A stretch of 64,000 nucleotides of DNA from Methylacidiphilum sp. Yel (GTDB lineage Bacteria; Verrucomicrobiota; Verrucomicrobiia; Methylacidiphilales; Methylacidiphilaceae), in contig NZ_LXQB01000023.1 of NCBI RefSeq assembly GCF_004421185.1, positions 21,569 through 85,568 on the forward strand. Reading direction: 5' to 3'. Of the stretch, positions 1 through 64,000 are shown one piece after another; position 1 is the stretch's first letter, and every line of letters begins with the position of its first letter. Both the position numbers and the translations under genes were made by a program. A model generated the notes under the pieces. The model saw only the letters and a program-made list of their open reading frames with translations, did not search any database and was not told the origin of the DNA.

Positions 1-138
1 CCCTCAACAGACCAGGTCGATGCACAAGAAATAACTGATAACCAAGCCGACGATAGCGAAGATCTTTCTGTAGAGTCTACGATCCCAGAAGATGATTTTG
101 ACGACGGTGGTTTTTCAGATGACTCTTGGACGGTCTAA
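1..138 (+). CDS. C-terminal end of a protein with an acidic tail (partial)
   Basis: Only the last 45 codons are present, open from the first base and ending in TAA at 136-138. Sixteen of the 45 residues are Asp or Glu, and the tail ends with Ser-Trp-Thr-Val. Such acidic, disordered tails occur on many unrelated proteins, so no function can be assigned. It converges on the minus-strand MFS gene that ends at 174. Confidence 0.6.
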   Translation, partial: PSTDQVDAQEITDNQADDSEDLSVESTIPEDDFDDGGFSDDSWTV

Positions 139-173
139 ACACCACTGCTACTTGCTATCTTAGGACCTTAATT

Positions 174-1427
174 TTATACAACCTCTTTCTGTTCTTTAAT
201 TTTCTTCTGGCTCCTTTCTAATAATGGAAGAGAAAGAATTTGTAAAATAAAAGAGCTAAGGGCTACAGAGGCTAGAGACTTATCGTAAAGAAAACCCATG
301 GCACAGCTTCCTAAGAACCAAGACAAACCGAAGACAAGATAAAAAATACCAAAAGCTGTTCCTCTTATTTCTATAGGAACAAGGGAGGCAATAGCTGCTC
401 TGACCGCAGATTCTTGCACCCCTAAGCCGATTCCCCAAAAAATTGTTCCAATGATGGCCACCGTTCGAATTGGAAAGAGGAATATTAAAGGGGAAGAGAG
501 AGAACCAAGGATGATTGGCCAACTCATTGAGCCTATACCACTTTTATCAAACAATCTGCCTGCCACCAATGCCACGATCGCATCTACCCCCATTGCTAGC
601 ATGTAAAGCAAAGGAATCTCATATTCTTTAAAAATATTTTTTTGTCCAAAATGATAAGCAATCAAAGGGAAATCAACATATCCAGCAGCCAAAAACCCAA
701 GGCCAGTGATATACCACCAGAAGCTTTCAGTTAATCCTTGTCGTTTACCGCTAGCTTTGTCATTTTGTTCTTTTGGCTGACAATCAATCAGAAAGCCACT
801 GAGCTTTTGGTATCTTTTATGAGTCACAAAAAGAATCAACAAAGCCAGAAAAGCTGGCATGATTAACAAGCCCAAAGCAGTCCGGTAACTTTTCCAATGC
901 ATAATGGCTAAAGCAATCAAAAAAGGGCCAGTCATCGCTCCTAGTTGATCTAAGGCTTCATGAATGCCAAAACCCAACCCTCTACCGACCCCTTCTGTAG
1001 CATGGGATAATAATACATCGCGAGAAGGAGTTCGTATGCCTTTACCAAACCTTTCTAGAACGATCAGAAGGCCGACTTGAGGCCAATTTTTGGCGATAGC
1101 TAATAAAGGGACTGCAATTTGATTTATAAAATACCCTGCGAATACAAAAACCCAGTGACTTTTTGTTTTATCCCCCAAGCTTCCCGCTACAAGACGAACT
1201 ACATAACCAGTCAGCTCTCCTATGCCAGCTATGAAACCAATCGCACTACCCGTTGCTCCAACAACACCCAGAAAAGGGCCCAATATAGATCTTGCCCCTT
1301 CATAAGTGATATCAGCAGCCAGACTAACACAGCCAAAAAGAATTACCAGCTGTAAAGAAGCCGAATAGGACGCCGAATTTTTAAGTTTCGAAAAAAAACC
1401 TCCTTTATTCGAATGTTCGGGGTCCAA
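174..1427 (-). CDS. MFS transporter
   Basis: This is a 417-residue integral membrane protein with about twelve hydrophobic segments and a polar central loop near residues 205-235, the usual 6+6 layout of the major facilitator superfamily. The loop after the second segment (GSLGDKTKSHW) resembles the family's motif A, and a conserved GIRTPSRD stretch follows a later segment. It probably moves a small solute across the inner membrane; the substrate cannot be read from sequence. The start is a TTG, chosen because a strong ribosome site (AAGGAGG) sits four bases upstream and the encoded N-terminus is short and polar. Confidence 0.85.
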   Translation of the reverse strand: MDPEHSNKGGFFSKLKNSASYSASLQLVILFGCVSLAADITYEGARSILGPFLGVVGATGSAIGFIAGIGELTGYVVRLVAGSLGDKTKSHWVFVFAGYFINQIAVPLLAIAKNWPQVGLLIVLERFGKGIRTPSRDVLLSHATEGVGRGLGFGIHEALDQLGAMTGPFLIALAIMHWKSYRTALGLLIMPAFLALLILFVTHKRYQKLSGFLIDCQPKEQNDKASGKRQGLTESFWWYITGLGFLAAGYVDFPLIAYHFGQKNIFKEYEIPLLYMLAMGVDAIVALVAGRLFDKSGIGSMSWPIILGSLSSPLIFLFPIRTVAIIGTIFWGIGLGVQESAVRAAIASLVPIEIRGTAFGIFYLVFGLSWFLGSCAMGFLYDKSLASVALSSFILQILSLPLLERSQKKIKEQKEVV

Positions 1428-1472
1428 GAATCCTCCTTATCATCGATCGTTTTAACTCTCCTTTGAGATAAT

Positions 1473-1835
1473 TCAGATAGCGAAACTTTTTCCACAAGAA
1501 CAATGAGTAACCGCATTGGGATTCTTAACAACGAAGCCTTGATTTAGCAAATCTTCCGAATAATCCAGAATAGAACCGCTTAAAAAAAGAGCACTTTTAG
1601 GATCCACAATGAGTTTGACTCCTTTGGAATCGATCAAGATATCCTTTGTTTCTGGACCATCCACAATGTTCATCTCATACTGCAGCCCCGCACATCCTCC
1701 TCCAACAACAGAAATACGAAGCGCTCCTTCCTGCCTGCCACTCTGTTCAAGAATTTCCTTTAATCTTAAAGCCGCCTTCTCAGTAATCTGGCATAGTTTT
1801 TCAGAACCCCTGGTAAAAGAGACCTCTTTGTTCAT
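1473..1835 (-). CDS. A-type Fe-S carrier, IscA/ErpA/HesB family
   Basis: The 120-residue protein has the family's three cysteines, one in GGGCAGLQY and two in the C-terminal HCSCGKSF. A-type carriers receive Fe-S clusters from scaffolds and hand them to apoproteins in the cytoplasm. The N-terminal extension of about 15 residues is not typical, so translation may begin slightly downstream. It lies just upstream of the MFS gene on the same strand (gap 45 bases). This is the only one of four A-type carriers in the window that lies outside the nif region, so it is a candidate for the housekeeping ErpA/IscA role (inference). Confidence 0.88.
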   Translation of the reverse strand: MNKEVSFTRGSEKLCQITEKAALRLKEILEQSGRQEGALRISVVGGGCAGLQYEMNIVDGPETKDILIDSKGVKLIVDPKSALFLSGSILDYSEDLLNQGFVVKNPNAVTHCSCGKSFAI

Positions 1836-1912
1836 ATAGTAAGATTATATTGTTTAAACTGTATCTGGAAAAAGAAAAAACTATCCCCTGCTCAACCAGT
1901 ATACTCAGTTTT

Positions 1913-2803
1913 TTATCCAAATAATATGTCAGTATTTTCTGAAGATTTTTTTTCTGGATGTTCTTTTAGGGTTTCAGCTAACTTTTTAAATTCAAACCGT
2001 TTGAAAAGCCTCTCCTGTTCAGCATAGTTAGGCTTTATCCGAAGCTCTTCTATCGTTAGAGGCAAGGGAATATCATTTTTTAACTCAAGCATCTTATAAT
2101 TGGTCCAAATTAGTTCTTTATTCTTTTCAATAAGTTGGGCAAACCGTTTGTCTGGAATATCACTGGCAGTAAGTAAAGCAGAGAGAGAACCGTATCGACT
2201 AATCCATTTTGCTGCCGTTTTTTTACCAATGCCAGGAACACCAGGGATATTGTCAACGCTGTCTCCAGTTAAGGCAAGTAGATCAGGTAGCTGCCATGGA
2301 TGGACTAACCATTTTTCTTCAATGTCTTTTTCTGTGATAAGCCTAAACTTTTTCCTTTCTACAGTATATACACTTACATGCGGTCCGATCAAACTCAAAA
2401 GATCCTTATCATTGGTCGCCAAAACCACATCAATATTTTTTTCAATTGCCTTTTTTGTGTAGGTGGCAATGACATCATCTGCCTCTTGTCCTTCAACCTC
2501 TATCGGAGTAAGGCCAAGGGCTTTTAAAAGTTCTTTAAGCCAGGGAATTTGGACTTTTAAGGCATTAGGGATTTCAGGCCTATTCGCCTTATAATCTGAC
2601 CTTAAGGCTAACCTATCAGCAGGTAATCCACCATCAAATACCACAGCTCCAAAGTCGGGTTGTAGATCCGCAAGCATCCTTCGAATAACAATAGTCAGTC
2701 CGTAGATCGCATTAGTCGGCTCTCCCGATCTAGTAGAAAGAGAAGGCATAGCATAAAAGGAGCGAAATGCATAGTAATAGCCATCGACCAAAAGAAAACG
2801 CAT
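1913..2803 (-). CDS. 5'-3' exonuclease (Pol I N-domain/FEN type)
   Basis: At 296 residues this matches the stand-alone form of the 5' nuclease domain of DNA polymerase I. Visible metal-binding and substrate motifs include LLVDGYYYAFR at the N-terminus, AVVFDGG, EADDVIATY, LATNDKDLLSL and LTGDSVDNIPGVPGIGKKTA, the last forming the helix-hairpin-helix DNA-binding turn. The likely role is removal of 5' flaps and RNA primers in replication and repair. No polymerase domain follows, and the ORF closes normally, so it is a separate protein rather than a truncated polA. Confidence 0.9.
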   Translation of the reverse strand: MRFLLVDGYYYAFRSFYAMPSLSTRSGEPTNAIYGLTIVIRRMLADLQPDFGAVVFDGGLPADRLALRSDYKANRPEIPNALKVQIPWLKELLKALGLTPIEVEGQEADDVIATYTKKAIEKNIDVVLATNDKDLLSLIGPHVSVYTVERKKFRLITEKDIEEKWLVHPWQLPDLLALTGDSVDNIPGVPGIGKKTAAKWISRYGSLSALLTASDIPDKRFAQLIEKNKELIWTNYKMLELKNDIPLPLTIEELRIKPNYAEQERLFKRFEFKKLAETLKEHPEKKSSENTDILFG

Positions 2804-2997
2804 TTCTAAAAAATCACTAGAAAAGAGTCTTTTGTCTAGCTTCTTTTAACAAAAGACACAAGAAAAGAAGCATCCGCCTCTAAGGCAAACCTTGAGGAAG
2901 GATCCAATAGATTCACGAATTGAGGGATTAGAAATATGTCTTGTTTTTCTTTTCGTATTTTTCTTTAATTATTAATAATTGTAATGGAAAAATAAAA

Positions 2998-5106
2998 ATG
3001 AATGGAAATCCTCCGCGCGAGTTTCCATTGGTTGGCTTGCAGGAGAGAACAATCGGAGGAATGAGTTTAGAAAGGCCTCCTTTACTTCCCTCCCATGCAA
3101 CTCTTGGCTCTATTAGCGAGGTTGTTTATTCGATCCTATCCACTCCCATGGGAAATTGGTGGAGATGGACAATTAGCATCAGTGCTTCAGTAGCTATTCT
3201 TGCTTTTTTTTCGATTGTCTATGTCATCTCAACAGGTATAGGAGTGTGGGGTAATCAATCCCCTGTCGTATGGGCTTGGCCTATTGTTGATTTCGTTTTC
3301 TGGATAGGCATTGGTCATGCCGGCACACTGATTTCAGCCATTTTGCTTTTATCCCGTCAAAAATGGAGAAACTCGGTGAACAGAGCAGCAGAAGCTTCGG
3401 CTATTTTTGCCGTTGCTTGTGGTGCCATTTTCCCAGCCATTCACATTGGAAGGCAATGGATGGGATGGTATCTTTTTCCGGTACCTTGGTCTGCTGGCAT
3501 CTGGCAAAACTTAAGAGCCGCACTCATGTGGGATGTATTTGCTGTCCTTACCTATTTAACAGTCTCCCTGCTTTATTGGTATCTTGGAATGATTCCTGAT
3601 TTTGCGACTCTACGAGAAAAAGAAACAAAACCTTTCAAAAAGAAACTATGGGCGATTCTTTCCTTAGGCTGGCTTGGGTCTGCTAGCCAATGGACCCATT
3701 ATGAACTGGGATATCTCTGCCTGGCAGGTATTCTCACTCCTCTGGTCCTTTCGGTCCACTCGTTTGTTTCTTGTGATTTTGCTTCGACGATATTGCCTGG
3801 ATGGCATGCAACTATATTCCCTCCCTATTTCGGTGTCGGCGCCATATTTGGAGGATTTGCCATGATTCTGGTTTTAATCATTCCCAGTCGGGCCCTTATT
3901 CCAAAACTCAAGGAATTAATTTTGCCTGAACATATCAATCAGATGGGAAAATGGCTTTTGGCTACCGGTTCGATGGTTGGATACGTCTATCTTATAGAAC
4001 TTTTCACCGCTTGGTATAGCGCCAATCCCTACGAACGCTATGCTTTTTTAAATCGAATTAAAGGGCCATATTTTTGGGCATTTTGGTCTATGCTTTTTTG
4101 TAACAGTATTGCCCCTCAATTTTTGTGGATAAAAAAGATCCGTTTTAACCCCCTTTCTCTCTTTGTTATAGCGCTTTTAGCTAACGTTGGGATGTGGCTT
4201 GAACGTTTTGTGATCATCATTATCTCGCTCCACAGGGATTTTTTACCTTCTTCTTGGAGGATTTTTGTTCCTACAGCCATCGACGTGCTCCTTTATATTG
4301 GCTCCATCGGGCTCTTTTTGACTTTGTTTCTTCTTTTTCTACGCTTTCTTCCTTCTGTTGCCATGTTCGAAGTCAAAACACTGGTGCATCCTTTTGTTCA
4401 CAAAAAAGACAGCCACTTTTTTTCTTTGGAAGAAAGTTGCCAGTCTCCTTTCCAAGGAGAAGCTGAAAAACAAAAAGATCTTGTCCTTTCAGCTTCTAGT
4501 GGAGAGAAAGAAAAGGGGTTAAAAGAAAACAAAGAGCTGTATGCCTTAGGGGCAGAATTCCCTTCTCCAGAGCTTCTCTGTAAAGCAGCAAAAAAATTAA
4601 AACTTTTAGGCTTTAGCCATTTTGAACTTTATAGTCCTTATCCTTTTCATGAACTAACCGAAGCAGGCCCCATTCAAAAATCCTGGGTCTCTAGAATCGT
4701 TTTAATGGGGGGCATCGTTGGCTTTCTTTTAGCCTTGCTCCTTGTCAGTACCATCTCATTACCTAAGCCCGACTTCCTGAAGCATCTGCCGAGCAGCTCC
4801 TTACTGAATCTTTTTTATCCTTTAGTCGTTCAAGGAAAACCATATTTTAGCCTACCCACTTTTGTTCCCATTTTCTTTGAACTAACAGCCCTCTTTGCTT
4901 CCTTTGGAGCCTTTTTTGGGATATTATTCTGTGGAGGACTCTTTAAGTTCTATCATCCTTTGTTCTCATGGAAAAGGTACAACGAAAGAGGCATGGATAA
5001 TGGCTTTTTTCTTGTAATTAAAAAAACAGACCCTCTTTTTTCTTCAAATCTTTTCACTATTCTCTTTCGACTAGGTGCCATTGGAGTAGATGCAATTTTA
5101 GAATAA
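2998..5106 (+). CDS. NrfD-family membrane protein fused to DUF3341 (ActC-ActD-like)
   Basis: Residues 1 to about 450 form a polytopic membrane protein of the NrfD/ActC family (about ten hydrophobic segments), the quinol-interacting subunit of Alternative Complex III and related oxidoreductases. After a charged linker, the last 200 residues match the DUF3341/ActD type: a soluble part (YALGAEFPSPELL, GFSHFELYSPYP) then two hydrophobic segments. In known act operons these are separate genes next to Fe-S, cytochrome c and other subunits; none is here. ATG 2998 is used; ATG 3061 is an alternative. The ORF stays open further 5' through a TTG at 2941. Role in respiratory electron transfer is inferred. 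Confidence 0.8.
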   Translation: MNGNPPREFPLVGLQERTIGGMSLERPPLLPSHATLGSISEVVYSILSTPMGNWWRWTISISASVAILAFFSIVYVISTGIGVWGNQSPVVWAWPIVDFVFWIGIGHAGTLISAILLLSRQKWRNSVNRAAEASAIFAVACGAIFPAIHIGRQWMGWYLFPVPWSAGIWQNLRAALMWDVFAVLTYLTVSLLYWYLGMIPDFATLREKETKPFKKKLWAILSLGWLGSASQWTHYELGYLCLAGILTPLVLSVHSFVSCDFASTILPGWHATIFPPYFGVGAIFGGFAMILVLIIPSRALIPKLKELILPEHINQMGKWLLATGSMVGYVYLIELFTAWYSANPYERYAFLNRIKGPYFWAFWSMLFCNSIAPQFLWIKKIRFNPLSLFVIALLANVGMWLERFVIIIISLHRDFLPSSWRIFVPTAIDVLLYIGSIGLFLTLFLLFLRFLPSVAMFEVKTLVHPFVHKKDSHFFSLEESCQSPFQGEAEKQKDLVLSASSGEKEKGLKENKELYALGAEFPSPELLCKAAKKLKLLGFSHFELYSPYPFHELTEAGPIQKSWVSRIVLMGGIVGFLLALLLVSTISLPKPDFLKHLPSSSLLNLFYPLVVQGKPYFSLPTFVPIFFELTALFASFGAFFGILFCGGLFKFYHPLFSWKRYNERGMDNGFFLVIKKTDPLFSSNLFTILFRLGAIGVDAILE

Positions 5107-5168
5107 GTGATTTTTCTGGCCAAAAACTAAAATAAACTAAAGAGTCTGCACCTTCTTTTTCTGATCCA

Positions 5169-5645
5169 CTATTGTAGAGGGGCAGGCGGAGGTTTTAGCA
5201 CAGAATGAACCCCAAAGCTTGGGGGCAAGAGTAAGACAGGTAAAATCCTTTCTCCAATTTTTTCATTGTTAACAAGAATGACGACACTGTAGATGCCTTG
5301 CTGCGTAACCAAAAATGGAGTCACAGGCAGCGTTAGATCAAGAATAGTTGTTTCTTCAATAAAAGGACTATCAGCTGGAAATCCAATTTTTCCAGAGCAG
5401 CTAGCCAACACATGGCCTGAGTGCGGATCTTCAACTCTTGCAGTAATATCAAGAGAAACGATTTTACCTCGGAGATGCGTCAAGAAAATAGAAAGGAAAA
5501 AAGGAGGAGTTAAACATGGAAAATGAGGGAAATAAAGTTTGTTAAAAGAATTAATGATTGAAAGCCTATCAGTTCCTTTTTCCCTAATAACATAGTCAGA
5601 AAACAATATAGCCTGACAAAGAGCGGGTTCTTGTTCCACAGACAA
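5169..5645 (-). CDS. DUF6941-like conserved hypothetical protein
   Basis: A 158-residue soluble protein without a signal peptide or membrane segment. The beginning (ALCQAILFSDYVIREKGTDRLSIINSFNKL) resembles the DUF6941 family, whose members start with a line about 'a sensed or observed' beta-strand protein of unknown role. Mostly beta-strand pattern with alternating hydrophobics; the C-terminus is proline-rich. No catalytic motif is visible. It is convergent with the NrfD/DUF3341 gene and stands alone. Confidence 0.65.
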   Translation of the reverse strand: MSVEQEPALCQAILFSDYVIREKGTDRLSIINSFNKLYFPHFPCLTPPFFLSIFLTHLRGKIVSLDITARVEDPHSGHVLASCSGKIGFPADSPFIEETTILDLTLPVTPFLVTQQGIYSVVILVNNEKIGERILPVLLLPPSFGVHSVLKPPPAPLQ

Positions 5646-5709
5646 TTTTTAGATAAACTTCTTTGCGAAAGCAACAGAAGAGTTTATAAAAAAGACTGAA
5701 TCCTCAAGA

Positions 5710-6228
5710 TCAATGACTTTTGTTATGCGCTTCCAGTTCCATTAGGGATTTTGTTGATAGGTTAGAAAATTCCTTCTGGAGGGCATCTTCCAACTCTTTA
5801 GCCAGCTCTTTTCTTCGATTTTCAGTTTCTTCGATAAACTTTTTTTCTATTTCCAATCTCTTGTGCCAATAACTTTTTTCGAATGCATTAAGCTGCTCTT
5901 CGTTGAGACTTAATCCAAGTTGCCTTGCCTTCGATCTGGCTAATTGTCTAACCTTTTGACGCATAATCGCAATACGTTGAAGAAACCATCCTTTTTCTTC
6001 CAGATCCATTTGATTGAACTTTGGCCATTTGAAAAGCTCTTTTATTAAGTCTTCATCCGGTAGATAAAGAACTTCGAAAATTTTTTCGCGAATCTCCACA
6101 TCTTGAGATAATAATGGCACTAAAGGTTCTTTGCGGCTTAGTACTTGAGCTATTGCAGAACTCCTAGTGCCTTCTAGTATTCCGAAAGCGACTACCACTG
6201 TTAAAAGGAAAACATATCTTCTGTCCAT
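5710..6228 (-). CDS. Exported helical protein of unknown function
   Basis: The 172-residue product starts with a charged Met-Asp-Arg-Arg and one hydrophobic stretch (residues 5-20), consistent with a signal peptide or anchor. The rest is highly charged and predicted alpha-helical, with many Lys, Glu and Arg, similar in feel to small periplasmic Spy/DUF3106-like helical proteins. It overlaps the 3' end of the upstream gene (6201-6563) by 28 bases, so the two are probably co-translated. I do not recognise the family. Confidence 0.6.
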   Translation of the reverse strand: MDRRYVFLLTVVVAFGILEGTRSSAIAQVLSRKEPLVPLLSQDVEIREKIFEVLYLPDEDLIKELFKWPKFNQMDLEEKGWFLQRIAIMRQKVRQLARSKARQLGLSLNEEQLNAFEKSYWHKRLEIEKKFIEETENRRKELAKELEDALQKEFSNLSTKSLMELEAHNKSH

Positions 6229-6563
6229 AGCTCTTCGGATGTATTACTAACTATCATATCTGGTTTTTCCAAGGAGAGCAGATTCAAATCTCCTACCATG
6301 GATTCAACCGTTATTTCCAAAGAATTGAAAACTTGGTTTCTTATCCAGGATTGCATGCAAATTTTTCCGACCGCTAATAAGCTTGCAGAAAAAATAAGAA
6401 CAAAGCAGAAACTGGCAAGAAAGGTAATCAATTGCCTTCTTTTCTCGTTTTGTATTTTTTCAGAACGCAGCCTTGCTTTAAACCTTTCTAAAAAATAAGG
6501 ATCTGGTTTGTCAAATGGACTCTCCTTCCTTATCCTTTCCCAAATATCTTCTGAATTATCCAT
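6201..6563 (-). CDS. Single-pass membrane protein, anti-sigma-like layout
   Basis: This 120-residue protein has a charged cytoplasmic N-terminus (about 42 residues), one strong transmembrane segment (about 44-67) and a periplasmic tail of about 50 residues. That topology, paired with a downstream exported helical protein, is what small anti-sigma factor pairs look like, but no sigma-factor gene is adjacent and no zinc anti-sigma motif (HxxxCxxC) is present. The role is therefore open. It is the first gene of the two-gene unit. Confidence 0.6.
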   Translation of the reverse strand: MDNSEDIWERIRKESPFDKPDPYFLERFKARLRSEKIQNEKRRQLITFLASFCFVLIFSASLLAVGKICMQSWIRNQVFNSLEITVESMVGDLNLLSLEKPDMIVSNTSEELWTEDMFSF

Positions 6564-7097
6564 ACAGTTGCCCCTTCATAGATAAAGCAATTTGAAAAGA
6601 AAAGTATCGAATAACTTTCTAAAATCCATAATTCATTCTTTTTTGTCTATTTCCTATCTATCATGCCTTAATTATTTGTAACACATATAACCTTATTTAC
6701 AACCAATTATGCTTAAGAAAATAATTTAAAAAAATTATCTTCTTCTTTTATTCTATAGCGACAGATAAGCTGACCAAGTTTTGTGGAAGTCGATCAAGAC
6801 AAGCTGTCGGTTCAGAGAGAAAGAGAATAGTTCAACAAATTTGCGCGGGAGTCCCCGCCTTTCAAGGCGGGGAGGGATAGCGCCGCCGCGTAGTGGCGAT
6901 GTTTTACAAGTGAAACATAATAATCATGAACATGAATGAATCGATCTTTCTGCTCTCTTAGCTACTCCAAGGTAGTTCAGCTGACTGACTTATAGCCTCT
7001 CTTTCCAAAACCTTTATTTAAGTCGTTCTAATTAATGCTTTTGAACCTCCCCAGCGATTTTCCACTGATGCCTGTTTTCATTCTGGAATAGTTTAGT
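6564..7097. other. 534-base gene-free stretch with one mobile-element end
   Basis: No convincing ORF was found. The first half is very A+T-rich. A GC-rich insertion-sequence end lies at 6843-6897 and is listed separately. No tRNA or riboswitch-like fold was recognised. Confidence 0.6.
6843..6897 (-). mobile_element. Solo right end of an IS200/IS605-superfamily element
   Basis: A perfect 9-bp stem with a 2-base loop (CCCCGCCTT/AAGGCGGGG, 6853-6872) is followed by AGGGATAGCG and a second GC-rich hairpin (CGCCGC/GTGGCG). The same arrangement, hairpin then GGGATAGCG then GC hairpin, ends the HEARO element at 30,092. Subterminal hairpins of this kind mark the ends recognised by the TnpA transposase of IS200/IS605 elements. 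No transposase, TnpB or left end is found nearby, so this is a remnant or a very short passenger. Orientation is given to match the HEARO element. Confidence 0.6.
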
Positions 7098-8111
7098 TTA
7101 AAAAAGATAGCCTTCTTTCAAAAACCATTCAACAAAACGACAAATGCCTTCCTCAAGAGAAGTTGTAGGAGCATATCCAATCTCTTTTTCAAGAGTGCTT
7201 GTATCTGCGTATGTCAACTCGACGTCTCCTGGAGGAATTGGCAAGTAGTGGATAGTCGCCTTCTTACCCATGTATTTCTCAATAAGCTTAACAAGATCTA
7301 TAACTTCCGCTGGATGACGATTGCCAATATTATGGATTCGAAACGGAGCGGTGCTTACTGAAGGATCCATTCCATCTATCTGGAATTCCCGTTGCCTTTG
7401 GGGCGCTCGATCCATCAATCGAATAATAGCCTCAACTACATCATCGACATAGGTATAATCCCTTTTAAGTTTGCCTTCTCCATACACATCGATCGATTTA
7501 TTGAGAAAAATGGATTGAGCAAACTTATAATAAGCCATATCAGGCCTTCCCCATGGGCCATAAACAGTGAAAAAGCGCATACAACTAACGGGAATAGAAA
7601 AAAGATGGCTGTAGGCATGGGCAATCAGCTCAGCTGCCTTTTTCGTGGCTGCATAAATACTTACAGGATGATCGGCAGGATCACTTACTTTAAAGGGGAT
7701 TTGCCGATTCATTCCATAAACGGAACTAGAGCTTGCTAAAAGAAAATGATAGACTCCATATTTCCGACAAGATTCTAGAATAGGAACCATTCCGGAGACA
7801 TTCGATTCAACATAAGAATAAGGATTCCTCAGACTATATCTTACGCCGGCTTGAGCAGCAAAATGAATGACACATTCTGGTTTGAACCAACCAAAGATTT
7901 CCTCAATTTTTTTTTTCTCCATTAAATCCACTCTTTCAAATTGGCAAGCACTATATTGCTTGAGGATAGCAAGTCGAGCTTCCTTAAGTTTGACCGAATA
8001 GTATGGATTGAGATTATCAATGGCAACAACCTGATGACCAGATTCAAGCAAACGCTTGGCTGTAGAAAAACCCAAAAAGCCTGCCGCCCCTGTGACAAAT
8101 ATTTTCTTCAT
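7098..8111 (-). CDS. NAD-dependent sugar-nucleotide epimerase, probably UDP-glucuronate 4-epimerase
   Basis: The 337-residue protein is an extended short-chain dehydrogenase: Rossmann motif GAAGFLG at residues 8-14, the IDNLNPYY stretch, and the catalytic SSVYG and Tyr-x3-Lys (YAATK). AAQAGVRYS and FTVYGPWGRPDMA are typical of the UDP-glucuronate 4-epimerase branch, which makes UDP-galacturonate for capsule or LPS sugars. It overlaps the start of its own upstream neighbour (UbiD, stop region) by four bases in an ATGA arrangement, so the two are translationally coupled. Exact substrate is inferred from family resemblance. Confidence 0.87.
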   Translation of the reverse strand: MKKIFVTGAAGFLGFSTAKRLLESGHQVVAIDNLNPYYSVKLKEARLAILKQYSACQFERVDLMEKKKIEEIFGWFKPECVIHFAAQAGVRYSLRNPYSYVESNVSGMVPILESCRKYGVYHFLLASSSSVYGMNRQIPFKVSDPADHPVSIYAATKKAAELIAHAYSHLFSIPVSCMRFFTVYGPWGRPDMAYYKFAQSIFLNKSIDVYGEGKLKRDYTYVDDVVEAIIRLMDRAPQRQREFQIDGMDPSVSTAPFRIHNIGNRHPAEVIDLVKLIEKYMGKKATIHYLPIPPGDVELTYADTSTLEKEIGYAPTTSLEEGICRFVEWFLKEGYLF

Positions 8112-9595
8112 GGGGAACTTCTTTCTAATTTTCTTGGAAATTTTTCCTCAACTTTTTTAATAAACTCTTGAGGCATTGTTATTTTTTCTGGCCAGACTCT
8201 TTTATAGCCTTCAGCGGGAAGCTTTTTTGTCGCATCTATTCCGACATGCGATCCAATATTGGCTACGGACTGAGCATGATCTAAACTGTCGCATGGGCCA
8301 CGAGTAAACAAAAAGTCCCTTTCTGGATCAACATTTGCACAAAGATGAAAAAGTACTTCAGAAGTATTTTCAACGTCAACATCTTCATCCACAACGATAA
8401 TGATTTTGGAAAACATCATCTGCCCCATGCCCCATAATCCATGCATCACTTTATAAGCCTGATAAGGATATTGTTTTTTGATCGATACAAACAACAAATT
8501 GTGAAACACTCCTTCCGGTGGCAGTGCAATATTGACAATTTCAGGAAAATTCATCTTTAATAGTGGCAAAAACAACTTCAGACTAGCTGTCCCCAGATAA
8601 TAATCTTCCATTGGCGGCTTTCCAACTATCGTTGCAGGAAAGACTGCTTTTTTCCGAAACGTTATGGCTCTGGCATGAAAAACAGGATATAAGTCTACAG
8701 GGGTATAAAACCCTGTATGATCTCCAAACGGTCCTTCAGGCCTTAAGTCCAGTGGATCAACTACTCCTTCAATAACGATATCCGATTCTGCGGGCACCTC
8801 CAGTTCGATTGTTTTACATTTGACCATAGGAATGCCTTCCTTTCTTAAAAATCCTGCAAATATCACCTCATCCAAACCGTCGGGGAGAGGGGCTGTAGCG
8901 GCAAAAGTCATGAGCGGATCCCCTCCTAAACAAATGGCAACGGGCATTTGTATTCCTTCTTTGGCATATTCCTGGCCATGTCGTGCCCCAACTTTATGGA
9001 TTTGCCAATGCATGGCGGCTGTCTTTTGATCAAATATTTGAATCCTATACATGCCTACATTTCTTTTCCCAGTATAGGGATCTACGGAAAAGACTTGTGG
9101 AAGGGTTATATAGGCCCCTCCATCTTTAGGCCAACATTTTAAACATGGGAGATCCAGTAGCCCCATGGGAGGATTCTCATCTTCTAGAAGTACCACTTCT
9201 TCTTGACACGGAGCCAATCCGACCTGTCGGGGCTGGGATTTAAAAAAATCGATCCCTTTACGGATCATTTTCCAGCCCTCAAAGATGCTTTTGGGTCCTT
9301 CGGGTTTCAGAAGACTCTCGATCTCCTCCACCACCTCAGTGAGCTTTCGGCCTAGGACAATCTCCATTCTTTTCCAGGATCCAAAAGCATTGATTAAAAG
9401 TGGAAAACGGGAAATTTTACCTTTTGATAAAATGGGTTTTTCAATAAGAAGCGCATATCCTCCCCCAGGACTTTTCATTTCTCGATCAGCAAGCACAGTT
9501 ATTTCTAGTTCAGTGTGCACCGGCTCGCTGATCCGAATAAGTTCTCCTGCTTCTTCAAGTTTTTGAACGAATTGATCAAAATTATGAATAGGCAT
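8108..9595 (-). CDS. UbiD-family prenylated-FMN decarboxylase
   Basis: At 495 residues this is a full-length UbiD-family protein, with the conserved RPEGPFGDHTGFYTP core that carries the Glu-Arg-Glu type active site and prFMN/metal contacts, and GVDATKK-like C-terminal sequence (HVGIDATKKLPAEGY). UbiD enzymes decarboxylate polyprenyl-hydroxybenzoate in ubiquinone synthesis or aryl carboxylates in the futalosine menaquinone route; sequence alone does not decide. No ubiX is adjacent. It is the first gene of a coupled pair with the epimerase. Confidence 0.87.
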   Translation of the reverse strand: MPIHNFDQFVQKLEEAGELIRISEPVHTELEITVLADREMKSPGGGYALLIEKPILSKGKISRFPLLINAFGSWKRMEIVLGRKLTEVVEEIESLLKPEGPKSIFEGWKMIRKGIDFFKSQPRQVGLAPCQEEVVLLEDENPPMGLLDLPCLKCWPKDGGAYITLPQVFSVDPYTGKRNVGMYRIQIFDQKTAAMHWQIHKVGARHGQEYAKEGIQMPVAICLGGDPLMTFAATAPLPDGLDEVIFAGFLRKEGIPMVKCKTIELEVPAESDIVIEGVVDPLDLRPEGPFGDHTGFYTPVDLYPVFHARAITFRKKAVFPATIVGKPPMEDYYLGTASLKLFLPLLKMNFPEIVNIALPPEGVFHNLLFVSIKKQYPYQAYKVMHGLWGMGQMMFSKIIIVVDEDVDVENTSEVLFHLCANVDPERDFLFTRGPCDSLDHAQSVANIGSHVGIDATKKLPAEGYKRVWPEKITMPQEFIKKVEEKFPRKLERSSP

Positions 9596-9788
9596 AAGGA
9601 AGTTAAAACATTAGAATGGTTTGTTCAGTCTTACTTTTTTATCAACAAGAAAAATATCCTTGAACGATAGGCTTTTTTAAAGTTTTTCCTTGATCTCAAA
9701 GACTTTGTTATTTAAAAAAAATTAAGTCAGTCTATTCATTATACTATTAAAAAAAAAATTAAAAAGGAATTATCGAGGAGGAATTTAT

Positions 9789-10484
9789 ATGAAACTTTTT
9801 TCAATAGGCAACAGAGGAGTTATCCCTGCGAGCCTGTTTTTGTTATTAAGCTTGTTTTTTTCGACAGCACCAGCTTGGGCATCCTGGGATTTTCAACGGA
9901 CCATTGACCATTCTACCGCTGTCATTAAAGAATTCAAAAGAGACCCCAAAAATGGGATTCCTCAATCTGTTTTCAACAATGCAAAGGGCATTGCAGTGCT
10001 AAGGGTTTCGGAAGCGGGTTTTATTTTTAGCGGAGAAAGTGGCCATGGGTTAGTTGTCGCTAGGAAAGGAAACAGTTGGACCGCTCCTTCGGCCATTTCA
10101 GCCTCTGGTATGGGCTTTGGACTGCAAGCTGGAGGTGAAACAACCCATTATGTTATTATTATGAATACCAAAAAGGCAGTCAACACCTTTGCCAAGGGTG
10201 GGAAATTTAAACTAAAAGGAGAAATGGAAGGAATTGCTGGACCAACCACCGAATCTGAGCACAAGCCTAAATCTCATATATATGTTTATAAGAGGAGTAA
10301 AGGATTCTTTGGAGGACTTGCCTTAAGCGGTCTTGATATAGCAGAATCCAAAGACACTAACAAAAGATATTACCACAAAGATCTTAGTGCTTCAGAAATT
10401 CTGAGTGGAAAGGTTCCAGTGCCTCAAGGAGCCAAAAAACTTATCGAAGCTCTCAATGCCCCTTATTCTCATAAAAAAGGATAA
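9789..10484 (+). CDS. Exported SYLF (YSC84-like) lipid-binding protein
   Basis: The 231-residue protein has a clear Sec signal peptide (hydrophobic 12-28, cleavage after Ala-Trp-Ala near 31) and then a SYLF domain: IPQSVFNNAKGIAVL, FIFSGESGHGLVVAR, then SASGMGFGLQAGGE. SYLF domains bind phosphoinositides in eukaryotes; bacterial forms are periplasmic with unknown ligands. An excellent ribosome site (GAGGAGG) lies eight bases before ATG 9789. It is monocistronic, and a short inverted repeat (AGGAG-TT-CTCCT) follows the stop, near 10498-10509. Confidence 0.85.
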   Translation: MKLFSIGNRGVIPASLFLLLSLFFSTAPAWASWDFQRTIDHSTAVIKEFKRDPKNGIPQSVFNNAKGIAVLRVSEAGFIFSGESGHGLVVARKGNSWTAPSAISASGMGFGLQAGGETTHYVIIMNTKKAVNTFAKGGKFKLKGEMEGIAGPTTESEHKPKSHIYVYKRSKGFFGGLALSGLDIAESKDTNKRYYHKDLSASEILSGKVPVPQGAKKLIEALNAPYSHKKG

Positions 10485-11127
10485 GTTATTACCTTAAGGA
10501 GTTCTCCTATAATAAGGAAACTCTTAGCAGTAAAATTAAATAATTTGTTATTTTAATACAATTTTAAGTAGGACGGTGACTTTGGGCGGGGATTCTACCA
10601 AATGGTAGAAGTGACCATCCTTGCCGTTTTTTTCGATCAGTGGTGCCTAGAAGTTGGTGCAACCTTGGCAAAGATTGCGCGCAACCGGCTGATAGCCCTG
10701 CCATCGAACACTCTAGGACGATATTTTGGCACAAAGCCCAACAGGACATCTATCTTGAAAAGGCAGTATCCTCAACTGCCCAATAGCATTGTCATCACTC
10801 CTAGACCAAGAGGTATGATGGAGTCATCCAATGCATTCCAGCCTTCCAATACGAATTGATGCCAATGGTCTACAAGGGCAGCAAATACGCTGCTTTGTAA
10901 GCTTGTGCCGATTCGCATTCAACTAGGCGCTTGCGTTGCAGAAAAGGGGAGGGATACGCTTGGTTTGTTTGTGGAATGATCTATGCAGGGAAGTCGCCAG
11001 CAGGAACCTCCCAATGCAACTTAGGCTACTTACTCTGCTGCAGCATTGGCTTAGCTTTGTTCAGAACAGCATTGCTCATGTGTCAATTAGACCAGGTGCT
11101 AATAGTTTATTCAAATACTGGCAGGGC
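10485..11127. other. Gene-poor stretch, possibly decayed coding DNA
   Basis: From about 10,570 the composition is richer in G+C than the flanking A+T-rich spacers and resembles coding DNA, yet every reading frame is broken. Open pieces exist (for example 10602-10859 and 10936-11433, plus strand), but none has a ribosome site or a recognisable domain, and the second overlaps the real fixX. It may be a decayed gene or mobile remnant; I cannot name it. Confidence 0.4.
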
Positions 11128-11427
11128 TCATCCAAACTTATAGAGGATCCCAAAGCCACCTCTAGGATATTCCCATTGGATATTTTTATGCTCCATGCAG
11201 ATGATCTGACAAGTGCCACACTCCAGACAGCCGTCAGTAATCAATGTCACCTCTTCCGTCTCATTCTTCCTATAGCAGCCGGCTGGACAAAGAACCGTAC
11301 AACTTTTGTCATAACAGAGTGTGCAGGTTTCTCGATTCTTTATTTTAATATGAGGCCTGCCTTCATCCACTCGATAGCGATTCTGGTAGAGTTTTTCCTC
11401 AATCTGAATCATCTTGTAGCCCTCCAT
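11128..11427 (-). CDS. fixX: FixX ferredoxin-like protein
   Basis: A 99-residue cytoplasmic ferredoxin with the FixX/ETF-QO C-terminal pattern: ETCTLCYDKSCTVLCPAGCY and DGCLECGTCQIIC, giving cysteines for one or two [4Fe-4S] clusters. With FixABC it forms the electron-bifurcating complex that takes electrons from NADH and reduces quinone and a low-potential ferredoxin or flavodoxin for nitrogenase. The start overlaps the end of fixC by 19 bases. It is the last gene of the nifT-to-fixX operon. Confidence 0.93.
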   Translation of the reverse strand: MEGYKMIQIEEKLYQNRYRVDEGRPHIKIKNRETCTLCYDKSCTVLCPAGCYRKNETEEVTLITDGCLECGTCQIICMEHKNIQWEYPRGGFGILYKFG

Positions 11428-12707
11428 AGCTGAATTGCGTCTTGAAGAATACCTGAAACCGATCTTTTCTTTAGGATATTTTTGATCGTCTCTCTTTCCT
11501 TCGTTCTCTTATCTACTCCATCCACTTGAAGAAGAGAGAACAGAGAAACATTCATAATTTCTGGATAGGTGGTCAAAAAATGCCGATTTTTTCCAATCAC
11601 AGCATGAAAATTCTTGTACTTCCTGAGGTCCTTCAGGACAAAACTCTTTTCGAGTTTTTCTTTATAAAGAACCAAATTCATCTTATTAAATCTGGCGTTT
11701 TTCTTTTTAATTTCAATGACCGTTTCGGCAGCCAACCTCCCTGATTCCATAGCTAGATTCGATCCTTCTCTATGAATAGAATTAACCAACATGGCTGCAT
11801 CACCAACAATCATCCAGCCTTCCCCATAAATTTGTGGCATTGCATGATATCCTCCCTCTGGTATCAAATGAGCCGAATATTCTTTAACCTCTCCTCCAAC
11901 GATCAATGGTTTGACTGCTGGATGGTTTTTCAAAGACTCTAGAAGTTCAAACGGTGGGATTTTCTCTTTCTTTAAATCGGCCAATAAACAACCAATCCCA
12001 ATGGATATAGATTCTTTATTAGTATAAAGAAAAGCTGTACCGAGCATTCCTCGAGTGATGGCTCCTAGCATTTCAATAGCCACCCCTTGATTATCTACTA
12101 GGCCAAAACGGTTTTCTAAAATTTCTTGGGGAATAAAAATGGTTTCCTTTACTCCAAGAGCAACTTCTTTGGCCACTATCTCTTTTCTGAATCCCGCTTT
12201 TCTGGCGAGCATCGAATTCACCCCATCCGCCAGTATAACCACTTCTCCATAGAGCTCTCCATCTTCTCTGTCTGTTCTTACTCCGACCACCCGCTCCTTT
12301 TCTTTAATCAGATCAAGCACCGTCGTCTCACAAATCAAAAGCACTCCTGCTTCTTGTGCTTTTTTCGAAAACCATCTGTCAAATGGCGCTCGCAAAATAG
12401 TATACCTATCGGCATTATCCCAATTCAATGCAGCTGTCCGGTGGGTGGTCCCAACATAGGCATCTTTGTCAATAATCCACACCCGTTGTTCGGCAAGAAA
12501 ACGCTCAAGTGGGGCATCCATACGAAAATCTGGAATAATTTTCTCCAGAGAATTGGCATACAACACCGCTCCTTGCACATTCTTAGAACCGGGATACTCC
12601 CCCCGCTCCAACTGAATTACATTGAGTCCATTGCTAGCTAATGTATAGGCTGCAGCCGTGCCCCCTGGTCCAGCACCAACAATGATACAATCGTATTTTT
12701 CTTTCAT
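11409..12707 (-). CDS. fixC: FixC, flavoprotein-quinone oxidoreductase subunit
   Basis: At 432 residues it shows the FAD dinucleotide fold at the N-terminus (GAGPGGTAAAYTLA, residues 12-25), a second FAD contact (VILADGVNSMLARKAG) and the GDAAMLVNSIHREGSNLAMESG stretch typical of the ETF-QO/FixC family. FixC carries the quinone-side FAD of the FixABCX complex. Its ATG overlaps fixB's stop by four bases, so they are coupled. Placement directly after fixB and before fixX matches diazotroph fix operons. Confidence 0.94.
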   Translation of the reverse strand: MKEKYDCIIVGAGPGGTAAAYTLASNGLNVIQLERGEYPGSKNVQGAVLYANSLEKIIPDFRMDAPLERFLAEQRVWIIDKDAYVGTTHRTAALNWDNADRYTILRAPFDRWFSKKAQEAGVLLICETTVLDLIKEKERVVGVRTDREDGELYGEVVILADGVNSMLARKAGFRKEIVAKEVALGVKETIFIPQEILENRFGLVDNQGVAIEMLGAITRGMLGTAFLYTNKESISIGIGCLLADLKKEKIPPFELLESLKNHPAVKPLIVGGEVKEYSAHLIPEGGYHAMPQIYGEGWMIVGDAAMLVNSIHREGSNLAMESGRLAAETVIEIKKKNARFNKMNLVLYKEKLEKSFVLKDLRKYKNFHAVIGKNRHFLTTYPEIMNVSLFSLLQVDGVDKRTKERETIKNILKKRSVSGILQDAIQLWRATR

Positions 12708-13828
12708 AGCTCTTCAGCCTTTCCAACCCCTTGTTTCTTTAGACAGTCATACGTTGAGGAAATTTTATTTTTCACAACCCGGATCATAGCAGGAATAATT
12801 TCAAGAAAATCGCCAACAATGCCAATATCTGCATAGTCAAAAATTGGAGCGTTCGGATCATTATTAATAGCAACAATCATTCCTGCTTTTTCAATTCCTA
12901 CCCGATGCTGAACAGCACCAGAAATTCCTACCGCTATATAGACCTTGGGCCTTATGGTCTTGCCCGTTTGCCCTATTTGTCTTTCGGCTTCCAACCAACC
13001 TGCTTGAACAACCGGTCTAGTGCCTCCCACTTCCCCACCTAATAGCATAGCAAGTTCTCTTAAAAGAGAAAAATGACTCGCTTGTTTTAATCCTCTTCCC
13101 CCCCCAATCACCACATCGGCCCGGGACAGCTTCTCAGAAGCTTTGTATGGATCAGGAATAAAGCCTAAGACTTTCGTAATAAAGTTTGCTTCATTCAACT
13201 GTAACTGTTCTCTTATAATCGTTCCCTTCCTGTCAGTATTAGGTAAAGGGATAGGGAAGACTCCAGGTCTTACCGTTGCCATTTGCGGCCTGTAATTAAG
13301 GGTTAAAATTGTACAAAGAAGGCTACCACCAAAAGTCGGTCTTGTGGCTTCTAAGCTACGATTTTCTAGGTCTATAGTCAGCTCGGTGCAGTCAGCAGTC
13401 AGTCCCGTTTCAAGAAACGTAGCCACACTGCTAGCTAAATCTCTGCTCAAAGAGGTAGCCCCAAGCAGAAGAATTTCCGGTTTATATTTTTTGACCAATT
13501 GCACCAAGCATTCTGTAAACGGATCGCTGCGATAATCAGCAAGAGAGGGATCAACCACTTGATAGACAATATCCGCACCATAAGCAACAGCATCCTTACT
13601 GATTGTATCGACTACTGCCTGATTGCCACCAAAGACGACTGCACCTACATCGACTTCTAAAAATTTAGCTAAAATGCGAGCTTTCCCTAATAATTCCCAA
13701 CCCACAGGATGTACCTTTGCCTCTTCCTGTTCGATAAAAACCCAGATACCTCTGTATTCAGAAAGTCTTGGATCTAGACTGAGCTTCTTTCTTTTCTGAT
13801 TTTTTGGTTTCTCCTCCATCTCACTCAT
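12704..13828 (-). CDS. fixB: FixB, electron-transfer flavoprotein alpha subunit
   Basis: The 374-residue protein has the ETF-alpha C-terminal FAD domain with GGRGLKQ, VGGTRPVVQAGW, QIGQTGKTIRPKVYIAVGISGAVQH, which binds FAD. The N-terminal half matches the ETF alpha/beta domain. FixAB accept electron pairs from NADH and bifurcate them. An 82-base gap separates it from fixA. The first 15 residues are very charged (Glu-Lys-Pro-Lys), a short extension found in several FixB proteins. Confidence 0.94.
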   Translation of the reverse strand: MSEMEEKPKNQKRKKLSLDPRLSEYRGIWVFIEQEEAKVHPVGWELLGKARILAKFLEVDVGAVVFGGNQAVVDTISKDAVAYGADIVYQVVDPSLADYRSDPFTECLVQLVKKYKPEILLLGATSLSRDLASSVATFLETGLTADCTELTIDLENRSLEATRPTFGGSLLCTILTLNYRPQMATVRPGVFPIPLPNTDRKGTIIREQLQLNEANFITKVLGFIPDPYKASEKLSRADVVIGGGRGLKQASHFSLLRELAMLLGGEVGGTRPVVQAGWLEAERQIGQTGKTIRPKVYIAVGISGAVQHRVGIEKAGMIVAINNDPNAPIFDYADIGIVGDFLEIIPAMIRVVKNKISSTYDCLKKQGVGKAEEL

Positions 13829-13910
13829 AGCCTCATCTTTATTGCACTGTTTAGTTCTTTTAAAGCCGCAGTTGGCCTTCTTACCCTCTTCTTTCTTTCC
13901 TTTTCTTTGG

Positions 13911-14750
13911 CTACCGAACTTGTTGAAGGACTTCTTTTTCCACTTCTGGATATTTTTTGAAAAGCTTTTCTAATAGAATAGAGCACAGCACCTCTGGCTC
14001 CTCCCCTTCCATCATTTCCGCTGGACCTCTCGAACTTTGAGGAGCAAATACCTTGCCTACCACTGTTGGGGATCCCTTAAGACCAATCTTTGATATATCT
14101 TCAATCCCTGCATCCATCCTATTCCAAATTTTTACAGGGGCTTTAGCAGCACGAATCATATTGGGCAAGGAGGCATAACGGATAGCGCTGTGGCCATCAA
14201 GAATCGTCATCAAACAGGGTAATTGTGAGGAGACAACCTGAATGCCCTTTTCACTTTTTCGGTGTACCAAAACTTTCTTTTTTTCATAATCGATATGCTT
14301 GATTTCTTGGACATAGGTCAACAGCTGCAATCCAAGTCGTCTAGCCACTCCTGGTCCAACCTGTCCTGTATCCCCATCAATTGTTTGCTTGCCAGCAAAA
14401 ACGATGTCGATTTTCCGACAGGAATCGATTTTTTTTAACGCCGCTGCCAACGCATAAGAAGTGGCCAGCGTATCGGATCCTGCAAAGGCCCTATCCGACA
14501 AGAGGATCGCCTCATCGGCTCCATAAGAAAGGGCTTTTCTCAACGCTGCCTCTGCCTGTAAAGGCCCCATGGAAAGAACCGTCAAAAAGCTGCCATAGGC
14601 ATCCTTCAATTCCAAAGCTTTCTCAAGAGCAAATAGATCATATGGATTGAGGATTGCCGGTACACCTTGGCGCATAATCGTTCCTGTCTGAGGATGGACT
14701 CTAATCTGGCTTGAATCTGGAACTTGTTTTACAAGAATGACTACATGCAT
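13911..14750 (-). CDS. fixA: FixA, electron-transfer flavoprotein beta subunit
   Basis: At 279 residues this is the ETF-beta partner of FixB. It begins MHVVILVKQVPDSSQIRV and contains LNPYDLFALEKALELKD, FAGKQTIDGDTGQVGPGVARRLG and PCLMTIL, all standard in ETF-beta/FixA. In bifurcating forms FixA holds the bifurcating FAD and receives NADH electrons. It follows nifW with a gap of 12 bases and opens the fixABCX block. Confidence 0.94.
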   Translation of the reverse strand: MHVVILVKQVPDSSQIRVHPQTGTIMRQGVPAILNPYDLFALEKALELKDAYGSFLTVLSMGPLQAEAALRKALSYGADEAILLSDRAFAGSDTLATSYALAAALKKIDSCRKIDIVFAGKQTIDGDTGQVGPGVARRLGLQLLTYVQEIKHIDYEKKKVLVHRKSEKGIQVVSSQLPCLMTILDGHSAIRYASLPNMIRAAKAPVKIWNRMDAGIEDISKIGLKGSPTVVGKVFAPQSSRGPAEMMEGEEPEVLCSILLEKLFKKYPEVEKEVLQQVR

Positions 14751-14762
14751 AAAAACATTTCT

Positions 14763-15128
14763 TTATTGTGTTTTCCTTTTGAGTTTCTCCTTCCCTACCA
14801 ATGTATCAATGGATACAAATTGAATGGCTTTCTGTGGCAGATGATTCCCCTGCTCTTTAAATACTTTAAAAACCTTTTCATTCTGGGCAGTAGAATGGAC
14901 AAAATCTTCGTAGGCCCTAGCAAGGAGCTCAGCATAAGATTGCTTGATCTCCTCATCCGTTTTCGAAGAGATATCTAAAGAGGCCTCAGCTATATAATCA
15001 TGAAATCTTTGCAGGATATGGAGCCTATAGACCCTAAGCACTCTTAGATCATAGGGAACCTCAAACAATTTAAAGAAATCTTCGGCTGCTTCGAGTTTTT
15101 CCATCTGTTTCAAAATAGCTTCAGCCAT
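14763..15128 (-). CDS. nifW: NifW, nitrogenase-stabilizing/protective protein
   Basis: The protein matches NifW in its signature LEAAEDFFKLFEVPYDLRVLRVYRLHILQRFHDYI, and is about 121 residues from the ATG chosen here. NifW protects or helps mature the MoFe protein under oxygen exposure. The longer ORF reaches an ATG at 15170, but the ATG at 15128 has a better ribosome site (AGGAAG four bases before it) and gives the usual NifW N-terminus. It lies in the operon between the SIR2-like gene and fixA. Confidence 0.92.
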   Translation of the reverse strand: MAEAILKQMEKLEAAEDFFKLFEVPYDLRVLRVYRLHILQRFHDYIAEASLDISSKTDEEIKQSYAELLARAYEDFVHSTAQNEKVFKVFKEQGNHLPQKAIQFVSIDTLVGKEKLKRKTQ

Positions 15129-15286
15129 TGCACTTCCTGTTCTTTCTGAGTTCCTTTTAGCAGTTATCATGCCAATAGTTGCTTGCAGGATGTCACTCTG
15201 GGAGAAAATTTAGCATGCGAACAAGACCTTTCATTTCTGTTAATTTTCTTACATTTTAGCCCAGGCCTGGCTGGATATATACCCCA

Positions 15287-16159
15287 TTATGACAAAGGCA
15301 AAGCAAATGAGGGGGAAGCAAAAAGTTTATGCGCAAAAACATCCAGTGGCAGATCTAGCTGTTTTATGTTTTGTTCGATAAGAAACCGCGTTTCGTTTTT
15401 TGTTAGGGGACTAGTAAGAACTGCCCAGTGAGCAGCAGAAGATCTTTTAATGATCTGTCTGGCCCATGTCCTTTCGATTTGGCTTTGGAACCGGCAACCT
15501 AAAAAAAGAAAATGCTTGTCTTTTCTTAATTCCTTTATCAGATCTGGAATAGGAGTCTGGATGTCTATTTCTGTCAAGACTTCAACATAGTCTGAATCAG
15601 ATATTATGAAATTTTTTTGAGGTTTTACTGAGCCTAGTGGCTTGTAAAGGACGGTTTGCCATACAAAGGCTGCGTCCATTCCAACCTCCCTGTCTTTCCA
15701 ATCGTAAGCTTTTACCCAGTTCCCAGGGTATTCTGCCTGACTTACTCCTTGAATCTGTCCCCAAGATTGCCTTTCTTCTCTCAAAGCAACGCTAAAAGAA
15801 GCATCATACCAAACATCCACCACCAGGGGAAGTTGGGGGATTCGAGCCACCCATCGTTGCAGATCGTTTGGTTCCAACTCAGCATCAAATATCTGGCTTA
15901 AAAGAGTTTTTAATGTTTTTCTATGCCTATAATTTTCAATGTACTGGCTGGCACTCCAAAGGTTTTTTCTTATTCTGGAAGGGACTGCAACCAATGCAGC
16001 TAGTCTTTCAGCAAGCATTTCAGGACTTTGAGGAACAGATTCTGCGTTCTTGCTAAATCCTAAAATACCCGGTCCTAGGAATGGAACGACTTTCCCCAAT
16101 GCCATAAATGCTACAATCTCTTCTAGATCCCTTTCAATTTTGTTCGTTTCATTTTCCAT
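15287..16159 (-). CDS. SIR2-like domain protein in the nif operon
   Basis: A 290-residue soluble protein whose motif order follows bacterial SIR2-like NADase domains: a glycine turn (FLGPG, residues 27-31), LPLVVDVWYDASF (111-122) at the place of the usual TTNYD, LYKPLGS (171-177) at the place of LHG, an ISDSDY element, and FLFLGCRF (217-224). The Asn and His that catalyse NAD cleavage are not evident (Val/Trp and Leu instead), so it may bind rather than cleave a nucleotide (inference). Its start overlaps the 74-aa gene by 11 bases. The role in nitrogen fixation is unknown; operon position suggests an accessory one. Confidence 0.72.
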   Translation of the reverse strand: MENETNKIERDLEEIVAFMALGKVVPFLGPGILGFSKNAESVPQSPEMLAERLAALVAVPSRIRKNLWSASQYIENYRHRKTLKTLLSQIFDAELEPNDLQRWVARIPQLPLVVDVWYDASFSVALREERQSWGQIQGVSQAEYPGNWVKAYDWKDREVGMDAAFVWQTVLYKPLGSVKPQKNFIISDSDYVEVLTEIDIQTPIPDLIKELRKDKHFLFLGCRFQSQIERTWARQIIKRSSAAHWAVLTSPLTKNETRFLIEQNIKQLDLPLDVFAHKLFASPSFALPLS

Positions 16160-16373
16160 CGGTTTCCTTTTCCTTTTTCAGCTTTTCTAAATATTCCCTC
16201 GAAAGCCTGAAAATACCTCTCCCACCAGACAAGGCTTGGAATTTATCCCCAGCTTTTCCCCAAAGAAAGTAAAACCAGTCTTGTGCCGATACATTGAAAG
16301 GTCTTTCAGAAATCTCCCTTACCCCACCATCCGGCCCAAATCGCACATGAACTATAAGAGGTCGTTCATTCAT
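16149..16373 (-). CDS. Small conserved-looking nif-operon protein
   Basis: A 74-residue protein that begins MNERPLIVHVRFGPDGGV and ends in a Lys/Glu-rich tail. It has no membrane segment, cysteine or known motif. The FLWGKAGDKFQALSGGRGIF stretch is the most distinctive part. It sits 13 bases after the DegT-like gene and overlaps the SIR2-like gene by 11 bases, which is strong evidence that it is translated. I do not recognise the family. Confidence 0.7.
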   Translation of the reverse strand: MNERPLIVHVRFGPDGGVREISERPFNVSAQDWFYFLWGKAGDKFQALSGGRGIFRLSREYLEKLKKEKETDGK

Positions 16374-16386
16374 CGTAGCTCTCTTT

Positions 16387-17535
16387 TCAGTAAATAGCGG
16401 CTCCAGCCCCTACATTCAAGGAAGCATCCTTAAGGGTTTTGACAATACAAGCAACTTGTTCAAAATCTAATAGCCCATGGAAAGGCAAGGCGATGGTTCT
16501 ATCGGCTACTCGTTCGCTCATCGGCAACATCCCCTTATACACCCCACTTTCCATTGCCCAACTAGAGGTATGCAAAGGATAACAATAAGGAAAAGCTTCT
16601 ATATTCTCCCGTTTTAGATCTTCAATAATAGCATCTCTGCTAGATCGGGAAAACCTTGTACCCAAATGTACAACATAAGTAAACCAATGAACCTCCGTAG
16701 CTTCTGGTGAAACATAGGGATCTTTTATTCCCTCAAAACCACAGAGAAGCTGCGTATAAAATGCTTCTACATCCTTTCTTTTTTGTAAAATAGTATCGAT
16801 TCTATTCAATTGAGCTAAACCAAGAGCAGCTTCTAGATTGCTCATCGAACAACCTAAAGAAGGTAGTCTTGATTTGACAACTGATTTTCTTTCCTCAGCC
16901 GTTCTCTCTCTCATCATTCTAAGGTGAAAGGCGAGTTCCTCTGAATCCGTCACCACCATGGCTCCCCTGCCTGTCAGAAGAGCTGAAGGTTGTGAAAAAT
17001 CGAAAATCGATAGGATGCCAAAGGAACCGACAATTTTGCCTTGATAAACCGATCCAATCGATTCGGTTGCATCCTCTATCAGATAAAGAGAATTTTCCTT
17101 TGCTATTTTTTCTAGTGCGGACCAATTGGCAGGATGACCATTTGGGTTCAATCCAACGAGCGCTTTGGTCTTTGGGCTCAGAGCTTTTACTATTTTTGCT
17201 GGATCAATTTCCATAGACCAATAATCGATGTCCACATACTTCGGGGTAAGCTCTGCCCAAAGCAAAACCTGACCAAGATCCCGCCAAGATGCGGCTGAAA
17301 GAATAACTTCACTCCCTTTCTTTAAGCCAAGAGCCTTTAAACAGAGGAAAAAAGCAACTTTAGAACTGCAAAAACTAACGCCAAATTTTCTGCTAACATA
17401 CTGTGTAAAACTTCTTTCAAATAATTCTATTTCAGATCCTTCGCTAAGTTCATTTGAGCTAAGGATCCGATACAACACCTCTAGCTCTTGATTGGTCATA
17501 TCAGGATCTGAAAACTTTATCGATTTTGCCTTCAT
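16387..17535 (-). CDS. DegT/DnrJ/EryC1-family protein lacking the PLP lysine
   Basis: About 382 residues with the full DegT aminotransferase fold pattern: an N-terminal NELSEGSEIELFE motif, VGLNPNGHPANW, LYLIEDATESIGS, then FDFSQPSALLTGRGAMVVTD. In active family members the last segment reads FSFHPTKN..., and its Lys forms the PLP aldimine; here that position is Ser (about residue 184). The protein therefore probably does not transaminate, though it may keep a sugar- or cofactor-binding fold. ATG 17535 is preferred over an upstream TTG (17556). It lies between nifT and the 74-aa gene. Confidence 0.82.
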   Translation of the reverse strand: MKAKSIKFSDPDMTNQELEVLYRILSSNELSEGSEIELFERSFTQYVSRKFGVSFCSSKVAFFLCLKALGLKKGSEVILSAASWRDLGQVLLWAELTPKYVDIDYWSMEIDPAKIVKALSPKTKALVGLNPNGHPANWSALEKIAKENSLYLIEDATESIGSVYQGKIVGSFGILSIFDFSQPSALLTGRGAMVVTDSEELAFHLRMMRERTAEERKSVVKSRLPSLGCSMSNLEAALGLAQLNRIDTILQKRKDVEAFYTQLLCGFEGIKDPYVSPEATEVHWFTYVVHLGTRFSRSSRDAIIEDLKRENIEAFPYCYPLHTSSWAMESGVYKGMLPMSERVADRTIALPFHGLLDFEQVACIVKTLKDASLNVGAGAAIY

Positions 17536-17567
17536 TATTTTTCTCAAGAAATACAAAGTCCAAGGAT

Positions 17568-17777
17568 TTAGCCTTCAATCTTTCGCGCTTCCAGGGTTAT
17601 AGGCAATTTTGTATCTGGAGGCATTTCAGGCAGAAGAAATTTCATCCCATTGGCAAGTGTAACAACGCCTCCAAACAACTCTTTTTTGTCAGAGCTGATG
17701 ATCGGTTCCTCCAAATCTTTTTTTGCGATATAAATCGTTATTTCACCAGCTTCCTTCTTTCTAAGCATGATTTTCAT
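17568..17777 (-). CDS. nifT: NifT/FixU family protein
   Basis: A 69-residue protein with the NifT signature: MKIMLRK, then IYIAKKDLEEPII, GGVVTLANGMKFLLPEMP and TKLPITLEARKI. NifT is conserved in nif clusters, normally just after nifK, but its role is unclear. Here it heads a separate operon downstream of a sigma-54 promoter at 17804-17819, away from nifHDK. Confidence 0.92.
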   Translation of the reverse strand: MKIMLRKKEAGEITIYIAKKDLEEPIISSDKKELFGGVVTLANGMKFLLPEMPPDTKLPITLEARKIEG

Positions 17778-17803
17778 CGATAGAAGATTTCTTAGTTTTT
17801 GAT

Positions 17804-17819
17804 AGCAAGGAAGATGCCA
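17804..17819 (-). promoter_or_regulatory. Sigma-54 (-24/-12) promoter for the nifT-fixX operon
   Basis: On the minus strand the site reads TGGCATCTTCCTTGCT, matching the RpoN consensus with GG and GC ten bases apart. The GC is 28 bases from the nifT ATG. A TGT-N10-ACA box lies about 110 bases upstream. Confidence 0.88.
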
Positions 17820-17929
17820 ACTTAAGCAAGAGGAAAAAACTTTTAAATCTCTCCATTAAGGAACAAACCCCTACATTCAACCACAACCTTAAGCTTGATA
17901 CAGTCTCTTTTAGCTAATGAAGTTGCGAT

Positions 17930-17945
17930 TGTCGAAAAACAAACA
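17930..17945. promoter_or_regulatory. Putative NifA upstream activator sequence (TGT-N10-ACA)
   Basis: TGT at 17930-17932 and ACA at 17943-17945 are separated by exactly ten bases, about 111 bases upstream of the nifT -24 element. This is the expected NifA box position. It overlaps an A+T-rich perfect inverted repeat (17934-17957), so chance cannot be excluded. Confidence 0.6.
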
Positions 17946-17957
17946 ATTTTGTTTTTC
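17934..17957. repeat. Perfect inverted repeat between carrier gene and nifT
   Basis: GAAAAACAAA and TTTGTTTTTC pair over ten bases around a CAAT loop, five bases after the stop of the carrier gene. It may act as a weak terminator; as RNA it is A+T-rich and not very stable. Confidence 0.5.
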
Positions 17958-17962
17958 TCAAC

Positions 17963-18292
17963 TCACTTAGCAACACTGAAACTTTCTCCACAACCACAAC
18001 TTCCCGTCGCCTTCGGATTATTAAAAACGAACCGTTCCTTAAAAGGATCCTTAATATAATCAAGCACAAGACCATCCAGCAGTTTGAAAGATTCCTTATC
18101 CACCACTAGTTTTCCCCCAGGAAAATCCCACACAGTATCCTCCGATTCAATCTGCCGAACATAATCCAATCGATAAGAAAAACCAGCACAGCCTGAACGC
18201 ACTACCGCCAGCCTTAAGGCAACAGAATCTTTTTTCCCCAACAACGCCTTCGCTAGCTTCTCCTGGGCGCTTTGGGTTATGGAAATAGCCAT
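17963..18292 (-). CDS. A-type Fe-S carrier, IscA/HesB family
   Basis: From the ATG at 18292 this is a 109-residue A-type carrier beginning MAISITQSAQEKLAKALLG, with cysteines in VRSGCAGFSYRLDY and in SCGCGESF. The ORF is open further upstream but the extra 48 codons overlap the neighbouring carrier gene in another frame and are probably not translated; GGGAGG eight bases before this ATG supports the shorter form. It is the second gene of a two-gene carrier unit with a sigma-54 promoter, so its likely clients are nitrogenase-related Fe-S proteins (inference). Confidence 0.88.
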   Translation of the reverse strand: MAISITQSAQEKLAKALLGKKDSVALRLAVVRSGCAGFSYRLDYVRQIESEDTVWDFPGGKLVVDKESFKLLDGLVLDYIKDPFKERFVFNNPKATGSCGCGESFSVAK

Positions 18293-18320
18293 GGCAATCG
18301 CCTCCCTTTTTTGTTTGATT

Positions 18321-18722
18321 TTATGGAGTACAATTTGCTGAAAACGAAGATCCGCAACTGCAGGTAGATCCCGCATTTGGATTATGGATGACAAAACGGG
18401 CACCCTCGAGATTTTCTTCATAATCGATCTGTGCACCTCTCAAGTACATATGACTCTGTGGATCGATCACAAGAGAAACTCCCCCCATTTCATAAAGGAT
18501 ATCCCCTTCTTCGATCTCTCGATCAAAGGCAAAATTATATTGGTAACCTGAGCAACCACCTCCAGTAATAAAAATTCTTAGCTTGAGTTCTTTGTCCCGC
18601 TCTTCCTCAATTAAGGATTTTATTTTTTGTAGGGCTGCTTCTGTTAGTTCAATACGCCGCCTTTGGTTTTCAGCTGCATTGTCCAAAAGGTCCTGGACAC
18701 TTTTTTCCGAAGTTCTTTTCAT
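18321..18722 (-). CDS. A-type Fe-S carrier, ErpA/HesB family
   Basis: From ATG 18722 the product is 133 residues, with [32 protein letters not shown] and the C-terminal [10 protein letters not shown]. Three cysteines are in the usual positions. A ribosome site (AAGGAG) lies about five bases before the ATG; an upstream extension of 32 codons from TTG/ATG-like starts overlaps the promoter region and is rejected. Divergent from nifA, with its own sigma-54 promoter at 18746-18761. Confidence 0.9.
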
Positions 18723-18745
18723 ATGTTCTCCTTTTTCTTTTTTTG

Positions 18746-18761
18746 AGCATGAATCATGCCA
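18746..18761 (-). promoter_or_regulatory. Sigma-54 promoter for the two A-type carrier genes
   Basis: The minus strand reads TGGCATGATTCATGCT, with GG and GC ten bases apart. The GC is about 25 bases from ATG 18722. No TGT-N10-ACA box was found between here and nifA. Confidence 0.8.
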
Positions 18762-18833
18762 AAAGTTCCTATGCGAATGGACTTGCGTTTCTAAAAATTG
18801 AGTACCTTGGTTGAGCAATTATGACAATTTATA

Positions 18834-18849
18834 TGGCACAGCCTTTGCT
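18834..18849 (+). promoter_or_regulatory. Sigma-54 promoter for nifA
   Basis: The plus strand reads TGGCACAGCCTTTGCT, a perfect match to the -24/-12 consensus. The GC is 39 bases from the nifA ATG. A sigma-54 promoter on nifA implies control by NifA itself or another enhancer-binding protein. Confidence 0.9.
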
Positions 18850-18887
18850 TTAAAAAAAAGAAAGCTCCCCAATCGAATTCAAGGATC

Positions 18888-20477
18888 ATGAAAAAAAATG
18901 GTGAATTGGTTACCATCTATGAAATCAGCAAAATACTGGCTTCTTCGCATTCTCAATTAGAAAAGTTATTAAGAGAATCTTTAAAAATTTTAAGTTTAAA
19001 TTTAAAATTGCTTAGAACGGTAATATTTATCAAAGAAGCTCAAAATCCTCAGATTTTAGCCTCTTATGGAATATTCGACCCCCTGGAGCATACTTCATTT
19101 TACCAATCCTTTATTGAACAGATCTTTAAAAATGGGTTTCCTGTTGTCATTCCAGATCTCTATGCAGAGCTTTACTCCAATGAGGAAATCAAGCCCAATG
19201 AGTGCGCAGAAAACCCTCTTTCTCTTTTTTGCATCCCAATCCGATCCGAAAGAGAATGTTTAGGCGTTTTGGTTTGTGACAGAAAAAGGGAATCAGCGCT
19301 TGATTCCCTTTCAGAAACTACTCAAATTCTTAGTTTAGCTGCTAATCTTTTTGGGCAAAAAATAAAACTCTGCATGGAGGGCTCCTTGTCCCAAGAGGCT
19401 CAAGAGAAGTTAGAAGCTAGTTCCTATCGTTTTAAACACGACGCATTTAAGACAAGAAATGCCAACGGAGTTATAGGCCAGAGCAAGCAGATGCAAGCCG
19501 TGCTAGATCTTGTCTATCATGTAGCTCCCTCTCGTTCTACTGTTTTACTTCGTGGAGAAAGCGGCACAGGAAAAGAGGTGATTGCCCGTACAATTCATTA
19601 TCTCAGTCCTAGAAAAGAGGGGCCTTTTATTAAAGTAAACTGTTCTGCTCTGCCAGAAACCCTCCTTGAATCAGAACTTTTCGGTCATGAAAAAGGAGCT
19701 TTTACCGGCGCCCTTTTCGAAAGAAAAGGTCGGTTCGAACTGGCCCATGGCGGCACCTTATTCCTGGACGAAATAGGGGATATATCACCGGCTGTTCAAG
19801 TGAAGCTGCTACGGGTCCTCCAAGAAAGAGAATTTGAAAGAGTGGGAGGGAACAAAACGATTCGAGTGGATGTTAGGGTCATCACGGCCACAAACAAAAA
19901 TCTTGAAGATGCTGTGCTTAAAGGAGAATTTCGAGCCGATCTTTATTTTCGGATAAACGTGGTTTCTATCTTTCTGCCGCCTTTACGAGAGCGAAAAGAA
20001 GATATCCCTCTGTTGGCCGAGCATATTTTGAACAAAATCGGGAAGGATTTGAATAGAAAATTAAAAATTACTCCTGAAGCCCTTAATCTTTTAATCAATT
20101 GTCATTGGCCAGGGAATGTAAGGGAATTAGAAAATTGTCTGGAAAGAGCCGCAACCAATTCAAAGAATAACTGGATTGAAGAACTGGACGTTGCCTGCCG
20201 TAGAAACCAATGTTCCTCTCCCATTTTATGGAAAAAAGATTTACATGTGGTCTCCACCCCCATCATCTCTTCTACCGAAGAGACTTTTCACAAAGAAGAA
20301 CCCCATAGATCTTCTTTTTACAGTCCATTGGTATCTGATGATCCTAAGGAAAAAATCATTCAAGCAATGGAAAAATGTGGTTGGGTACAAGCTAAAGCAG
20401 CACGTCTGCTAAACATTACCCCCAGACAGCTTGGTTATGCTCTGAAAAAATACGGAATAGCAATCAAAAAATTCTAA
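18888..20477 (+). CDS. nifA: NifA, sigma-54-dependent activator of nif genes
   Basis: The 529-residue protein has an N-terminal GAF domain (about 15-160), an AAA+ domain with P-loop GESGTGKE (223-230), the GAFTGA sigma-54 contact (270-275) and Walker B LFLDEIGD (291-298), and a C-terminal helix-turn-helix (about 485-529, [21 protein letters not shown]). Cysteines 405, 417, 437 and 442 give exactly C-X11-C-X19-C-X4-C, the motif of oxygen-sensitive rhizobial-type NifA. No nifL is seen. It activates the sigma-54 promoters listed here. A ribosome site (AAGGA) precedes ATG 18888. Confidence 0.95.
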
Positions 20478-20650
20478 ATAAAGAAAGGTTCATTTGCCTA
20501 GAGATAAAAGAGCCTGCTATCATTACCATGATAATTATGCTCCCAAAAGATGTCTTCTTTCCTCATCTACAAGCAAATCAGCGCTTTAGAGTAGTTCTAG
20601 CATCAAAACTAACTGTATAGAAAGGGGGAAAAAAAGAACTAACTCTTTAC

Positions 20651-21508
20651 TCAGCGCTCTATCGGAGCGCCCACCTTGTTCCCCCATTCCGTCCAGGAAC
20701 CGTCATAATTTTTTACATTTTTATGACCCAATAAGTACTTCAATACAAACCAGGTATGGCTAGAACGCTCGCCTATGCGACAATATACGACTGTTTCTTT
20801 TTCAGGATCTAATCCAGCTTGTTTTTCATAAATGTCTCGCAGCTCAGCAATAGATTTAAATGTGCCGTCTTCTTTTACCGCCGTTTTCCAAGGAACACTT
20901 TTGGCCCCTGGAATGTGACCTCCACGTAACACCCCTTCTTGTGGATATTCAGGCATGTGAAGAAGCTCTCCAGAATATTCCCCTGGACTACGTACATCAA
21001 TCAGCGGACCCTTCGCCTTTAAAAAATCGAGCACGCCATTATAAAAGATCCGAATGTCTTCATCCATTCTTTTGGAGGGGACTGGATAATGAGTCCTTTC
21101 AAAAGAAGGTTTTTCTTTCGTTAGAGGAAGACCGAGTTTAATCCATTTGTCTCGGCCCCCATTAAGGATTTTCGATTTTTTATGATCAAACAATTCAAAG
21201 GCCCACAGCGCATAACAAGCCCACCAGTTAGATTTATCCCCATAAAATATACAGGTCGTATGAGGAGTTATGCCATTACGGGAACAAAGTTCAGCAAACT
21301 TTTCCGCAGAAATATAATCACGAATGATTGGGTCTTGTAAATCCTTGCGCCAATCGATATGTACGGCTCCAGGAATATGTCCCGTATCATAAAGCAACAC
21401 GTCTTCGTTGCTTTCAATAATCCGAATATCCGGAGCAAGAGAATTTAAATTTTGCGCAAGCCATTCTATTTCTACTATCTTCTCCTCAAACACATAACCA
21501 GTACTCAT
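20651..21508 (-). CDS. Thiosulfate/3-mercaptopyruvate sulfurtransferase (two rhodanese domains)
   Basis: A 285-residue tandem rhodanese. The N-terminal domain contains [14 protein letters not shown]; the C-terminal domain carries the active-site loop [15 protein letters not shown], with the catalytic Cys near residue 243. It moves sulfane sulfur from thiosulfate or mercaptopyruvate to an acceptor. It is last in the nifB operon, 34 bases after nifQ, so it may provide sulfur for nitrogenase cofactors or MoFe-S precursors (inference). Confidence 0.9.
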
Positions 21509-21542
21509 AAGCTACCTCCATTCCATATTATTGGGTTGTTTC

Positions 21543-22112
21543 TCATTCTGGACCATAACAAAGCGGTCTATCCAAACAGTCTTTACAATTTGGAGCTTTA
21601 CATACAAAGATTCCTTCTTCTTCGCATAATTTTCTATAAAAATATTTCTTCCAGCGCATATCTTCTCTATTGGAGCTGAAAAGAGGAAGAAAAAAAGCTT
21701 CTAAGATTCTCCCAAGCTCTTTTCTACTCTCTAAGCCAAGATCCTGCCAAAGATGATTGTCTCCCAGAGAGGCCGTTGCAAGGAGGTGGGCTATCCACAA
21801 GGATACCTCCCCAAAATAATTGCGGTAACGAAGAAACAATTGAACAAGCATTTTGTGTTCTTCGTACAGCTCTAGATAAGTCCCTAAATTGCCATCCCTG
21901 GAACAAATCAGATTCATTTCAAAAAAAACTGCCATTTTTGATAGTTCTTCTTTTGGCAAACCAAGACCAGGAATAAATGGATCACTATTTGCAGAACCAA
22001 ATTTCCACAGGACATAATCAACGCTCTTCTTCAAGAGTCGCAGGAGATTGTAAGGAATATCACAGTCTTTCTTTTTTAAAGGTTGATTTTGTAGACATAT
22101 ATCCATCATCAT
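21543..22112 (-). CDS. nifQ: NifQ, molybdenum donor for FeMo-cofactor
   Basis: This 189-residue protein has the NifQ C-terminal signature MRWKKYFYRKLCEEEG followed by C-x4-C-x2-C-x5-C (CKAPNCKDCLDRPLC), which binds a Mo-Fe-S cluster delivered to NifEN/NifH. The N-terminal part is divergent as in other NifQ proteins. It lies between nifS and the rhodanese gene in the nifB operon. Confidence 0.92.
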   Translation of the reverse strand: MMMDICLQNQPLKKKDCDIPYNLLRLLKKSVDYVLWKFGSANSDPFIPGLGLPKEELSKMAVFFEMNLICSRDGNLGTYLELYEEHKMLVQLFLRYRNYFGEVSLWIAHLLATASLGDNHLWQDLGLESRKELGRILEAFFLPLFSSNREDMRWKKYFYRKLCEEEGIFVCKAPNCKDCLDRPLCYGPE

Positions 22113-22148
22113 AAGCTTCTTTCAAACATTGAGCATTTATTATGCCAT

Positions 22149-23345
22149 TTATAGGAGCATGGAAGGCTGTTCTTTTTTCACTTCACTGCCGTTACTGAAA
22201 GCTGCTACACTAAAAAAAGAGAAAAGGGCTTGAAGAAAAAATTCGATTTCTTCTTGAGTCGTTTCAATACCCAGAGAAATTCTTAAAGCCGAAGCGGCTT
22301 CTTTTCGATCAAATCCCATAGCTAAAAGCACATGCGAAGGTTCTTGGCTGCCGCTCATACAAGCTGAGCCTGTAGAAACAGCAATCCCCTTCTGGTCAAG
22401 ATAATTCAATAGCTCTTCAGAGTCGGTTCCTGAAAAAATGATGTTCGATGTATTCCAAATTCGACTATTGTTTTTTGCAACAATAACAATCCCAGGCAAT
22501 TCCTGTTCAATTGTTTGTTCCATCCAGTCACGTAATTTTTGGATCCTACCACTCTGTCTCATTATCTTTGATTCTGCAAGTTCACAGGCTTTCGCCATTC
22601 CCACAATCCCAGCAACATTTTCCGTTCCTCCTCTTTTATTTCTTTCCTGATGTCCAGGAATCAAAGGAGCAAGAGGAAGTCCCTTTCTTACATAAAGCAC
22701 TCCAATGCCCTTCGGCCCATAGCATTTATGGGCAGAAAATGAAAACAAATCTACTCCAAGCTCTGCTAGATGGATCTTTATTTTACCCACGACCTGAGCA
22801 CCATCCACATGAAAAAGTATCCCTTTGGCTTTGGCTATTCGGCTGATCTGTTCAATTGGAAAAAGCACCCCTGTTTCATTATTAGCCCACAGAAGGCTAA
22901 GAATCCCAACAGAGCTATCCAGCGATTTTTCCAGTTGTTCAAGATTAAGCGAGCCATCTCTTTCAACAGGCAGGATAGTAAACTGGACATTTTCTTTCTC
23001 TAAGAGCTTCATAAGACTGAAAACGGCCGGATGTTCCACAGCCGAAATTACAATTTTATTTTTTTGCGCCCCAGCCAACAAAGCACCTCTTAAAGCCAAT
23101 CCAATGCTTTCTGTACAACCGCTTGTAAAAATGATTTCTTCAGTCCTTGTTCCAAGAAACTGTGCAATTTTCTTTCGGCAATTAAACAGGGCCTCTTTAG
23201 CTTCCTGTCCTTCCCGATGACTGCTTGAAGGATTACCGAATTTTTCTTTTAGCCAGGGAAGCATCGCCTCATATACTTCCTCTAAAAGCGGTGTCGTGGC
23301 ATTGTAATCTAAATAGACCCTATCCCTCTTTATTAGCGTCTTCAT
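22149..23345 (-). CDS. nifS: NifS cysteine desulfurase
   Basis: At 398 residues this is a class I PLP-dependent cysteine desulfurase: RVYLDYNATTPL at the N-terminus, the PLP lysine in SFSAHKCYGPKG (near residue 205), and the catalytic Cys in STGSACMSGSQEPSH. It supplies sulfur for Fe-S clusters of nitrogenase. No nifU scaffold is present in the window, so its partner may be one of the A-type carriers or a scaffold elsewhere. Its start overlaps the 3' end of nifZ by 26 bases. Confidence 0.94.
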   Translation of the reverse strand: MKTLIKRDRVYLDYNATTPLLEEVYEAMLPWLKEKFGNPSSSHREGQEAKEALFNCRKKIAQFLGTRTEEIIFTSGCTESIGLALRGALLAGAQKNKIVISAVEHPAVFSLMKLLEKENVQFTILPVERDGSLNLEQLEKSLDSSVGILSLLWANNETGVLFPIEQISRIAKAKGILFHVDGAQVVGKIKIHLAELGVDLFSFSAHKCYGPKGIGVLYVRKGLPLAPLIPGHQERNKRGGTENVAGIVGMAKACELAESKIMRQSGRIQKLRDWMEQTIEQELPGIVIVAKNNSRIWNTSNIIFSGTDSEELLNYLDQKGIAVSTGSACMSGSQEPSHVLLAMGFDRKEAASALRISLGIETTQEEIEFFLQALFSFFSVAAFSNGSEVKKEQPSMLL

Positions 23346-23601
23346 CGACTCTTTCTAATTCTTCGGCTTTCATTCCGACCAGATAACCTCTTTCGATAAA
23401 ATCAACCCCATAAATATAGTATTTTTGTAGAAATGTCCCGATACAGCTGACAAAACCAATTTCGCCCTTTTTAACCAAAATTTCTCCTATCTCTTTTCCA
23501 GGAAATGTTCCATCATTGCGAATATTTTTTCTACTTCTAACCTTTTGGCCAAACTCAAATAGAGGCGGGCCATCAAGCTCATTGATGTCCTTCTCTTTCA
23601 T
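23320..23601 (-). CDS. nifZ: NifZ
   Basis: A 93-residue protein with the NifZ core PPLFEFGQKVRSRKNIRNDGTFPGKEIGE, then GFVSCIGTFLQKYYIYGVDF and GYLVGMKAEELE. NifZ helps form the second P-cluster of the MoFe protein. It overlaps the LRV gene upstream by 23 bases and nifS downstream by 26, so all three are probably translationally coupled. Confidence 0.93.
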   Translation of the reverse strand: MKEKDINELDGPPLFEFGQKVRSRKNIRNDGTFPGKEIGEILVKKGEIGFVSCIGTFLQKYYIYGVDFIERGYLVGMKAEELERVDEDANKEG

Positions 23602-24400
23602 CGTCTTTCTTTTTTTCCCATCCTTTTTTCAACTGATTGTTTTGTGTTTGTCCATAGAGCTCTTCCATTCGAAGCTTCGCAAATTCTCTCACAAAGGAAT
23701 CCTGGTCTTGACAAAAAATTTGTAAAGAACCAGGATGAATTCTCCGTACTACTTCAAATCTTACTTTCCAGCTAGGATCATTGATAAATCGGCTCAATTC
23801 ATTCGAGTCTAGTCTAGAGACAACCGTCAGCCTGACATCTTCGTTCAAATCATTGGCAAGGATGTTCAATCCCTCTTCCCCTATTCTCTTGGCAACTTCA
23901 ATCCGTACAGCAGCTTCAGGATCTGAAACCATAAAAATCAACCATTCGAGCGGAATTTTTCTAGCAACTATTTGTCTAACATAATAATCGGGATCAATCA
24001 GCATCGGGACAAGATCCAACCCCTCCAATAATCCAGCAGCCCTAATACGCACCTCCCGGCTCTTATCAAAACGCAATCGAAGAAGAAACTTTTTGGGAAC
24101 ATAGTAAGCAGCGCTCATTCTGACAGTATCGTCAGGATCCATCGACATCCGAATTTGATGATGACCATCGACATGCCTCAGAGCAATTGCCCGAATTTCA
24201 AAATAGGGATGCATCAAATAACTTCTAGCCAGGGTTGGATTTCTTTCGAAAAAGCGTTCAATTCTTTTCGCATACCTATCCTGAATACATGCTTCCCCCT
24301 TCTTACATTTGCCCCTAGATTTTAAATCCTTATGAGGGCATTGGGTGCAGTCAACTGGTCTCCCTTCCCAATCTAAACATTCGTTCGAAAGATCTTTCAC
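23579..24400 (-). CDS. Leucine-rich-variant (LRV) repeat protein with N-terminal Fe-S motif
   Basis: The 273-residue protein begins with a cysteine-rich segment (C-x8-C-x2-C, then Cys at about 32 and 38) typical of the 4Fe-4S domain of LRV proteins. It then has repeats of about 24 residues built around 'DPxxxVRxxxA', as in VRMSAAYYVP, VRIRAAGLLE, VRIEVAKRIG, VRLTVVSRLD, and ends in a charged tail. LRV proteins of this type were first described in a nif cluster of Azotobacter; their function is unclear. Its ATG overlaps the upstream gene by four bases. Confidence 0.88.
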   Translation of the reverse strand: MKDLSNECLDWEGRPVDCTQCPHKDLKSRGKCKKGEACIQDRYAKRIERFFERNPTLARSYLMHPYFEIRAIALRHVDGHHQIRMSMDPDDTVRMSAAYYVPKKFLLRLRFDKSREVRIRAAGLLEGLDLVPMLIDPDYYVRQIVARKIPLEWLIFMVSDPEAAVRIEVAKRIGEEGLNILANDLNEDVRLTVVSRLDSNELSRFINDPSWKVRFEVVRRIHPGSLQIFCQDQDSFVREFAKLRMEELYGQTQNNQLKKGWEKKKDDEREGHQ

Positions 24401-24912
24401 TGATTGTCCTCTCCTTTGAGGATAGTCGCTAGCCTCCTAGCACCTATTTGATTCGTTACATCAAGACTGGTTAATAGTTGGAGCATTTTTAAGGCTTCCT
24501 CTTTGTTGCCCACTCGTCCAAGCAGATAGGCCACAGCATGAAAAGCTCTTAAGTAGAGATCGACCAGAGGATTCTCAGCGCTTTTCAACATTTCGATCTG
24601 ATCTTCAGTTAATTCCATCCAGTTTTCATTTATCCTCAATTTTTTTGCTGTTTCCTCCATACACAATCTTCCCCAATATATAGACTGCAACAGATCACTC
24701 TGATAAAAGTAAAACCGATAGAAGCCGATCAGAACAGTAATATGCTTGCCAGCCTTCTCAAATGCCTTATACAAATGAAAGAGTACTTGTTCTTTGTTGG
24801 GATATGCCCCTGCAGCCTCTTTAAGCTCCCTAGCAGCCTCCTCCACCAGCTCTCCCCAATAATCTTCTGGAATGCCATAAGCATCCATAGCATTTGAGCA
24901 GCGGCTTGGCAT
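24397..24912 (-). CDS. Helical protein of the nifB operon, unknown function
   Basis: A 171-residue soluble, predicted all-helical protein with a possible tetratricopeptide-like pattern near its C-terminus (AFHAVAYLLGRVGNKEEALKMLQLL). The N-terminus YGIPEDYWGELVEEAARELKEA is acidic. No catalytic motif is visible. It is coupled by a 4-base overlap to the LRV gene, between the HesB-type carrier and LRV, so a nitrogenase maturation role is plausible. I do not recognise a named family. Confidence 0.75.
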   Translation of the reverse strand: MPSRCSNAMDAYGIPEDYWGELVEEAARELKEAAGAYPNKEQVLFHLYKAFEKAGKHITVLIGFYRFYFYQSDLLQSIYWGRLCMEETAKKLRINENWMELTEDQIEMLKSAENPLVDLYLRAFHAVAYLLGRVGNKEEALKMLQLLTSLDVTNQIGARRLATILKGEDNQ

Positions 24913-24988
24913 ACGATTTCCTCGCTTTTGGCCTATGCCTCTTTCCTTTGATATTTCTCATTCAGATAAAACTCAATCATATGGGGTC

Positions 24989-25330
24989 TTATCCATTGGA
25001 ATGATCTGGAGGTAAAGAGGAACAGCCACAGCTGTTATTATTTTTCCTTCCTGATAGCACAATTAGTCTTGTCTCGGTGGGAGTCTCAATAAAATGGACA
25101 ATGGCTTCTTCAAAGAAAGGAAGGCATTCTTTTGGAATAAACAGTCTAACGCCATCCTCCCATGTGGTATCCGATTGCAGTGGCTCCTCGACAATGCTAA
25201 AGTCCGTAGCAAATCCTGAGCAGCCACCTTCTCCAACAATCAATCGCATGCCCGAGCTTTTTGTTCCTCCACACATCCGGATCATCCGACTAATAAATTG
25301 TTTTGCCTTGGGTGTAATCGATATTTTCAT
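24989..25330 (-). CDS. HesB/IscA-type carrier of the nifB operon
   Basis: The 113-residue protein starts MKISITPKAKQFISRMI and holds cysteines in GEGGCSGFATDFSI and in NNSCGCSS. It matches the HesB/IscA-nif subtype found next to nifB and ferredoxin in many diazotrophs. The likely role is passing Fe-S units to nitrogenase maturation proteins. Its start is two bases after the ferredoxin stop. Confidence 0.9.
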   Translation of the reverse strand: MKISITPKAKQFISRMIRMCGGTKSSGMRLIVGEGGCSGFATDFSIVEEPLQSDTTWEDGVRLFIPKECLPFFEEAIVHFIETPTETRLIVLSGRKNNNSCGCSSLPPDHSNG

Positions 25331-25332
25331 GG

Positions 25333-25557
25333 CTATTTTTTGGCTTTGTATCGTGGACGGCTTTTATCAATCACACAGGTATTGTCTACTGGACAGACAG
25401 AGACGCATTGCGGTTCATCAAAAAAACCTATACATTCTGTGCATTTTTCTGGATCTATGGCAAAAATGCCTTCTTTTTCATAGATGGCGCCATTTGGGCA
25501 CTCCGGTTCACAAGCAGAACATCCTGTACATTGGGATGCAACGATCTTATATGCCAT
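25333..25557 (-). CDS. 2[4Fe-4S] ferredoxin, nif-associated
   Basis: A 74-residue ferredoxin with two cluster motifs: C-x2-C-x2-C-x3-C ([12 protein letters not shown]) and a second C-x2-C-x8-C-x3-C ([18 protein letters not shown]), the longer spacing of FdxN-type nif ferredoxins. It could donate electrons to nitrogenase or to NifB's radical chemistry. It follows nifB with a gap of 28 bases. Confidence 0.92.
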
Positions 25558-25585
25558 ACTTTATTCTCCTTTTTGTTCATTAGTT

Positions 25586-27154
25586 TTAATTCAAAGGCAC
25601 TAATGCCCCCTGTCGAATAAGAGCATCTTCTTTTTTGGTTGGATGAATCAATCCAGCATTGACCTTTCTAAGATATTCTTTGAAATAACTCACAGCGGCC
25701 TTTTCAATATATTCATAAGCAAACCTATCAACGGTCTCTATGCCAGCTTTCTCCAAAGCTTCTTTCGGGCATGATCCTATTTTTGCCACAAACACAGCAA
25801 CACAATCCCTTATAGCCCGAATAACAGTTTCAAGCGCCTCCTCTTCTCCATAACCGCCCTGGCAATAGAGATCGACTCTCCGATGACCGATGAATTTCGA
25901 GCCTTTCGTACTAAGCTCATAAATTTGGAATTCCTTAGCATGCCCAAAATGCTCGTTGATTTTGCCCCCACCTTTGGTGGCTACAGCAACCAAAATCTTA
26001 AGTTCACTATTTTCCTTAGCTATTTCTTTTAATTCCTTTTCTCTTTCCGCCACTCTCTTTTGCCTCTCCTGCTCCACTTGCATTTTGTAGGCATTTCTCG
26101 TTTCTATATCGTAATTCAGCTCAATGGAGGCGATCTTCTCTTTGGTAAATTCACTACTCCTATCTTCCCCAAGCAATCCAACCGCATCGGCGCGGCATTG
26201 CCTGCAATGCCTCATCATGTTCATCTGTCCTTCACATTTGTCCTGCAGCGCTTTCAATTCCTGTGCTGTCGGCCCTCTCTGTCCTGTCAACCCAAAGTAT
26301 GTTCCATGCTCAGGTGCCGAAATAAGGGGCATGATATTATGGAGAAAAGCTCCACGTGATTTCACAGCTTTATTAACCTCTATTAAGTGTTCGTCGTTAA
26401 TCCCCGGGATCATTACCGAATTGATCTTGCAAAGGATCTTTTCAGCCGTAAGCATCTCTAATCCTTCTAATTGTCTTTCCGAAAGAATCTTCGCTGCCTC
26501 TTTCCCTTTATATCTTTTATGTTTATAAAACACCCAGGGATAAATTTTCTCCCCCACCTTTGGATCTATCATATTGATCGTAATGGTTACATGATCCACA
26601 TTGAAATCCTTGATTCGTTTCACATACTCGGGTAATGCTAGACCGTTGGTTGAGAGACAAAGCTTTATATCTGGAGCTTTCTTTGCTACAAGCTCAAAAG
26701 TTTTAAATGTCTTATCCGGATTAGCTAAAGGATCTCCTGGACCCGCTATCCCAAGAACAGTCATCTGAGGAATGAGAGAGGCAACAGCTAAAACCTTCTT
26801 AGCTGCTTCTTCTGGGGTAAGCTTTTCGCTTACTACCCCTGGTCGGCTTTCATTCGCACAGTCATACTTTCTGTTACAATAATTGCATTGAATATTACAT
26901 GCCGGCGCCACAGCCACATGCATCCGCGCATAATAATGGTGCGCTTCTTCGCTATAACAGGGATGATTTTTTACTTTTTCCCAAATTTCCTCGGGAAGAT
27001 CTCCTGCTCCCGCTCCAGAGCCACAACTCGATTTTCCGCTGCCTCCCTTCGAACCGCATCCTTGATGCTGAATAGTGGAAGTAACGGAAAGTCCCAAGGC
27101 TTTCAAACGCTGAAAATTCTTTGCTTTCGGAGTTTGGGTCAAAGCAGCAGTCAT
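25586..27154 (-). CDS. nifB: NifB, radical SAM FeMo-cofactor precursor synthase
   Basis: At 522 residues it has the radical SAM cluster motif CNIQCNYC (near 100), preceded by a Cys/Gly-rich stretch and [16 protein letters not shown], and a C-terminal NifX-like domain ([30 protein letters not shown]). NifB fuses two [4Fe-4S] clusters and inserts carbide to make NifB-co. It is the first gene of a nine-gene operon under a perfect sigma-54 promoter (27189-27204) with two NifA boxes. Confidence 0.96.
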
Positions 27155-27188
27155 CGAGTACCTCCTTTATTGTTTTTTAAAGGATTCG

Positions 27189-27204
27189 AGCAAAAGCTGT
27201 GCCA
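27189..27204 (-). promoter_or_regulatory. Sigma-54 promoter for the nifB operon
   Basis: The minus strand reads TGGCACAGCTTTTGCT, a perfect -24/-12 site with GG and GC ten bases apart. The GC is about 35 bases from the nifB ATG. Confidence 0.93.
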
Positions 27205-27323
27205 ATTCTTCTCCTTGATTGAGACAACCTCTCTGTTTGTCTTTTCCTTTATTGGTGTTGCGTGCCAACCTATTTCATCGATTCTAGAGATTCGTTGATC
27301 CAGCTCTCATAGAAGAAGCGTCG

Positions 27324-27339
27324 TGTAGGAATTGGTACA
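27324..27339. promoter_or_regulatory. NifA upstream activator sequence (TGT-N10-ACA), box 1
   Basis: TGT at 27324-27326 and ACA at 27337-27339 with exactly ten bases between, about 120 bases upstream of the nifB -24 element. Confidence 0.8.
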
Positions 27340-27356
27340 AAAGCTGGTAGGAATGT

Positions 27357-27372
27357 TGTGATAAAACACACA
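27357..27372. promoter_or_regulatory. NifA upstream activator sequence (TGT-N10-ACA), box 2
   Basis: A second TGT-N10-ACA, 33 bases from box 1 (three helical turns), about 153 bases upstream of the nifB -24 element. Paired, helically phased boxes are common for NifA. Confidence 0.8.
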
Positions 27373-27438
27373 CTCCCTCAGCTAAATTGTAAGGTTTAGC
27401 ATTATAAATTTATTTTTATTTGCTTATTACAAATTCCG

Positions 27439-27469
27439 TTGACTCTGGACTATAGTCCAACCTTTAGAT
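27439..27469 (+). promoter_or_regulatory. MerR-type promoter/operator of merA
   Basis: A -35 (TTGACT, 27439-27444) and -10 (TTAGAT, 27464-27469) are separated by 19 bases. The spacer contains the dyad GGACTATAGTCC. The over-long spacer with a central dyad is the hallmark of MerR-activated promoters. Confidence 0.82.
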
Positions 27470-27509
27470 TGCCTACAAAAGAGCAATATGCAGAAGGAGG
27501 CCTACTACA

Positions 27510-29162
27510 GTGAAATTCAATGTTTTTCTCCAGATTGAAGGGATGAAATGCGAAGATTGTGCAACGCATCTTCTAAGAGCTCTTCAAAAACTCCAAGGGA
27601 TTGAAAAAGTTCAGATGACTGATTGGCGATCCAAAAGAGCCAACCTTGTTACTACCCAGCAATGGAACGAGCAGGAAGTTCTACAAACAATCGAAGCATT
27701 AGGTTACCAGGGCACTGTCATCGAACGGATGCCAATAGGAATGGACAGCGAAGAGAGGAGCAAAGCTTATGATCTTTTGATTGTAGGTGGAGGTTCTGCT
27801 GCCTTTGCTGCTGCAATAAAAGCAAGTGAACTAGGAGCGAAGGTTGGGATCGTTGAATCTGGGGTCATTGGAGGTACCTGTGTCAATGTGGGCTGCGTCC
27901 CGTCAAAATTCCTTATTCGAGCCGCTGAAGTTTACACAATGGCAAGGAACCCTCGGTTCGCAGGTTTAGGACCTTGTAATATGCCCTTAGACTGGGCACA
28001 ATTGTCCGATCAAAAAGAAAAATTGGTCAGCATGTTGCGGATGCAAAAATACCTCCATCTTTTGGATGTCTACCCAAATATTTCTCTTATCGAGGGAAAG
28101 GCAAGATTGATGGCTGGCAACCAACTGATCGTTAATAATAAAACCTATACTTCAAGAAAAATTCTGTTAGCCACTGGTTCCTCTCCGTCTATCCCTCCGA
28201 TTCCTGGGTTAAAAGAGACAGGTTTTCTCGATAGCACCACTGCCTTAAGTGTAAAAACTCTGCCCTCTTCTCTTGCCATAATTGGCGGAGGAACTATAGG
28301 ACTAGAACTTGGACAGATGTTTGCCCGCTTTGGCGTTAAGGTACATATCATTGAGGCCCTCCCCTCAATTGCCATGAGCGAAGAACCTGAAATAAGAGAG
28401 CAACTTAGCCTATGTTTGAAAGAAGAAAGGATTGAACTCTTGACAAACACTCAGGTGCGCTATGTGGAAAAAACGGGAGAAAATGGCTGTTTTATTTCTA
28501 TCCAAAACGGGAAAAAAGGAATTGGATTGAGGGTGGAGAAAATTCTTGTCACAACAGGTCGTAGTCCCAACACAGCAGAGCTAGGACTCGAAGAAGTTGG
28601 AGTCAAAAAGGGAAGTCGTGGAGAAATTCTTGTTGATTCCTTTCTACGTACCACCAATCCAGACATTTATGCCGCCGGAGATTGTGCAGGCTTTCCGCAG
28701 TTTGTTTATGTATCCGCTTACACTGGAGGAATCGCTGCAGAAAATGCTATTAAGGGAGCTAAACGATCAATTGATTTTTCAGCTCTACCCAGAGTGACTT
28801 TCACCGATCCACAGATCGCAAGTGTTGGCTTAACCGAGGCTCAAGCAAAAAAAGAAGGATTGAATGTTGTTACTTCGATTTTTCCGTTCAAAGAGGTTCC
28901 AAAGGCTATCATTTCTTTGGATACTAGAGGATTAATTAAGCTTGTAATCGAAAAAAACACAGAAAAACTTCTAGGGGCTCACTTGCTTGCTGCAGCAGCT
29001 GGAGATTTTATTCAGGAGGCCGTTGTTGCTCTCCGACATGGATTAACCATACAAGACATAGTGGATGGCTTCCATCCCTATCTAACAATGAGTGAAGCAA
29101 TAAAACTGGCTGCACTCTCATTTAAAAAAGATGTCGGACATCTTTCCTGTTGTGCCAGTTAG
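27510..29162 (+). CDS. merA: Mercuric reductase with N-terminal heavy-metal-associated domain
   Basis: The 550-residue flavoenzyme begins with an HMA domain carrying GMKCEDC (metal-binding C-x2-C), followed by the FAD motif IVGGGSAAFAAAIKA, the redox-active GGTCVNVGCVPSK, an NADPH fold (IIGGGTIGLELGQ), AAGDCAG and the C-terminal vicinal cysteines LSCCAS that carry Hg(II) to the active site. It reduces Hg(II) to Hg(0) in the cytoplasm. No merT or merP transporter is nearby. The start at 27510 is a GTG or equivalent following AGGAGG. Confidence 0.94.
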   Translation: MKFNVFLQIEGMKCEDCATHLLRALQKLQGIEKVQMTDWRSKRANLVTTQQWNEQEVLQTIEALGYQGTVIERMPIGMDSEERSKAYDLLIVGGGSAAFAAAIKASELGAKVGIVESGVIGGTCVNVGCVPSKFLIRAAEVYTMARNPRFAGLGPCNMPLDWAQLSDQKEKLVSMLRMQKYLHLLDVYPNISLIEGKARLMAGNQLIVNNKTYTSRKILLATGSSPSIPPIPGLKETGFLDSTTALSVKTLPSSLAIIGGGTIGLELGQMFARFGVKVHIIEALPSIAMSEEPEIREQLSLCLKEERIELLTNTQVRYVEKTGENGCFISIQNGKKGIGLRVEKILVTTGRSPNTAELGLEEVGVKKGSRGEILVDSFLRTTNPDIYAAGDCAGFPQFVYVSAYTGGIAAENAIKGAKRSIDFSALPRVTFTDPQIASVGLTEAQAKKEGLNVVTSIFPFKEVPKAIISLDTRGLIKLVIEKNTEKLLGAHLLAAAAGDFIQEAVVALRHGLTIQDIVDGFHPYLTMSEAIKLAALSFKKDVGHLSCCAS

Positions 29163-29532
29163 CAAGGAGCTGATCCTTTGCTAGCCAATGTTTTTGTTGC
29201 TCCTTCATGAGGAATCATAAGCCAAAGTAGCCAATAATATTGGAAGACTCATAGTCTCTCCAACAGCTGCGATAGAAACTAACTTCATTAGGTCTCCAGT
29301 CTCAATTTTCTGACTCTTTCTTTTGAATCCCTATCCTCTTTCTGGCCGTAGCTGAAGAGGCAGGCATAGGAGAATCCTCCAGCGCTTTGCAGTATTGGCG
29401 GATTAAACTACATTGGAGGCAATTTCATCAAATCTTAGCCTCGCTGTCCGCTAGCAACTTTTCTTTCCAACGTTTAGTGGTTATCAAGAGAGAGGTTAAC
29501 TTATCCTTAAAAAAAAACTCGCTTAGTGGAGT
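29163..29532. other. Gene-free stretch between merA and merR
   Basis: No ORF with coding character was seen. An imperfect inverted repeat (AGCAAGGA/TCCTTTGCT, about 29161-29182) directly after the merA stop could be part of a terminator, but it lacks a clear T-run. Nothing else recognised. Confidence 0.5.
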
Positions 29533-29952
29533 TTATGTTTCATGATCTTCCAAAGCCGAAAGAATTGGACAAGGCTTTTCGGTTCGGTTTTTTTGACAAC
29601 TATTTGCTAAGTTCTCAAGGCTCTCTTTTATTCTTCGGAGATCTTTTATTCTTTTTTCAAGATCTTCTATTTTCCTCTTGACCTTCTGCAAAACTCTTTG
29701 ACAGCTGCCTTCTTTAGGTAAAAAAAGAAGTTCTTTGACTTCATTTAAAGATAAACCTAGTTCCTTAGCTCGTTTAATAAAGCTTATGGTTTTTAAAGCA
29801 TTTTGATCGTAAAGACGGTAACCCGAAAGAGAACGTGCCGGCTTGGGTAGTAAACCTTTCCTTTCATAAAATCGAATGGTTTCCACTCCAACCCCAGCCA
29901 TATTTGCCACCTTACCAATGGTCAAAGGCCTGTTGATTGTTTTCTGATTCAT
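29533..29952 (-). CDS. merR: MerR, mercury-responsive regulator
   Basis: A 139-residue MerR-family protein: HTH LTIGKVANMAGVGVETIRFYERKGLLP, a dimerisation coiled coil, and three cysteines in the Hg(II)-binding pattern, one in GSCQRV and two spaced C-x8-C (CQKNRTEKPC). This pattern separates Hg-sensing MerR from CueR or ZntR. It is convergent with merA, not divergent as in classical mer operons, and its own promoter has MerR-type architecture. Confidence 0.93.
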   Translation of the reverse strand: MNQKTINRPLTIGKVANMAGVGVETIRFYERKGLLPKPARSLSGYRLYDQNALKTISFIKRAKELGLSLNEVKELLFLPKEGSCQRVLQKVKRKIEDLEKRIKDLRRIKESLENLANSCQKNRTEKPCPILSALEDHET

Positions 29953-29958
29953 GCAACA

Positions 29959-29989
29959 ATATAAACCCTAAACTAAACTTTAGGGACAA
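29959..29989 (-). promoter_or_regulatory. MerR-type promoter/operator of merR
   Basis: On the minus strand, -35 TTGTCC and -10 TTATAT are separated by 19 bases, with the dyad CCCTAAA/TTTAGGG in the spacer region. This suggests merR controls itself through the same distortion mechanism as merA, although the dyad sequence differs. Confidence 0.7.
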
Positions 29990-30091
29990 AAGAAAGCGTA
30001 TGAAATAATCTTTTGAACAAACTTTTGGATCGGATCAGAAAAAAATTTTTACTAAAAATTCCTTAGCTAGTATTAATTTCATCCAGTTGCG

Positions 30092-30499
30092 AGGGAAACC
30101 CTGGCATTCATGCCGGGGAGGGATAGCGCGGCGGCGTAAGCCGCCCCAGTTCCCGCCATCTCCTTCCTCCAATGCTATCTTGGTTCAGGCGGGCACGTCC
30201 ACGACCCATCAACCCTCCGCGCCCACTTTCCTAAGCCCTTAGGAGCCTTGTAATGCAGGCATCTCTGCCCCTCTCCCCTCAGGCATGTCTGCAACCGGCT
30301 CACCCCTCGCGGTGTCGGTAAGAACCTTCAGGCCTTTGCCCTTGCCCAGCATGATCCCCATCTTCCAGTGTCTGGGACTGAGGAAGCATCCCGGAGTGGG
30401 TCTTAACGACCTGTTGCAAACGTAGGGGACTGCCTACTGCTTTCCCTGTTCAAGATAGCTTGCTTTCACAAGCTCCGCCCTCTAGGGCGGGGTAGTTGA
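30092..30499 (-). ncRNA. HEARO/IscB-type omega RNA in a 0.4-kb element without iscB
   Basis: Read on the minus strand from 30499, the sequence has a perfect GC hairpin (CCGCCCT/AGGGCGG), the GCTTG-TGAAAG-CAAGC hairpin, a GTAGGCAGTCCCCTAC hairpin, then CCACTCCGGGAT and CCTCAGTCCCAGACACTGG. From memory, this order and these motifs match the scaffold of IscB guide RNAs (HEARO RNA). The element ends in the IS200/IS605-type right-end hairpin (30099-30118). No IscB, TnpA or TnpB ORF is present, so it is probably a non-autonomous element. The guide would be the sequence just above 30499, which is the end of ppa. Confidence 0.68.
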
Positions 30500-31063
30500 C
30501 TCTTTCCAATTTCTATACCGTTCTAAAGACTCTTCAATAATTGGGAAAGCTTCCTTAGCTGGGAGAAAGTCTTCTACTACCACCTTTTTATGTTCCAATG
30601 CCTTGTAATCCTCAAAGAATCGTCGGATAACCCGCAACTTATGGATGGGAAGTTCATGAATATCGTTCAAATGACTGTATTCTGGATCGCTTGTGAGCAC
30701 ACAAACTATTTTATGATCTAGTTGTCCCTGGTCTTCCATTACCATTAGCCCTATTGTCCGCGCATGCACTAATGTCATAGGCAAGACAGGCTCATCCCCA
30801 AGAACCAAAACATCCAACGGGTCTTTATCTTCTGCCAGTGTTTGAGGAATAAATCCATAGTTGGCCGGATAATAAACGGCTGAATAAAGTACCCTGTCTA
30901 AGCGTAAAAGCCCAGTTTCTTTATCCAACTCATATTTATTGGAACTACCTTTTGAGACTTCAATCACTGCATTGAATTGAGAAGGCAGCCCATTTATTCC
31001 AGGAGAAACGTCATGCCAGGGATGAGAAACACCCTGTCTGTGATATGTAAAAGAAGGCGTCAT
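30482..31063 (-). CDS. ppa: Inorganic pyrophosphatase, family I, with an insertion-derived C-terminus
   Basis: The 193-residue enzyme shows family I motifs: KYELDKETGLLRLDRVLYSAVYYPANYGFIPQT and EDKDPLDVLVL, whose aspartates bind Mg. It hydrolyses pyrophosphate in the cytoplasm and pulls biosynthetic reactions forward. The normal core ends at about ERYRNWKE; the last residues (Ser-Thr-Thr-Pro-Pro) and the TAG stop are read from the left end of the HEARO element. The stop lies inside the element's first hairpin. Confidence 0.93.
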   Translation of the reverse strand: MTPSFTYHRQGVSHPWHDVSPGINGLPSQFNAVIEVSKGSSNKYELDKETGLLRLDRVLYSAVYYPANYGFIPQTLAEDKDPLDVLVLGDEPVLPMTLVHARTIGLMVMEDQGQLDHKIVCVLTSDPEYSHLNDIHELPIHKLRVIRRFFEDYKALEHKKVVVEDFLPAKEAFPIIEESLERYRNWKESTTPP

Positions 31064-31525
31064 AAAAAAAAAGATTTAAACAGACTTTGACCACACATCT
31101 CAAGAATTCAAGCAAAAGGCTACAAGAATTTTGTTATCGTTACTCTTTTGTGAGCATAGGATGCTATAGTGTTCTTGTTCATCAAGGTATCCTTGATTTG
31201 AGATAAAAATTTTTTTTCAACTTTATCTATAGAGAGAATAGACGAAGCAATCAACGCCTGTTCTCTGCGCTAAAACGACTGATAGGCTTGCAATGCCTGC
31301 TACTTTTTTTTCCTCTTTAAGAAAGTTAAGCAGAGGAAAAACAAATTCTACGAAATAAACCTCTTGGCACTCCATCCGCGTTCCACTTCGGGTCGATTAC
31401 TAGTTTTGCTGATGATCCAGTTAATGCATGATTTGATGAGAGCAAAGAGCTGCTATCTTTCAACTTTTCCTCCTCCAGCCACCAAGAAAACACTCCAAAG
31501 CTTTATACTGGAAAAAAAAGCAATA
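31064..31525. other. Gene-free stretch between ppa and the nifX-associated gene
   Basis: A+T-rich with no convincing ORF or RNA gene. A weak sigma-54-like match on the plus strand (TGGCACTCCATCCGCG, 31365-31380) is discussed under rejected items. No terminator with a T-run was clear for the nifHDKENX operon. Confidence 0.5.
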
Positions 31526-31999
31526 TTATCCTTCGAATCTGGCAGCCTCAGGAAAGCGTGAAATCATTTCAATACCAAGGGTGGCGTATTTTGCTCCTGC
31601 TTCCCCCAGTTTTTCTAAAGAGGGATAACCAAATCGGTGTACATCACGCAATGTTTTATTAATAACAACCAGCTTTCCTCCAAAAAGAACCACCCTTCCA
31701 AAGCCTTCATGATGCATGCTCATCATCGGCACCACAAGAACACCCGTCTTTTTTTCTATTGTTAAGGCAACGGCATTAAAAAATAGTTCTATCCGCCATA
31801 GAATATCAGGATCGGGATCCCCAATAATAGGAATTTCCTTTCTTTTTTGAGCATCAATAATATAATCTTTCAGTAGTTCCTCATTTTTTTTCCCCTCCCA
31901 ATTTCCATATGTATCCTGAGCACGTAATTGATTGACAAGTTCAGTGATAAATTCTTCGATAAGCTCCGCGTCTATTTTTTCTTCCTTGAGTTTCATCAC
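31526..31999 (-). CDS. NifX-associated nitrogen fixation protein (DUF269)
   Basis: A 157-residue protein of the NifX-associated family: [42 protein letters not shown], and [14 protein letters not shown]. It is nearly always found directly after nifX, and its function is unknown. The start codon overlaps the nifX stop by one base, so they are coupled. It is the last gene of the nifH operon. Confidence 0.92.
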
Positions 32000-32397
32000 T
32001 ATTCCTCCTCGAAATTCAGAATTTTCTCTCTTCCCTTGTTCATAGCTTTTCTAAGCCAAGGGGGTGGTGTCCCATTAAGAATCTGCTGGAGTTTGACAAG
32101 AATATCTTTAATTGGTTCGCAGTTGTTAGACTTTATAGGATGGATACCTTTGGCTACTACCCTAGCAGCTCCTGATCCACCAATGGCTGCGACATAGAGG
32201 ATGGAACAATCTTTTATAGCTTCCAACTTGGGTTCTAATTTGTCCTCATTCCCATCCTCTTTAAGTTCTCCATCAAAACTAACCGTTTGTAGGTGTTGAT
32301 ACCCATCCTGGGAGACTTCATAAATAACGATATTTTTTGCCCACCCAAAATGAGCATCTACTCGATTCAAATCCTGTGTAGCAAATGCAATTTTCAT
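31999..32397 (-). CDS. nifX: NifX, FeMo-cofactor precursor carrier
   Basis: A 132-residue member of the NifX/NifB-C/NifY fold: [28 protein letters not shown] at the N-terminus and [23 protein letters not shown] later. NifX binds NifB-co and VK-cluster between NifB and NifEN. It lies three bases after nifN and is coupled to the downstream DUF269 gene. Confidence 0.94.
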
Positions 32398-32400
32398 AAT

Positions 32401-33744
32401 TCATCCAGAAAGGGAGGTAAAAAAATGGGTTCGTTCTTTCTCTTCTTCTTTTTTTTCTTCCTGTTCGATAAGCAAGTTGGTTATTTCAAAAAGGATGTTG
32501 CGGCTTCCTCGGTATCCCACGCTCAAGCGGTGAGCTGCTCCTACTCTATCGAACATGGGAAGGCCTATTCGGTAGAGAGGAATTCCCAGTCTTCGGGAGG
32601 CACCCCGACCGTGGGAATGGGTAAGAATGAGCTCTGTACCTTTGGCCATGGTTTCTAAGTCTTCCAGATCGCCAATGGTGACTGTTTCACAGGGCATATT
32701 GGGAAGAAGGACAGATTCTGTGGTAGTAATCGCCGCGGTAATTTTTGCTCCCATTTCGACAAGGAAATTCCCAATTGCCCACAACAGATCAGGCTCAGCA
32801 CCAAGGGCAATGGGAAGTCCCCCAAAATAAAATTGGCAATCGAGCATGGCATCGACAAGCTGGGATCTCTGGCGACGGTATTTATTGGGAACAGGTTTTT
32901 GAGTAATGCTTGAAAGCCTTTCTATAAAAAGATCGACCGAAGCTAATCCAGTGAGTCTTTCGAAAATAAAAAAAGGAACTCCTGTTTTGATTTCCAGAGC
33001 CATCGCAGCAGCGCGCATCTGTTCACCTATGGCAATGGTAACCTCCGATTTACCCATTTCTTTAAGCTTTTCTAATGGTGTCCCTCCAATCGTTGTAGGA
33101 GTAAAATCCTCGGGAAGATGCCCATCAAGCGATCCTGAAATATCGGGTAAAATGATAGCTCTGAGCCCAAAGTCTTCTACCATTTCCTTAATTTCTTCGA
33201 TATCTGCAGCTGACAGATGACTTCCGGCTAATATATTGATTTGGCCTTTAACAGTTTCAGAAGATTTTTCAACTAATACTTCGATCATTTTCGAAACGGC
33301 TTTTCCCCAACCATCTTGAAATGCTCCAACGAAGTCAGGAGTGGAGACATAAACTAGCTGACAGTCCTCAACCTCCGAATGCCTCTGGCGAACGACCTTA
33401 AGATAACTTTCCACATCATCCCCTTTGGTTTCAGTCAGTCCAGTCGAGCAGATTCCTATCAAAGCAGGTTTTGCTCGTTTATAAATGTTCACAATTGCTT
33501 GTTCTATATTCTCCAATCCGCCCATGATTGTCGTGACTTCATTCATTGCCGTTGTTTGCAAAGGAATCATCTCGCGAAAATGTCGAACAAAAAGCACGAG
33601 ACCAAAGGCGGTACACCCTTGGGATCCATGGAGCACAGGCATCGATCTATTAATTCCCATAAAGGCAAGCGCTCCCCCAATAGGCTGACTCAGCTTCAAT
33701 GGGCTCACCGAACAGGCCTTTTTGCTATGGATAATCGTTGCCAT
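32401..33744 (-). CDS. nifN: NifN, FeMo-cofactor scaffold beta subunit
   Basis: At 447 residues it has the NifN/NifK-like core: SPLKLSQPIGGALAFMGINRSMPVLHGSQGCTAFGLV, then ICSTGLTETKGDD. A cysteine in each supports the NifEN P-cluster-like [4Fe-4S]. NifEN is the scaffold on which NifB-co becomes FeMo-co. The C-terminal tail is rich in Glu and Lys (EQEEKKEEEKERTHF). It follows nifE by 15 bases. Confidence 0.94.
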   Translation of the reverse strand: MATIIHSKKACSVSPLKLSQPIGGALAFMGINRSMPVLHGSQGCTAFGLVLFVRHFREMIPLQTTAMNEVTTIMGGLENIEQAIVNIYKRAKPALIGICSTGLTETKGDDVESYLKVVRQRHSEVEDCQLVYVSTPDFVGAFQDGWGKAVSKMIEVLVEKSSETVKGQINILAGSHLSAADIEEIKEMVEDFGLRAIILPDISGSLDGHLPEDFTPTTIGGTPLEKLKEMGKSEVTIAIGEQMRAAAMALEIKTGVPFFIFERLTGLASVDLFIERLSSITQKPVPNKYRRQRSQLVDAMLDCQFYFGGLPIALGAEPDLLWAIGNFLVEMGAKITAAITTTESVLLPNMPCETVTIGDLEDLETMAKGTELILTHSHGRGASRRLGIPLYRIGLPMFDRVGAAHRLSVGYRGSRNILFEITNLLIEQEEKKEEEKERTHFFTSLSG

Positions 33745-33759
33745 CTTAATTTTTATCGG

Positions 33760-35139
33760 TTAGTCCCACGGAGCAGGAGTTCTTAAGGCCTCCCACAGAG
33801 GATTATTTAAAGTCCTATCAATCTGATCTACCAAATTGACCATGCCTTCATATCCAGCATAGGCATGATGTCTTTCCTGATTAATATCTAGCCAAGGAAC
33901 CTTCGCCTTTAATGCAACAAATTGAGAGCGGCCTCCGGAAAGCAAAATGTCCGCCTGGGCATCCTTAAGCATCTTATACATCTCCTTAGGCGTCATCTCT
34001 TCGATCAGGTGGGCTTCTTCTCCCATGATTTTTTTGATCCTTTGTTTATCTTCCTCCGTTGATTTTTTAACACTAGTCCCTACCACCACCATCCCCACTT
34101 CTTGCAAAGCCGAAACAACAGACCAAGATTTCACTCCTCCAGTGATCAATAAAACCCTTTTGCCAGATAACCTTTTTTTGTATGTTTCCAACTTTCTCCA
34201 TGCTTTCTGTTCCTCGTGTCTGATCAGAATTTCGGTCTTCGCCAGCAGTTCCTCCTCTGCCCCCCTTTGGACAAGAAGCGTAGCGATGTTTCTTAAAGCC
34301 TCACTCATATCGGAGATTCCATAAAAAGAGCCTTCAAAAAAAGGAATCCCATAGCGTTCTTCCATTTTTCTAGCGATATTGATCATCGCCTTGGAGCAGA
34401 CAAGCATTGCTGCTCTAGCCCTATGACAACTGGCAATTTCTTTGTAACGACTATCCCCTGATATACAGGCAGCAATCCTTATACCAAGTTGATCGAACAG
34501 CGGTTTTACCTGCCACAATTCCCCCGCTAAATTATATTCGCCAATGATATTGATATCATAGGGGGTAGTCACTTCTGGTTCTTCAGTGCCAATAACGTAG
34601 TCCAATAACGCTTCACCAGCTAACTTGTTACCAAGGTTTTTACTACCAGAAAAGCCAGGGGATTGAATCGGAACAACAGGGATCCCAAATTTCTCTTTGG
34701 CTGCCTTGCATACGGCTTCTAAATCATCGCCAATCAAGGCAGGAATACAGGTATTATATACGAAAACGGCTGGGGGTCTGTACTTTTCCACCACTTCCTT
34801 TATGGCTTTGAAAAGCCTCTTTTCTCCGCCATAAATAACATCCATTTCGTTTATATCTGTCGTAAAACCCAAACGATAAAGCTTGGAGCCGGAGGACTTG
34901 GAACCTCGGTTATCCCAGGAGTTCCCTTCACAGGCTATTGGACCATGGACAAGATGAACGACATCAGTTATAGGCTGCAAGGCGATTTTGGCTCCATCAA
35001 AGGCACAGCCTCCGGCTGCAGCCCCAGGCTGTAAGATCTTGGTGCAGCCTTTTTTTCGTTCTTTATCCGATTTCGAGCGGTTTTTTTGGCAGGCTGGCTC
35101 TTGAAACACCTCCTGGATTTTTGCCGATAGCGTCGTCAT
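33760..35139 (-). CDS. nifE: NifE, FeMo-cofactor scaffold alpha subunit
   Basis: The 459-residue protein contains [39 protein letters not shown] and [16 protein letters not shown], the NifE cysteine motifs, and a C-terminal [13 protein letters not shown] equivalent of the NifD His region. With NifN it forms the alpha2beta2 scaffold. It lies 42 bases after nifK in the same operon. Confidence 0.95.
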
Positions 35140-35181
35140 TGTACTAGCCTCCTTGGCAGCCTTTTGTTTTATTGGTGATCC

Positions 35182-36762
35182 TTATCGTATTATGTCATAG
35201 CTATAATCTGATTTTGCAGGAACGATTGTGTTTTTATCCATCTCATCAAAGATCTTATTCAAAATCCACACTAGAACATTCAATCCACCCTGATAGCCCC
35301 ATATCGGATAGCGATGATGATGATGCCTATCAAAAATAGGAAATCCAATACGAATCAAGGGAGTGCCCGTATCCCTTTCGAGATATTTAGCATAGGTGTT
35401 ACCGATTAAAAAATCTACAGGCTCTGTAAAGAGCAGCGAGCGCATATGCCACAGGTCTTTGCCAGCATAAACACTGCCATTTTTGCCAAAAGGAGAAGCC
35501 TCAAGAAGGGTTTTTGCTTTTTCTTCCCATTCTTTTCCACCATTGGTACATAAGACATGAATCGGTTCGGCTCCCAGTTCCAAAAGAAAACCAGTAAGAC
35601 CAAGGGTCATATCCGGATCTCCAAACAGAGCAAAGCGCTTCCCATGAATATGGGCATTGGAATCCGCTATGGCATCAACAAGCCTTCCCCGTTCTTTTTC
35701 AAGTTCTTCAGGGATAGGCTTCCCAGTCAACTTACTGATTTCCATAAGGAATGCATCGGTCGCTCGCACTCCTATTGGGCAATGGAAGACAGCAGTTTGT
35801 TGGCCCTTCTCATTTATGTAAGAGATAGTTTTTTCTGTGCAAAATCCTTGGATGGAAACCGTAGCTTTTGAATGAATAGCATCAGAAATCTCAGTGAGTT
35901 TTGTTCCCCCATCATACATTCGGAATGTCCCATCGGTTGGGGTATCCCAAACATCGCTATTATCAGAAAGAATCAAATAGTTAACCCCCATCAAACTAAG
36001 CATTCTTTTTAATTCCCTCATATTGCCTACAGTATAAGGGTCAAAGCCTCCAATAATATTGATTCGATCCACAGGCTTTCTTTCTAGTGGTGGCACAGTT
36101 CCCGCTTTACCATCCCAAAAATAGCTCAGTATCCCTTTCATCATATTGTCGTAGCCTGTAATATGGCTTCCAACAAAGGATGGGGTATGGGCAAAAGGAA
36201 CGTCAAAGTCTTGGGGAATGCTGCCTTTATCCCTTGCATTTTTTATAAAGGCATTGAGATCATCGCCAATCACCTCAGCCATACAAGTAGTGGAGACAGC
36301 GATCATTTTTGGTTTGTATAAAGAAAAAGAATTAGCCAGCCCATCAATCATGTTGTTAAGCCCACCAAAGACAGCCGCATCCTCAGTCATAGAAGAGGAG
36401 ACACAGCTGGAGGGTTCTTTAAAATGCCGACTAAAATGGCTCCGAAAATAAGCCACACAGCCCTGGGAGCCATGAACAAAGGGCAGGGTTCCTTCAAATC
36501 CCACTGCCGCAAAGATGGCTCCCAGGGGTTGGCAGGCTTTGGAAGGATTTATGGATATGGCTTCTCGTGCGAAATTTTTTTCTCTGTACTCCCAGCTTTT
36601 TGTCCATTCCCTAATTTTTTCAACCTCTTCAGCAGGTACTGGATTTTCAAACTCACATTTTTTCTTTTCGAACATCTCTAAGTACTGAGGTTGTCTAAAC
36701 AGATTAAAATGATCGAGCACATTGTCAGCATTTTGGCTTTTTGCCTTTTCTGTCCTTTCCAT
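35182..36762 (-). CDS. nifK: NifK, MoFe protein beta subunit
   Basis: A 526-residue MoFe beta chain. P-cluster cysteines are in [24 protein letters not shown] and [14 protein letters not shown], as in other NifK proteins; an N-terminal extension of about 50 residues ([15 protein letters not shown]) is typical of the long NifK form. With NifD it forms the alpha2beta2 enzyme that reduces N2. It is 43 bases after nifD. Confidence 0.96.
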
Positions 36763-36805
36763 AATCCTCTCCTTTATTGTTAAGCTTTAGACTGAATCGG
36801 AAGCT

Positions 36806-38281
36806 TCATTGCTTTGTTTTCCAAGGCGCAGCAGTCATTTTCCACACCGGGCTATTGATCGCCATGTCCATGTCCCTAGCAAATATCGCAAAGCCATCAT
36901 ACCCATGATAAGGCCCAGAATAATCCCAGGAATGCATCTGGCGAAAAGGAAAGCCCATCTTCTGGAAAACATATTTTTCTTTGATTCCCGAACCCACTAG
37001 ATCGGGCTGAAGTGCTTCAACAAACTTTTCGAATTCGAAGCCTGTCACATCATCATAAATAAGGGTGCCATCCTTTACATAATGGGTGGTCCGCTGGTAA
37101 TCATCATTATGGCCAAACTCATAGCCAGTGCCAATGACTTCCATTCCCAAATCTTCATAAGCGCCAATGACATGCCTGGGTCTTAAGCCCCCCACAAAGA
37201 GCATTACTTTTTTGCCTTCTAACCTAGGCCTGTATTTGGCAATGACCTCATCGACCATTGGTTGATACTTAGCAATGACCTTTTCGGCACCTTCTTTAAT
37301 TTTATCGTCAAAAAAGCTAGCGATCTTCCGCAGCGATTCGGCTATTTTTGTTGGCCCAAAGAAGTTGTATTCTACCCATGGAATCCCAAATTTCTCTTCC
37401 ATGTACCGGCTGATGTAATTCATCGAACGATAACAGTGTAAAATATTGAGTTTGACTTTAGGGGTTCTCTCAAGCTCTTTTAAGCTACCATCTCCTGACC
37501 ATTGAGCCACAACGCGCAAACCCATTTCTTCAAGAAGGATGCGTGATGCCCAAGCATCCCCGCCAATGTTGTAATCACCAATAATAGCAACATCATAAGG
37601 AGTAGTAACAAACTCTTCTTTTTTGCCGGCCATTTTTTCTAGCACCCAATCCCTGATGCTATCATTGGCTATATGGTGACCTAAAGACTGCGAAACCCCT
37701 CTAAAACCTTCACATCGTACGGGTACAATTGTCTTGCCTCCGAAATCTTTACTTTTAGCTTTGGCCACCGCCTCAATATCATCTCCAATCAAGCCTATAG
37801 GACACTCCGACTGAATCGTAATACCCTTGTTCAAAGGAAAGAGTTCCTGCAGTTCTTCCAGAGCTTTCGCCAACTTCTTATCTCCCCCAAAGACAATGTC
37901 CTTTTCTTGGAAATCTGTCGTAAACTGCATGGTCACAAAGGTATCTACGCCTGTTGTGCCGATATAATAATTCCGACGTGAAGCCCATGAATATTGCCCA
38001 CACCCCACCGGTCCATGGCTAATATGGATCATATCTTTTATTGGTCCCCAGACCACCCCTTTGGATCCCGCATAAGCACATCCTCTGATGGTCATTACCC
38101 CAGGAAGCGATTTAATATTGGATTTTACGCCACAATCGGTCTTTCCAGCTTCATAAAGATTTAAGTGCTTTTCTCTTTTTTTTGCTGCCTTCTCTGGGTA
38201 GACTTGAAGCACCTCTTTGATAAGCGCTTTGTTCTTTTCCTTTAGCGTTACTGGTTGTGCGTTTTCAATCGTCAAACTCAT
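36806..38281 (-). CDS. nifD: NifD, MoFe protein alpha subunit
   Basis: The 491-residue chain has P-cluster cysteines in [24 protein letters not shown] and [11 protein letters not shown]; the substrate-side His in [13 protein letters not shown]; the FeMo-co Cys in [13 protein letters not shown]; and the FeMo-co His in [17 protein letters not shown]. These are the residues of Mo-nitrogenase rather than V- or Fe-only forms, and no anfG/vnfG is nearby. A hairpin lies in the gap from nifH. Confidence 0.97.
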
Positions 38282-38343
38282 AGATTTACTCCTTTTGTTC
38301 TGTGATTAGCTCCTCTCCAATGAGCTGTTCTATTTAGGGTCGA

Positions 38344-38377
38344 TCGAACCCCTCACTTCTATAGAGGAGGGGTTCGA
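38344..38377 (-). promoter_or_regulatory. Stable hairpin in the nifH-nifD gap
   Basis: TCGAACCCCTC (38344-38354) and GAGGGGTTCGA (38367-38377) form a perfect 11-bp stem around a 12-base loop, in the 112-base gap between nifH and nifD. No T-run follows, so it is more likely an mRNA-stabilising or processing element, which would raise nifH mRNA over nifDK, than a terminator. Confidence 0.65.
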
Positions 38378-38393
38378 CTTTCCATAGTCGCAA

Positions 38394-39361
<968 letters not shown>

Positions 39362-39511
39362 ACATGTAGAACCGTTATAAAAGCATCCTTTGCCCCATCT
39401 CTATGGTTCTGTAGTCTACAAGCAAAACTTTTAGGCTCTATTCTTCCCATTCTTGGGAGAAGACCAGGGAGGAGTCTCTCCTATCACTTGTTCGACACAG
39501 ATTGGATTGGC

Positions 39512-39527
39512 TGTTAAAAAAAAGACA
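39512..39527. promoter_or_regulatory. NifA upstream activator sequence between nifH and nifV
   Basis: TGT at 39512-39514 and ACA at 39525-39527 are ten bases apart. The box is about 150 bases above the nifH promoter and about 70 bases above the nifV promoter, so it could serve both divergent genes. Confidence 0.7.
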
Positions 39528-39595
39528 AAAGAAAAATATTTTGTCGAATTCTTTACATTATTGGATGTTTCAATGCTCAAACTGGAGAAATCTGA

Positions 39596-39611
39596 TGGCA
39601 TACATTCTGCT
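39596..39611 (+). promoter_or_regulatory. Sigma-54 promoter for nifV
   Basis: The plus strand reads TGGCATACATTCTGCT, with GG and GC ten bases apart. The GC is only 13 bases from the GTG at 39623, so transcription would start at or beside the start codon. Confidence 0.78.
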
Positions 39612-39622
39612 TCTACCTGTAC

Positions 39623-40783
39623 GTGGGGACAAGACAAAAGATTTTGTTAGCTGACACAACCTTACGAGACGGAGAGCAAACTCCAGGAGTTGCATTCAGT
39701 CCTAATCAAAAGGCGCTGATTGCTAAACGGTTAGCGCAATGTGGCCTCAGAGAAATTGAAGCAGGCACCCCATCGATCGGAAAAGTAGAAATGGAAGCCT
39801 TCGATAAAATTCTTTCCCTTGGACTTTCTGCTCGGGTCATGGCATGGGGAAGAATGACGGAGGAAGATCTAAAGGCAGTCAAGCTATCTGGAGCAACTAC
39901 TGTCAACCTCTCCATACCCCTTTCTGACATTCAGATTTCAACAAAACTCCAGACGACCCGATCCTCTGTGCTAGAAAAAATAAAAAAATATGTATCGAAA
40001 GCCAAGGACATGGGCCTTGAAGTGGCTGTGGGAGGAGAAGATGCCTCCCGAGCAGATGAACATTTTTTAATGGATGCCATTGAAGTTTCTCAACAAAGCG
40101 GTGCCTTCCGATTTCGCTATGCTGATACTGTTGGTATTCTCGATCCTATTCAAACCTACAAAATCATTTCCAAGTTAAAAAAAATCACTCCCCTGCTTTT
40201 GGAATTCCATGGACATGATGATTTTGGCATGGCAACAGCCAATTCAATAGCTGCCTGGCATGCTGGTGTTGATTCTCTCAGTCTTACCGCTTGTGGTCTT
40301 GGAGAAAGAGCAGGGAATGGATCGCTTGAAGAAGTTGCCTTTTTCCTTTCTCTTCGTGAAAATGTAGATAGCGGCATAGATCTGAAGGCACTTTTTTCCT
40401 TGTGTTTCTTAGTTGCTCGGTTCAGTGGAAGGAAAATTCCTCGTTGGAAAAGTATCCTAGGGAAAGATATTTTTCTGCACGAATCAGGCATTCATGTTGA
40501 TGGAATTCTTAAAAACCCAAGAAATTATGAACCTTTCAATCCGACTATTATAGGCCGCAAGCATCGGTTTATTCTTGGGAAACATTCAGGAAGAAAATCC
40601 GTTCTTTGGACCTACGAAAAACTGGGAATCCTATTATCAGAAGAACAGGCCAAAAGAATATTGGATCAGATTAGGGATTTTGCAATAAACAACAAAAGAA
40701 CTCCTTCAAAAGAGCAATTAATAGGCTTTGTCGATACTCCTAAGGCCTTTCCTTCAGCTAGCCCAATCGAAAAAAGCTGTTAA
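39623..40783 (+). CDS. nifV: NifV homocitrate synthase
   Basis: A 386-residue enzyme of the LeuA/homocitrate synthase family. DTTLRDGEQTPGVAF is the divalent-metal/catalytic start motif, and LEFHGHDDFGMATAN and LTACGLGERAGNGSLEEV are the standard metal and acetyl-CoA motifs. It condenses acetyl-CoA and 2-oxoglutarate to homocitrate, the organic ligand of FeMo-co. GTG 39623 gives ten residues before DTTLRDGE, as in other NifV; there is no ribosome site before it, consistent with a leaderless mRNA. It is convergent with cysH, 16 bases apart. Confidence 0.93.
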   Translation: MGTRQKILLADTTLRDGEQTPGVAFSPNQKALIAKRLAQCGLREIEAGTPSIGKVEMEAFDKILSLGLSARVMAWGRMTEEDLKAVKLSGATTVNLSIPLSDIQISTKLQTTRSSVLEKIKKYVSKAKDMGLEVAVGGEDASRADEHFLMDAIEVSQQSGAFRFRYADTVGILDPIQTYKIISKLKKITPLLLEFHGHDDFGMATANSIAAWHAGVDSLSLTACGLGERAGNGSLEEVAFFLSLRENVDSGIDLKALFSLCFLVARFSGRKIPRWKSILGKDIFLHESGIHVDGILKNPRNYEPFNPTIIGRKHRFILGKHSGRKSVLWTYEKLGILLSEEQAKRILDQIRDFAINNKRTPSKEQLIGFVDTPKAFPSASPIEKSC

Positions 40784-40799
40784 CCTCCTCACCCATTAT

Positions 40800-41528
40800 C
40801 TAGCGCCCTTGGAAAGTTTCCTTTGCTTCATGCAGACCGCATTCTCTTTTTATGCCAAAGAATCGGGTTTGCTCTGGAAGCATCCCTGCTTCAAGTTTGC
40901 TTGTCGTATGAATATCTCCTATGGAAACATATCCCTCGAAAGCCAGTGGATGCATCGGCAGTTTGTTCTTATAGATAAACTCGTTGATTCTCTCCGTTGT
41001 CCAATCGGCTATGGGATGCAGCTTTGCCCGATCCCAATGCCAGGTTAAAATAAGGATGTTTCTTCTAGTCGAAGCTTGTTCCCTGCGCAACCCAGAAATC
41101 CAACAACGGGCCTCAAGTTCTTCCAAAGAACGGATCATGGGCTCAACTTTCATAATCTGATTATACTTTTCTATGCCCTCTTTGCCTTGCTCCCAGAGTT
41201 TTCCGTAGCGTGCTTCAAACCAAGCAGGAGAAAGAGCTGGCCTATATACTTTTAGATTAATTTTCAATTCTTCTACTAGTCTATCTATATAGCGGTAAGT
41301 TTCTGGGAAAAGATAGCCCGTATCGATCACTACAACAGGAATTTCTGGCCAGACAGAAAGAACAAGCTTGAGTGTGACAACCGATTGAGCTCCAAAACTC
41401 GAGCTTAATATTACTTTTCTTTCGAAAAAATCGAGCGCCCAACTAATACGCTCCAAGGCATCTTTTTTTTCCAAAAGCCGGTTATATTCCTGGAGTGAAT
41501 CGAACAATTCTTTTTTCATTGCTTTCAT
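40800..41528 (-). CDS. cysH: Phosphoadenylyl-sulfate reductase
   Basis: The 242-residue protein has the PP-loop (ILSSSFGAQSVVTLKL), VVIDTGYLFPETYRYID, and the C-terminal catalytic KRECGLH. The additional Cys-Cys pairs that bind [4Fe-4S] in APS reductases are absent, so it is the thioredoxin-dependent PAPS reductase type, which agrees with an APS kinase domain in the neighbouring CysNC. It makes sulfite from PAPS. It is divergent from cysD. Confidence 0.92.
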   Translation of the reverse strand: MKAMKKELFDSLQEYNRLLEKKDALERISWALDFFERKVILSSSFGAQSVVTLKLVLSVWPEIPVVVIDTGYLFPETYRYIDRLVEELKINLKVYRPALSPAWFEARYGKLWEQGKEGIEKYNQIMKVEPMIRSLEELEARCWISGLRREQASTRRNILILTWHWDRAKLHPIADWTTERINEFIYKNKLPMHPLAFEGYVSIGDIHTTSKLEAGMLPEQTRFFGIKRECGLHEAKETFQGR

Positions 41529-41597
41529 TTTGGTTGTTGAAAAAAAATAGTTGTAAAAATAAAAGATTCAAATAAAACTATATTCACTCTATAGAAT

Positions 41598-42401
41598 ATG
41601 CAGAATTTAGACAACTTAGAATCACAAAGTATTTTTATTTTTCGAGAAGCTCGCTATGCTTTTAAAAATCTAGCAATGCTCTGGTCAATGGGGAAGGATT
41701 CAAACGTGCTCCTTTGGCTTGCCAAGAAAGCCTTTTGTGGACATATTCCTTTCCCTATCATCCATATTGATACGACTTATGAATTTCCTCAAATGCTCGA
41801 ATTTCGTTCTTGGGCAAAAGAATATTACGGCTTTGAATTGATTGTTAAAATTAACCAAGAAGCCATTGAGCGCGGCATTAGCTATAAGACGCATGATCCT
41901 GTCACAGTGACCCACGAGCTCAAAACGGTGGCCCTCAAGCAGGCGTTGGAAGAATACAAATGGGATGGTCTTATTACGGGCATACGAAGAGACGAAGACG
42001 GCGTTCGGGCTAAAGAAAGATACTTTTCCCCTAGAAACCAGTCTATGGAATGGGAATACAAAAACCAACCACCAGAATTTTGGAATCTGTTTTTGGCTAC
42101 TCTTCCTAATAATGGCCATGTGAGAATACAGCCCCTTCTTGATTGGACCGAACTCGATATCTGGCTTTATATTAAACGGGAAAACATCCCTATTCCTTCC
42201 CTCTATTTTTCAAAAGATGGAAAACGGTATCGTTCCTTAGGCTGTTGGCCCATCACGCATCCAGTAGCAAGCCATGCCTCAACCATTGATGAAATTATAG
42301 AAGAACTTTATCATACAAAGACTTCGGAAAGAGCGGGCAGAGCCCAAGATCATGCGGAGCCTAATGCGATGCAAAAACTCCGAGCCAAAGGTTTTCTTTA
42401 A
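41598..42401 (+). CDS. cysD: Sulfate adenylyltransferase subunit 2
   Basis: A 267-residue PP-loop protein. Core motifs: FREARYAFKNLAMLWSMGKDSNVLLWLAKKAF, HIDTTYEFPQMLEFR, GIRRDEDGVRAKERYFSPRN and LGCWPITHPVAS. It adenylates sulfate using ATP, driven by the GTPase CysN. It is 10 to 46 bases from cysNC depending on the start of the latter. Confidence 0.94.
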   Translation: MQNLDNLESQSIFIFREARYAFKNLAMLWSMGKDSNVLLWLAKKAFCGHIPFPIIHIDTTYEFPQMLEFRSWAKEYYGFELIVKINQEAIERGISYKTHDPVTVTHELKTVALKQALEEYKWDGLITGIRRDEDGVRAKERYFSPRNQSMEWEYKNQPPEFWNLFLATLPNNGHVRIQPLLDWTELDIWLYIKRENIPIPSLYFSKDGKRYRSLGCWPITHPVASHASTIDEIIEELYHTKTSERAGRAQDHAEPNAMQKLRAKGFL

Positions 42402-42447
42402 TTCTTAAAAAGTGATTCGATTCTCAATCGAGCTACGAGACAAAACA

Positions 42448-44364
42448 ATGAATAACCTTTTACCTTTAGGGACTAAGACCTTTAACATTGTTTTTGCTGG
42501 TCATGTCGATCATGGCAAATCGACATTGATCGGTAGAATTTTGTGGGATACAGATAGCGTTCCTAAAGAAAAAAAAGAAGCAGCCATAGCTTATTGCCAA
42601 AAGAACAGAATCGAGTTTGAATATGCTTTTCTTTTGGATTCTCTCTTAGAAGAAAGAACCCAAAACATTACCATCGATGTCACTGAAGTAACCTTCTTTT
42701 ATGGAGAGCGAAGATTTAGAATTATTGATGCTCCAGGGCATTTGGAATTTTTAAAAAATATGATTAGTGGAGCAACAAAAGCTGATTGTGCCGTTCTTGT
42801 CATCGATTCTTCTGTTGGTATTGGAGAACAGACAAAACGGCACGCCATGCTCCTTGCTCTCCTTGGAATAAAACAGATAGTGGTGGCACTCAATAAATTC
42901 GATCTGGTTCATTATAGCCTTCAAGCATATAAAATTCTTCACAACGAATGTATTCAACTTCTTGAGAAGTTAGAATTACCCTGTAACTTTGTCATTCCAC
43001 TTTCGGCAAAATCTGGTGAAAACATAATCAAACGCTCCCCGCATTTATCTTGGTATGAAGGCAAACCCCTTCTTGAAGCCTTAGTAGGGTTAGAAATTTC
43101 AGCTTCTCCAGAGAACTCCCCCCTTCGCTTTCCTATCCAGGATGTTTTCAGGTTTGATGAACGCAGGCTTTTAGCTGGTAGAATTGAATCAGGAAAGTTG
43201 CAATGCGGAGATTTAATTGCTTTTTACCCTTCGGCTAAAAAGAGCAAAGTCAAGGCAATACACCATTGGCCTGCCGAGAGTTCCCCTCAGGTTGTCTTTG
43301 CTGGCAAATCCACAGCTATTCAACTGGAAGAAGAAATTTTCGTAGAAAGAGGTGAAATCATCGCTCATGAAAACTCTCCTCCCATAGTCGCTACGGATTT
43401 TTTTGCAAGAATATTCTGGCTAGGAGATCATCCGCTTGCCATTGGGGCCCCGTATACTTTCCGACTTGCCACTCAACAAAGCATTGCCAGAGTGTTACAA
43501 ATCCAGCGGGTTATTGATGCTACAACCTTAGAGGACCTACAGCCCGTGCCTATGGAAGTTAAGAAAAATGAGACCGCCGAGGTGATTTTTCGCACCTCAG
43601 CACCCATCGCCTGTGATTTGTTTGAAAACGTCCAGACGACAGGCCGGTTTGTATTCGCTGACCAAAATAGAATTGCTGGTGGTGGAATCATCCTCAAGGC
43701 TTTGCCAAGCAAACCGGTGCATGAAATCAAAGGAAGATCACGGATTAGTGCTGCACAAAGGGCTAAATTTCTGGGACATCGCAGTGGGGTTTTTTGGATG
43801 ACCGGTCTCTCGGGTTCAGGCAAAACGACCCTTTCCAACCGACTCGAACAGATACTCTTCCATAGAGGCATTCTTGCTTATGTGATCGACGGAGATGAGC
43901 TCCGAGGGGGGCTTAGCAAGGATTTAGGTTTCGATGCGCAAGATCGCAAAGAAAATATTCGTCGGGCTGCTGAGACAGCAAAAACTCTTGCTAAATCTGG
44001 CCTTGTTGTCATCGTCGCACTAATTTCTCCTTTTGAGGAAGACAGGAAAAATGCTCGCTCGATCTGTGAAAAAGATGGCATCCTTTTCAAAGAGATCTAT
44101 GTCGATGCACCAATTGAAATTTGTAAATCCCGGGATCCTAAATTTCTTTATCTCAAAGCAAGCAAAGGAGAAATTCCCAAGATGACGGGGCTTGATTCTC
44201 CTTATGAACCCCCTAGCAACTGTGATCTTCATCTTTTGACCGCACAGGAATCGATTGAAACCTGCCTGGAGAAATTACTGGATTTCATCGTGCCTCTAGT
44301 TCGTATATCTCCTGATAAAGAAAGGGAACTGGGCCTGTTGGAGGATCCAGCCGCTGAAATTTAA
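42448..44364 (+). CDS. cysNC: Bifunctional CysN GTPase/CysC APS kinase
   Basis: The N-terminal 430 residues are the CysN GTPase with FAGHVDHGKST, the DAPGH motif and NKFD. The C-terminal 190 residues are an APS kinase with GLSGSGKTTLSN, VIDGDELRGGLSKDLGF and a KFLYLKASKGEIPKMTG stretch. ATG 42448 (MNNLLPLG) is preferred; the ORF extends to a GTG at 42412 without a ribosome site. The fused enzyme turns sulfate to APS and then PAPS for CysH. Confidence 0.94.
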   Translation: MNNLLPLGTKTFNIVFAGHVDHGKSTLIGRILWDTDSVPKEKKEAAIAYCQKNRIEFEYAFLLDSLLEERTQNITIDVTEVTFFYGERRFRIIDAPGHLEFLKNMISGATKADCAVLVIDSSVGIGEQTKRHAMLLALLGIKQIVVALNKFDLVHYSLQAYKILHNECIQLLEKLELPCNFVIPLSAKSGENIIKRSPHLSWYEGKPLLEALVGLEISASPENSPLRFPIQDVFRFDERRLLAGRIESGKLQCGDLIAFYPSAKKSKVKAIHHWPAESSPQVVFAGKSTAIQLEEEIFVERGEIIAHENSPPIVATDFFARIFWLGDHPLAIGAPYTFRLATQQSIARVLQIQRVIDATTLEDLQPVPMEVKKNETAEVIFRTSAPIACDLFENVQTTGRFVFADQNRIAGGGIILKALPSKPVHEIKGRSRISAAQRAKFLGHRSGVFWMTGLSGSGKTTLSNRLEQILFHRGILAYVIDGDELRGGLSKDLGFDAQDRKENIRRAAETAKTLAKSGLVVIVALISPFEEDRKNARSICEKDGILFKEIYVDAPIEICKSRDPKFLYLKASKGEIPKMTGLDSPYEPPSNCDLHLLTAQESIETCLEKLLDFIVPLVRISPDKERELGLLEDPAAEI

Positions 44365-44500
44365 AGGCTTTATAACAAAAGCAGAAGACAGAGCGCTTTT
44401 CTTTTAGAGTTTGGCAAGAGGAAAGAGGTTAGGAAGGCTACAGGCACCCTTCTATATGAGTGGAAAAAGTAAGAAAAACACAGAGCAGCCAAGCTCTATC

Positions 44501-44908
44501 CTATGGAGAAGGCTCTTCTTTTTCAGCTAAGAGGGGATATTTCCAAATGGGTACATCCGATTTTAATCTATTGATGAATTCTTGCGCTAGTTGAAACGCC
44601 TCCGAGCGATGCGTGCTATAGATCCTTAAAAAAACTGAAGGCTCTCCAACAGCAACGGGTCCAATCCTATGAAACACTTCTAGTCGTTGGCATGGGTATT
44701 TTTTCAAAAGTTCTTGAGCGATTTCATAAAGAAGCCCTTTAGCCATCGATATGTAAGATTCATAATGAAGAGCCGCTATCTTTTGGCCCCCTTCACTACT
44801 TCTAACTAATCCCCAAAACTCTACGACAGCTCCGCTTTCTCCACTCAAAGGCAAGCGCAGAGGAGCTATATGGAGTGGTTTATCGGTCATTTCAATCTCA
44901 ATTTTCAT
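44501..44908 (-). CDS. moaE: MoaE, molybdopterin synthase large subunit
   Basis: A 135-residue protein (from ATG 44908). Motifs typical of MoaE are GAVVEFWGLVRSSEGGQKIAALHYESYI, RLEVFHRIGPVAVGEPSVFLRIYSTHRSEAF and SDVPIWKYPLL, including the catalytic Lys residues. With MoaD it inserts sulfur into cPMP to form molybdopterin. It overlaps or abuts moaD, so the longer GTG form at 44920 is possible. Confidence 0.93.
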   Translation of the reverse strand: MKIEIEMTDKPLHIAPLRLPLSGESGAVVEFWGLVRSSEGGQKIAALHYESYISMAKGLLYEIAQELLKKYPCQRLEVFHRIGPVAVGEPSVFLRIYSTHRSEAFQLAQEFINRLKSDVPIWKYPLLAEKEEPSP

Positions 44909-44912
44909 AAGG

Positions 44913-45206
44913 TTACCCACCGCTGACAGGAGGAATAATAGCCATTTCTTCTGCCTCTTCTATCGGCTGATCCCATGAAGCATAACGTTGATCAATGGCG
45001 ACACGAGCCCCATGGATTTTTTCAAAAAAAGAGGGTTCTATCTCAAGGACAATTTCCCGGGGGGTTTTCGACCTATCCACAACAAGCATTTTTTCTGTAA
45101 ATCCAAGTAGCTCTTTAGCCTGAGCAAAAGCCAATATTCTTATGGTTTCCGTTCCAACAGGTTCTTTTGCTACTCTAGGTTCTTTTTCCATACACCAAAC
45201 TTTCAA
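44913..45206 (-). CDS. moaD: MoaD, molybdopterin synthase small (sulfur-carrier) subunit
   Basis: A 97-residue ubiquitin-fold protein ending in the essential Gly-Gly (IPPVSGG), which carries the thiocarboxylate. ILAFAQAKELLGFTEK is the first strand-helix region. An N-terminal extension of about 20 residues precedes it; an alternative ATG at 45191 gives a slightly shorter form. It overlaps moaA by four bases. Confidence 0.9.
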   Translation of the reverse strand: MKVWCMEKEPRVAKEPVGTETIRILAFAQAKELLGFTEKMLVVDRSKTPREIVLEIEPSFFEKIHGARVAIDQRYASWDQPIEEAEEMAIIPPVSGG

Positions 45207-46213
45207 CCTCCAATAGAAGTCATAACTCTTCCAGGATTATAGTTTTCTCTAAAGGAATGTTCGGGAGGCTTCCTCTGCAAAGCCAATTCAAAAGCTTTAT
45301 ATATTTTCAAAGGATCAACAGAGGGCCTTAAAAAAGGCTTTATGTCTATCTCAAGATGATTTCCCAAACAAGGCCTTATAAAGCCGTCGCTCGTTAGACG
45401 CATCTTATTACAGTTATCACAAAAATGGAAATCAGAGATCGCACCAATAAAACCCACAATAGCATTACGTTTTTTCATCCAGAAGTATTTAGCCGGCCCT
45501 TGTCCTAGTTTATAATCTAATGGCTCTAAGTCGTCCTGTTTCTCTAACCGTTTTTTTAATTCCGCTACGGAGAGAAAATTTTCTTTAGAAATCTTACCCG
45601 TGTAACTTATAGGCATTAATTCAATAAACCGAATAACCAGATTTTTTTCCGAAGCCCATTCGATTAAAGGCAAAAACTCTTCTTCGTTGATACCTCGAAG
45701 AAGGACCGTATTGATCTTGACTGATTCAATACCCACTTTTTGGCATTCCTCGATGCCTTCCAATACAGGGGCAATTTCTCCACCAGTAATCTTTTTGTAA
45801 AGAGCAGGATTAAGACAATCCAGACTAACGTTCACCCCAGCTATATTGGCTTCTTTCAGCTTTCGGGCATAGAGTCCGAGCAAGGTTCCATTGGTAGAAA
45901 GCCGAACAGAACGGACTCCAGAAATTTTTGTCAATTGCCAAATAAAAGACACCGTGCCTTTTCTAACCAGTGGCTCTCCTCCAGTAATCCTGAAATCTTT
46001 AAACCCATGTCTTAAAGCACCATAAAAAATCGTCCAATAAATTTCCTCAAAGGAAAGAATATTTTCTTTTTTGGATAAAAACCCTAGATCTTGTGGAAAA
46101 CAGTAAACACAGCGCTCGTTACATCGATCAGTGACAGAAATTCGCAAGTAATGAACTTTTGCCGATCCCTGAAGACCTTGAAAAAAATTTGACTCCACAT
46201 TTTCCCTAAGCAT
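45203..46213 (-). CDS. moaA: MoaA, radical SAM GTP 3',8-cyclase
   Basis: The 336-residue protein has the radical SAM motif CNERCVYC near residue 32, RITGGEPLVRKG, LSTNGTLL, and a C-terminal Fe-S site CDNCNKMRLTSDGFIRPCL, and ends in the conserved Gly-Gly needed for activity. With MoaC it makes cPMP from GTP; moaC is not in the window. It is first of a compact moaA-D-E unit. Confidence 0.94.
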   Translation of the reverse strand: MLRENVESNFFQGLQGSAKVHYLRISVTDRCNERCVYCFPQDLGFLSKKENILSFEEIYWTIFYGALRHGFKDFRITGGEPLVRKGTVSFIWQLTKISGVRSVRLSTNGTLLGLYARKLKEANIAGVNVSLDCLNPALYKKITGGEIAPVLEGIEECQKVGIESVKINTVLLRGINEEEFLPLIEWASEKNLVIRFIELMPISYTGKISKENFLSVAELKKRLEKQDDLEPLDYKLGQGPAKYFWMKKRNAIVGFIGAISDFHFCDNCNKMRLTSDGFIRPCLGNHLEIDIKPFLRPSVDPLKIYKAFELALQRKPPEHSFRENYNPGRVMTSIGG

Positions 46214-46228
46214 AATTAAGAACTTTCC

Positions 46229-46615
46229 TTATCCGTAGCTTTTAAAAAACCTCCTTTTTTCGGGATCCGTTTCAAGTGGTTTTTCTATTTTCTTTTCCGT
46301 TTCAGGCCCTTCTTTTTTCTTTTCCCAATCTTTAGCTGTTTTTAGATAAGAGAGTCTAAGCTCAGTCAGTAGTCCATCTAAAGTCTGGCGCTCTTCTAAA
46401 GAGAGGTTACCTTGGGTCTTTATTTTTAAGGCTTCGAGTTGATCGATCACTTCGGCCGCTTCTTCTAATTTTGGTGATTGGAGTTCATGGCCGGGGGCTT
46501 TTATAAGCCCAAGCAAAAAAAGGGCTTCATGATATTTCATCATAACAAGAGCTAAAAAATGCCGCGTTATTTCTTCAGGCGTATATCCAGAATATCCGCT
46601 ATTAGCCATTGTCAT
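46229..46615 (-). CDS. DUF1844 protein
   Basis: A 128-residue helical protein. FLALVMMKYHEALFLLGLI, then LEEAAEVIDQLEALKIKTQGNLSLEERQTLDGLLTELRLSYL match the DUF1844 family, whose role is not known. The C-terminus is Lys/Glu-rich. It lies between moaA and the M16 protease and is on the same strand as both, but with small gaps of 15 and 31 bases. Confidence 0.85.
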   Translation of the reverse strand: MTMANSGYSGYTPEEITRHFLALVMMKYHEALFLLGLIKAPGHELQSPKLEEAAEVIDQLEALKIKTQGNLSLEERQTLDGLLTELRLSYLKTAKDWEKKKEGPETEKKIEKPLETDPEKRRFFKSYG

Positions 46616-46646
46616 CCTCCATTTTCAGCTAACAGATAAGCAAAAA

Positions 46647-49184
46647 TTAAGGATACACAATACCGATTACATAATCGGTTAGAGAAAATATCCTCCGAGC
46701 AGTCTCATTAATCTCTTCTAGAGAGATCTGTTCAATTTTCTTTATCTTCTTCTCTTCATAATCCCAACCAAGTCCAAGGAGAGCATCAATAGAAGAACGG
46801 GCAATATAAGAGGAAGGATATTGAGAAGCAATTTTTTCTTCACTTAAAAGTTTGGCCTTGGCTCTCTGAAGTTCTTCCTCTAAAAACCCATGCTGACAAA
46901 TGTCTTCAAGCACATTAAAAATAATTTTTTCAACTTCCTCCTTAAACTTAGGATCGGTGCCGGCGATGATAGAAAAGGCCCCTCCCTTCCATCCAAGAAA
47001 ACGTGTTGGAAATACAAAATACGCAAGTCCTTTTTCTTCCCTTATCTTTATAAAGAGCCTTGATCCCAAATCGGAAAGGATTTCCGATATAACCTCTAGA
47101 GGAATTTGATCAGGATCCGCTATCGGCTTGGTTCTAAAAGAAATCCCCACAACCGCCTGTTCTTTTCCAGGAATTCTTTGTTCAACCCTTAGGGGTTTTT
47201 CCAATGGAAAGAGAGAAAATTCAAAGCTCGAGGGGATGCTTTTAGCAGGGAAAGAAACAAAGGAAGATTCGATTCGTTTTAGCCATTTTTGGGGGTCAAC
47301 AGGCCCTCCAATCCCCAAAACCATTCTACCTGTTTGAAAAACAGACAGAATAAAACTTCGGATATCTTCTCCTGTTATCTCCCTAATCGAAGCTTCAGTT
47401 CCTAACGGGTCACGTTCATACGGATGACCTTGCCAAAGTGCCTTTCGGAGAAGAGATTGAAGAACATGAACAGGATCATCCATCTGAAGCCGAATTTGAT
47501 GAATCTGTTTTCTCTTTTCAATTTCTAATTCAGCTTCAAGACATGCCGGCTCATGTATCATTTCAGAAAAAAGATCGAAAGAACTTTCCCATGCCTCACT
47601 CATGCTTTCAAGATAAATCCCAGCAGTGTTGTTCCCCGAATCGGCTCCATAAGTTCCTCCAAGAAGCTCGATAGCTTTGGCTAGTTCTTCAGCTGATCTT
47701 TTGCGTGTTCCTTTAAGAAGGATAGCTGCTGCAAGCTTTGAAATGCCTGATTTTTCCTGAGGTTCCCACAAGGGTCCTCCATCAAAAGTAGCACGAAAAT
47801 ATTGGAGGGGCAGCTCATTGGAACGATAAATAAGCTGGATGCCATTTGAGAGCTCAAAATGGTTGACAGTCGGTTCTTTGGAAGTAGGGGAAAAAACATG
47901 CGGTTTTTGCTTTTTAGGTATGAGCTGGACATGGCTCAGGTTTTCCTCACGGAAATAGCAAGGAATTAACTCTAGAATTTTCTCTTTTTCAAGGGCTTGA
48001 AGCTTACGTAAAAAATTCTCTTTAAAGGAAGGATCTCTGAACAGTAACCATCCGTTTCCTACGGCTTCAGCTCTGGCATTTGCAGAACGCAGCTCTCGAA
48101 TCGAATGAGAAAATTGCTGCCTTAAAGATAAAATAAATTCCTCTTCTGAAATGCCTCTTTTAGGAAAAGAACGAAGTTCTTCTAAGATCCTTTCACTGAG
48201 TTTTTCAACATTTTCAGGGATACATTTTGACTCAATCCCAAAGACTCCCATAGTAGATCCTGTAAGAAAAAAGGCATCAATTTCTTGTGCTATTCCTTCC
48301 TTTTCGACCAGTTTTTGGTGTAAAAGCGAACTACGAGTTTGCGCTAAGAAGGTTGAAAAGAGCTGTAAGGCCGGGGAATCATCATGATGCAATCCAGGAA
48401 CATGAAACAGCAAACAGATTCTGCCTATTTCCGTTGCGATCTCTTTGGATGCAAACCTTTTAGAAAGTTGAGGCGGTTCATCGGCTACATCGATGAATGG
48501 GCAAAATTTCATCGGTTCTTTCGAAAGCATTTCTGATGCTTTAGTGTAAACCTCTTCTGGATTCACCGCACCAGAGACCACTAGGAACACATTCTGAGGA
48601 ACATACCTACTCTGATAGTAATCAAGCACAACTTGCCTATCAATCAGATCAAATAATCCCGGCAAACCGATGATCGGATACTTCAAAGGATGGGTACTAA
48701 AAGCTGTTTCAAAAGCCAGTTGGAAAAGGCAGCTATCAGGGTCATCTTCCACCATAGCAATCTCACGGCGTATCACCTCTTTTTCTTCCTCAAAACTATC
48801 AGGAGGAATGGCTGCATGAAAAACGAGATCAGAAAGGATATCCAAAGCCTCTTTCCAGTAAGAAGAGGGCAGATCCACATGATAAACCGTTCTGTCGTAG
48901 GAGGTATAGGCGTTCAGATGCCCACCTAGCGCCTGGATATCCCAAACAATTCTTTTCCCATCCCTTTGAGTTGTTCCTTTGAAAAGCAGATGCTCCAGGA
49001 AATGAGATATCCCTGAACCAATATATTTTCCTTCATGAATACTGCCTGTCCCACACCAAAACTGTAAGGAAACAACCTCCGCTTGATAATTTGAATCTAC
49101 AAGAACTGTTAGCCCATTGGGCAGAGTTTCTTTGAAAATCTTTGGGAAAAGTGAAAAAGAAGATAGCAATCCTTTAGAATGCAT
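46647..49184 (-). CDS. M16-family zinc metalloprotease, fused two-repeat form
   Basis: The 845-residue protein contains two M16 repeats. The N-terminal one holds the inverted zinc motif H-x2-E-H (SHFLEHLLFKG, residues 60-70) and the distal Glu in a FEEEKEVIRREI helix; the C-terminal repeat lacks it and presumably forms the other half of the chamber, as in pitrilysin-type or processing-peptidase-like fusions. No signal peptide is evident. It likely degrades peptides in the cytoplasm or periplasm. Confidence 0.9.
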   Translation of the reverse strand: MHSKGLLSSFSLFPKIFKETLPNGLTVLVDSNYQAEVVSLQFWCGTGSIHEGKYIGSGISHFLEHLLFKGTTQRDGKRIVWDIQALGGHLNAYTSYDRTVYHVDLPSSYWKEALDILSDLVFHAAIPPDSFEEEKEVIRREIAMVEDDPDSCLFQLAFETAFSTHPLKYPIIGLPGLFDLIDRQVVLDYYQSRYVPQNVFLVVSGAVNPEEVYTKASEMLSKEPMKFCPFIDVADEPPQLSKRFASKEIATEIGRICLLFHVPGLHHDDSPALQLFSTFLAQTRSSLLHQKLVEKEGIAQEIDAFFLTGSTMGVFGIESKCIPENVEKLSERILEELRSFPKRGISEEEFILSLRQQFSHSIRELRSANARAEAVGNGWLLFRDPSFKENFLRKLQALEKEKILELIPCYFREENLSHVQLIPKKQKPHVFSPTSKEPTVNHFELSNGIQLIYRSNELPLQYFRATFDGGPLWEPQEKSGISKLAAAILLKGTRKRSAEELAKAIELLGGTYGADSGNNTAGIYLESMSEAWESSFDLFSEMIHEPACLEAELEIEKRKQIHQIRLQMDDPVHVLQSLLRKALWQGHPYERDPLGTEASIREITGEDIRSFILSVFQTGRMVLGIGGPVDPQKWLKRIESSFVSFPAKSIPSSFEFSLFPLEKPLRVEQRIPGKEQAVVGISFRTKPIADPDQIPLEVISEILSDLGSRLFIKIREEKGLAYFVFPTRFLGWKGGAFSIIAGTDPKFKEEVEKIIFNVLEDICQHGFLEEELQRAKAKLLSEEKIASQYPSSYIARSSIDALLGLGWDYEEKKIKKIEQISLEEINETARRIFSLTDYVIGIVYP

Positions 49185-49223
49185 AAGTTAGGCTAACGCT
49201 AAAAAGAAAAAAGATAAACCGTC

Positions 49224-49721
49224 CTATTCTTTCGAATGATTATGAGTTTTGTCAGAGTCGTCTACTTTCTTTTTTCGTTTAGAAGAAGACTGACTTTTTC
49301 TTTCTTTCCCTTTTTTGGCTACAGTCGATCTGGTCGGGAGAAACGGTTTTACAAAAGCTGTAGTAAAGCTGTAGCCCTTTTGAAAATCTTTCATGTCTGC
49401 CATTTCTGTTTTTCCCAACAATCCATACAGATCCATGTTTTTGATCATCTGCCCAAAATCCTTGCAACTTTTCACTCCCCACTCATTTAGAACCAATTTG
49501 CTCATTGGACCAAATTCCTTTAAAGCATAATCTTTCAAGCCCTCAAGGATCTGCTTACCGCTTAGCTGCTCAATCTTTTGGTGTTTCTGCTTTCCAATTG
49601 TCTTCAATGTATGCTCCAGCCCTTCTCGGACAAAATAATAGCTTTCTTTTAAGTACCTGGAGTCTTTTTCAACAATTTCCTCAACTATGGATGTAAAATC
49701 ACGTTTGCGCATAGACTTCAC
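49224..49721 (-). CDS. Minf_1886-family protein
   Basis: A 165-residue protein whose core (EEIVEKDSRYLKESYYFVREGLEHTLK, ISGKQILEGLKDYALKEFGPMSKLVLNEWG) matches the Minf_1886 family, found in Planctomycetes and Verrucomicrobia and without a known function. The C-terminal 35 residues are Lys/Ser-rich and disordered. Its presence is one of the better clues to a verrucomicrobial source. Confidence 0.85.
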   Translation of the reverse strand: MKSMRKRDFTSIVEEIVEKDSRYLKESYYFVREGLEHTLKTIGKQKHQKIEQLSGKQILEGLKDYALKEFGPMSKLVLNEWGVKSCKDFGQMIKNMDLYGLLGKTEMADMKDFQKGYSFTTAFVKPFLPTRSTVAKKGKERKSQSSSKRKKKVDDSDKTHNHSKE

Positions 49722-50116
49722 CTCTTATGGTTACTGGTTAAATCAATTGCACGTACTGAATAAGCCACAACATAAAAACGGTACAGTCTCCTTCCAATGT
49801 CCGATAGGATTATAAGGATCATCACACAGAGAACCAACGCTTGTTCTTTTCTGGTAAGCCATGAATTAAACCAGTTCAATTTATAAAATATATTAAACCC
49901 TATTCTATAACGGATATTTTTTTAAAAAAATAATTTTATTTAAAATAGAAAAAAAAAACATTGCTTCTATCTTTTAAAATAACAGAGAAAAAAAGATTTT
50001 AAATAGATTCTCTTTTTTTTATTCTTCTATTCTTTCATTCCAACAAAACAAAATAATAAATTGGTTTGTAATTATCCTATAGATCCCAGGATGTAATTTT
50101 TTTAGCCTTTTAACCG
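49722..50116. other. A+T-rich gene-free stretch
   Basis: Very A+T-rich from about 49,870 to 50,070, with homopolymer runs and no ORF of coding character. It separates two diverging genes, so it must hold both promoters. No clear -35/-10 pair was chosen because the A+T content gives many candidates. Confidence 0.5.
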
Positions 50117-50998
50117 ATGAACTTACAACTTCTTGTTCCAGAAGGCCATCTTCTTGAGTCCTCTCTTTTGGATTATCAAAAAGCCTTTGGAAGTCAATTG
50201 TCTCCAAGTTTTTATACTGATGAGAAAAGTGCTTTTGAAGAAATCCAAAAAGAAAATTTTGATCTTGTGGCAATCACTGACCGCTTGGTCTATGCCCTCC
50301 AAAGACAAAAGCTACTAGCCCATTTACCAATCGATAAAAAGCTTTTGCCTCGAGTCGATCACAAGTTTTTATACCATTATTACGACCAGTCAAATCATTA
50401 TTGCTGGCCCTATGGATGGACTCTTCTTGGCATAGGCTTTCCAAAAGAAACTGGCTCTAAAATGTATCCAACCCGTTGGTCAGAATTACGCAGTCCTCTC
50501 TATACAATAGATTATCCTCAAGATAGCTTACTAAAAGGGCTAATTATCCAATCCATTGACAAAACATCCTTAGGAAAAACTTCCAGTTTTGGTGGTGAGA
50601 AGCTGGTGGTTCAAAATAAGCCAACCTCTCCCCTTCCTATTCGTATCGACACTATTTCGGAGCTCCTTAAAACTAATGAAAAAGAAAAAAAAATGATCAT
50701 TTACCTGCCCAAGGAATATTCATGGATCACTATTTTTCACTGGGCGATTCCACGGAGTGCAGCCAACATTGAAAGGATCAAAGAAAGCCTTCTGTTTTTG
50801 TGCTCTCCCCAAGAGCAAGCAGCCATTATTTCTACCAATTGGCTAGGAGCTGTCTCACCGGATACTTATACAATGACTCCTAAATATCAACGGCAATCCC
50901 CTCTCCTCTATCCTCCTGAGGCTTATCTCAACCAGTGTCGTTTCTTTAGGATAGATGATGCTTACACAGACAAAAAGATAAGACAACCAACCGGTTGA
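50117..50998 (+). CDS. Periplasmic-binding-protein-like protein without a signal peptide
   Basis: The 293-residue protein resembles PotD-type polyamine or solute-binding folds: FDLVAITDRLVYALQRQKLLAHLP, then WPYGWTLLGIGFPKETGSKMYPTRWSEL, and near the C-terminus IPRSAANIERIKESLLFLCSPQEQAAIIS. It has no Sec or lipoprotein signal and no transporter genes nearby, so its ligand and place of action are unknown. Start ATG 50117 has no clear ribosome site. Confidence 0.6.
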   Translation: MNLQLLVPEGHLLESSLLDYQKAFGSQLSPSFYTDEKSAFEEIQKENFDLVAITDRLVYALQRQKLLAHLPIDKKLLPRVDHKFLYHYYDQSNHYCWPYGWTLLGIGFPKETGSKMYPTRWSELRSPLYTIDYPQDSLLKGLIIQSIDKTSLGKTSSFGGEKLVVQNKPTSPLPIRIDTISELLKTNEKEKKMIIYLPKEYSWITIFHWAIPRSAANIERIKESLLFLCSPQEQAAIISTNWLGAVSPDTYTMTPKYQRQSPLLYPPEAYLNQCRFFRIDDAYTDKKIRQPTG

Positions 50999-51108
50999 TA
51001 TCCAAAAAGATACCTAAACAAAGTATTTCTTTAAAAAGAAACCTCTTGCATTCTTTTTCACCACCCGTTGTAATGTATGGAATTCCAAGGGGCTAAAGGT
51101 CTTTTCTT

Positions 51109-52371
51109 ATGGCACGTTGGTTGGATAATTTAGAACAATTTGCAGTTGACGTCATCCTGGAACGCCGTTATGGGAAAAGGGCCACCATTTTTCGGTGGTT
51201 TCTGTCTTTTCTATCCTGGCTTTACAATCCTATTGTGAGGCTTCGAGTTTGGCTCTATAAGAAAAGACTTTTTCAATCCCATGAATTCGGCTGTCTGGTA
51301 ATCAGCGTGGGGAATCTGACAGTGGGAGGTACGGGAAAAACCCCTGTCGTTGAAAAACTGGCTAAGGAACTAGCATCAGCTGGTAGAAAAGTTGCCATCT
51401 TAAGCCGAGGCTACAAAAGCATTCCTCCACCCTTATGGCAAAGGATAATTTCAGCATTCAAAGGCGACAAAGAGTTTATTCCAAGAATAGTTTCCGACGG
51501 ACAAAAAATTTATCTCGATCCAAAGCATTCAGGGGATGAGCCATATATGCTAGCCAAAAATCTAAAAGGGGTGGCTGTTATTACAGGGAAAAATCGTGTA
51601 AAAAGCGGCTTATGGGCCATCAGAAATATGCAGGTGGATATCCTAATTCTGGATGATGGGTTCCAATATCTCCCCTTGAAGGAAAGACTCGATATCGTTT
51701 TAATCGATAGAGAAGCCCCTTTTGGGAATCGGCATCTTCTGCCCCGAGGCATGCTAAGAGAACCAAAAGATCACTTGAAAAGAGCTGACCTTATTTTCAT
51801 TACCAAATGTGACGGTTCGGATCTTTCTTCCCTTAAATCTGAAGTCCGAAAATTCAATGGGCATGCCCCCATCATTGAATGCGTCCATAAACCCAAGTAT
51901 CTTTTCCAGATTATAACCCGAAAAAAAGAACCCCTTGAATTCCTCAAAGGCTTAAAAGTCGCTGCCATTTCAGGGATTGCTCAGCCTGAAAGTTTTGAAA
52001 AAGGACTTAAAAAATTGGGGGCTGAAATCGTCTATTCAAAGTACTTTGCAGACCATCATTGGTTTACTGAACAAGAAATTCTCCGTTTTATGGAAAGGAG
52101 CAAAGCGCGTAATGCCAAAGCAGTTATCACAACAGAAAAAGATGCCGTGAGGATTCCCACCTGCCGTCCCTTTATTCTTCCTTTCTTTTTTCTAAGAGTA
52201 GAAATTGAAATGCTTACTGGCAAGGAAGCTTTTCAATCAACCCTATTCGATTTCATTTCCCCTGGACGCAAATTTCGAATATCTTATTCAAAAAAGCAGC
52301 TTGCCGAAAATTTTCAACTCAGCAGTCCTTCTCTTGCTGGAAGATGTGAAAAAACTTCTCAAGGATTTTAA
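51109..52371 (+). CDS. lpxK: LpxK, tetraacyldisaccharide 4'-kinase
   Basis: At 420 residues this matches LpxK with a P-loop ([21 protein letters not shown], near 65-85), [21 protein letters not shown] and [26 protein letters not shown]. It phosphorylates the lipid A disaccharide at position 4' on the cytoplasmic face of the inner membrane. The C-terminal 80 residues, [13 protein letters not shown] onwards, are longer than usual. Its 3' end overlaps the start region of the heptosyltransferase gene. Confidence 0.93.
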
Positions 52372-53371
52372 TACCTTGGACGGTTCTTTGTTAATTCGCT
52401 CTCCAAACTGGCTTGGAGATGCAGTGATGAGCTTGCCGGCAATCAAGGGCTTCAAAGAACTCGTTGGATCCGCTTCCTTACTTATTGCAACTCCTCAGAA
52501 GCTTTCCTTCTTGTGGACCCTTTGTCCTTTCGTCGATGAGATTTTGGAAATGACCAATTCTAAAAACATTTTTGAAAACATAAGAAAGTTGAGAAAAAAG
52601 AAAAATATCCAGCTGGCTGTGCTTTTTACGCGTTCCATCAGAACGGCCCTAGAATGCAAACTGGCTGGAATCCCATCGGTCATAGGGTATGGTAGAACCG
52701 ACCAGTCTATTTTTTTAGATAAAAGGATCATCATTCCAAAAAGCAAAGAGCCTTGGCACCAGGCAAAAACCTATCTGTTTCTTTCTCAAGCCTTAGGGGC
52801 AAAAGCCGACCTCTCCTTGCCTCCTCTCCAATTCCCTAACCACTGGCGTAAAACTTCCAGTCCCCTTATCGTCAGTGTATGTCCTGGAGCTGAGTATGGC
52901 CCAGCAAAAAGATGGTTTTCTTCGCATTTTGCTTGGGTATGCCGCCAGCTGAAGGAAAAGTACGGCTGTCATATTCAAATTCTTGGGGGAGAAAAGGACA
53001 GAGTTCCTTGCGAACAACTTAAAAAAGAGCTCCCAGAAGCCGAAAATCTTGCAGGAAAAACAACCCTAGCTCTATTTTTTGAGAGAATTTTTAGCTCCCA
53101 TCTGTTACTGTGCAATGACAGCGGAGCAATGCATGTAGGATCCCTCCTTCACACCCCCACCGTCGCCATATTTGGTTCGACCGATCCCCAAAAAACCGCC
53201 CCCATTGGTGGGCATTGTCGTATTATCTACGAAAAAGTCGATTGTAGCCCCTGTTTTCTTAGAAAATGTCCAATAGACTTTAAGTGCATGCAGGCCGTTG
53301 AGCCCAGAAAAGTTTTTGAAGCCTGCGATCAGCTTTTGTCTAATCAAAGAAAGTCTTTTACTTCTGAATAA
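52346..53371 (+). CDS. ADP-heptose:LPS heptosyltransferase-type glycosyltransferase
   Basis: A GT9-family protein of about 341 residues with LLIRSPNWLGDAVMSLPAIKGF at the N-terminus, SVCPGAEYGPAKRWF and the C-terminal LLCNDSGAMHVGSLLHTPTVAIFGSTDP. It adds heptose to the LPS core. The ORF is open from ATG 52205 within lpxK, but the family start is near 52346 (GTG) or 52376 (TTG with AAGGA ten bases upstream); GTG 52346 is reported, and the start is uncertain. Confidence 0.88.
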   Translation: MKKLLKDFNTLDGSLLIRSPNWLGDAVMSLPAIKGFKELVGSASLLIATPQKLSFLWTLCPFVDEILEMTNSKNIFENIRKLRKKKNIQLAVLFTRSIRTALECKLAGIPSVIGYGRTDQSIFLDKRIIIPKSKEPWHQAKTYLFLSQALGAKADLSLPPLQFPNHWRKTSSPLIVSVCPGAEYGPAKRWFSSHFAWVCRQLKEKYGCHIQILGGEKDRVPCEQLKKELPEAENLAGKTTLALFFERIFSSHLLLCNDSGAMHVGSLLHTPTVAIFGSTDPQKTAPIGGHCRIIYEKVDCSPCFLRKCPIDFKCMQAVEPRKVFEACDQLLSNQRKSFTSE

Positions 53372-53375
53372 TCGC

Positions 53376-55010
53376 ATGGATGTCCAACCAATAACAGAAC
53401 CGAAGAGGTCAAGCAAAGCCTTTGGACTGGTCAGTGTCGCTGTGGCTATTTCAAGGATTCTGGGACTTGCCAGAGAACTTATTTTTGCTTCTCTTTTTGG
53501 TGCCGGCACCCTTTTGGATGCCTTTTTGGCAGCTTTTCAGATTCCCAATCTTTTACGAGACCTCTTTGCCGAGGGCGCCTTATCCACAGCCTTTACAACA
53601 GTATTTTCTAAAACCGTAGAACTCGAAGGCAATAAAAGGGCATTTGTGTTGGCTAATAGACTGTTTAGCCTATTCTTTATTTTTCTTCTTTTTCTTAGCT
53701 TTCTAGGCATTCTGCTGGCTCCTATACTTGTAGAAATCACCAACTTTGGGTTTCACAAGATCCCCGGCAAATTCGAACTCACTGTGCAACTTACTCGAAT
53801 CATGTTTCCTTTTATTCTCTTTGTATCCCTTGCAGCCCTTGTGATGGGTCTTCTCAATGCTTATCATATCTTTGGTCTACCGGCTTCTGCTTCCAGTGCC
53901 TTTAACCTGGCATCGATCTTCTTTGGTATCCTTTTCGCTTTCCTATTTGATCCTCAAAAAGATCCCTTGCATCCCCATTTTGGTCCTCCCTCCTTGTATG
54001 GCATCTCCTTAGGGGTGCTCATGGGAGGTCTAGTACAGCTTTGTATTCAATTTCTTGCTTTTCCTAAAATAGGGTTCAAATATTCTTGGGAACTCAATCC
54101 AAGGGACCCAAAGCTTTTGGAAATCTGGAATCTTCTGTGGCCTACAATGATTGCAGGAGCAGCAATTCAGGTTAACGTCCTGATCAATGGAATGTTTGCT
54201 TCTGAAATTAATGGAGCTAGATCCTGGCTCAACTGCGCCTTTAGATTGATGCAACTGCCTATTGGCATTTTTGGAGTAGCCATAGCTACGGTTACCCTTC
54301 CGTCTGTCTCAAGACAGGACGCTCGGAACGATCGGAAAGCCTTTGGACAAACGCTTGAATCTTCACTAAGACTTGCCTTTTTTTTAACTCTCCCTGCGGC
54401 CATGGGACTTATTTTTCTTTCTGATCAAATCATTGCTCTCATCTATCAACATGGCCGATTTCTTCACTCTGATACGATGCAGACAGCTTACGCCTTAAAG
54501 GCTTATGCTATAGGCCTTACTGGTTATGCTGGGATCAAGGTTATCAACCCATGTTTTTCTGCTTTAAACAAACCTCAGATCCCCCTTCGCGTTACGCTTA
54601 TCGGCATTGGCATCAACCTTGTATCAAACTTTATCCTTGTAAAGCTCTTTTCTTTTGGACATGTGGGTCTAGCCCTAACAACCTCACTAGTCAGCCTACT
54701 TAATTTTCTACAGCTCTCCTATTTGATTGGAAAATATATAGAATTTGGGCGACTCAAAAACTGGTTACTTTTTCTTTTTAAGATTGGTCTTTGCGCCCTA
54801 TGTTGTGGTGGCTCTGCCCTTTTTGTAGCCCTCCAACTGCAACATAAGCTAGGGCAGTCCTTTCTTTCTCTTTTAGTTTCAACCCTTCTATCCATTGGAT
54901 TTGCCATCCTCATCTACTTCTTCTCAACTGTGGGCATGGGAATAGAGGAAGGAAAAACTTTCCTCCGATTTTTATTTCAAAAAATATCCCGATCGTATAA
55001 AAAGGCATAA
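53376..55010 (+). CDS. murJ: MurJ lipid II flippase
   Basis: About 544 residues with some fourteen hydrophobic segments. The N-terminus KAFGLVSVAVAISRILGLARELIFASLFGAGTLLDAFLAAFQIPNLLRDLFAEGALSTAF shows the classic MurJ/MviN arginine and GAG pattern, and RLMQLPIGIFGVAIATVTLPSVSR recurs later. It flips lipid II across the inner membrane for peptidoglycan synthesis. ATG 53376 is chosen; the ORF extends to 53298 inside the previous gene. Confidence 0.93.
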   Translation: MDVQPITEPKRSSKAFGLVSVAVAISRILGLARELIFASLFGAGTLLDAFLAAFQIPNLLRDLFAEGALSTAFTTVFSKTVELEGNKRAFVLANRLFSLFFIFLLFLSFLGILLAPILVEITNFGFHKIPGKFELTVQLTRIMFPFILFVSLAALVMGLLNAYHIFGLPASASSAFNLASIFFGILFAFLFDPQKDPLHPHFGPPSLYGISLGVLMGGLVQLCIQFLAFPKIGFKYSWELNPRDPKLLEIWNLLWPTMIAGAAIQVNVLINGMFASEINGARSWLNCAFRLMQLPIGIFGVAIATVTLPSVSRQDARNDRKAFGQTLESSLRLAFFLTLPAAMGLIFLSDQIIALIYQHGRFLHSDTMQTAYALKAYAIGLTGYAGIKVINPCFSALNKPQIPLRVTLIGIGINLVSNFILVKLFSFGHVGLALTTSLVSLLNFLQLSYLIGKYIEFGRLKNWLLFLFKIGLCALCCGGSALFVALQLQHKLGQSFLSLLVSTLLSIGFAILIYFFSTVGMGIEEGKTFLRFLFQKISRSYKKA

Positions 55011-55056
55011 AGGGATAGAGGGGGGGATCTCCCTTGCTTTAAAAAATCATCTTTCT

Positions 55057-56010
55057 ATGGCTGAGCCTGAAGAAAAACCAAATCTTTCCCGGAAAAGAGC
55101 TAGACCTAAAAAACAAGTTTCTAAAAGAGCCAAACAAAAGGATCAGTCCCAATCATTTCTTTTGGAAAGTACTGCTCCGCTAACTGATCTTAACTTCTTG
55201 GAAAGCAAGCTTGAAAACCTGAAGGAACCAGCGTTACCATTGGAAAGCCAAGCGTCCCAAACCTCCCATTTAGAAAAAGAAAAGAAAACCGAACAACGAC
55301 TTTCGGATTCCAATGCAATCGAGGAAAAGCCATCAAAACAAAAAGAAGCTCCCCTTTTCATATCCCCTGCTTCCTCTTCATCTGAGAATAATGAGGAGAG
55401 AAAAAACCCAACTAATTCTTCTTCTTATCCCAAAGAAAAGACGCCTATGAATAATCCTCTGTCCTCTTCCCCAGTAAATCATCTAAAAAAAACAATCGAA
55501 AAACAAAGCAAAGAACAAAAATCTATACAAAAAATACTTACTGTTTTTTTTGCAGGATTTATTTTCTTCTTTTTGATCGTCGTTATTCTTGCTGTCTATG
55601 GAGGCATGGTAATTTTTAAAAAAATACACGCTCAGGATAGCTTGATCACGGATGTGGATAGGAAAATAAACAACCGCATAGAACGAATGGCTAGTCAAGT
55701 AAGCAAACAACAAAAAGATATTGAGGAACTTGAAACGAGTCTTAATCAGATTCATTCCTACATTACCGACACCGAAAAAGAACTTTCTAAAACAAAGAAT
55801 CAGATAGAAGCCCTAGAATCAAAGCTCACCAACCAGTCACAAAGTCTTCAACAAATAGCTTCCGACTTAAAACAAGAAAAACAGAATCGGATCATCAAAG
55901 AAGAAGCTCTTATAAAAAGAGTTTCTCAGCTTGAAGAAACACAGAAACAAAACAGTAATTATTCGAAAAAAACTAAATCTTCGCTACATAGCAATGAGTC
56001 TGTTCACTGA
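55057..56010 (+). CDS. Coiled-coil membrane protein, unknown function
   Basis: A 317-residue protein with a Lys/Ser/Pro-rich disordered first half (residues 1-155), one transmembrane segment (about 165-190, FFAGFIFFFLIVVILAVYGG), and a coiled coil (about 200-305) with regular heptads. The topology resembles divisome- or envelope-tethering proteins, but there is no recognised domain. Its 3' end overlaps the next gene's start. Confidence 0.65.
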   Translation: MAEPEEKPNLSRKRARPKKQVSKRAKQKDQSQSFLLESTAPLTDLNFLESKLENLKEPALPLESQASQTSHLEKEKKTEQRLSDSNAIEEKPSKQKEAPLFISPASSSSENNEERKNPTNSSSYPKEKTPMNNPLSSSPVNHLKKTIEKQSKEQKSIQKILTVFFAGFIFFFLIVVILAVYGGMVIFKKIHAQDSLITDVDRKINNRIERMASQVSKQQKDIEELETSLNQIHSYITDTEKELSKTKNQIEALESKLTNQSQSLQQIASDLKQEKQNRIIKEEALIKRVSQLEETQKQNSNYSKKTKSSLHSNESVH

Positions 56011-56512
56011 ACTGCGACGGATTTCCCAAGATTGGTCCATGCGCATTTATAGGGCAAAAAATATTCTTTTCCCTCAAAACTGGGGAGAAGAAAAATGGCT
56101 TGAATTTTGTAAGGCTCTCTGTCTTTTCATTCAAGAAAAAGGCACTAACTGGAGCCAGGATGATAAACTCTATTGGGATTTACGGTGCCAATTACACGAC
56201 GGGGGAAATCTTGTATGCCAAGTGGAGCAAGATGGCCATGAGAAAATCTCTCTAGCAGTGGTCCAAACTGGAGGTTTTGTTGAATCAGGCCAAAGCTATA
56301 TTTGGCTTCTTGCAGAATTAGGCAAGGATGGGAAATTTCTCAAAGACCCATACTTTGTTGATGGGATTTGGAAGGAAGCTTTTCTGATTTTTCTTTTGCC
56401 TCGACACAAACAGGCTGCCTTTTTTCTATCCGCTTTTAAAGATACCTCTTCTTCACTCTCCGTTGAATCTCCCGCTGAGGAGAATAACCATAGCAGCTAT
56501 CTTATCGATTGA
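55994..56512 (+). CDS. Unknown soluble protein
   Basis: From ATG 55994 this is about 172 residues, beginning MSLFTELRRISQDWSMRIY, with WDLRCQLHDGGNLVCQVEQDGHEKISLAVVQTGG and a WKEAFLIFLLPRHKQ stretch. It overlaps the end of the coiled-coil gene by 17 bases, which favours coupled translation. The ORF opens further upstream in the other gene's coding sequence. No family is recognised. Confidence 0.6.
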   Translation: MSLFTELRRISQDWSMRIYRAKNILFPQNWGEEKWLEFCKALCLFIQEKGTNWSQDDKLYWDLRCQLHDGGNLVCQVEQDGHEKISLAVVQTGGFVESGQSYIWLLAELGKDGKFLKDPYFVDGIWKEAFLIFLLPRHKQAAFFLSAFKDTSSSLSVESPAEENNHSSYLID

Positions 56513-56640
56513 TCTCCTATTCTTGATTGCATTTTCTTCATAAAAAAGTCAGCCTTAGGAGAGAAGGAAATTTTCAAAAAAGATCTAAGCTGGCATACAT
56601 TTTGTGTGACTTAGTTATTCTAAATTAATAAGTTTTTATC

Positions 56641-57219
56641 ATGATTGGCATCGACAATACCGACCCACAAGCCCAGGATCTTTTAGAAGATCTCATCAAA
56701 AGTGGGGCTTTGCTTAAAGGACATTTTTTACTTAGAAGTGGCCTGCACTCTAGACATTTTCTTCAATGCGCTTTGCTTCTTCAAAATCCTTCTTTGTGCG
56801 CAAGGTATGCCTCCTATCTTGCAAAACGGATAGAAGCCTTCAATCCCCAAACCATTGTTTCAGCAGCAATAGGAGGCATACTGATTGGCCATGAAATTGC
56901 CAAAGAACTAGGGCTTAGACATATTTACGCTGAGAAATCCAATAATGGAATGACTTTACGCAGGTTCAAACTCAAACCATTGGAACGGGTGGTGGTTGTG
57001 GAAGATGTGATAACCACTGGTGGTACTGTCAAAGAGATCTTTTCTCTGGTTAGGGAACAGCAAGGGGTGGTGTGCGCCGTAAGCTCCTTAGTGGACCGCA
57101 GCACGGAAAGTCTTGATTTTGGTGTTCCTTATTATGCATTACTTAAATTGCCTATTGATACCTTTCCTCCAGAAAAGCTACCGGAAGATTTAAAAAATAC
57201 GCAAGCTATCCGTCCTTGA
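56641..57219 (+). CDS. pyrE: PyrE orotate phosphoribosyltransferase
   Basis: A 192-residue type I phosphoribosyltransferase. The PRPP loop is RVVVVEDVITTGGTVKEI; LLKGHFLLRSGLHSRHFLQCA and SAAIGGILIGHEIAKEL complete the core, and RHIYAEK precedes the flexible loop. It makes OMP from orotate and PRPP in pyrimidine synthesis. It stands alone. Confidence 0.94.
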   Translation: MIGIDNTDPQAQDLLEDLIKSGALLKGHFLLRSGLHSRHFLQCALLLQNPSLCARYASYLAKRIEAFNPQTIVSAAIGGILIGHEIAKELGLRHIYAEKSNNGMTLRRFKLKPLERVVVVEDVITTGGTVKEIFSLVREQQGVVCAVSSLVDRSTESLDFGVPYYALLKLPIDTFPPEKLPEDLKNTQAIRP

Positions 57220-57299
57220 GACTCAGATAATTTTTAGAAGCTTTCTCTTAGAGTTAAATCCTTCAGGTGCTAACCGGCTTAAAAGAGAGCCTTTGTTGG

Positions 57300-58157
57300 C
57301 TACTTTTTTTCGATTGATTCCATCTCCGTAGCGACCCCTGCTTGGGAATATTTTTCGTAGTTATCAGAATCAAGATTTTCAGTGTCTTTAGGTGAGATGG
57401 GCTTGCCTTCTTCGATTTGTATATAAGTTTTTGAAGAGGAAAGAGTTTTTCCTGGGGGGATCGTAGCAACTTGCATTTCTTTAATTACGTAGGCATCTCC
57501 AATTCGTTGTACACTGTTGATATCTAATCTTTTGATGAGTTGATTAGCACTGTTAAAAGCTTCAGCCCGTATCAAAGCATAATAGTCTTCAGCGATCCAG
57601 TATCTTACTTTGGAATAGGCTGAGGGAGAACTTCCTGGATAAGCATCAAAAGCCCAACAACTAAGAGTCTTTATCGAATCTGTACCAAGCGGCTTTATCT
57701 TATCCCATCGAATAAAATCCAAAGACAGATCTTCGTAACTTATGTCTGTATTCAGTATGTGTTTGGTTCGGTTTATTCCAGTAATAGGCTGCCATGGCTC
57801 ATTAGAGCGGTTTCTATAAGCTACAAAACTAGCCTCCGGATTTATCTCCACATAAATCATCAAAGGCAAGCCTTTAAAACGATATTCCATGGAACGGTCG
57901 TGGAGAATGAGGGTAATTGGATAGGTATCCTTGGCGGCTTGTATCGAACCTTTCAAAATATAATCTTTAAGTCTGAAATTTCTCCAAAATCGACCTTGAA
58001 TGAATTCAAGAGGAGGTAAAGGCTTCTCCGGATTAGGCTTTGCCCACAGAGACAGAGAAGAAAAGCTAATAGAAAATAAGAAAAAAAATAACAAGAACCT
58101 CCTGCCTATTGTAGGCTTATATCGCAAAAAAAACATAGTTTTTAGAGTCCATTCCAT
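57300..58157 (-). CDS. Outer-membrane lipoprotein-sorting (LolA-like) protein
   Basis: A 285-residue exported protein: signal peptide with hydrophobic stretch at about 20-38 ending near SLWAKP, then a LolA-like beta barrel (YILKGSIQAAKDTYPITLILHDRSMEYRF, WQPITGINRTKHILNTDISYEDLSLDFI, YYALIRAEAFNSANQLIKRLDI). The family works in transport of lipoproteins or lipids across the periplasm. It is downstream of glmM on the same strand by 52 bases and may be co-transcribed. Confidence 0.82.
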   Translation of the reverse strand: MEWTLKTMFFLRYKPTIGRRFLLFFFLFSISFSSLSLWAKPNPEKPLPPLEFIQGRFWRNFRLKDYILKGSIQAAKDTYPITLILHDRSMEYRFKGLPLMIYVEINPEASFVAYRNRSNEPWQPITGINRTKHILNTDISYEDLSLDFIRWDKIKPLGTDSIKTLSCWAFDAYPGSSPSAYSKVRYWIAEDYYALIRAEAFNSANQLIKRLDINSVQRIGDAYVIKEMQVATIPPGKTLSSSKTYIQIEEGKPISPKDTENLDSDNYEKYSQAGVATEMESIEKK

Positions 58158-58209
58158 TCTCTATAAGAACAAAAATTGGAATATCACTTCTGAAATTTCC
58201 TTGATAGTA

Positions 58210-59583
58210 TCAACTAAGTGATTCTCGAAGGAAAGTCAAAAGTTTTTGGCCGACTTCGTTCACCTGATCTTCATCTTTGGCTTCAACCAAAAGTCTAATT
58301 TTCGACTCCGTTCCAGAATACCTAAGAAGAATTCGCCCTTTGCCATTGAAGGTAGCCTGAGCCTCATCCATAAGTTTTTTTAGTCCAGGAATTTCATCAA
58401 GAGGTTTTTTCTGGCTAATCTCAAGATTCCATAATTTTTGCGGATAACGCTTTAGCTTCTTTTTCAAACTGCTAAGACTGATTCCTGTCGAAGACATTAT
58501 TTCGAGGATGATTAAGGCTGTAAGCAGTCCATCAGCCGTTTTAGAATAAGCAAAAGGAATGATATGACCCGATTGTTCACCTCCAAGAGAAAGCTCTTCT
58601 TTTTTTAGTACTTCAGCTACGTTTCGATCGCCAACGTCAGTCCGTATCACCCGGATTCCTTCTTCCTGTAGGGTTTCATCCAGACCTAAATTACTCATCA
58701 CCGTCACAACTACGGTGTTTTTCGATAAAGCCTTTTTCTTTAGAAAATCCAAAGCCAGAATGGCCAAAATGTCATCCCCATCACATAGCTGGCCCTTTTC
58801 ATCGCAAAGCACTAACCGATCCCCATCCCCATCAAGGGCTATTCCTAAATCCGCACCGGTCATCAGAACAGCCTGTTGGATGTTCTGAGGATACATACTC
58901 CCACAGTTAAAATTTATATTAATCCCATTGGGTTCTTTGCTGAAAGGAAACACAGAAGCCCCATAAGATTCCAATAAAGAGGGAGCTGCCTCAAAGGAGG
59001 CCCCATTGGCCGTATCAATAGCAATCCTCATCCCTTTTAAACTCATCTCTGAAGGAAAAAAGCTCTTCAGAAGGTTTTGATAATCCCTCGTTGTATGCTC
59101 TAACAAAAGGATATTTCCTAATTGAGATCCTGTTGGCCCCTCTGTTCCTAGCCAATCAAACTGCTTTATCTCTTTTTCGATCTCTTTTTCGAGCTCACCG
59201 TCAAGTTTGCTTCCATCAAAGCTAAAAAATTTAAGTCCGTTATCATAAAAGGGATTGTGAGAGGCACTGACCATGAGCCCGCCAATTGCCTCATAAACTT
59301 TTGTCAAACTACCTACAGCTGGAGAAGGCAATACACCCAGTTCATACACATCGACACCTTGAGATAACACTCCAGAAATGAAAGCATATTCGAGCATCCT
59401 ACTGGAAAGGCGGGTATCCCTGCCAACAACAATCCTATGCCTGTTTTTCGATTGACAATGACTAGTCAGGACTTTGGCGGCAGCAACCCCTGCTGCCAAA
59501 GCAATCTGTGGAGTCATGGGATAAAGATTTGCTTTTCCACGTATCCCATCGGTTCCAAAAAGAGAATCCACGGACGGATGCAT
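58210..59583 (-). CDS. glmM: GlmM phosphoglucosamine mutase
   Basis: The 457-residue enzyme has LFGTDGIRGKAN, the phosphoserine loop MVSASHNPFYDNGLKFFS (near residues 100-105), the metal motif DGDGDRL and the sugar motif GGEQSGHII. It converts glucosamine-6-P to glucosamine-1-P for UDP-GlcNAc. In many bacteria it lies next to cdaA and cdaR; here a small CdaR-like ORF is ten bases upstream and cdaA is a further 1.3 kb away, beyond phage remnants. Confidence 0.94.
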   Translation of the reverse strand: MHPSVDSLFGTDGIRGKANLYPMTPQIALAAGVAAAKVLTSHCQSKNRHRIVVGRDTRLSSRMLEYAFISGVLSQGVDVYELGVLPSPAVGSLTKVYEAIGGLMVSASHNPFYDNGLKFFSFDGSKLDGELEKEIEKEIKQFDWLGTEGPTGSQLGNILLLEHTTRDYQNLLKSFFPSEMSLKGMRIAIDTANGASFEAAPSLLESYGASVFPFSKEPNGININFNCGSMYPQNIQQAVLMTGADLGIALDGDGDRLVLCDEKGQLCDGDDILAILALDFLKKKALSKNTVVVTVMSNLGLDETLQEEGIRVIRTDVGDRNVAEVLKKEELSLGGEQSGHIIPFAYSKTADGLLTALIILEIMSSTGISLSSLKKKLKRYPQKLWNLEISQKKPLDEIPGLKKLMDEAQATFNGKGRILLRYSGTESKIRLLVEAKDEDQVNEVGQKLLTFLRESLS

Positions 59584-59593
59584 GAGAATCGTT

Positions 59594-59728
59594 TTACTTT
59601 AAAAACTTAAGAGCAGTTAAAAGTTGATCTAAGGAGCCTGGTTCTATCGATTCTTTTAAAATGATCCATATAGCAACCGCAAGAACCAATGAAAAGAGTT
59701 TTTGTTTCCAATGAGAAAAGATATTCAT
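59594..59728 (-). CDS. 44-residue CdaR/YbbR-like membrane anchor
   Basis: This short ORF encodes 44 residues: a charged start (MNIFSHWKQK), one hydrophobic segment (LFSLVLAVAIWIILKE, residues 11-26) and a short tail. The segment strongly resembles the N-terminal anchor of YbbR/CdaR proteins (xxxLKLLSLxLAxxLWxxV), which regulate the diadenylate cyclase CdaA. The YbbR repeats that normally follow are missing. It lies ten bases upstream of glmM, in the place of cdaR. There is only a weak ribosome site (AAAGAG). Gene status is an inference. Confidence 0.55.
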   Translation of the reverse strand: MNIFSHWKQKLFSLVLAVAIWIILKESIEPGSLDQLLTALKFLK

Positions 59729-59871
59729 TTGCTCTTTACCAACTTTCTGAGGTCTTTTCTCGATATTCTCCCCCTCCCGATCAAGTTTTATTCCTCCGCA
59801 TTAGCGGATTGAAAATTTTTCAATTTACAAATCAATAACATCCAACAAAAAGAAAATTCAAGTGGAATGTA

Positions 59872-60110
59872 CAAGCAAATGATCAGCAGGTTCTTTCAAT
59901 AGCTTCACAGAGTGATCGACTGGGCCAGAAAGCTTTGCTTTCATCTGGATTGGTGCCTATGGTTAGAGAAAGGGAATAAAAGATTTTCTAGAGAAATTCG
60001 ATTTTAAGATTGAAGGCTATGAAAAGACCAGGGTAGAGACTAGACCAGATCCAGAGGACATGATTTTTAGTGCGAATAAGGTCTTGACAGAATGGTATAT
60101 TGATAGCTAA
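59872..60110 (+). pseudogene. Decayed phage-like coding fragments
   Basis: Two open pieces in different frames, 59872-59979 (ending SGLVPMVRERE then TAA) and 59982-60110 (DFLEKFDFKIEGYE... ending in TAA), read like a single protein broken by a frameshift. They precede the phage structural remnant. The resemblance to a phage head-tail or portal-type protein is only an impression; no motif is diagnostic. Confidence 0.4.
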
Positions 60111-60125
60111 AAAACGAATTAAACA

Positions 60126-60817
60126 GAATACATCACAATTACACAGAACTATCTGCATGATATTCAAGGTCGGTTTTGGAAACGGCTCAGATTACTAACT
60201 ATATTAATCATGCTAGACTCAAAGTAGCCTTAGACACAGGCTGTGCACGCACGTTTGTTTCAGCAACCAGGAACTACTTCTAGCCCGCTGAATCCAGGTG
60301 GGGGTAAATATTCAGGTGGTTGGGGGCTAGCGAATGTAGGGGGTGGGTTTTATTTATATCCGATGCAAGAGCAGTATTATTTTGGGCCTGAGCAGACACA
60401 ATGGCTTGTGAATGGTAGGTATATTTATGATATTCGTGGGGTAAATTTGGTTTGGAACTTGAGAAAAGAGCCTTTGGAGCGCATGGAGTGGAGCGGTTTT
60501 AATGCTAAAGTTCGGCTGCCAAGAGTTCAGGCGCCAGGAACGCTGAAATATTGGTCGATTTGTAACCATACGCTTTTTGTTAATCCGATTTCGAGCGCGC
60601 AGTTTCCTATTGAGCTGGATTGTGTGCTAGAGCCTATATTTATGCCTTCGAGTGGAGAGGATACAGACATAATCTCTCCGTATAATGATTTAGTCCCTTT
60701 CCTTTCTATGCAGTGTATTTAGCCCTATCCGAGCGTAAAGATAGTATGGCTGAATGGTTTTTGCAGCAGTACAGAGAACAGCTTAGGAATATAGTTAGAA
60801 ATAGCCGGACTCGATGA
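60126..60817 (+). pseudogene. Decayed phage virion (adaptor/neck-like) protein gene
   Basis: Translation in shifting frames gives a continuous protein similar in pattern to small phage adaptor proteins: YLHDIQGRFW, then after a frameshift TNYINHARLKVALDTGCAR, then (60243-60722) GGGFYLYPMQ ... VNPISSAQFPIELDC, ISPYNDLVPF, and after a final frameshift VYLALSERKDSMAEWFLQQYREQL, ending TGA at 60815-60817. At least three frameshifts are needed. It marks a former prophage between glmM and cdaA. Confidence 0.6.
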
Positions 60818-60981
60818 TTTATCATTTGAATTTAGGAGTGGGGGCTCTTCATAATTAGATTACGCCTATAAAAGGAAGAAGGCTCGCTTTAGGTTTTGAG
60901 CAGCAGCTTGCTTCCACACTTAGGCATCAGTAAAGGTAAGCGGCTGATGAGCAGAATGTTACTTATTTAAATTTTCAAGTG

Positions 60982-61746
60982 TTAAATCAGTATTTGAGTC
61001 AGTTTCGCTCGCAAACCATCAGGGTCAAAATGCCTTTCCATTTTGCCTTTATAGGCTATGGAAATAACGCTTGTAACTTCAGAAATGACTACAACCACTG
61101 CGTCTGTTTGCTCACTCAATCCAAGAGCAGCCCTGTGTCTTAATCCTAGAAGCCGTTCCATCTGTTCAACTTGACTTAATGGGAAAATAGCCGCAGCAAC
61201 CACAATCTGATCTCCTCGTATAATTACCCCCCCGTCATGCAGAGGGGTCCTTGGATAGAAAATCGTCACTAGAAGATCCGCACTGACTTGAGCATTAAGA
61301 ATAGTCCCCGTATCCCTTGCAGGAAGATACACATCGTCCTGCTCGATAGCTATTAAGGCACCAATATGTTCTCTTTGCAGGATCTCAGCTGCATTGACAA
61401 TATGTTCAATGACCTCAGATTTTTGTTGTCTTCCAATGTGGACGACACTTCTGCGTCCCACTTCTGCAAAAACCTGACGAAGCTCCGGCTGGAATAGGAC
61501 TACCAGGGCTACAAAAAAAGATGGAGAAAAGAGCTTCAATAGCTCTGTCAATACCCTCAAATGGAAAACAGAAGAAAACAGAGTCAATCCTACAAGCACA
61601 ACAATAAGACCTGTTAATACCTGAAAGCCTCTAGTACCTTGTAACAATTTCCAAATCTGATAAATAGCTGTCGCTATAATCAAAATCTCTAACAAACCAG
61701 AAAGGGGAAATCCAAAGAGTTTCATAGGCTGCAATCTGCCTTCCAA
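60982..61746 (-). CDS. cdaA: CdaA-type diadenylate cyclase
   Basis: The 254-residue protein has an N-terminal membrane region (about three segments, residues 8-90) and a DisA_N/DAC domain with PLHDGGVIIRG (DGA-type motif) and GLRHRAALGLSEQTDAVVVVISE (RHR motif). It makes cyclic di-AMP from two ATP. The coding sequence of folP overlaps its 5' end by 25 bases. The usual operon partner CdaR is reduced and displaced (see 59594-59728). Confidence 0.93.
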   Translation of the reverse strand: MEGRLQPMKLFGFPLSGLLEILIIATAIYQIWKLLQGTRGFQVLTGLIVVLVGLTLFSSVFHLRVLTELLKLFSPSFFVALVVLFQPELRQVFAEVGRRSVVHIGRQQKSEVIEHIVNAAEILQREHIGALIAIEQDDVYLPARDTGTILNAQVSADLLVTIFYPRTPLHDGGVIIRGDQIVVAAAIFPLSQVEQMERLLGLRHRAALGLSEQTDAVVVVISEVTSVISIAYKGKMERHFDPDGLRAKLTQILI

Positions 61747-62585
61747 ATTTTTTCAAGCAATTCCCTTGCTGCTACGGCCGTTACTACATCGTGCACTCTC
61801 CAGATTTCGACACCCTGCCAGAATGCAACTGTTTGGGCAATAATATTCATCATTTCGATATCAACCCCATGCCGCTTTGCAAAAGCTTGCAAAAAACTCT
61901 TCCTCGATACACCAATCATAAGCGGTCTTCCTAAATCATGGAAACGATTCAGTCGTCTCAACAATATGAGATTCTGAGTCTTATCTTTGGCAAATCCAAA
62001 GCCCACATCACAAATGATTCTTTCTTTGTCTATTCCCGCTTGTAAGCATCGATCGAGTTTTACCGAAAGCTCATTGAATACTTCCTCGACAATGTCATGA
62101 TACTGCGCCTCCTTTTGCATAGTCTTTGGCATACCTCGGGAATGAACGAGGATATAGCCCACAGGACTCCTTGCAACAACTGTCAAAATTTCAGGGTCCC
62201 ATCCTCCCCCAGATACATCATTGATAATATCGGCTCCATGATCTATTGCCATTTGGCAAACCTTTGACTTGTAGGTGTCAATGGAAAGAGGAATCGTTAG
62301 TTTAGCCCTGCATCTTTGTAAGACTGGAAGCAGTCTTGTCATTTCTTCTTTTTCGCTGACTGGTTCTGCACCAGGACGAGTGGATTCAGCACCTAAATCT
62401 ATAAGGTCAACCCCACTGTCCTGCATCCAAAATGCTCTGTCGGCTGCCACCTGCGGATTTAAATATCGACCGCCATCAGAAAAAGAATCCGGAGTGATAT
62501 TAATTATGCCCATAATCAAAGGACGTCCCATAGGAAAAACGATCTTTTGTTTACCTATATTCCATTGCATTTCTTTTTTTAACAT
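61722..62585 (-). CDS. folP: FolP dihydropteroate synthase
   Basis: A 287-residue TIM-barrel enzyme with MGIINITPDSFSDGGRYLN (pterin/pyrophosphate loop), IDLGAESTRPGAEPVS, LSIDTYKSKV, DIINDVSGG and GVSRKSFLQAF. It joins dihydropterin pyrophosphate and pABA in folate synthesis. It is directly upstream of cdaA, with a 25-base overlap, as in many bacteria. Confidence 0.94.
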   Translation of the reverse strand: MLKKEMQWNIGKQKIVFPMGRPLIMGIINITPDSFSDGGRYLNPQVAADRAFWMQDSGVDLIDLGAESTRPGAEPVSEKEEMTRLLPVLQRCRAKLTIPLSIDTYKSKVCQMAIDHGADIINDVSGGGWDPEILTVVARSPVGYILVHSRGMPKTMQKEAQYHDIVEEVFNELSVKLDRCLQAGIDKERIICDVGFGFAKDKTQNLILLRRLNRFHDLGRPLMIGVSRKSFLQAFAKRHGVDIEMMNIIAQTVAFWQGVEIWRVHDVVTAVAARELLEKIWKADCSL

Positions 62586-62940
62586 GTCTGAAAATAAGGC
62601 GAAAAAAATATTTTTCTTAAGTTATAATCTGCCAAAAAACATTATAATTACCTGTTTTTCTTAGCCTTTTAAAATTCTATCTCTCCATCCGATTGGCAAC
62701 ACAGATATTTTGTCCCAAGCAGCAGTTAAGACTGCTACCGGAGGAAAGATGTAGTTTTTCCACCCCCAATTCAGTCTGCATAAGGGTTCATTCCGTTTAC
62801 AAAACTATCGGACCCGCTGTCTTTTTCAAATATTATTAGCAAAACCTGCTTTGAAACTTCAATGAAGGCCATTTAAGTTGAGCTTTGCCTCTTCCTTTTT
62901 CTCATCCTCTATGGCCAAAGCATATGCAAATATTAAAACT
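62586..62940. other. Gene-free stretch before the tnpB remnant
   Basis: No ORF, tRNA or riboswitch was recognised in about 350 bases between folP and the right end of the transposon remnant. It should hold the folP promoter. Confidence 0.5.
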
Positions 62941-62954
62941 GATCTACAACTGAA

Positions 62955-62990
62955 CCTCCCCATGGCTAAAGCCAGGGGGGGCTAGGGATG
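62955..62990 (-). mobile_element. Right-end hairpin of the tnpB element (omega-RNA 3' end)
   Basis: A hairpin CCCC(A)TGGCT/AGCCAGGGG (62958-62978) lies just past the tnpB remnant. On the minus strand it reads CCTGGCTTTAGCCATGGGGAGGTTCAG. TnpB guide-RNA scaffolds end in such a hairpin followed by a short TTCA-type tail and then the guide. The flanking CATCCCTAG resembles CTATCCCTCCCC at the other two element ends in the window. Confidence 0.6.
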
Positions 62991-64000
62991 AGACACGCTG
63001 AATACTTGCACCCCTCCCGCTTTCTTGAGAAGCCAAGCACTGCGACGTGCCCGTTCTCATCGTCGGCTGGCGTTCCCCTTCGGTAGACGGCCCGCTCTGA
63101 CGCCCCGGAGGACGTGGGAGACGGCGACGGCCGTCTCCGCTTGCAGGTTGACCGAAGCTCGACGGCCGCCTGCCGCAGGAGCGGTTCCGCACCCGGCCAC
63201 AGGCCATCTTGTCCTGGTGTGCATCGAGCCTGTCTTCGGAGACGAAGCGAGCAAGGAAGGCGTAAAAGAGGTCCCTTTGGAGGGGCAACAGCCCGTAGTC
63301 GCAGCGGTGGACACGCACAGACAGCGGCTTCTTTTCGATGCGTCCGCAGAGGCATGCCTGCGAGAGTATGGTAGGACGTGTCGGGAATTCGTAGAGTCTG
63401 CCACCAGCCCTCTCAGCCTTGCGGCAAACGATGCGGACGAACATCCTCCTCACCTTGACCTTCATGCTCCCTCCGAAATTCTTCTGGTAGCTTGGATATG
63501 AGATCTTCTCGGTCTTGACGATATTCCAGGTTGTAAAAATCTGATTCGCCAACTCCCCATGGCTTCTCTTGCGCTCGGCTGCAAGGAGTCGCTTAGTTTC
63601 TTTAAGCCGTTCCTCGAAGAAGCCGATACCGCAAGGAGGCGATCCATCTCTTAAGCGCCTTTCTTCACTGTCCGGTCCTCATTAAAATTGTCCGGGTTGG
63701 TCCCCCGGCGTAAACGGCCAATCGCTCTCTGGACGGACCTAAGCTTGCGCCAGGGCTGCTCGACCCCCTGGCATAACTTCTCCAGGCAAGCTGCGGTCTC
63801 CTCGATGATTGCGACTGTAGAAGGCCAATATCGAGGCAGGCGTTCGCCTCATCGTGCGCCTGCCGGGTCTTCGCAGGCGGCGTCCCCTTCTGGACGAGCG
63901 GCACCTACCAGCGGTCCTGGCCCCGGATCGTCCATCGAATGACACGGTAGTATTTCGTCTCGGAGGAGAGTGCGGCGGCTTGCCAGCCGTCGCGGTCCCT
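62966..64000 (-). pseudogene. Frameshifted tnpB (IS605/IS1341-type RNA-guided nuclease), runs off the window
   Basis: Pieces of a TnpB-family protein occur in order on the minus strand but in different frames: WRDGWQ-like residues then a stop, CLDIG (RuvC aspartate region), a LCQGVEQPWRKLRSVQRAIGR stretch and NPDNFNEDRTVKKGA, then NIVKTEKISYPSYQKNFGGS, FPTRPTILSQACLCGRIEKKPLS and QRDLFYAFLARFV, then PGAEPLLRQAAVE. At least one stop and several frameshifts are needed, and one zinc-ribbon cysteine reads Tyr (RCDYG). The DNA is far richer in G+C than its neighbours, which suggests horizontal gain. Confidence 0.75.

Follow-up and report, generated by a model that had tools for sequence, protein, structure and literature searches.

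Several kinds of mobile guide-RNA system lie close to the locus described here. In IscB (OMEGA) transposons, a guide-RNA scaffold (HEARO; Rfam RF02033) accompanies an iscB gene. IS200/IS605 elements have non-autonomous derivatives, including MITE-like and palindrome-associated elements, and their insertion is expected to be scarless, without duplication of the target. Stand-alone omegaRNAs, that is, HEAROs without an adjacent IscB, have been noted in the literature, and TldR proteins are guide-RNA repressors derived from TnpB. For OgeuIscB, a TAM of NNRR and a guide length of about 16–17 nt are reported (PMC9640706).

The element that concerns us lies at the end of ppa in a 64,000-nucleotide stretch of Methylacidiphilum DNA, the whole of which was analysed and which we call the window. 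Its type is already known; the interesting part is the docking of such elements at gene boundaries. It resembles an IscB/OMEGA transposon in its full-model scaffold match, in the 5′ position of its guide, in ends of the type found on an iscB-bearing element of the same genome (on contig C63) and in the adjoining ATGA, but differs from one in lacking iscB, in being 418 bp rather than about 1.7 kb long and in having a scaffold that scores under the Rfam cut-off. Like non-autonomous IS200/IS605 derivatives, it has both ends, no protein gene and several copies, and insertion is scarless where it can be read exactly; unlike them, it has a full guide-RNA scaffold and could draw not only on a transposase but also on a nuclease supplied in trans. 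With stand-alone omegaRNAs it shares a scaffold without a neighboring nuclease, yet here the scaffold is part of a delimited mobile element for which there are sister copies and empty alleles, and nuclease-less families apparently arose three times independently in the genus. As in TldR systems, a guide-RNA element is found after nuclease function has been lost; the window element, however, contains no nuclease-dead protein, and a tyrosine-bearing IscB in a related genome is only a lead.

Results

The element occupies positions 30083–30500 of the window on the minus strand (418 bp), limits that we set from sister copies and empty alleles. An earlier note on this DNA, made from the letters alone, had placed here a HEARO-type guide-RNA element without its nuclease, inserted at the 3′ end of ppa between 30092 and 30499, and had pointed to an IscB omega-RNA core (CCGGGAT...CAGTCCC...CACTGG); the core is indeed present on the minus strand, and the real extent of the element is slightly wider than proposed. 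The scaffold (30267–30500, minus strand) matches the HEARO model RF02033 from 30500 to 30267 over model positions 1–211 of 211, with 69 bits and an E value of 9.8e-14, and this was the sole match at E-value thresholds in 29900–30700. The scaffold matches the covariance model over its whole length, but at a score that falls under the gathering score of 83 bits, and cmscan at gathering thresholds found no Rfam match in the entire window. Apart from the end of ppa, no ORF of at least 80 aa lies within 30083–30500, and the iscB ORF that is present downstream of the scaffold in the C63 element is absent from this one. Comparison at the level of sequence confirms that the element derives from an IscB (HEARO) transposon, of which it has kept the guide-RNA scaffold and both ends but no protein gene, and it is best regarded as a degraded HEARO copy, not a complete IscB transposon.

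Folding energy is ordinary, both for 420 nt (z of −1.21, 13 of 100 shuffles being equally stable) and for the scaffold alone (z of −1.23, 26 of 200 shuffles), so that the element is identified by its fit to the structure model and by its sister copies rather than by stability; with z of about −1.2 being weak, folding energy was dropped as evidence.

Downstream of the scaffold, a stretch at 30182–30226 (minus strand) has a by-eye, unscored likeness to the C63 iscB element and is probably a remnant of N-terminal iscB coding sequence left by an internal deletion. It runs into the distal transposon end (30083–30187, minus strand), which has subterminal hairpins, is common to iscB-bearing elements (91% identity to the C63 end, query 334–443) and is matched also on contigs C72, C47, C41, C58 and C13 of the same genome. 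Elsewhere in the window, 6841–6892 (minus strand) is 81% identical to this distal end with no scaffold match adjoining it, and is probably a relic of another IS200/IS605-type insertion. Relatives of the scaffold, at 71–77% identity over 54–64% of the query, occur in nine Pseudomonas, Polaromonas and Allochromatium plasmid records among the matches listed, in none of which an annotated feature lies under the match.

We compared five genomes of what we take to be the genus Methylacidiphilum: the element's own genome (G000), which is a draft assembly of 88 contigs and 2.25 Mb, and G001 to G004, of which G002, G003 and G004 are presumably M. fumariolicum, M. infernorum and M. kamchatkense, respectively. 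That the sequence should recur as a repeat was borne out by 25 matches in its own genome (itself included), three of the others being nearly full length. These sister copies, on contigs C14, C78 and C43, are 93, 93 and 91% identical to the window element over 420–427 bases, and their HEARO scores of 112.4, 103.3 and 95.8 bits all lie above the 83-bit cut-off. The window copy has the lowest score of the four and the most broken pairs among the four solo scaffolds (those without iscB); relative to the C63 scaffold it is 87% identical, whereas the three sister scaffolds are 91–94% identical. With its scaffold partly decayed, the window copy is probably on its way out.

The iscB-bearing element itself, C63:3720–5433, is matched at both of its ends by the window element (query 17–292 at 82% identity and query 334–443 at 91%), and at C63:3724–5433, between the same scaffold and far end, it encodes a 440-aa IscB without stops. 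This protein has RRXRR and HNH domains, matches solved IscB structures and contains the motifs LDPGS, EIDHIHP and PKTHCLDA, to which we presumptively assign catalytic roles; every other iscB match of this genome is disrupted, incomplete or located at the end of a contig. With its scaffold and both ends common to an iscB element, the window element is best read as a non-autonomous derivative of an IscB transposon. At the occupied C78 and C43 alleles, a frame that starts 43 codons upstream, inside the element, runs in frame into the downstream gene, which on this reading of the sequence could gain an N-terminal extension from the element; by eye, the copies that lie away from gene starts differ there by one base.

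At ppa (30482–31063, minus strand; inorganic pyrophosphatase), the last codons (STTPP) and the stop are supplied by the element. An empty ppa site in relatives, which the earlier note had suggested looking for, is found in both G002 and G004. When the flanks in the window are joined, they end ...EESLERYRNWKE (reading ...ERYRNWKE) followed by TGA, giving a protein of 188 aa, and the element therefore entered at the ppa stop codon (A|TGA); the ATGA at 30079–30082 (minus strand, reading 30082 to 30079) is the first genomic tetramer outside the element. The occupied gene ends ...RNWKESTTPP and encodes 193 aa, with the pyrophosphatase domain intact (PF00719, E value of 8.6e-57, residues 32–183 of 193). 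In G002 the C terminus reads ...RNWKIETGK and in G004 ...RNWKMNKRS.

The order left flank, element, ATGA makes ATGA, which fits NNRR, the predicted TAM and makes the 16 nt immediately 5′ of the scaffold (30501–30516, minus strand), the last pre-insertion bases of ppa, the predicted guide; the arrangement is one of sequence layout, and use of the guide is a prediction. Where the element is present, the four bases after the guide are GTCA; these do not conform to NNRR, and self-cutting would therefore not be expected. The proposal that such a guide could target the empty ppa allele is plausible and agrees with the guide bases and the TAM, but for this copy it is weakened by the alleles of the relatives. 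In particular, the window flank beside ATGA is two bases longer than that of G004 (GGAAAGA versus GGAAA), and the G002 flank carries an extra short stretch there, with the result that the predicted guide is out of register with both empty alleles and would fit only the empty ppa allele of its own lineage. Promoter-like sites in 29900–31400 numbered 0, against 2.3 expected in shuffles. On the other side of the element, a gene at 27510–29162 (plus strand) encoding a mercuric-reductase-like protein (HMA domain and pyridine-nucleotide-disulphide oxidoreductase) and a MerR regulator gene at 29533–29952 (minus strand) sit between ppa and a gene that we take to be nifB-like.

The genome supplies an uninterrupted iscB, on C63, but the same cannot be said of tnpA: the 12 Y1 transposase matches in the draft assembly are all partial or interrupted by a stop. 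Mobilization of the element in trans, as the earlier note envisaged, is likely, but present mobility is doubtful. An intact Y1 gene may have gone undetected among repeats at the contig ends. Eight of the 12 Y1 loci (the other four overlap them) were aligned for ends shared with the element, and the best score was 15.0 against a shuffle maximum of 14.5; in the relatives, one G002 locus scored 16.5 and six G001 loci 21–23.5. Identification of the transposase through shared ends was dropped, because the best score in the own genome barely exceeds that of the shuffles and no ATGA lies at the junction in the five G001 loci inspected. Occupied and empty alleles were compared at 12 sites. At 1519k, 861k, 710k, 731k and 1988k, the left flank and ATGA are directly contiguous in G004 (a gap of 0), without duplication; length differences of 3–24 bases remain at four others, and three sites in G003 aligned only weakly.

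HEARO matches numbered 11 in G000 (fragments included), 9 in G002 and 5 in G003, with none in G001 or G004. Alignment of 18 scaffolds gave four identity groups: group A, with four solo copies and the C63 element, all in G000; group B, with six solo copies in G002 (76–86% mutual identity); group C, with five solo copies in G003 (72–90%); and group D, with the solo copy 1988k and the sole uninterrupted iscB element of G002 (94%). The right end of 1988k is unlike that of other solo copies, and we still count it as solo. Because the inner remnants of groups A, B and C differ by eye, nuclease loss was apparently recurrent, and nuclease-less families would seem to have arisen at least three times in the genus, with 4, 6 and 5 copies in three species.

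In G003, a single contig of 2,287,145 bases, we detected no RRXRR match and no Y1_Tnp match; its only IscB-like match is weak (66 residues, E value of 5e-4), and similar ones occur in all five genomes. All five G003 scaffolds score 88–104 bits, above the Rfam cut-off. Covariation among them, measured on structures derived from the same sequences and with several of the changes separating two sub-groups, was 0.158, against 0.099 ± 0.015 in shuffled alignments (1 of 500 as high) and 0.014–0.066 with slid partners. Changes on both sides were seen in 7 of 65 pairs, against 4.6 ± 1.4 in shuffles (38 of 500 as high), and further pair types showed no excess (16 against 15.6, with 280 of 500 shuffles as high); in the G002 alignment, of eight scaffolds one of which is iscB-linked, 4 of 76 pairs changed on both sides. 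Together these values are no more than suggestive of conserved pairing in the G003 and G002 scaffolds. A wider draw from the phylum under stricter filters had HEARO in 3 of 387 genomes, G003 not being among the matches listed. At G002:C1:1050938–1052155, an IscB with an open frame has tyrosine for histidine both in the HNH motif (EIDYIHP) and in the third RuvC motif (PKAYCLDA); such a protein may be nuclease-dead, and the same genome holds seven solo guide-RNA elements beside it.

Each of two gene starts carries an element in two species. The C43 copy of G000 and the 1519k copy of G002 are inserted in the same gene at an identical position, which is empty in G004. Their flanks are about 95% identical and their scaffolds only 71%, which rules out one inherited, drifting insertion; by eye, some bases at the C43 right end resemble the other family. 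The copies 731k (G002) and 1726k (G003) share an alcohol dehydrogenase gene (71% identical over 659 bases), both lying at its start. Such shared sites could have come about by independent insertion at favored sites or by replacement of one element by another. At L084 (the C43 site) and L085, two different solo elements lie at the start codon of one gene for a small, cysteine-rich, secreted-type protein. This 77-aa protein has no Pfam or NCBIfam match, and the neighboring genes look DUF692- and DUF2063-like, a layout that we take to be as in copper-binding peptide operons.

Start codons are a common docking site. With flanks joined, the ATG of ATGA is the start of a same-strand ORF of 60 aa or more in 12 of the 16 solo copies of the genus, and the TGA closes an ORF (188 and 377 aa) in two of the 16, the window copy included. 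Start-docked genes include those for a tubulin-like protein, LptF/LptG, HpnC, a zinc alcohol dehydrogenase, an ABC-2 permease, 6-phosphogluconolactonase, a sigma-factor-like protein and a YgfZ-like protein; 2 of the 10 scanned had no family match. In 400 kb of G004, 272 of 3544 ATGA sites (7.7%) are start-like and 93 of 3516 close an ORF, and when ATGA sites at which an insertion would disrupt a gene are set aside the start-like share rises to 272 of 685 (39.7%), so that selection against other insertions may explain a good part of the pattern. Measured against this 39.7% null, the solo copies give p = 0.005 (12/16) or, counted as distinct sites, p = 0.017 (10/14). Pooling all sites (30 of 47 at starts) gives p = 0.0007, a value that mixes two criteria, since the 23 outside-genus sites in the pool were judged by ORF length alone, and that takes its null from one genome.

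Among iscB-bearing or decayed copies of the genus with a resolved end, one of eight lies at a start (1050k in G002, by eye); after C47, also among the eight, the tetramer is ATAA instead of ATGA. The difference from the solo copies is significant (12/16 versus 1/8, Fisher p = 0.006; p = 0.012 with the 10/14 distinct sites). The idea that docking is specific to solo copies was nonetheless dropped, because outside the genus 14 of 19 iscB-bearing elements among the matches listed also abut starts. A pattern scan of named genomes gave at least 80 outside loci. Among the 80 listed, 38 have iscB downstream, 25 are near a contig end and 17 lack iscB within 2.5 kb; four of these 17 (among the matches listed) are HEAROs at the gathering score, and the other 13 may be chance. 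Ends beside ATGA were resolved, partly by eye, at 19 of the 38 iscB loci and at the four solo loci (again among the matches listed), the other 19 iscB loci being dropped for a contig end or because no end with ATGA was recognized, which biases the sample toward ATGA. In this sample an ORF of 60 aa or more begins at the ATGA in 17 of 23 sites (14/19 with iscB and 3/4 solo, among the matches listed), against 312 of 1035 ATGA sites of the same loci beyond the element (p = 2e-5, likewise among the matches listed). Judged by the start of their sequences, several of the docked genes are presumably galE, yebG, yicC, ruvA, mutS2, hisC and mreC. A search of titles and abstract openings, which did not extend to the primary HEARO, OMEGA, IS605 homing and ISC papers, found no published report of start-codon docking by HEARO.

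Discussion

We think it probable that the window element is a non-autonomous IscB/IS200–IS605 passenger at the ppa stop codon, likely mobilized in trans, whose RNA would be loaded by the IscB of the genome. Its homology to an iscB element, its copies, the uninterrupted iscB in trans, the empty alleles and the placement at a stop codon are all observed. The deletion, mobilization, RNA processing, loading and cutting we infer, as follows. An internal deletion of iscB would have left a protein-free element, which a Y1 (TnpA) transposase acting in trans would have mobilized and which would have inserted 5′ of the ATGA that forms the ppa stop. Transcription of ppa would then run into the element, making the last ppa bases the 5′ guide of its RNA. 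IscB encoded elsewhere, on C63, would load this RNA and cut an empty allele (guide plus ATGA), which would regain the element when repaired from an occupied copy; the occupied site, with GTCA and no TAM after the guide, would be spared. Against this explanation stand the 69-bit score, the partial Y1 matches, the out-of-register guide and the lack of promoter-like sites around the element.

Some of these same points would be expected if the element were an inert relic. It would then be a deletion derivative that was mobile in a period of transposase and nuclease activity and that has been functionless since its insertion, its RNA unused. Such a history, which we hold to be unlikely but by no means negligible, would agree with the decay of the window scaffold (69 bits against 95.8–112.4 in its sisters), with an assembly in which Y1 matches are only interrupted or partial and with the broken or partial state of the other iscB matches. 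It accords less well with the three sister scaffolds, which have stayed close to that of C63 and above the Rfam cut-off, with the presence of an uninterrupted IscB in the genome and with G003, which has neither RRXRR nor Y1 matches and yet keeps five high-scoring solo scaffolds despite their 72–90% identity.

The retention of scaffolds in G003 also bears on the view that solo copies are kept in host transcripts as leader or regulatory RNAs that affect expression, which we consider highly improbable. The same-strand abutment of most solo copies to gene start codons, the covariation among the five G003 scaffolds and the two gene starts occupied in two species each are in its favor. The window copy, however, is at a stop codon and not upstream of a gene, and start docking calls for no host role, as it is also common beyond the genus for elements that carry iscB (14 of 19 among the matches listed). 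Moreover, the site shared by C43 and 1519k holds different elements, the two other pairing measures in G003 are weaker and all of them use a structure drawn from the same five sequences, few pairs changed on both sides in the G002 group, and the folding z-scores are weak. That the element is not a HEARO at all but consists of chance hairpins at the end of an unrelated insertion sequence, as the lack of a match at the gathering threshold and the ordinary folding energy might suggest, is refuted by the whole-model match, by the sister copies above the cut-off and by the scaffold and end held in common with an iscB element.

Beyond the placement of one non-autonomous passenger at ppa, we tentatively suggest a broader reading, although we doubt that all of its parts will hold together. 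IscB/HEARO transposons might be parasites of start and stop codons, their ATGA target and TAM lying on a host start (ATG|A) or stop (A|TGA). The guide RNA would then be transcribed from the host promoter, with the leader or tail of the gene itself as the guide, and changes to the TAM would nearly always damage the gene. Copies reduced to the guide RNA would have exploited this docking on at least three occasions in the genus; in one species they would have outlived nuclease and transposase with the RNA fold intact.

The four solo copies, the one uninterrupted IscB and the empty alleles form a set for asking whether one IscB serves many guide RNAs, and G003, with five scaffolds above the cut-off and no IscB or Y1 detected, makes retention of such RNAs by the host testable. 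Docking at gene boundaries, should it be borne out by a census that is larger and free of bias, would explain how such elements come by harmless sites, by a promoter for the guide and by a target that hosts can hardly change.
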